Shown in pieces: positions 1 through 24,121 of a stretch of DNA of 24,121 nt (the stretch's first letter is position 1; every line of letters begins with the position of its first letter). Below the pieces are notes generated by a model that saw only the letters and a list, made by a program, of their open reading frames with translations, had not been told where the DNA came from and searched no databases. The DNA comes from a bacterium (GTDB lineage: Bacteria > Lindowbacteria > 2-12-FULL-62-27). Both the position numbers and the translations under genes were made by a program. Where the stretch lies: the NCBI GenBank assembly GCA_016202645.1, contig JACQOF010000117.1, forward strand, positions 1 through 24,121, read 5' to 3'.

Positions 1-65
1 CGTCACCCCCGCGAAAGCGGGGGTCCAGAAGGCGGTTCTGGATTCCCGCTTTCGCGGGAATGACG
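1..65. repeat. Palindromic repeat, CGTCATTCCCGC family, copy 1
   Basis: An imperfect inverted repeat. The arm starting CGTCACCCCCGCGAAAGCGG pairs with the arm ending TTCGCGGGAATGACG around a short centre. The same arms recur at 16923, 21130 and 23983, so this is a dispersed family of MITE-like or REP-like elements with no coding capacity. This copy is slightly diverged (CCCCC in place of TTCCC in its left arm) and sits upstream of lnt. Confidence 0.9.
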
Positions 66-145
66 AAGAAGCTGAAATCTTGTCTGTTTTCTACGAACCC
101 TGACTTTCTCCCTCTCTCCCTTTCTCCCTTTCTCCCTTCCCCCAT

Positions 146-1510
146 TTGATATCCCTCCGGAATTGCCTGCCGTCCCTCCTCTCCGCCGGCCTGCTCTGGC
201 TTAGCTTCATCCCCGAATGGGGCTGGCTCCTCGCGCACGCCGCGCTGGCGCCGATTTGGACGGCGATGGCGCGCGGCCGTGCCGGGGTTTTCCAAGTCTG
301 GCTCTTTGGCGCCCTCTTCGGCGCCGCCTATTTTTTCTGGCTGAACGTATTCAGCCCGTTGGCGCCCATTGTCCTCACGGCCGTTCAGAGTTTCTGGATG
401 ACCCTGGCGCTCGCGCCATGCCTTGCGGCCCCGGTCCGAACACGGCCATCGCTGATGTTCATTCTCATCTCCGTCTTCTGGATCATTTCAGAATGGCTCC
501 GGGGCCTTGGACCCTACGGCTATGAATGGGGGAATCTGGGATATACGCAGTACGGGTGTCTCCGTCTCGCCGCGTATGCCGGCATCGGCGGCGTTGGCCT
601 GATTTCGGCCATCACGCTCGTATCCAATGGCTTTCTGACCCTGGCTTTCCTTGGGAAAAACCCCCGCTGGCTGGCGACCGCGGCCGTTTTCTGGCTTGCG
701 CTTGCGTCCGCATCCCCATACAACCGATTGTCCGGAGATGTTTCCGCCGCGGATAACTATGTGATCCTGCAGACGGACGTCAGCCCCTATGCCAAGTCAC
801 CGGACCGCGACAAAATTCTGCGGGACCAGCTCGATGCCATGGCCGGCACTTGGAGCCGTGGATCGGCTGATCCGGTCGTGCTGGTTCTTCCGGAGACGCT
901 TTTTTCGAGGACGATCACGGGTCTGCGCGGAACGCTTCTGGAGGAACCGCGGTTCCTTCTCGCGCCGCTTTTACGCTTCGCACCGAACCGCCTGATGCTG
1001 GTCGGCGCCATCGAGGAAGACACGGCCGGCTTTTACAACGCGGCGGTCCTGCTGGACGCCGAAGGCCGCCGCCTGGACTCCTACCGCAAGCGCCATCTGG
1101 TCCCGTTCGGCGAAACGATGCCCGGCTTGGAGCATTGGAGTTGGGCGCGCCGTTTCGGCGAGTCCCTCGGCACCCCGTTCTTTTCCGCGGGCGATACACA
1201 CGCCCCACTGACGATCGGCGCTCACCGGGTTGGCGTGCTGATCTGTTTCGAGGGAACCTTCTCGCGCCTCACCGCGGAATCGGCCGCCGGCGCAGACCTC
1301 CTCATCAACCTCTCCAACGACGCATGGTCCGAAAGCGCCTTCGGCCACGAACAGCATCTCCGTTTCCTGCGGTTCCGCGCCGTCGAGACGGGCCTCCCGG
1401 TCATCCGCGTCGGCAACACCGGCCCCACGGCCCTCTTCGCCCCAAACGGCGTCCTCATCACCCGAATCCCGCACTCGCACGCGGGACACGTGGACCTCGG
1501 CCGCGGGTGA
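146..1510 (+). CDS. lnt: Apolipoprotein N-acyltransferase
   Basis: Inner-membrane enzyme that transfers a third acyl chain from phospholipid to the N-terminal cysteine of lipoproteins, the last step of lipoprotein maturation in Gram-negative bacteria. The 454-residue product has several hydrophobic segments in residues 1-190, a last one near 178-192, then a periplasmic nitrilase-like domain. The expected catalytic triad is visible: Glu250 in LPETLF, Lys315 in YRKRH and Cys367 in LICFEG, with the family motif NDAW at 391-394. The start is a TTG with no good ribosome binding site. It was chosen because the hydrophobic N-terminus begins there, and the true start is uncertain. The product is somewhat shorter than E. 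coli Lnt (512). It converges with rpoD, about 10 bases separating the two ends. Confidence 0.93.
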   Translation: MISLRNCLPSLLSAGLLWLSFIPEWGWLLAHAALAPIWTAMARGRAGVFQVWLFGALFGAAYFFWLNVFSPLAPIVLTAVQSFWMTLALAPCLAAPVRTRPSLMFILISVFWIISEWLRGLGPYGYEWGNLGYTQYGCLRLAAYAGIGGVGLISAITLVSNGFLTLAFLGKNPRWLATAAVFWLALASASPYNRLSGDVSAADNYVILQTDVSPYAKSPDRDKILRDQLDAMAGTWSRGSADPVVLVLPETLFSRTITGLRGTLLEEPRFLLAPLLRFAPNRLMLVGAIEEDTAGFYNAAVLLDAEGRRLDSYRKRHLVPFGETMPGLEHWSWARRFGESLGTPFFSAGDTHAPLTIGAHRVGVLICFEGTFSRLTAESAAGADLLINLSNDAWSESAFGHEQHLRFLRFRAVETGLPVIRVGNTGPTALFAPNGVLITRIPHSHAGHVDLGRG

Positions 1511-1519
1511 GGGCTTGGG

Positions 1520-3238
1520 TTAGGTCTTGAGGTAGTCGCGGAGCAGCCGCGCGCGTACCGGGTGGCGCAGTTTTTTGAGCGCCTTGCATTCGATCTGCCG
1601 GATTCGCTCGCGGGTTACATTGAACATGTTGCCGACTTCCTCGAGGGTGCGTTCGCGGCCGTCGTCGAGGCCGAACCTCAGGCGGACGACTTTTTCCTCG
1701 CGCTGGTTCAATGTGCGGAGAACCGCTTCGAGCTGTTCCCGGAGGAGCGTGTCGACCGTGGTTTTGAGGGGCGAGACGCTGGTCTGGTCCGGAACGAAAT
1801 CTCCGAGAGACGTGTCGCCGTCCTCGCCGACCGGAGTTTCGAGGCTGATGGGGTCTTGGGCAAGTTTCATGATGTGCCGGACCCGGCCGGAATGCCAGTT
1901 GAGCTCGCGTGCGATCTCCTCGGGCTTGGGTTCCCGGTTGAGCTTCTGCAAAAGCCGCCGCGACTCGCGCATGACCTTGTTGATCTGCTCGACCATGTGC
2001 ACCGGAATCCGGATGGTCCGGCTCTGGTCCGCAAGAGACCGGGTGATGGCCTGCCGGATCCACCAGGTGGCGTACGTCGAAAACTTGAATCCCTTCCGGT
2101 ACTCGAACTTGTCGACCGCCCGCATGAGGCCGATGTTGCCCTCCTGGATGAGGTCGAGAAACCCGAGCCCGCGGTGGGTGTACTTCTTGGCGATCGAGAC
2201 GACGAGCCGCAAATTCGCGTCGACCATCTCGTCCCGGGCCTCCAGGGCCTCGCGGTTGTAGAAGCGGTAGGTCTTCAAAATTTCGCGGAGGCTCTCAATC
2301 GGATATTTCGCCTTTTTCCGGTACGAAATCTGGGCCGTCGCCAGTTCCCGCAGGTCTTCATCGAGTTCCCGCCGGTCGTCCAGTTTGATCCGGGTCACAA
2401 AGGTGGCCTTGGACCGGACAATGTCGGAGCCCCGCCGGTAGAGGCTGAGGACCCGGTCCGGCGCGGTGCGGAATTTCCCCGCGATTGACCGGGACCGCCG
2501 CTGGACCCGGTCGTGCTCCTCGCAAACTTCCGCAAGCGCATCCCGGACCCGGTAGATGATCGCCTTGTTGAGCTTGACGTCCAGGAGCGCGTCCCCGATC
2601 TTCGAGCAGATCTCGGTGAGCCGCTTGGGAAGGCTCATGCCGTGCCGGAGTTCGCCGTCATCGGTCAGGTATTTCGCGGAAGCGCGCAGGTACTGGCGCT
2701 TGAGGTCGGACACCTTTTTCAGGCCGGTCGAGACCCGCCGGCGCCACATGGCCAGTTCCTCCGGAAAGAGCTTTTCCGTCTTTTTGATCGCCACGAGTTT
2801 CTTGATCTTGGTCTTGTCCTGCTGGACCTCCAGCGCCTCCCGCTCGAAAATATCGGCGGCGATAAACGTCCCGAGGACCGCCTTGTAGGCCAGGGTCCGG
2901 TTTGTGTCGAACCGCTTGGAGATCTCGACTTCCTCCGTCGGCGTCAGAAGCGGAATGCGGCCGATTTCCTGCAGATACATTTTGATGGAATCGTCCGTGT
3001 CTCCGAACCGGGTGACCTTGGACAAGAGTTCCTCGTCCGTGGCCGGCAGGGCGCTGAGCGCGGCGTCGTCGAGGATCTGGATCCCGCTCTTCTGGATGAG
3101 CAGGAAGATGTCGTCGATGAGATCCGAGTTGGCCACCGTTTCCGGCAGCAGGTCGTTGATCTCGTCGTAGGTTAATTTCTTTTTCTTGCGTCCGATCTCA
3201 ATCAGTTTCCGGACGCCCTTGATTTTCATCAGACTCAC
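1520..3238 (-). CDS. rpoD: RNA polymerase primary sigma factor (sigma-70)
   Basis: Housekeeping sigma factor of 572 residues. Region 1.1-like sequence is at about 5-60 ([14 protein letters not shown]) and region 1.2 at about 82-115. A non-conserved insert rich in charged helices follows. Region 2 is at about 336-405, with [19 protein letters not shown] and the promoter-melting/-10 recognition segment [12 protein letters not shown]. Region 3 is at about 413-490. Region 4 is at about 500-572, with the helix-turn-helix [20 protein letters not shown] that reads the -35 box. The GTG at 3238 is preferred over the ATG three codons later because GGGGAGG lies about 10 bases upstream of the GTG. It is the last gene of an Smr-dnaG-rpoD operon. 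A repeat hairpin lies in the gap between dnaG and rpoD. Confidence 0.97.
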
Positions 3239-3268
3239 GGCGTTTTGGCCTCCCCTGTGGGTTTGTAA

Positions 3269-3342
3269 GTATCGGCGTATCGGAGTATCGGTGTATCGGA
3301 GAAAGTGCAGTTCACCTCGCCGATACTCCGATACTCCGATAC
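3269..3342. repeat. Tandem GTATCGG(A) hairpin repeat, copy 1
   Basis: Four head-to-tail 8-9-base units (GTATCGGC/A/T variants, 3269-3300) face three inverted units (CCGATACT type, about 3318-3342) across an 18-base loop. In RNA this would fold into a long stem in the dnaG-rpoD gap. Related structures occur at 18346-18420 and, as one arm, at 23933-23966. Confidence 0.9.
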
Positions 3343-3353
3343 ATTCATATGTA

Positions 3354-5147
3354 TTATCGCGGCGCCAGGGACTGCATCTCTTCCTGCAGTCGCCGGTCCT
3401 CCTCCTGAAGCCGCTTCAGTTCCTCACGGTCCCGGCCGTCCTCCGCCGCCTTCAGCCGCTCCCGGAGCCTCGCGCTCCGGCGCCTGAGCTGCGAGAGTCT
3501 CTGACGGGTCAGAAGGTCCGCGAATCCCTCCGGTGTCAGATACGACTCCGGCATTGGCTTGATCTTAATCTCCGTCAGCCGGTCGATCGCTTGCGGATGG
3601 TCGGCGAACGCCGCCGCCAGTTCCGATACATCCACAACGTGCCGCCGCTCGTACTGCGCCGCCATCGCGTCCCAGACCATCCGGACGACCGGGTCTTCCA
3701 AGTCTCCGTCTTCGATCTGCGCGTAGGCCAATGCCATGAGATTCTCACGCGCAAGGCCGGCGCCGATGATCATCCATTCCCGCCGACGGTCCTCGCCGAA
3801 AACCCGGGCGTCCACGCGCCGCCGGTCCGGGCTTTCTCCGGCCGCGTTTCTTGCCGGATGCGGAGCCCCCCGCGCCGGCGCTGGATCTTCGAATCCCAGC
3901 ATCCGGGTTGATACCGCCGGGCTGAGATCAAACCCGCTCGAAAACGCCCGGACCAAACCCTGCCGAAGAAGACCGTCCTTGAGTCCCGCGCCGGTTTCGG
4001 CGATCAGCGCCGCCGCCTGGCGCTTGCCTTCGAGCGTGTCCGGAAACAGCCCCAACGCCGTTTTGACCAGAACGTCGAACGCGCTTGCCGCCTTGCCGGC
4101 CCGCTCCGCCAATTCCTCCGACCGGCCCTGTTCCACCAGCTCGGCGGGATCTTTCCCTCCCGGAAATTCCAGGACGCGGACTTCGACGTCCCGCGCAAAC
4201 AAAAGCCGCATCGCCCGGACCGCCGCCTTTTTCCCCGGCGCATCCGCGTCATAACCCAGAATCACCGGCAGATGAAACCGCGCGAGAAGATCAGCCTGAA
4301 CGTCGGTGAGGGACGTGCCGAGCGCCGCCAGCGCCGCGAGTCCCGCGCTCTGGGCGTAAATGACGTCGAGATAGCCCTCGACGACAACCGGCGGGCAATC
4401 CGACTAAAGGCGGTTGCGGACGGCGTGGTAGCCGTAAAGAATTGTGCCTTTGTGAAAGATCTCTGTTTCCGCGGTGTTCAGATACTTGGGCCTGCGATCT
4501 GTTTTCCGGATGACACGGCCGCCAAACCCCACCACGCGGCCCGATCCGTCCAGGATCGGAAACATCAGCCTGTCCCGGAACCGGTCCTGCAGTCGGCCTG
4601 AATCTCCGGCCGAGGGCGCTGATAGACCCGCGCCGGTCAAAACTTTTTCGGTGACGCCCTTGTCCATCAGCCGCCGGGTCAACCCGTCCGGCTGGTTCGG
4701 CGCATAGCCGACCCGAAAAATCGCCGCCGACTCCGCCGGCATCCGCCGCTCCGCCAGATACGCCCGGGCGTCTTCACCGTGAGACGACGTCAAAGCCGCC
4801 TCGTAGAATTTCGCGGCCAGTTCCAGCACCTCACGGAGCGGCTCCGCCGCCGATCCCCGGGAATGCCCCTGGGGCCGGACAATGCCGAGCCGGTCGGCGA
4901 GCCGCCGGATGGCCTCCGCGGTATCTATTTTTTCAATGAGCATGACAAAACGGATCAGGTCTCCACCGGTTCCGCATCCAAAACAGTAGAACAGCTGTTT
5001 CTCGGCGCTGACGGTGAAGGAAGGCGTCTTCTCGCTGTGAAACGGACAGCGCGCCTTGAAATCCTTCCCCGCCTTTTTGAGCGGCACCGTCGCCCCGATG
5101 ATCTGGACAATGTCGGCCCGCGCTTTGATCTCCGATATGAGATCCAC
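3354..5147 (-). CDS. dnaG: DNA primase DnaG, interrupted by one in-frame amber codon
   Basis: Replicative primase that lays RNA primers for DNA polymerase III together with the DnaB helicase. Read through, it is 597 codons, normal for the family. The N-terminal zinc ribbon has Cys34, His37, Cys55 and Cys58 (CPFH...CFGC). The RNA-polymerase-like domain has FRDRLMFPI and LYGYHAVR. The TOPRIM domain has Glu257 in VVEGYLDV and Asp300/Asp302 in GYDADAPG, followed by GGKDPAE and a C-terminal helical helicase-binding region. Codon 248 (4404-4406) is TAG, directly before [14 protein letters not shown]. The frame is identical on both sides, so this is a single nonsense codon and not a frameshift. A CAG (Gln) to TAG change is the simplest source. 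Reinitiation at the next GTG (4265) would lose the catalytic Glu. The GTG start at 5147 has GGGGAGG 6 bases upstream. Whether the protein is made is unresolved. Confidence 0.9.
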
Positions 5148-5153
5148 CCCGTA

Positions 5154-5173
5154 CCTCCCCAACTAATTGTATA
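5154..5173 (-). promoter_or_regulatory. dnaG ribosome binding site and possible -10 box
   Basis: On the minus strand TATACAAT (5166-5173) is a good -10 box and GGGGAGG (5154-5160) a strong ribosome binding site, six bases before the dnaG GTG. No convincing -35 was seen at 16-18 bases, so the promoter part is tentative. The ribosome binding site is what fixes the GTG start over the upstream TTG at 5162. Confidence 0.5.
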
Positions 5174-5224
5174 AATACCCGATTGTGGCTAAAAATCCTC
5201 TTTTTGGAAAGAAAAAATTTAGGG

Positions 5225-5653
5225 TTAGACCAACTGCACGCGGGTGGCGCCGGTGCCGTCGAGGGTGGCGTAATCGAGCGCGAAACGGCTGACGCGGGGG
5301 TCGTGCCGGAGCCATTCCCAGACCGCCTGCCGGAGGACGCCGGAACCTTTGCCGTGAATGACGAGCAGCTTGTTCCGCCCCGCCGCGAGGGCGTTTTCGA
5401 TGGCGCGCTCAAGCTCCGACAGGGCGTCTTCGACATTGAGCCCGTGCAGATCGACCTGGGGAGAGGCGGCGCTTTCGTCCGGTTGAAACATGGGCGTTCT
5501 TAACTCGTCCAGAGCGATGAAGTCAACACTGGTCATGGGCAGGGGAAGATCCCCAAGCTCAGTTTCCACCACGACTTCATTGATATCGGCGTTGATTCGG
5601 GACACGGGGTAAATTCGTTCGCGTCCACGTATTCTCAGGAAACGGGCTTCCAT
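5225..5653 (-). CDS. Smr-domain protein
   Basis: A 142-residue protein with an N-terminal beta-rich stretch (about 1-45) and a C-terminal Smr (small MutS-related) domain. The domain shows VDLHGLNVEDAL, VIHGKGSGVLRQAV, a DPRVSRF segment and the closing GATRVQL, all expected positions for the family. Smr domains are nucleic-acid-binding or nicking modules, also found at the C-terminus of MutS2. The substrate here is unknown. The ATG at 5653 is chosen over the TTG at 5659 because AGGAGG lies 10 bases upstream of the ATG. It is the first gene of the dnaG-rpoD operon and is divergent from the PHP gene at 5788. A possible TTGAGG-N16-TATTTA promoter lies upstream. Confidence 0.85.
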   Translation of the reverse strand: MEARFLRIRGRERIYPVSRINADINEVVVETELGDLPLPMTSVDFIALDELRTPMFQPDESAASPQVDLHGLNVEDALSELERAIENALAAGRNKLLVIHGKGSGVLRQAVWEWLRHDPRVSRFALDYATLDGTGATRVQLV

Positions 5654-5787
5654 GCCCAACCATCCTCCTTGTGGGATAAGTCGCTTGCGGCGCTTTTCCC
5701 TCTAAATAGATTTTCGGCATCTGTCCTCAAAATCTTAACGCTTTCGATTTGTCAGCCCCACCGGAAATAGGATACCGTACCGCCTGT

Positions 5788-6639
5788 ATGTATGACCTTC
5801 ACATCCACACGAACCATTCTCCGGACGCCAAACCGGGGTCGAGCATGGAAGCCTACGCGGCCCGGGCGTTGGAACTCGGATACCGAGGGATCGGATTCAC
5901 GGACCACTTGGAATTCGACCCGGATGACGAGGGATTCGGCTTTCTTGATTACGACCAATACAGCCGGGACATCGACCGCGTGCGGCTGGCCTACGAGGGC
6001 CGCCTCTCCATATATAAAGGGGTCGAGGTAAGCTACCAGCGGGAGTTCTCGGACAAGCCGGCGTCTTGGTTCCGGGGAAAGGACTTCGACTTCATCATCG
6101 GCGCCGTCCATTTCGTCGGCCGGGAGCCGTTTCACAAGGAGGGTTCGTATTTCAGGGGCAAGTCTCCTGAGCAGGCGTTCCGCCCTTATTTCGAGGAAGT
6201 CCGCCGCGCGGTTGAATCGGGACTATTCGACGTCCTCGGCCATCTCGACCACTTGAAACGGTACAGCACGGCCGTGTTCGGGCCGTACTCGCCCGATCCC
6301 TACGCCGATCAAATCCGGGATATTTTGAAGGCGGTGTTAAAGTCCGGATGCGCGCTGGAACTGAACACGTCCGGGTTCCGTCACGCCTTCCGGGAACCCT
6401 TCCCGTGCCTGCCGACCCTCCAGGAATTCGCGCGGCTGGGCGGAACGGCGGTGACCCTGGGCTCCGACAGTCATGCCATCGATCACTTCCACGCGGGCAT
6501 CCCGGAATCGACGGCCTTGGCCCACTCCGCTGGCATGACCGAACAAATTTATTTTGTCTCCAGAAAAAAACAGGTGGCCGTCCTGGGCGCCCCTCCCCTC
6601 TCCCCCATTCGGGGGAGAGGACGGCCGAAGGCCGGGTGA
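5788..6639 (+). CDS. PHP-domain phosphatase, histidinol-phosphatase HisJ/HisK family
   Basis: Metal-dependent phosphoesterase of the PHP superfamily, probably histidinol-phosphatase (histidine biosynthesis). Metal-binding motifs are in order: DLHIHTNHS (His5, His7), GFTDHLE (Asp39, His40), GVEVSY (Glu80), GAVHFV (His108), GHLDH (His152) and GSDSHA (Asp226, His229). The ATG at 5788 directly precedes the first motif; the 13 codons upstream from TTG 5749 look non-native. The normal domain seems to end at YFVSRKK (about 255-261). The last 20 or so residues (GAPPLSPIRGRGRPKAG) are encoded by a palindromic repeat, so the native C-terminus has probably been replaced. A diverged copy of the tail lies at 10094-10153. 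No other his genes are in the window, so the exact substrate is inferred. Confidence 0.85.
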   Translation: MYDLHIHTNHSPDAKPGSSMEAYAARALELGYRGIGFTDHLEFDPDDEGFGFLDYDQYSRDIDRVRLAYEGRLSIYKGVEVSYQREFSDKPASWFRGKDFDFIIGAVHFVGREPFHKEGSYFRGKSPEQAFRPYFEEVRRAVESGLFDVLGHLDHLKRYSTAVFGPYSPDPYADQIRDILKAVLKSGCALELNTSGFRHAFREPFPCLPTLQEFARLGGTAVTLGSDSHAIDHFHAGIPESTALAHSAGMTEQIYFVSRKKQVAVLGAPPLSPIRGRGRPKAG

Positions 6640-6647
6640 GGGAGGAG
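6593..6647. repeat. Palindromic repeat forming the PHP gene 3' end
   Basis: CTCTCCCCCATTCGGGGGAG is a near-perfect hairpin, followed by ACGGCCGAAGGCCGGGTGAGG. It lies inside the last codons of the PHP gene and supplies its TGA. The composition (C-run, G-run, then GGTGAGGGAGG) is unlike the neighbouring coding sequence, as expected for an inserted REP-like element. It may also act as a transcription terminator. Confidence 0.75.
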
Positions 6648-6667
6648 AATTTGTTTTGGCGGTGCCC

Positions 6668-6697
6668 TTGACACCCGTTTTTTTTTTTTGATAGGGT
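6668..6697 (+). promoter_or_regulatory. Predicted leaderless promoter of the 6704 gene
   Basis: TTGACA (6668-6673), an 18-base spacer made largely of a T run, then TAGGGT (6692-6697). The -10 box ends six bases before the ATG at 6704, which would place the transcript start at or next to the start codon. No ribosome binding site is present. Confidence 0.6.
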
Positions 6698-6703
6698 ACT
6701 CAC

Positions 6704-8497
6704 ATGGGATTGGCATACAATGCTTGCGATGCACCGGGTGGTTTCGGAGTTAAAAATTTATGTGCCGCGATCGCGGCGGCGCTGATAGGCGCGGGACCGT
6801 CGTGGGGGACGTTGAATTCAGATGTCGAAACGGTATTCAATTCGCGAATCGGACACGACTGCGAGTATCCCGTATTGGGCAACGAGGAATTGGGCATACT
6901 CAATGTGGCGCTGACGGGTACTTGGTGGGCATCCCGTTGCGTGGCTGGAACAGGCGCCGGCATTTTCGACCCATGCGTCATCGAGCATTTTCCGGTGCTG
7001 ATTGGTCCCGGGGTAAATGATTTTGTTGATTTTCCCGGTTGCTCAATCCTGGGCGTGCAGAGCGGGACGCCGTTTATGGTCTGGTGCTCGCAGAAGGCGC
7101 TGAAAGGGGATGGGGTCTATCTGCATTTGCGGTTGGTGAATCCATTGACCGGCAAAGTGGAGCCGCTATTGTCGCCGAGGGAGGCGCTGTGGGGATATCA
7201 GAACCAGGTGGAGGTGCATGTGTTCAGGATGACGACAAGCGGATTTGAGGCTATAACAGCCGCGGACGGGGTGCATATCAACCCTGGGGGTGGGCCGGGA
7301 ACGCCCGCCTGGGCGGCGGACCTGATGACGAAAAGCGAGGTGGTGCCGGATTTTTTTGAGGAGGTGTCAACGCCGGGGATGTTGCGGTTTGACCAGGCGG
7401 GGAAATACAAAGTCACATTCATCTGGAAGATGCTGGGGCTGGGTGGACCCTATTTGGGCGTGCCGAAGTCGCAGAGGCCGTATGTTGAGGTGAGCCGTGC
7501 GAGCGCGATCATCGAGGTGGTGGATGAGTGGGAGAAGGAGACGGTGAGCCCGAAGGGTACGGGAGGTGAGTATAAATTGGAGGATCTGGAGTTTCAGGTT
7601 GGAGTGGACCAGGTGATGGGCCTGACGAAGGTGGCGTTTCTGGTGGAGCGGTTGGCGGGGAGCGGTGGGCATGAGGCGGCGCATCACCATGGCCCGAAAA
7701 CAGTGGCGGCCGGCACGTGGGAGGTGATGGAGGGTGCGGTCGAGGACACTCCGGTCACGCATCCGACGGGCGGGGTGGACGAGATCATCAAGCCGCGCTC
7801 GGCGGTGGTGAAGAACACCTATACGGCAAGTTCATTCGGAGGCAGGGAGCGGATCAAACTGTACGGGGTACCGGCCGATTTCGACACCCCGCAGATCAAC
7901 ACGCAAAAAGATCTCCGCGACCGCATCAACGCACGCCGACTGGAAGTCTGCCCATTGGGCGCCGTCGAGATCGAGGTCAAGGTGCCGGATCTCGTTCAAC
8001 AGCCGGACGGAATTTTTTATTTTAAGGTGGGTGGTACGCCCGAACATCACGGTCCGCCGGGTTTCTCAGAAGACAATAATCACTACGGAACGCAAAAACT
8101 GACATTTTTGGTTGATGATATCGCCAGCAATTATGTGGGGTCGGCTCTGGGTTTGATTCGAGTGAATGATATGAGCCTGGGAAAAGATGGCAAGGGATAC
8201 GGCGGCAAATTCGATGTTGCCGAGATTGATCCTACAACAGGAGCCGTTACAATTCCCGGCGGTTCGTGGGGTAAAAATCCACATCACACCAACTACTTTG
8301 GACATGCAAATGGTCATGCGGCCGACATTGGATTTCTAGTGCAAACAAGTGCTTCTGGCACGGTCCAGGATGAAAGGACGGCGGTAAGGCAAGCTTTAAG
8401 GGCCAGTGGACTACGGAGGACTTGGCCGGATCGAAGTGTTGGAGTTGTGCCAGATCGTTATTTTCGTGAAGGTAATCATTACCACGTAATGAAATGA
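6704..8497 (+). CDS. Exported protein with C-terminal LAS-type metallopeptidase-like domain
   Basis: A 597-residue protein. A hydrophobic segment at about 18-34 (LCAAIAAALIGAG) after a longer-than-usual N-region suggests a signal peptide, and several cysteines (53, 80, 91, 113, 128) fit an extracytoplasmic location. I do not recognise residues 40-470, which are beta-rich in appearance and contain a His cluster HEAAHHHG near 323-330. The C-terminus has a VNDMSL...GGKFD segment, then HANGHAAD (His534, Gly537, Ala539, Asp541). This matches the HxxGxAxD zinc motif of the LAS peptidases (families M15/M74, including VanX and MepA). The chain ends in NHYHV (His592, His594), a position suited to the last zinc ligand. 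Peptidoglycan endo- or carboxypeptidase activity is an inference. The stop overlaps a possible ATG of the next gene. Base composition is AT-richer toward the 3' end than in the flanking genes. Confidence 0.7.
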   Translation: MGLAYNACDAPGGFGVKNLCAAIAAALIGAGPSWGTLNSDVETVFNSRIGHDCEYPVLGNEELGILNVALTGTWWASRCVAGTGAGIFDPCVIEHFPVLIGPGVNDFVDFPGCSILGVQSGTPFMVWCSQKALKGDGVYLHLRLVNPLTGKVEPLLSPREALWGYQNQVEVHVFRMTTSGFEAITAADGVHINPGGGPGTPAWAADLMTKSEVVPDFFEEVSTPGMLRFDQAGKYKVTFIWKMLGLGGPYLGVPKSQRPYVEVSRASAIIEVVDEWEKETVSPKGTGGEYKLEDLEFQVGVDQVMGLTKVAFLVERLAGSGGHEAAHHHGPKTVAAGTWEVMEGAVEDTPVTHPTGGVDEIIKPRSAVVKNTYTASSFGGRERIKLYGVPADFDTPQINTQKDLRDRINARRLEVCPLGAVEIEVKVPDLVQQPDGIFYFKVGGTPEHHGPPGFSEDNNHYGTQKLTFLVDDIASNYVGSALGLIRVNDMSLGKDGKGYGGKFDVAEIDPTTGAVTIPGGSWGKNPHHTNYFGHANGHAADIGFLVQTSASGTVQDERTAVRQALRASGLRRTWPDRSVGVVPDRYFREGNHYHVMK

Positions 8498-8508
8498 GGT
8501 GGAACCTA

Positions 8509-9645
8509 ATGAAAAAAACGACGACAACCATATTTTCTACGATCGCCATATTGATTGTCCTCTCGAATGCGTCACACCCATGGGGGAGGGAACTCTGTCC
8601 GGTACAATACGATCTAACCGTCGCTTTTGATGCCACTGTCCAAAAAGATTTAAAGGGGTTCAGCTACTTTTACAAATTAAAAAATGACGCCCAAAGTAAG
8701 CAGACAGTCGAAGTTATTTCTGTCGACAATAAAGGGATGCCGACAGAACTTCTTGTTCCCCCTGCGTGGAAGGGGTCGTATAAAAAGGGACGGCAGGCCA
8801 ACATGGAGATATTTTGGTTTCCGGGTATCGATCACCATGGCGAAGATGCGTCCAATCAACCGCCAATTGGCAGTCTTGAGCCCGGCCAACTATCAGACCC
8901 TTTTGGCACATTATCTACCACTGGCCCTCCAACGATTGTTGGATGGAGAGTTGAAGGGTGGACACCAGATCCAGAGTTAGACGAGGGCAGTGGGGTTGTT
9001 ACTTACAATGGTGTTGAATACACTCAAGATCAATTGGAGGATACGGATTTCGTTACAAAGCTGATCAATAAAAAAATATTTACCGTAGATTGTGAAACCA
9101 ATTTTGTCAGCGGGTCAACACTCGGCCCATCGCTCCCACCAACGGACCCAACCGTTGTCTGTGACACCTTCATCCTCGACCTGATCGGCCAAGTGCGCGA
9201 AGCGGCGGCGTTGGGCTGGATCAAGCACGACCTGCGGAAAGACCGGGACGACGATGACGACCACGGCAAGCGGAAGGGCGACGAGAAGGGCAAGAAGAAA
9301 TCCTCCTCCGCTAAAGCTACGGAGGACAGGGGCCAGGACGACGAGGGCGACGACAACGGGGATTATGATCGACGGGATGGAGGGAATCCCGCGAAGTCCA
9401 TGGATGGACGGGAGCGGGATGACGACATTTCCGACGCGGACAACCAGTTGCCCGGCGTTGCGAAATCGATAATCAAGAAGCTGATGAAGGTGCGGCGGGA
9501 GTGCCTGCGCGGGAAGTTCGGGAGCGCCCGGGAGAAACTGCGGGCGCTGATCCGGCAGGTGAACGCGCAGCATGGAAAACATCTGACGGACGAGGCGTTT
9601 TATCTCATCCGATTCAACGCGGAGTTTCTACTCGAAAAGCTATGA
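8509..9645 (+). CDS. Secreted protein with FIMAH-like C-terminal helices and charged insert
   Basis: A 378-residue protein starting with a clear signal peptide (MKKTTTTIFSTIAILIVLSN, cleavage near 21-26). AGGTGG lies eight bases upstream of the ATG at 8509, which is preferred over the ATG at 8494 that overlaps the previous stop. Residues 27-215 are unrecognised. From about 220 a helical region resembles the FIMAH domain found at the ends of secreted bacterial proteins: FILDLIGQVREAAALGWI, then LRALIRQVNAQHGKHL and a final helix ending in FLLEKL. Its first two helices are separated by about 70 residues of low-complexity Asp/Lys/Arg/Gly sequence (245-312), which contains a repeat-encoded SSSAKATED. 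Composition is AT-rich up to about 9100 and GC-rich afterwards, suggesting a mosaic origin. It follows the peptidase-like gene directly and probably acts with it. Confidence 0.65.
   Translation: MKKTTTTIFSTIAILIVLSNASHPWGRELCPVQYDLTVAFDATVQKDLKGFSYFYKLKNDAQSKQTVEVISVDNKGMPTELLVPPAWKGSYKKGRQANMEIFWFPGIDHHGEDASNQPPIGSLEPGQLSDPFGTLSTTGPPTIVGWRVEGWTPDPELDEGSGVVTYNGVEYTQDQLEDTDFVTKLINKKIFTVDCETNFVSGSTLGPSLPPTDPTVVCDTFILDLIGQVREAAALGWIKHDLRKDRDDDDDHGKRKGDEKGKKKSSSAKATEDRGQDDEGDDNGDYDRRDGGNPAKSMDGRERDDDISDADNQLPGVAKSIIKKLMKVRRECLRGKFGSAREKLRALIRQVNAQHGKHLTDEAFYLIRFNAEFLLEKL
9304..9326. repeat. Palindromic repeat inside coding sequence (SSSAKATED)
   Basis: TCCTCCG and CGGAGGA form a perfect 7-base stem around CTAAAGCTA. 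The element is read in frame and encodes most of SSSAKATED within the charged linker of the FIMAH-like protein. From general knowledge, peptides of this SAKATED type recur in unrelated bacterial proteins because of a palindromic DNA repeat. That is recalled, not searched. Confidence 0.7.
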
Positions 9646-9678
9646 TACGGGTTGCCCACACATGGGCAATCGTCGTCC

Positions 9679-9707
9679 TTGCCATCTCCCTCTTTCCAGT
9701 CTATACT
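9679..9707 (+). promoter_or_regulatory. Predicted leaderless promoter of the 9714 protease gene
   Basis: TTGCCA (9679-9684), a 17-base spacer and TATACT (9702-9707), then six bases to the ATG at 9714. The geometry is the same as at 6668 and 10140. It supports 9714 over the in-frame ATG at 9642 that overlaps the previous stop. Confidence 0.6.
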
Positions 9708-9713
9708 TTCTCC

Positions 9714-10076
9714 ATGGGATTAACGTACGTTGAGGCCAAAACACGACCTGTTTCAAATGGCGGGGGAGCGCGGACTTTTCGGTTTTTGGTTGACACTGGC
9801 GTAACAGATTCCCTCCTTCCGGCATCGCATCTTCGTGAGATGGGAGTTTCCCCAATGGGCCAAAAACGATATGAATTGGCCGATGGAACTGTTCATGAGT
9901 ATTCCTTCGGGTTCATGGCCTTTGAACTCATGGGCGTTCAGGCCGTCGGCAGTGTTATCTTTGGACCGGAGGGCAGCGAACCCATTCTTGGCGTGACGAT
10001 TTTGGAATCGGCCGGCTTTTCCGTCGATCCCGCCAACCTCGTCTTGAAGAAACTTCCTGCCGTCCCGTTAAAATAG
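9714..10076 (+). CDS. Clan AA (retropepsin-like) aspartyl protease
   Basis: A 120-residue single-domain protein of the predicted aspartyl protease type. The active-site motif is FLVDTGVTDSLLP (Asp27, Thr28, Gly29). The flap-like strand region follows (YELADGTVHEY), and the second conserved element is ILGVTILESAGFSVD (91-105), the hydrophobic-hydrophobic-Gly motif. Such proteins act as dimers, each giving one Asp. The substrate is unknown. The start MGLTYVEAKT is where stand-alone members of this family usually begin, and a well-spaced promoter ends six bases upstream. Starting at ATG 9642 would instead add a signal-peptide-like segment (VVLAISLFPVYTF), so an exported form is the alternative. 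It ends in TAG, after which the frame stays open into the next gene. Confidence 0.8.
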   Translation: MGLTYVEAKTRPVSNGGGARTFRFLVDTGVTDSLLPASHLREMGVSPMGQKRYELADGTVHEYSFGFMAFELMGVQAVGSVIFGPEGSEPILGVTILESAGFSVDPANLVLKKLPAVPLK

Positions 10077-10093
10077 ACTCCATTTCCAGATAA

Positions 10094-10153
10094 CAGGTCT
10101 ACTTCGTCTCCAGAAAAAAACACACGGCTCCGCTGTTTTTTGACAGGGGTTAA
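10094..10153 (+). pseudogene. Remnant 3' end of a PHP-phosphatase gene
   Basis: Translating this stretch gives QVYFVSRKKHTAPLFFDRG and a TAA, matching QIYFVSRKK at the end of the PHP gene (6544-6570). The two share the exact 17 bases GTCTCCAGAAAAAAACA (6556-6572 and 10106-10122). Upstream differences fall mostly at third codon positions, as expected for diverged coding sequence. It probably shows what the original C-terminus looked like. The final codons overlap the promoter of the next gene. Confidence 0.65.
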
Positions 10154-10168
10154 CCCCGTTGGTATAGT
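10140..10168 (+). promoter_or_regulatory. Predicted leaderless promoter of the 10176 gene
   Basis: TTGACA (10140-10145), a 17-base spacer and TATAGT (10163-10168), a near-consensus sigma-70 promoter. The ATG at 10176 is seven bases past the -10 box, so the mRNA would start at the start codon. The spacer contains the palindrome GGGGTTAACCCC (10146-10157), a possible operator. Confidence 0.7.
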
Positions 10169-10175
10169 GTGGGCG

Positions 10176-10478
10176 ATGGCGAAGAACAACGGGAAAAATG
10201 GCAGGCCGACAGGGTCGGGTCAAATGGCAAAAATGGGACTTCTCAAGCGCGTGCTGCTTTCGCTGGCCGAGGGGTTGAAGGAAGACCGGCGGCGGATGGC
10301 GCAGAACGAGGCCCGCATGGCTCAAAATGAAGAACTGCTTGTTGAATGGAAACAGGAGCATCGGGCCGAGATGACAGGCATCCGGGCCGAGGTGGCGGGC
10401 ATCCGCGAGGAGGCGGCCGAGCAGAAAAAACTCACGACCATCCATTCGAAGGCCATCCTAAAATTGCTTCGAAAATAA
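10176..10478 (+). CDS. Small coiled-coil protein, function unknown
   Basis: A 100-residue charged protein with no signal peptide or membrane segment. The N-terminal 18 residues are Lys/Gly/Asn-rich. From about 20 the sequence is helical, with a heptad duplication RMAQNEA/RMAQNEE followed by a second pair of short repeats, MTGIRAEV/VAGIREEA, which indicates a parallel coiled coil. I do not recognise a family. The ATG at 10176 is chosen for its promoter; ATGs at 10224 and 10233 are alternatives. Its stop is about 25 bases from the convergent hpnE stop. The frame upstream is open back to the TAG of the protease gene. Confidence 0.6.
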   Translation: MAKNNGKNGRPTGSGQMAKMGLLKRVLLSLAEGLKEDRRRMAQNEARMAQNEELLVEWKQEHRAEMTGIRAEVAGIREEAAEQKKLTTIHSKAILKLLRK

Positions 10479-10491
10479 TCCCATGATTTTT

Positions 10492-10517
10492 GCCGGGGTT
10501 CGGTTAGACTCCCCGGC
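10492..10517. terminator. Possible hairpin between convergent genes
   Basis: GCCGGGG and CCCCGGC form a 7-base GC stem around a 12-base loop that contains the hpnE stop. In the plus direction it is followed only by CTTTG, and in the minus direction by an A run, so the usual T tract is weak or absent. It could still stop convergent transcription. Confidence 0.35.
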
Positions 10518-11826
10518 CTTTGACGCCCGCCAAACATGCGTCGGCGGCGGCGAAGCCGCTTCGCACCGCGCTTTCGATGGTGCCGGGCCAGCCGGTGTCG
10601 ACGTAGTCGCCGGCCAGCCAGAGGCCCGGTTTCGGGGAGATGTTGAATTTGGGGCGCCGGATGCCGGGGCGCGGGGGGAAGGTCGCGTTTTTTTCGATGA
10701 AGGCGACGCCGTGCTCCAGTTTCCCGGCGGCGCCGAGGGCCCGGCGCGTTTCCTCGTCGGCGATCATGACCAGTTCCATCTGCGACTGCCCGGCCCATTC
10801 GTCCGCGCCGCTGATGATGGCCTGGAGATGCTGTTTGCCGTCGATGACGCCTTTGTTGAATATCCACTGGATGGTTCGGTTTTGCACGAGGCAGAAGGAG
10901 AGGTCGGTGAGGACGCGGTCGTAGAGCAGATGGATCGAGATGATGGGCGATCCGCCGAGGATTTCGCCGATCGGGCCCGACATGGATTCAAGCCCGGTCG
11001 ATTCTTCGAGGATGGCCCGGGCCGCCGCCGGGCCCGTCGCGAGGATGATCTGTTTGGCCGTGAGCGCGCTCTGATCGTGAATGTGGATGACGAAATCATC
11101 CGGCCGGATGGAAAGCCGCAGGACACGTTTGCCCGTCTGAAAAACGGCGCCGCCGCGTTCCAGCGCGGGCCGGACGCGCTCGGAGAAAATCGCCGCCAGC
11201 GGCAGGTTCGGGACGCCGATCCGGACGCCCCCGCGCGAGCGGAGAAACGCGTCGATGATCACGCGCCGGACGAACGCATCGCCCATTCCCTCCGGCGGCG
11301 CGTTCAGGGCGCTGATGAGAAAGGGATCCCAGAACATTTTTCGGATCCGATCGGTCTGGCCGATCCGCCGCGCGGTCTCCGGCCACGCCGCATTCCCGCT
11401 CCTCGACATCGCCATCCGCCCGATGCCCCACGCGATCCGAAACTTGTCGGCCAGATCAATCCCCGGATAATTCATGAGAAAGGGGAGCAGATGAAACGGC
11501 GCGGCCAGCGGCCACGTCTTCACGGACTCGACGGCGCCGTTGCCGTTCGAGATGAAAAGACGGTCATGCCAGTTGATGTCCGCCCCCGCGCCTGTGGCCC
11601 GCAAAAATTCCATGGCGGCGGCACAGCAGCCAAGCAGAACGTGCTGGCCGTTGTCGAGCGGCACCGGCCAGTTCGGCAGACGGTAGGACATGGCGCGCCC
11701 GCCGAGAAATCCCTTGAACTCGATGACAAGACACGATACCCCGCGCGCGGCCAGCCGGTGGGCCGCCGCACAGCCGGCGAATCCGCCGCCGATGATGGCG
11801 ACGTCGGGATGGACCGGCTGGGTCAT
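10504..11826 (-). CDS. hpnE: Hydroxysqualene dehydroxylase HpnE
   Basis: Flavin-dependent amine-oxidase-like enzyme that reduces hydroxysqualene to squalene, the third step of the HpnC-HpnD-HpnE route from farnesyl diphosphate. The 440-residue product starts with a Rossmann FAD site (DVAIIGGGFAG, then a strand ending in VIE) and continues with GGRAMSYR, GQHVLLGC, ILATGP and a C-terminal FAD-binding stretch, GLWLAGDYVDTGWPGTIESA. The open frame extends much further upstream, but the ATG at 11826 is the real start. It overlaps the hpnD stop by four bases (ATGA), and the FAD motif begins a few residues later. It is the last gene of the polB-hpnCDE unit. No squalene-hopene cyclase is in the window. 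Confidence 0.93.
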   Translation of the reverse strand: MTQPVHPDVAIIGGGFAGCAAAHRLAARGVSCLVIEFKGFLGGRAMSYRLPNWPVPLDNGQHVLLGCCAAAMEFLRATGAGADINWHDRLFISNGNGAVESVKTWPLAAPFHLLPFLMNYPGIDLADKFRIAWGIGRMAMSRSGNAAWPETARRIGQTDRIRKMFWDPFLISALNAPPEGMGDAFVRRVIIDAFLRSRGGVRIGVPNLPLAAIFSERVRPALERGGAVFQTGKRVLRLSIRPDDFVIHIHDQSALTAKQIILATGPAAARAILEESTGLESMSGPIGEILGGSPIISIHLLYDRVLTDLSFCLVQNRTIQWIFNKGVIDGKQHLQAIISGADEWAGQSQMELVMIADEETRRALGAAGKLEHGVAFIEKNATFPPRPGIRRPKFNISPKPGLWLAGDYVDTGWPGTIESAVRSGFAAADACLAGVKGRGV

Positions 11827-12707
11827 GCGGACGGCGCCGGCCTCCGGCACGGATAGGAGGGCCGGAAGATGACGCACAGAAGAATCAAGGCCTTCTCCAT
11901 CCGGCTGAGCGCCACGCGGCGGCCGAGCACGGGGAAACGGCTCGATTCGATTTTGGTCAGAATCGACGTATAGACCGACGCCATGTGCGCCACCGTTCGC
12001 CTGGCGAAGGCTGAGAGATGCGTCAATAGCGGGTGAGCGCTTTCGAAATGTTCCCTCGCGCGCGCGGCGTTCACGGCGCAGACTTCCAGAAACGCCTCGG
12101 TCGGCGTCCCGGCCAGTATGTCGCTCTCCCGGCACCCCGCTTTTTTCAGATCTTCCAGAGGCAGATAGATCCTCCCCCGGCGCGCGTCTTCGCCGACGTC
12201 CCGGAGAATGTTGGTGAGCTGGAGGGCCACTCCCAGATTTTCCGCCATTGGTCTGACCTGGTCCTGCCGGCATCCAAAGAGTTCCAGGCTGACGAGGCCC
12301 ACACTGGACGCCACCAGCCGGCAATAGTCTTTGAGGGCTAAAAACGTCGGGTAGCGGGACACGGTCAAGTCCCGTTCCGCGCCGTCGAGGATCATCTCCA
12401 GGTAGGCCGGCGTCAGCGAAAATCTCGCGATGGCGTCGGCCAGCGCCGCCATCATCGGACTTGCACCGCCGCCCGCCAAGGCGTCCCGAAATTCCCGTCG
12501 CAGTTTTTCGAGGCGATCCCTCCGCGCCGCATCCTGAACGTCCGCCGCGTCCGCGATGTCGTCGGCCCGCCGCGCGAAAGAGTAAACGGCCGACAGGGCC
12601 TGCCGGCGTTCTTTCGGGAGAAGTTGAATTCCCCAATAAAAATTTGAAGAAGCATGCCGCATCGTTTCCTCGCAGACGGCGTACCCTTCCTGGACCGCCG
12701 GAGTCAT
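11823..12707 (-). CDS. hpnD: Presqualene diphosphate synthase HpnD
   Basis: Condenses two farnesyl diphosphates to presqualene diphosphate. The 294-residue trans-isoprenyl diphosphate synthase-like protein has both Asp-rich magnesium-binding motifs: FARRADDIADA near residue 50, and TNILRDVGEDARRGRIYLPL in the second half. YWGIQLLPKERRQALSAVYSF near the N-terminus is typical of the squalene/phytoene synthase family. The ATG at 12707 overlaps the hpnC stop (ATGA), so the two are translationally coupled; the longer open frame upstream is antisense-like noise inside hpnC. Assignment as HpnD rather than phytoene synthase rests on the hpnC and hpnE neighbours. Confidence 0.92.
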   Translation of the reverse strand: MTPAVQEGYAVCEETMRHASSNFYWGIQLLPKERRQALSAVYSFARRADDIADAADVQDAARRDRLEKLRREFRDALAGGGASPMMAALADAIARFSLTPAYLEMILDGAERDLTVSRYPTFLALKDYCRLVASSVGLVSLELFGCRQDQVRPMAENLGVALQLTNILRDVGEDARRGRIYLPLEDLKKAGCRESDILAGTPTEAFLEVCAVNAARAREHFESAHPLLTHLSAFARRTVAHMASVYTSILTKIESSRFPVLGRRVALSRMEKALILLCVIFRPSYPCRRPAPSA

Positions 12708-13555
12708 GCGGAAAAGGCGAGGACCCTGAGAAACTGGACCGGCAGAAGCCACCGGCTCGGCCAGTCGCGTAGCGTGGGCCGAAATCCGGCGAGCCCCACC
12801 GCCCGCTGGCGCTTGAGGATGGTCCACCCGCCTGCGGCAAACATCCCAACCGGAAATCTCAGCCGAAAGGGCAGACGCCGGATGAGCGGAAACCCGGCGG
12901 TGAGTATTTTTTCCGTCCGGTCGATCTCGTACGACATCAACCGGCGGTATCCCTCGCGGTCTCGCGGCGTCCCGAGATCCGATTCCGTCACGCCAAACCG
13001 CCGCAGGTCCTCCGCCGGAATGTAAACGCGGTCCCGGTCCCGAAGGTCCGCCGCGACGTCCTGCCAGAAATTGATCAACTGAAGCGCGGTGCAGATTCGG
13101 TCGGAGAGCGCGAATCGCTCCGCGTCCCGGTATCCAAAGAGCATCAGCACGAGCCGCCCGACGGGATCGGCGCTCCGGCGGCAATAGTCGAGGACTTCGT
13201 CAAACGTCGCGTATCGGTTTTTTCGGGTGTCCTGCAGGAACGCGTCGATCAAGTCGAGAAACGGGCGCGCCGGCAGGTCATGCCGCCGGATCGTCCGCCC
13301 GAGCGCCTCGAAGATGGGATCCCCGTCGAATGTTCCGGTCTCGATCCGCCGGCGCATGCCCTCCAGGAGCGCGGCCCCCTCCGCCCCGCGGATTTCGTCC
13401 GCGCAGTCGTCCGCCGCGCGCGCGAAGGCGTAGACGGCCGCGACGTCGGGCCGCAGGCGGCGCGGCAGGGTCCGGGAGAGAACCGGGAAGTTCTCGTAGT
13501 GCTCGGCGGCGATATTTTCAATGCGCCATCCGCAATCCCCGATCCGCAATCCCAT
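12704..13555 (-). CDS. hpnC: Hydroxysqualene synthase HpnC
   Basis: Converts presqualene diphosphate to hydroxysqualene. The 283-residue squalene synthase-like protein has HYENFPVLSRTLPRRLRP at its start, the first Asp motif FARAADDCADE and the second, NFWQDVAADLRDRDRVYIP. The ATG at 13555 overlaps the polB stop by one base (TGATG), which implies coupling to the polymerase gene. The first dozen residues (GLRIGDCGWRIEN) come from a tandem ATCCGCAATCC-type repeat on the plus strand rather than from the normal HpnC N-terminus, so the ancestral start may have been overwritten. Catalytic regions are intact. Confidence 0.9.
   Translation of the reverse strand: MGLRIGDCGWRIENIAAEHYENFPVLSRTLPRRLRPDVAAVYAFARAADDCADEIRGAEGAALLEGMRRRIETGTFDGDPIFEALGRTIRRHDLPARPFLDLIDAFLQDTRKNRYATFDEVLDYCRRSADPVGRLVLMLFGYRDAERFALSDRICTALQLINFWQDVAADLRDRDRVYIPAEDLRRFGVTESDLGTPRDREGYRRLMSYEIDRTEKILTAGFPLIRRLPFRLRFPVGMFAAGGWTILKRQRAVGLAGFRPTLRDWPSRWLLPVQFLRVLAFSA
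13528..13553. repeat. ATCCGCAATCC repeat at the hpnC start
   Basis: Two copies of ATCCGCAATCCC separated by CG, at the polB-hpnC junction and translated as the HpnC N-terminus. The same motif occurs inside ssnA near 18989-19007. Confidence 0.7.
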
Positions 13556-15954
13556 CAAAACAGCCCCAGTTGTTCGCGCTCCACGAGGGCGTCCCGGTCG
13601 TAATCGAAATTTTCCAGGACGCGCAGGAACGCGTCGCAAAGTTTGTCGCGGTAGTAGAGGTGATCGGGCGCGTGCGAAAACGCGATGCCGTCGATGTACG
13701 GCTCGACTTGCTGGGGCGTCCGCCGGCTGTTCGTCACGATCCAGGAAACTTTCATCCCGGCCGGAATGTAGACGCCGAACTTCTGCGCCTTCTTCACCGC
13801 CTGCAGGTGCGGCAGGCGGTCCTCCGCGCGGATCACCTCGCCGGTCTTGCGGGTCATGACCTTGTAGGAACTCTCGTCCAACGCGGTCTTGGAAATGACA
13901 AGGTCCGCCAGCGGCAGGCTTCCCTCCGCAACCTGCTTGAGCACCTGCCGGGCGTAGTCCCCGGCGCCGTCGACGTCCTTGTCCATGATTTTTTCAAAGA
14001 GCGCGTCGAGAGACCTGGACAGCAGAGGAAAACTGTCGCCGCGCCGGGTCTCAAACCCGCGCACGACCACTTCACGGACCGGATGAACGACCCGGCCGAA
14101 ATAGCGCTTTTTCATTTTTCCGAGAAAAAGCGGCGACACGACCTTCTCGAACTCGAGCGTCAGCGCCCCGGAACTGAACCGCCCGGAGAGTTTTTCCGCG
14201 AAAGCCAGCGTGCCCTCCAAAGTATTTTCGGGCGAGACGACGAAGACCGAGTCGGTGTCGGAATAGATGACGTTCAGGCCCTCCTCGTCCAGTTTCCCGA
14301 TGATCCCCGTCGTGTATTTCCTCGCCAGCGCCGTGATGCTCCCGCCGATCCGGCGGTCGGTGAAGCGGTAGAAGCGCGATGCGAACACGCCGTAGTGGGC
14401 GTTCGCGAGGATTTTCTGGGCGTTCTGCAGGCTGTTGTAATAGGCCTTCTCCTCCGCGGTCTTCGCCGCCTTCATCTTTTTCTTGCTCTCCCGCCGCGCC
14501 TCCAGCAGACCCTTCATCACCCGCGGCAATATGCCCTCCTTCACCGACGGGTCGAGAAATTTGACGCCGTCGGGCGCCTCGATGGTCCCCTGGTCCGAGA
14601 TGGTCGTAAAGCAGATGTTGTTCTGGATGATGACGCTCGGGTACAGGGACGCGAAGTCAAACACGACGACGTTGTCGTAGAGGCCGGCCTTCGGCTCGTG
14701 GACGTATCCGCCCTCGATCGCCTCCGCGTCGTCGCCGTGCCGGTTGTTCGGGACCACGACTTTTTCGCGGTCCGCGGCGCGGATGAGAAGACTGTCGATG
14801 AGGATGGAGTTGCGGTCGAGGAGACAATCGAAGAGCGGCAGCTGCGCGACGTCCGCCAGGGCCTGGTATTTGTCCAGGACGTGGATGGCCTTGAGGATCT
14901 CATGCGACAGCCGCGTGTCCTGGAGGCAGTACTCCTTGACGAGGCCCGGCCGGGTCTTCCATTCCTCGTCCATCTTCGATGTGTCGACGTCCATCTTGGC
15001 CTTGCCGAGAATCATCTGCGCCATCGCCCCGAGGGTCTCGCGTTTCGGGCGCTTTTCCTTGCGCGCGAAATACCAGGAGTCGACGACGAGCCGCCCCGGA
15101 ATTTCCACGGTCGTGTTGGTGCCTTTGTCGACGAATTTTTTCACCTTCCCCGCGTCCGCGCCGCCGTTTTGCTTGTCCCGCGAATCGGCCCCGCGCCGCC
15201 GGATCAAAACGTCCCGGCCGTTCCGGGCCCATGCGGTCGACACGCCGTGGCGCTCCATCCGGCCGGCGATGACGGGAATGTCGTAGTTGCAGATGTTGTA
15301 GCCCGAGAGAACGTCGACATCCTCCTCGACGATGATTTTGCGGAATTTTTCAAGGATAGATTTCTCTGATCCCTCCAGGATCTGCTCCTCGGTCCGGCCC
15401 TCGTATTCCTTCACGACCCCGATGCAGATGATTTCTCCGGAGGTGAGATTTTCAATGTCAAAGGAGAGGATCCGCAGGGGCACCAGGAACGGATCGGCCG
15501 TGGCGACGCGCTCGGCGTCGATGACCAGGTCCGTCCGGTACGGCTGACGGGCCGCCCGCTCGCGGCCCTCGATGCGGATGTGGCTTCCCAATTGGTTGTC
15601 GTACAGAAAACGGTTCCGGAATACGATGTCGGCCGCCATCGCGCCGTACCGGTCCCGGTAGGTCGGCGTGTCCCCGGGCCGGTGAATGGTAACTTTGTAG
15701 GCGGTGACAGGCTTGCCCTCCCGAAACAGCGTCCGCGGATCAAGACTTCGAACCTCCGGGTCCTTCGCCAGCGCGTCCAGCGTCGACTGCTCCGGTTCGA
15801 TCAAAATGAAGTACGGAAAAAATCCCTTGTAGAGCGCCGTGATCGACCGCCCCTCCCGCGTCCGGCCAAACATCTCAATCAGCGGAAACCGCCCCCCGCT
15901 TTCGTCGCGGTTGGTATAGGTGGCATACAGAAGTTTAAACTCGTGCTGTTCCAT
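13555..15954 (-). CDS. Family B DNA polymerase (archaeal-type PolB)
   Basis: A 799-residue DNA polymerase with proofreading exonuclease. Exo I is SFDIEN (Asp166, Glu168), Exo II GYNICNYD (Asp225) and Exo III YCLQD (Tyr342, Asp346). Polymerase motif A is DFASLYPSVI (Asp433), motif B KILANAHYGVFAS (about 514-526), and motif C YSDTDS (Asp566, Asp568), followed by KKRY. All catalytic residues are present. The length and motif spacing are those of archaeal/viral-type B polymerases, which also occur in a scattered set of bacteria, rather than of enterobacterial Pol II as I know it, but I could not align it. A role in repair or translesion synthesis is an inference. It is first in an operon with hpnC, hpnD and hpnE. 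The ATG is preceded by TAGAGT seven bases upstream, with no ribosome binding site. Confidence 0.95.
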   Translation of the reverse strand: MEQHEFKLLYATYTNRDESGGRFPLIEMFGRTREGRSITALYKGFFPYFILIEPEQSTLDALAKDPEVRSLDPRTLFREGKPVTAYKVTIHRPGDTPTYRDRYGAMAADIVFRNRFLYDNQLGSHIRIEGRERAARQPYRTDLVIDAERVATADPFLVPLRILSFDIENLTSGEIICIGVVKEYEGRTEEQILEGSEKSILEKFRKIIVEEDVDVLSGYNICNYDIPVIAGRMERHGVSTAWARNGRDVLIRRRGADSRDKQNGGADAGKVKKFVDKGTNTTVEIPGRLVVDSWYFARKEKRPKRETLGAMAQMILGKAKMDVDTSKMDEEWKTRPGLVKEYCLQDTRLSHEILKAIHVLDKYQALADVAQLPLFDCLLDRNSILIDSLLIRAADREKVVVPNNRHGDDAEAIEGGYVHEPKAGLYDNVVVFDFASLYPSVIIQNNICFTTISDQGTIEAPDGVKFLDPSVKEGILPRVMKGLLEARRESKKKMKAAKTAEEKAYYNSLQNAQKILANAHYGVFASRFYRFTDRRIGGSITALARKYTTGIIGKLDEEGLNVIYSDTDSVFVVSPENTLEGTLAFAEKLSGRFSSGALTLEFEKVVSPLFLGKMKKRYFGRVVHPVREVVVRGFETRRGDSFPLLSRSLDALFEKIMDKDVDGAGDYARQVLKQVAEGSLPLADLVISKTALDESSYKVMTRKTGEVIRAEDRLPHLQAVKKAQKFGVYIPAGMKVSWIVTNSRRTPQQVEPYIDGIAFSHAPDHLYYRDKLCDAFLRVLENFDYDRDALVEREQLGLF

Positions 15955-15961
15955 CCGGGCT

Positions 15962-15991
15962 ACTCTAAATCACTCAGGGGGCTGCCTGCAA
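15962..15991 (-). promoter_or_regulatory. Predicted leaderless promoter of polB
   Basis: On the minus strand TTGCAG (15986-15991), an 18-base spacer and TAGAGT (15962-15967), then seven bases to the polB ATG. The -35 box is weaker than at the other sites. Confidence 0.45.
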
Positions 15992-15992
15992 T

Positions 15993-16050
15993 ACTCCTCC
16001 CCCTTTGTGCCAAACTCCTCCCCCCTTGAGGGGGAGGCTGGGAGGGGGGG
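15993..16050. repeat. Palindromic repeat, CTCCCCCTTGAGGGGGAG type
   Basis: CTCCTCCCCCCTTGAGGGGGAG (16015-16036) is a strong hairpin, preceded by a partial direct copy (ACTCCTCCCCCTTTGTG) and followed by GCTGGGAGGGGGGG. It lies between the cyclase-family gene stop and the polB promoter and may end transcription of the former. Confidence 0.75.
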
Positions 16051-16068
16051 TTTCACGTCTACTTTGAA

Positions 16069-16908
16069 CTACTTGACGGGCGCCAGCCCGATCACCCGCG
16101 CCGCCGCTTCCGGGCCGTCCACGATCTTGAGCGGGAGCGCGAGGACGACGGCGCCGGTTTCCGGGAGTGCGGCAAGGTTGGCGAGGTTTTCAATCTGGTA
16201 TTTGTCGGCTTCGAAGAGGATGCGGTGGACGTCGAATGTTTTGGAGACGCCGGGATCGAGCGAAAGCGTGTCGATCCCAATCCCGGAAATCCGGCGCTCC
16301 GTCACGAGAAACTCCGCGGCCTCCTTCGAAAATCCCGGAAAATGCATGATCCGGAACTTGTCCGCGTTCCGGTAGGCGCTTTCGCTCCCCCACCGCGCCG
16401 ACCACCCGGTGCGGGCAATGACCAGCGCCCCGGCCGGGATCGGCCCGTTGCGCTTTTCCCACGCGAGGATATCGTCGACGCTCAGGGCGTAGTCCGGGTT
16501 GGCCTCGACCGCCGCCGTCACGTCGACGACAACCGCCGGCGTCACGAGTTCCTCGAGACCCAGATCGGAAATCGACCGCGCGCCCTTCAGAAAATGCGCC
16601 GGCGCGTCAACGTGCGTCCCGAGTCCTTCGTCCATCTCGTAAGCCATCTTCGTGTAGCCCTGATCGTAGTCGATGTAGCGGGTCTTGCTGAACCGCCGCG
16701 AGCCCGGCCATGTCGGACTGTTCTCGTCCAGCGGATGCGTGAGATCCACCGCCGTCCAGGAGTCAAAAAAACCCCGGGGCGGGGTTTCGGAAGTCACCGG
16801 TTTCGGCGTCATCTGCCGCATCGTCGCATAGCACGCCAGCGCCACCATCACGGCGAGAAATCCGAACCGGATGATTTGCGGGGTCCGGCTGTGGCAGTTT
16901 TCTGTCAT
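16069..16908 (-). CDS. Membrane-anchored or exported cyclase-family (PF04199) hydrolase
   Basis: A 279-residue protein of the kynurenine formamidase/isatin hydrolase-like cyclase family: metal-dependent amide or lactone hydrolases. An N-terminal hydrophobic segment (about 14-28, FGFLAVMVALACYA) suggests a signal anchor or signal peptide. The family signature is LTHPLDENSPTWPG followed by GLGTHVDAPAHF, with later GIGIDTLSLDPG and a C-terminal LAALPETGAVVLALPLKI. In typical members the metal motif is HxGTHxD; here the first His position is Gly (GLGTH), so one ligand may be missing or replaced by the nearby Glu. The substrate is unknown. A MITE-like repeat lies just upstream, and GGGGGC precedes the ATG. 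It ends in TAG. Confidence 0.82.
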   Translation of the reverse strand: MTENCHSRTPQIIRFGFLAVMVALACYATMRQMTPKPVTSETPPRGFFDSWTAVDLTHPLDENSPTWPGSRRFSKTRYIDYDQGYTKMAYEMDEGLGTHVDAPAHFLKGARSISDLGLEELVTPAVVVDVTAAVEANPDYALSVDDILAWEKRNGPIPAGALVIARTGWSARWGSESAYRNADKFRIMHFPGFSKEAAEFLVTERRISGIGIDTLSLDPGVSKTFDVHRILFEADKYQIENLANLAALPETGAVVLALPLKIVDGPEAAARVIGLAPVK

Positions 16909-16922
16909 GGTTATGCCCCCTA

Positions 16923-16995
16923 CGTCATTCCCGCGAAAGCGGGAATCCAGTCCGCTTCGATATCAGTCTGGATTCCCGCTTTCGCGGGAATGACG
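16923..16995. repeat. Palindromic repeat, CGTCATTCCCGC family, copy 2
   Basis: Perfect 28-base terminal inverted repeats (CGTCATTCCCGCGAAAGCGG and its complement, extended through GAATCCAG) flank a short centre, CCGCTTCGATATCAG. This is the cleanest copy in the window. It lies between the cyclase-family gene and the MazG-like gene. Confidence 0.92.
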
Positions 16996-17028
16996 ACCTG
17001 AAGATTCGCCCGTCATGTATAATTCCCT

Positions 17029-17337
17029 TCAGTACTTCTTGCCGTGCTTGTACGGCCGGGCCTGGTTTTTCAACCGCTTTTTTTCGATCTCGGCCTCGAT
17101 GTCGATCTCGAACCCCCCGCACAGGTCAAAGAGCCGGATGAACGTGTCGGCAATTTCCTCCCGGAACCCGTCCGCGTCGCCCCGGCGGTCGGCCTCGAGG
17201 GCTTCGGACAATTCCGACACGACGAGCATCAACATCTCCGCCGTGTTCCGGGGACTGTCCCAGAATCCCTTGTCCCGCGCAATCTGGTGGCACAACTCCG
17301 CGTAATCCTGAAGACCTCTTTTCTTCCCGTCAGTCAT
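17029..17337 (-). CDS. MazG-like nucleotide pyrophosphohydrolase
   Basis: A 102-residue all-alpha NTP pyrophosphatase-like protein. The metal-binding pattern of the MazG/MazG-like group is visible: SELSEALEADRRG (ExxE) followed by EEIADTFIRLFDL (E..D). These enzymes hydrolyse nucleoside triphosphates or modified nucleotides; the preferred substrate is not readable here. The C-terminus is Lys/Arg-rich. The ATG at 17337 is preferred over the upstream codons at 17367, which overlap the promoter of the divergent carbamate kinase gene. A TAGAAT box lies seven bases before this ATG, but no good -35 is seen. Confidence 0.75.
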   Translation of the reverse strand: MTDGKKRGLQDYAELCHQIARDKGFWDSPRNTAEMLMLVVSELSEALEADRRGDADGFREEIADTFIRLFDLCGGFEIDIEAEIEKKRLKNQARPYKHGKKY

Positions 17338-17351
17338 AGACCCCATTCTAC

Positions 17352-17380
17352 TTGACTTTTGTCCCAAGCGCGACCAAAAT
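17352..17380 (+). promoter_or_regulatory. Predicted leaderless promoter of the carbamate kinase operon
   Basis: TTGACT (17352-17357), a 17-base spacer and CAAAAT (17375-17380), then seven bases to the ATG at 17388. It is in the short gap between the divergent MazG-like and carbamate kinase genes. Confidence 0.55.
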
Positions 17381-17387
17381 CGCCTCC

Positions 17388-18338
17388 ATGGAAGAGATCG
17401 GCCACACCCTCGTCATCGCCCTGGGCGGGAACGCCATTACGCCGCCGGGTCTTCAAGGCACCATTCCGGAACAGTTCCAGGCCACGCGGGAAACGTGCGA
17501 GCATATCGTGAACCTCATCGAGCGCGGCCACCGCGTCATCCTCACGCACGGGAACGGGCCTCAAGTCGGGAATGTTCTTCGCCGCGTCGAGCGCGCCCGG
17601 GACGAGATCTATCCTCTGCCGCTCGATATCTGCGTCGCCGATACCGAAGGCGGCATGGGATACATGATCCAGCAGTGCATGGAAAACGCCCTGCGGCGGC
17701 GCAGGATCAAAAAATCAATCATCACCGTCATCACCCAGATGATCGTCGATTCGAAAGATCCGGCCTTCCAGAAACCCACCACACCGATCGGGCCGTTTCT
17801 CGGGGTGGAGGAGGCGGAGGCGCGCCGCCGGGAAGCCGGTTGGCAGATCGTCGAGGATGCCGGCCGCGGGTACCGCCGGGTCGTGCCGTCGCCGCGGCCC
17901 CTCCGGATCGTCGAGATCCACGCGATCCGGGCGCTCGTGGAGGACGGCTGTATCGTCATCGCCTGCGGCGGCGGCGGAATTCCGGTCGTGTCGGACGAAT
18001 CCGGGGACCTTCAGGGCGTCGAGGGCGTCATCGACAAGGATTTGGCGACCGCCCTCCTCGCGACGGATCTCGGCACGAAGACCATGATCATCTCGACGGG
18101 CACGGAAAAAGTCGCTCTCAATTTCAAGAAGCCGGACCAGGTCCTCATCGACGAACTGAAAGTGGCCGACGCGCGCGACTATCTGGCCCGGGGCCATTTC
18201 CCGGCGGGGAGCATGGGCCCGAAGATCGAAGCGGCGATCCAGTTTCTGGAAAAAGGCGGTGAAGAGGTCATCATCACGACGCCGGCCAGTCTCAGCAGGG
18301 CCCTGGACGGCAAGACCGGCACCCGCATCCTGCCTTGA
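17388..18338 (+). CDS. arcC: Carbamate kinase
   Basis: Makes ATP from carbamoyl phosphate and ADP (or the reverse), the energy-yielding end of arginine, agmatine and purine/ureide fermentations. The 316-residue amino acid kinase-family protein has VIALGGNAITPPG at the N-terminus and THGNGPQVGN near residue 50. The carbamate kinase-specific GRGYRRVVPSPRP and IACGGGGIPV follow, then DKDLATALLA and a C-terminal GSMGPKIEAA. The ATG at 17388 is chosen because the glycine-rich start follows within ten residues and a promoter ends seven bases upstream. It is followed by ssnA, glyA and ygeY, so a catabolic role like that of E. coli yqeA is likely, rather than arginine deiminase. Confidence 0.95.
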   Translation: MEEIGHTLVIALGGNAITPPGLQGTIPEQFQATRETCEHIVNLIERGHRVILTHGNGPQVGNVLRRVERARDEIYPLPLDICVADTEGGMGYMIQQCMENALRRRRIKKSIITVITQMIVDSKDPAFQKPTTPIGPFLGVEEAEARRREAGWQIVEDAGRGYRRVVPSPRPLRIVEIHAIRALVEDGCIVIACGGGGIPVVSDESGDLQGVEGVIDKDLATALLATDLGTKTMIISTGTEKVALNFKKPDQVLIDELKVADARDYLARGHFPAGSMGPKIEAAIQFLEKGGEEVIITTPASLSRALDGKTGTRILP

Positions 18339-18345
18339 TGCTTGA

Positions 18346-18420
18346 GAGTATCGGAGTATCGGAGTATCGGAGTATCGGCGCCGCTTCACCGATACCCCGA
18401 TACTCCGATACCCCGATACT
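18346..18420. repeat. Tandem GTATCGGA hairpin repeat, copy 2
   Basis: Four direct 8-9-base units (AGTATCGG) at 18346-18380 face four inverted units (CCGATACT/CCGATACC) at 18389-18420 across an 8-base centre. It occupies most of the gap between carbamate kinase and ssnA and would form a long RNA hairpin within the operon. Confidence 0.92.
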
Positions 18421-18436
18421 GTCCGGACCCTAGGCC

Positions 18437-19840
18437 GTGGCGTCACTGCTGATCGGGCCGGCTACCGTCTGCACGTTCGGGGACCGGCCGCGCGTGCTGC
18501 CGGACGCGGGGGTGGCGATTGAAGACGGCGTGATCCGCGATGTGGGTCCTTACGCGAAACTCTCAAAATCATACCGATCCCACACGGCCATCCGAACGCG
18601 CAATTCCGTCATCCTCCCCGGACTCATTTGCGCCCATCACCATTTCTACAGCACTTTCGCGCGCGGCCTCGCGCCCGCGAAAACGCCGCGGAATTTTGTC
18701 GAAGTCCTCAAATACATGTGGTGGCGGCTCGACCGGAACCTCACGCTGGAGGACGTCTATTACTCCGCCCTGATCCCGCTGATCGAGTGCATCAAGTCCG
18801 GTACGACCACCGTGATCGACCACCACGCCTCCGCCCATGCCGTCCGCGGCAGTCTCGGCAAAATCGCCGACGCCGCGCGGGTTGCGGGCGTTCGCGTGAA
18901 TCTCTGCTACGAAGTCTCCGACCGCGACGGCCCGGCCATCGCCGCCGAAGGCATCGCGGAAAATTCGGAATTTCTATCTTTGGTTTCAAATCCGCAATCC
19001 GCAATCTCCGCCGGAGGCGGATCCGCCTCAGGAGGACGCAATCCGAAATTCCTGACCGCCTCTTTCGGCCTCCACGCTTCCTTCACCCTCTCGGACCGGA
19101 CGCTTCGGGAAGTTTCCCGCCGGCTGGAATCCCTTGACGCGGGCGTCCACGTCCACGTCGCGGAGGATCTGGCCGATCGGAAGGACGCCCTCAAAAAATA
19201 TCGCACCGGCGTCGTCCAGCGTCTGGCCGGGCTGGACCTGCTTCGCGACAAAACCATCCTCGCTCACTGCATTTACATCACGCCCGCCGAACGGCGGCTC
19301 ATCGCCCGGAAAAATTGCATGGTCGCGCACAATCCCACGTCCAACATGAACAACGCCGTCGGCACCGCCGACCTCCTGGGCCTTACACGCGACGGGGTCC
19401 TCGTCGGCCTCGGCACCGACGGCATGCGGTCAAGCATGCTCGACGAAGCCAAATTCGCCGCCTTCCCGCACCGGATGGCCCTCCGGGACCCGGCCGCGGC
19501 GTTTTGCGAGACGGCTGACCTGCTCGTCAAAGGCAATCCCGCGATCGCGTCGCGGCTGTTCGGGTCGCGTCTCGGCGTCATCGAAAAGGGCGCAGCCGCG
19601 GATCTCATCCGCCTGGACTATCATCCCCCGACCCCCTTCACCGACGAGACTTTCTATGGTCACCTGCTCTTCGGCCTCGCGAACGCCCGCGTCCGCGACA
19701 CGATGGTGGGCGGCCGGTTTCTGATGCGGGACGGAAAGCTTCAGATCGGCGTGAGCGAAGAAGAAGCGGCCGCGGCCGCGCGCGTGCTCGCGGCGAAGTT
19801 CCGGCGGCGATTCGCCGTGGACCGGCGACCAGGGAGATAA
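18437..19840 (+). CDS. ssnA: SsnA-like amidohydrolase
   Basis: Metal-dependent amidohydrolase of the TIM-barrel superfamily, closest in appearance to E. coli SsnA (putative aminohydrolase of the purine catabolic cluster). Of 467 residues, the metal ligands are at CAHHHFYS (His67/His69), HVHVAED (His240), LAHCIY (His277) and GLGTDGMR (Asp328). [19 protein letters not shown] and VIDHHAS are SsnA-type signatures. The GTG start at 18437 has no clear ribosome binding site. Residues about 177-205 ([18 protein letters not shown]) are encoded by a palindromic repeat not expected in the family, which explains the extra length over E. coli SsnA (about 440). The insert is in frame, just before the barrel strand GLHASF. 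glyA follows within three bases. Confidence 0.88.
18967..19052. repeat. Composite repeat inserted in frame within ssnA
   Basis: GGAATTTC (18967-18974) and GAAATTCC (19045-19052) are 8-base terminal inverted repeats. Inside are overlapping copies of AATCCGCAATCC (18989-19007) and the 16-base perfect palindrome GAGGCGGATCCGCCTC (19014-19029). The frame stays open throughout. Confidence 0.7.
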
Positions 19841-19842
19841 AC

Positions 19843-21162
19843 ATGCTCGACGAACTTTTCAAATCCGACCCCGAACTGGCCCGCCTCATCATGCTCGAGG
19901 CCGTCCGGCAGGACGATCATCTCGAGATGATTGCATCCGAAAATTTTGTCAGCTATCCGGTCCTCGAGGCCGCCGGGTCCGTGCTGACCAACAAATACGC
20001 TGAAGGCTATCCCGGCCGCCGCTACTACGGCGGGTGCGTCCACATCGACGAGGTCGAGCGCCTCGCGCAGGAACGCGCCAAAAAAGTTTTCGGGTGCCGA
20101 TGGGTCAACGTCCAGCCCCACTCGGGATCCCAGGCCAACATGGCGGTCTTCTTTGCGCTCCTTTCCCCCGGCGACGCGATCCTTTCCCAGAACCTCGCGC
20201 ACGGCGGGCATCTGACCCACGGATCTCCGGTGAATTTCAGCGGGAAACTTTACAAAATTTCCCATTACGGCGTCCAGGAACGGACCGGCCGGATCGACGT
20301 CGACGAGGTCCGGCAAATCGCGCGGGAGCGCAAACCCAAACTCATCCTCGCCGGCTGGAGCGCCTATCCCCGTCAGCTCGATTTCGCGGCGTTCCGCGGG
20401 ATCGCCGACGAAGTCGGCGCGATTCTCATGGTCGACATGGCCCATTTCGCCGGGCTCGTCGCGGCCAAACTTCACCCGGACCCGATCCCGCATGCCCACG
20501 TCGTCACCACCACCACCCACAAAACCCTCCGAGGCCCGCGCGCCGGGATGGTTTTGTCCAATGACGAGGAGATCGGCAAAAAAATCGACAAGGCCATTTT
20601 TCCCGGAATGCAGGGCGGGCCGCTCTGCCACATCGTGGCAGCCAAGGCCGCCGCGCTCGGCGAGGCGCTCCGGCCGGAATTCGCCGGATACCAGAAACGC
20701 GTCCTTGAAAACGCGCGCGCCCTCGCCGACGCCCTCATGGCGGCCAACGGCCGCGGACTCAAACTCGTTTCGGACGGCACCGACACCCACCTCATGCTGG
20801 TCGACCTTTCGCCCAGGAACCTCTCCGGCCAGCTCATCGAGAACGCCCTCGACGCGGCCGGCATCACCGTGAACAAAAACGCGGTTCCCTTCGATAAACG
20901 AAAACCGATGGACCCCGGCGGCGTCCGGATCGGCACCCCGGCCGTCACGACGCGGGGGATGGGGACCGGAGAAATGCGGCAGATCGCCGCCTGGATTTTG
21001 AAAGTGGTTGAAAAGCCGGAGGACGATGCTACACTCCAGGAAGTTCGCGTACAGGTGCGAAATCTTTGCAAACGATTCCCCTTGTATCCGGAGCTGATTC
21101 AGGCGTACAAGAATCGTGGCGATTCAGGTCGTCATGCCCGCGAAAGCGGGCATCCAGACTAA
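19843..21162 (+). CDS. glyA: Serine hydroxymethyltransferase
   Basis: PLP enzyme interconverting serine and glycine with tetrahydrofolate/5,10-methylene-tetrahydrofolate. Key motifs: IASENFVS (31-38), [15 protein letters not shown] (50-64), [11 protein letters not shown] (about 197-207) and the PLP-lysine motif [12 protein letters not shown] (Lys227). The 439-residue frame is longer than the usual 410-420. The native protein seems to end near YPELIQAYK, and the final dozen residues ([13 protein letters not shown]) are translated from the MITE-like repeat at 21130. GGGAGA lies six bases before the ATG. Its place between ssnA and ygeY suggests that it processes one-carbon units or glycine from the same pathway, besides any housekeeping role. 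Confidence 0.97.
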
Positions 21163-21202
21163 TCGCAAAGCGGACTGGATTCCCGCTTTCGCGGGAATGA
21201 CG
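21130..21202. repeat. Palindromic repeat, CGTCATTCCCGC family, copy 3
   Basis: Left arm CGTCATGCCCGCGAAAGCGG and right arm ending CGCTTTCGCGGGAATGACG, with centre ACTAATCGCAAAGCGGA. That centre is the reverse complement of the one in copy 4, so the two copies are inverted relative to each other. The left arm supplies the last codons and stop of glyA. Confidence 0.92.
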
Positions 21203-21247
21203 GCGAGGGCCGAATTACGAAACAGAATATCCAGGGAGGATAACCAC

Positions 21248-22549
21248 ATGGCAACCACCACACTGGGCCGTCGCGTGGACGGCCGGGCGATCATGGCGCA
21301 GGCGGAAAAATACCGGGACGACATGGTCAAATTTCTTCGGGATCTGATTCGCATTCCTTCGGAAAGCGCCCAGGAGGAAAAAGTCGTCCGGCGCATCAAG
21401 GCTGAGATGGAGAAACTTGATTTCGACGAAATCGTCATCGACGGATTCGGCAACATCCGCGGGCGCGTCGGAAATGGCAGCCGGAAATTCGCCATCGACG
21501 CGCACATCGACACCGTCGGCGTCGGCGACCCCGACACCTGGAAGTGGGATCCCTTCGAGGGCAAGGTTGAAAACAATATTATCTATGGAAGGGGCGCCTG
21601 CGATCAGACCGGCGGCATGGTCAGCGCCGTCTACGCCGGCCGGATCCTCAAGGACCTCGGCATCGGCGGGGACTATTCCGTCTACATGGTCGGGTCGATC
21701 ATGGAGGAAGACTGCGACGGACTTCCGTGGCTCTACATCCTCCGCGAGGAAAACCCCGGCATCGAGTGCGTCATCATCACCGAGCCGACCGATCTCCGGA
21801 TTTACCGCGGGCACCGCGGCCGGATGGAAATCGAAGTCACGACCAAGGGCCTTTCCTGCCACGGCAGCGCGCCGGAACGCGGGGTCAACGCCGTCTACAA
21901 GATGGCGCCCGTCGTCAAGGAAGTCGAAGCCTTGAACAAACGTCTCCGGAAGGACGCTTTTCTCGGCAAGGGCACCGTCACCATCAGCGACATCCGCGCG
22001 ACGTCCCCGTCCCTCTGCGCCGTCGCCGACAGCTGTACGATTCATCTCGACCGGAGACTCACCGCCGGCGAGACCAAGGAGCTGGCCGTGTCCGAGGTCA
22101 AGGCCGCGGCCAAGCGCGCGGGCGTGCCGGACGCGCAGGTCCGGATTCTCGAATACAACCGGCCCACGTGGCGGAACAAAGTATATCCGATGGAGAAGTA
22201 CTATCCGACCTGGGTTTTCTCCGAGGACCACCCGCTGATCCAGTCAGCCGCGGAAGCCTACCGCCGGGTGTTCGGCAAAGCGCCGAACATCGGCAAATGG
22301 ACCTTCAGCACCAACGGCGTGGCCATCGCGGGCCTCTGCGGCGTGCCCTGTTTCGGTTTCGGCCCCGCCGAGGAAAGCACCGCCCACAGCCCCATGGACC
22401 AGTGCCCCATCGATCATCTCGTCAAGGCCGCCGCCTTCTACGCGCAGTTCGTCCCAACCTACGTCGAGACCACGCGCCGGGAGGACATCCGCATGGACGC
22501 GCCGCCGGCCAAACGCAAGGCCCGGAAATCGAAACGGAAATCCGGATGA
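21248..22549 (+). CDS. ygeY: YgeY-like M20-family metallohydrolase
   Basis: A 433-residue M20-type dinuclear zinc hydrolase, very similar in motif content to E. coli YgeY (annotated as a selenium-metabolism or peptidase-like hydrolase in the purine catabolic cluster). Visible are FLRDLIRIPSES, the zinc motif DAHIDTVG (His86, Asp88), GRGACDQTGGM with the bridging Asp, MEEDCDG with the catalytic Glu pair, the dimerization-domain motif SCHGSAPERG, and KWTFSTNGVAI...GFGPAEE..AHSP near the end. The chain finishes in a Lys/Arg-rich tail (AKRKARKSKRKSG), which E. coli YgeY lacks as I recall it. The ATG at 21248 follows AGGGAGGA; codons upstream are repeat sequence. The stop overlaps the next ATG. 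Confidence 0.93.
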   Translation: MATTTLGRRVDGRAIMAQAEKYRDDMVKFLRDLIRIPSESAQEEKVVRRIKAEMEKLDFDEIVIDGFGNIRGRVGNGSRKFAIDAHIDTVGVGDPDTWKWDPFEGKVENNIIYGRGACDQTGGMVSAVYAGRILKDLGIGGDYSVYMVGSIMEEDCDGLPWLYILREENPGIECVIITEPTDLRIYRGHRGRMEIEVTTKGLSCHGSAPERGVNAVYKMAPVVKEVEALNKRLRKDAFLGKGTVTISDIRATSPSLCAVADSCTIHLDRRLTAGETKELAVSEVKAAAKRAGVPDAQVRILEYNRPTWRNKVYPMEKYYPTWVFSEDHPLIQSAAEAYRRVFGKAPNIGKWTFSTNGVAIAGLCGVPCFGFGPAEESTAHSPMDQCPIDHLVKAAAFYAQFVPTYVETTRREDIRMDAPPAKRKARKSKRKSG

Positions 22550-23016
22550 GCGAAGCTCTCGAGGCGAAGGTCAAACTCGTCGGGCTGGACGCGGCCAAGC
22601 GCCCCGTTGTCATCCTCGACTGCGGCGAGAAGGCCCTTCCGATCTGGGTCGGGAACTTCGAGGCGATGTCCATCAGTTCCGTCCTTTCCGGCAGTCAGAC
22701 CCCACGGCCCATGACCCACGACACCACCATCAACATCATCCGGGCGTTTTCGTCCAAGCTCGAACGGGTCGTCGTCCACAAACTCGAAAACAACACCTTC
22801 TTCGCGCGCGCCTACATCAAGCGCCACGATGAGGAGACCCAGCACATCAAGATCGTCGAGATCGACTGCCGTCCGAGCGACGCCATCGCGCTCGCCCTCC
22901 GGATGAACGCCCCCATCTATGTCGGCCGCGCCGTCCTCGACGCCGCCGGCGTCAAGAACCTGAAGGTTGACGGAGCCGGCGGCGAGGAGGGCTCTGAGCA
23001 GGAAAGCGAGCAGTAA
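22546..23016 (+). CDS. Bifunctional nuclease (BFN/DUF151) domain protein
   Basis: A 156-residue protein with the BFN domain. Signatures are VVILDCGEKALPIWVG near the start, the central TTINIIRAFSSKLERVVVHKL, and IVEIDCRPSDAIALALRMNAPIYV with VLDAAG. Domain members are reported to have RNase/DNase activity. The role in this context is unknown. The C-terminus is an acidic tail (GGEEGSEQESEQ). It starts inside the ygeY stop (ATGA), implying translational coupling, and is followed six bases later by an HDOD gene. Confidence 0.9.
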   Translation: MSEALEAKVKLVGLDAAKRPVVILDCGEKALPIWVGNFEAMSISSVLSGSQTPRPMTHDTTINIIRAFSSKLERVVVHKLENNTFFARAYIKRHDEETQHIKIVEIDCRPSDAIALALRMNAPIYVGRAVLDAAGVKNLKVDGAGGEEGSEQESEQ

Positions 23017-23022
23017 AGACCG

Positions 23023-23919
23023 ATGCCGGGCCCGTTGGATGATTACTTTTCAAAACACGAGTATCTTCCCTATCAGCCCAGACTCCGCCGGCGTCTGCTG
23101 ACCGTCATCGAAGCCAGCGCCTCGCAGGACGTCCGACGCGCGGCGATTGAAGAAGTGGCCCACATCCAGCCGGTCTTCGCCTTCAATCTCTTCAAATTCG
23201 TCAACTCTCAAGCCTTCAACCTTCAGACCAAAATCATCCGGATCAAGCAGGCGGCGACCCTGCCCGCCTTGGAGGCCCTCGGAAAAATGATCGAAGCCAC
23301 GCCGGAGTACCCGCCCGAACTGGAGCGCCTCTTTTCGCTCGAACGATTCGAGGAGCACGGCCGCGTCACCGCGCTCGCCGTCCTCATCCTCTCCCAGCTT
23401 TCCAAACGCTTCGGGACCGTTCAGCGTGAATGCCTCTACACGGCCGCCATGCTTCACGACATCGGCCGGCTCTTTCTGGTTTCGTCCGATCCCGCCGGCT
23501 ACGCTCGCCTCCTCAATGAATCGGCGGCCCTCGACCCGGAAAAACGCGCGCCGGTCCTGGAGGCCGAAATGAAATATTTCGGCACCGACCATGCCACCCT
23601 CGGGGTCGCGGCGCTGGAACGGATCGGCATCGTCGACAAGGACATCTGCGCCGCCGTCCGGGAACACCATTCGGTCCCTCCGGCGGGCGGCCCGGTCCTC
23701 CTGGCCTACGCCGACCGCGTCGTCAAGCGCTTCGGCATGGGCCCATCGTTTGGCGGCGCCTCTTTCGACGACGCCGAGGACGCGCGGATCAAGATCGGCG
23801 TGGAGGAATCCCTCCACCTCACCATCGGCGAGGCCCTCATGCACATCCTCACGGACATCGACAACCTGAGGGCCGGCGGCATGATCAATTTCAAGAACTT
23901 GGCCGGCGACGTCGTGTAG
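23023..23919 (+). CDS. HDOD-domain protein with intact HD motif
   Basis: A 298-residue cytoplasmic protein of the HDOD/HD-hydrolase type, usually linked to signalling. The first part (about 15-100) is helical without recognisable motifs. The HD site follows as AAMLHDIGRLFL (His145, Asp146). Then come DHATLGVAALERIGI (His190) and AVREHHS (His215, His216), and LAYADRVVKRFG. The HD residues and downstream histidines look adequate for metal binding, unlike many degenerate HDOD proteins, so phosphohydrolase activity is possible. The start is ATG 23023, six bases after the previous stop; only a weak AAAGA precedes it. It ends in TAG, with a TGA three codons later. Confidence 0.8.
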   Translation: MPGPLDDYFSKHEYLPYQPRLRRRLLTVIEASASQDVRRAAIEEVAHIQPVFAFNLFKFVNSQAFNLQTKIIRIKQAATLPALEALGKMIEATPEYPPELERLFSLERFEEHGRVTALAVLILSQLSKRFGTVQRECLYTAAMLHDIGRLFLVSSDPAGYARLLNESAALDPEKRAPVLEAEMKYFGTDHATLGVAALERIGIVDKDICAAVREHHSVPPAGGPVLLAYADRVVKRFGMGPSFGGASFDDAEDARIKIGVEESLHLTIGEALMHILTDIDNLRAGGMINFKNLAGDVV

Positions 23920-23932
23920 CCTGTAGCCTGAG

Positions 23933-23966
23933 AGTATCGGAGTATCGGGGTGTCGGGGTGTCGGAG
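23933..23966. repeat. Tandem GTATCGGA repeat, single arm, copy 3
   Basis: Four direct units (GAGTATCGG, AGTATCGGGG, TGTCGGGG, TGTCGGA) with no inverted arm. The flank CCTGAGAGTATCGG resembles the left flank at 18341-18350. A MITE-like repeat starts 17 bases downstream, where the second arm would be expected. Confidence 0.75.
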
Positions 23967-23982
23967 ACATCGCGCCTCCAAT

Positions 23983-24084
23983 CGTCATTCCCGCGAAAGC
24001 GGGAATCCAGTCCGCTTTGCGATTGGGTCTGGATGCCCGACGGAGTTTACCCCGTGCTGGATTCCCGCTTTCGCGGGAATGACG
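23983..24084. repeat. Palindromic repeat, CGTCATTCCCGC family, composite copy 4
   Basis: Starts with the full left arm and centre (GTCCGCTTTGCGATTGGGTC), then GGATGCCCGACGGAGTTTAC instead of the right arm, then CCCGTGCTGGATTCCCGC and a complete right arm. It is about 30 bases longer than the other copies. It looks like a recombinant or nested element. Confidence 0.85.
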
Positions 24085-24121
24085 GACATGGGCAGGAATC
24101 ATCGGAATAGCGCCCTTGGTC

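Follow-up and report, generated by a model that had tools for sequence, protein, structure and literature searches.

In the assembled sequence, dnaG, the gene encoding the DNA primase, is interrupted by one in-frame TAG. This is very probably an isolated nonsense change of one base, affecting a gene otherwise normal and constrained. A consensus error of the draft bin would be the most likely origin, probably a change from TCG to TAG (C to A), and the next possibility would be a private or minority-strain nonsense allele caught in the consensus; in the living organism TAG would be a stop, and a sense codon, probably for Ser, would stand at this site of dnaG. The analysis shows that the site is isolated, that TAG serves as a normal terminator in the bin, and that similar breaks, caused by TAA, are present in other genes. 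The TAG is present in the assembled sequence, but most likely does not correspond to a biological feature.

The window, meaning the whole stretch of 24,121 nucleotides analyzed, is an entire contig (C86); the bin to which it belongs measures 2.92 Mb, is made of 146 contigs, and is 82% complete and 0.7% contaminated. Two genomes of the same family were used for comparison: Candidatus Lindowbacteria RIFCSPLOWO2_12_FULL_62_27 (G001) and a second one, indicated as G002. A scan of the genome collection for relatives returned one same-family genome, G001 itself, and none closer. The features of the interrupted gene are reported in Table 1.

Table 1. Features of the interrupted dnaG, in positions of the window.
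Feature	Position	Strand	Basis
dnaG (DNA primase) frame, GTG to TAA, with one interruption	3354..5147	-	translation; TIGR01391 and Pfam Zn_ribbon_DnaG, DNAG_N and Toprim matches
alternative TTG start of dnaG	5162	-	
in-frame TAG: residue 248 from the GTG (5147), 253 from the TTG (5162)	4404..4406 (4406-4404)	-	dnaG translation; Ser TCC/TCG in alignment with two same-family relatives; variable column, outside all motifs
5' part, 247 codons, encoding the zinc-binding and N-terminal core domains; would be the whole product if TAG terminates	4407..5147	-	profile and Pfam matches
3' part, encoding the TOPRIM domain (motifs EGYLDV, DAD, GKDPAE) and the C-terminal region; no stop inside	3354..4403	-	
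longest restart ORF 3' of the TAG, GTG start; without the catalytic Glu	3354..4265	-	

The presence of a TAG at codon 248 of the assembled gene, on the minus strand, and the continuity of the frame on both sides of it, are as the original prediction had described them. The TAG, found in the context AAC CGC CTT TAG TCG GAT TGC CCG CCG, is the sole internal stop in 602 codons, and the coding signal is strong on either side. The two halves match different portions of one profile, TIGR01391 (positions 6-251 before the TAG, 260-409 after it); when the TAG is read through, a single match is obtained, covering positions 6-409 with an E value of 1.3e-108. The Pfam zinc ribbon and DNAG_N domains are upstream of the TAG, while TOPRIM is downstream, so termination at this codon would cost the primase its catalytic domain, including the catalytic Glu, in agreement with what had been anticipated. 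Two ways around this loss were considered and rejected. A split gene with an internal restart would require a suitable start codon, and the first candidate downstream of the TAG (ATG, GTG and TTG being considered) lies 46 codons away, beyond EGYLDV: a two-piece primase is therefore not credible, nor is the restart ORF of Table 1 as a second polypeptide. A second primase gene, for which a check had also been proposed, is ruled out in the bin, where dnaG gives one match only.

The dnaG genes of the two relatives are uninterrupted. They are 60% and 56% identical to the interrupted one, about 60% being the highest dnaG identity among the genomes available, and carry a Ser at the TAG site, encoded by TCC and TCG: the relatives thus feature a sense codon where a search for the same TAG had been proposed. 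On a wider scale, 59 of the 60 genomes searched, including the source genome, gave a dnaG match, and an in-frame stop is present in none of the other main matches. The column corresponding to the TAG is variable across 79 aligned sequences, where the two relatives are counted again when a genome occurs twice: 45 Arg, 6 Ser, 5 Met, 4 Glu, 4 Ala, and others. A single C-to-A change converts TCG to TAG and, given the Ser codons of the relatives, Ser TCG appears a likelier predecessor than Gln CAG, which had been proposed as the simplest ancestral codon; Gln CAG would be a possible predecessor, although not the best guess.

Downstream of the TAG, the TOPRIM domain (92 columns) is 70% identical to that of G001 and 68% to that of G002, the two relatives being 68% identical to each other. 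The domain is therefore as conserved as it is between the relatives, and such an unrelaxed constraint indicates that the stop, unless absent from the real genome, arose very recently.

The use of TAG as a terminator was evaluated by a simple codon-usage gene caller on 741 kb of sequence, sampled as 52 stretches and corresponding to about 25% of the bin, with a GC content of 59.5%. Of the 596 genes called, 365 end in TGA, 116 in TAA and 115 in TAG: the last, as a check of TAG frequency had been suggested, amounts to about 19% over this sample, with no sign of avoidance. TAG is found near the natural ends of the conserved frr, sdhA and trmFO genes. Since it ends about one fifth of the called genes, conserved ones included, TAG is an ordinary terminator. 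A coding signal on both sides was observed for 11 TAG sites, and dnaG is the only one judged, on reading the sample, to be an interrupted gene; in-frame TAGs in many conserved genes were not seen in the 741 kb. Most of the other ten sites look like ordinary in-frame neighbours: for three of four TAG-separated pairs, NCBIfam families are recognized on both sides (frr/uppS, sdhA/sdhB, trmFO/xerC), while for the fourth atpF is recognized after the TAG. Within the window, present gene calls give two further genes ending in TAG (a cyclase, 16069-16908, and an HDOD gene, 23023-23919), not the three counted originally.

The same 741 kb were screened for coding sequences running through a stop. The single-copy thiG (L159:5665-6534, contig C4) contains one in-frame TAA, at C4:6157-6159; one Pfam ThiG match (7.6e-111) spans it, and the gene is 75-78% identical to those of both relatives, which have Tyr TAC at the site. 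A NodU-type carbamoyltransferase (L186:1-1527, minus strand, contig C116) has an in-frame TAA at C116:190-192, where four of seven homologues have Lys AAA; this break is located close to the end of its contig and concerns a paralogous family, and it supports the reading less strongly than that of thiG. About a quarter of the genome thus contains three isolated stops, of two types; each replaces a different residue, and each could derive by one substitution from a codon present in homologues. No single decoding change fits such a set, which points to base errors at scattered sites or to private nonsense mutations. For thiG the likely change (TAC to TAA) is C to A, as it is for dnaG (TCG to TAG), a coincidence noted in two cases only. 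At L190:12639 (contig C136), a family 4 glycosyltransferase frame follows a TAA, its first 40 codons being devoid of ATG, GTG or TTG; it is possibly another damaged gene start, or a case of an unusual start codon.

The signs of a point nonsense change or base error are therefore found together: a single stop that one substitution would turn into a sense codon, uninterrupted genes in the relatives, and TAA breaks in other genes of the assembly. That the base is an error, rather than a real private mutation, is the most likely reading. A genuine nonsense allele, derived from a dead or minority strain, from a population variant entering the consensus, or from a recent pseudogene in a lineage provided with another primase, comes second and is improbable. 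Point nonsense breaks in at least three genes within a quarter of the genome would fit it; however, dnaG is normally essential, the bin offers no second copy, and TOPRIM shows no relaxation. An essential, single-copy dnaG without decay speaks for a sequence error more than for a pseudogene.

A remote third, very unlikely, is a real nonsense mutation whose effect would be overcome by a natural amber suppressor tRNA or by efficient readthrough. The site tolerates many residues, so almost any inserted amino acid would restore the primase, and the gene is single-copy with a conserved downstream part. In the assembled part of the bin, however, a tRNA with a CUA anticodon was not found by the tRNA model, ARAGORN or a pattern scan, nor is one present among the about 30 tRNAs identified by anticodon. 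The partial tRNAs of the bin read as Lys, Ala, Pro and Gly, and scanning for a CUA anticodon loop gave two hits, which coincide with genes for tRNA-Arg (UCU) and tRNA-Gln (CUG). Nor did the bin contain a tRNA-Pyl-like match or a PylS: the best PylS_Cterm match scores 23.7 bits against a cut-off of 178, and the weak matches, all far below the cut-off, fall within other, longer reading frames and were rejected. The proposed search for a suppressor tRNA or pylS/pylT has thus a negative outcome in a bin which is 82% complete and has an incomplete tRNA set. A suppressor tRNA located in the unassembled part of the genome, reading UAG in dnaG with low efficiency and making primase levels dependent on readthrough, has a slighter chance still. 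Moreover, an amber suppressor would not account for the TAA in thiG and in the carbamoyltransferase, and TAG is a common stop in the bin.

A lineage-wide reassignment of TAG to Gln, Pyl, Ser or another amino acid has next to no probability: the one point in its favour, the lack of RF1 (prfA) in a bin where RF2 is present and whose two relatives both have RF1, is weakened by the concurrent absence of prmC and murA, which adjoin prfA in both relatives, and the reading is contradicted by the use of TAG as a stop for about a fifth of the sampled genes, by dnaG being the only two-sided site judged to be an interrupted gene and by the lack of a PylS above the cut-off. With the prmC and murA queries, the other relative is recovered at 64% and 78% identity. 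The missing RF1 would hence be part of a missing block, attributable to the incompleteness of the assembly, and was not taken as a sign of recoding.

Among the options listed in the original prediction, an error or a private mutation is therefore favoured, while suppression is opposed by the tRNA and PylS searches and by the TAA breaks, and reassignment by the frequency of TAG as a stop. The combination which had been associated with an error or a private mutation, namely a sense codon in the relatives and no suppressor tRNA, is what the assembled part of the bin displays.

An in-frame stop in a critical gene is the classic first clue to codon reassignment. In this respect the dnaG TAG resembles the cases of UGA to Gly (Absconditabacteria, Gracilibacteria) and UGA to Trp (Mycoplasmatales and others); here, in contrast, one gene and not many is interrupted by the codon in question, TAG ends about 19% of the genes called, and a decoding tRNA was not found. 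An in-frame UAG is also shared with pyrrolysine decoding, from which the present case differs for the sub-threshold PylS matches, the lack of a CUA tRNA among those found, and the Ser of the relatives. Also comparable are the yeast genomes screened by Codetta, in a work which warns that in-frame stops may be spurious in draft genomes and pseudogenes, attributes eight such inferences to pseudogenes, and reports that the bacterial stop reassignments known at that time were all of UGA (PMC8629427). In both situations a conserved gene is interrupted by a lone in-frame stop, which a single substitution separates from a sense codon, and a suppressor tRNA was not found; dnaG differs in being normally essential, single-copy and undecayed. 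A literature search on premature stops in draft genomes returned nothing directly useful.

The TAG would matter only if real and read through: an essential gene dependent on amber readthrough would be remarkable, if true. Before recoding is called from one stop in a draft genome, other stop types should be looked for in other genes of that assembly, and a missing release factor should be checked for belonging to a missing block.

A few other features were observed. In the window, positions 10504-13639 contain a cluster resembling the hopanoid genes hpnC, hpnD and hpnE, named by reading alone, adjoined by a family B DNA polymerase (13555-15954). Broken tRNA copies are found at L139:515-583 and L138:501-555; a broken tRNA-Gly copy, without a normal T arm, lies upstream of an intact tRNA-Gly, and a broken tRNA-Lys copy has its 3' part replaced. 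A short unit like CGATACTC is repeated in arrays, which form long intergenic hairpins, at L138:383-508 (contig C71) and near positions 3318-3350 of the window; the Rfam matches to MIR8670 and mir-2024 on this repeat are probably chance hits.
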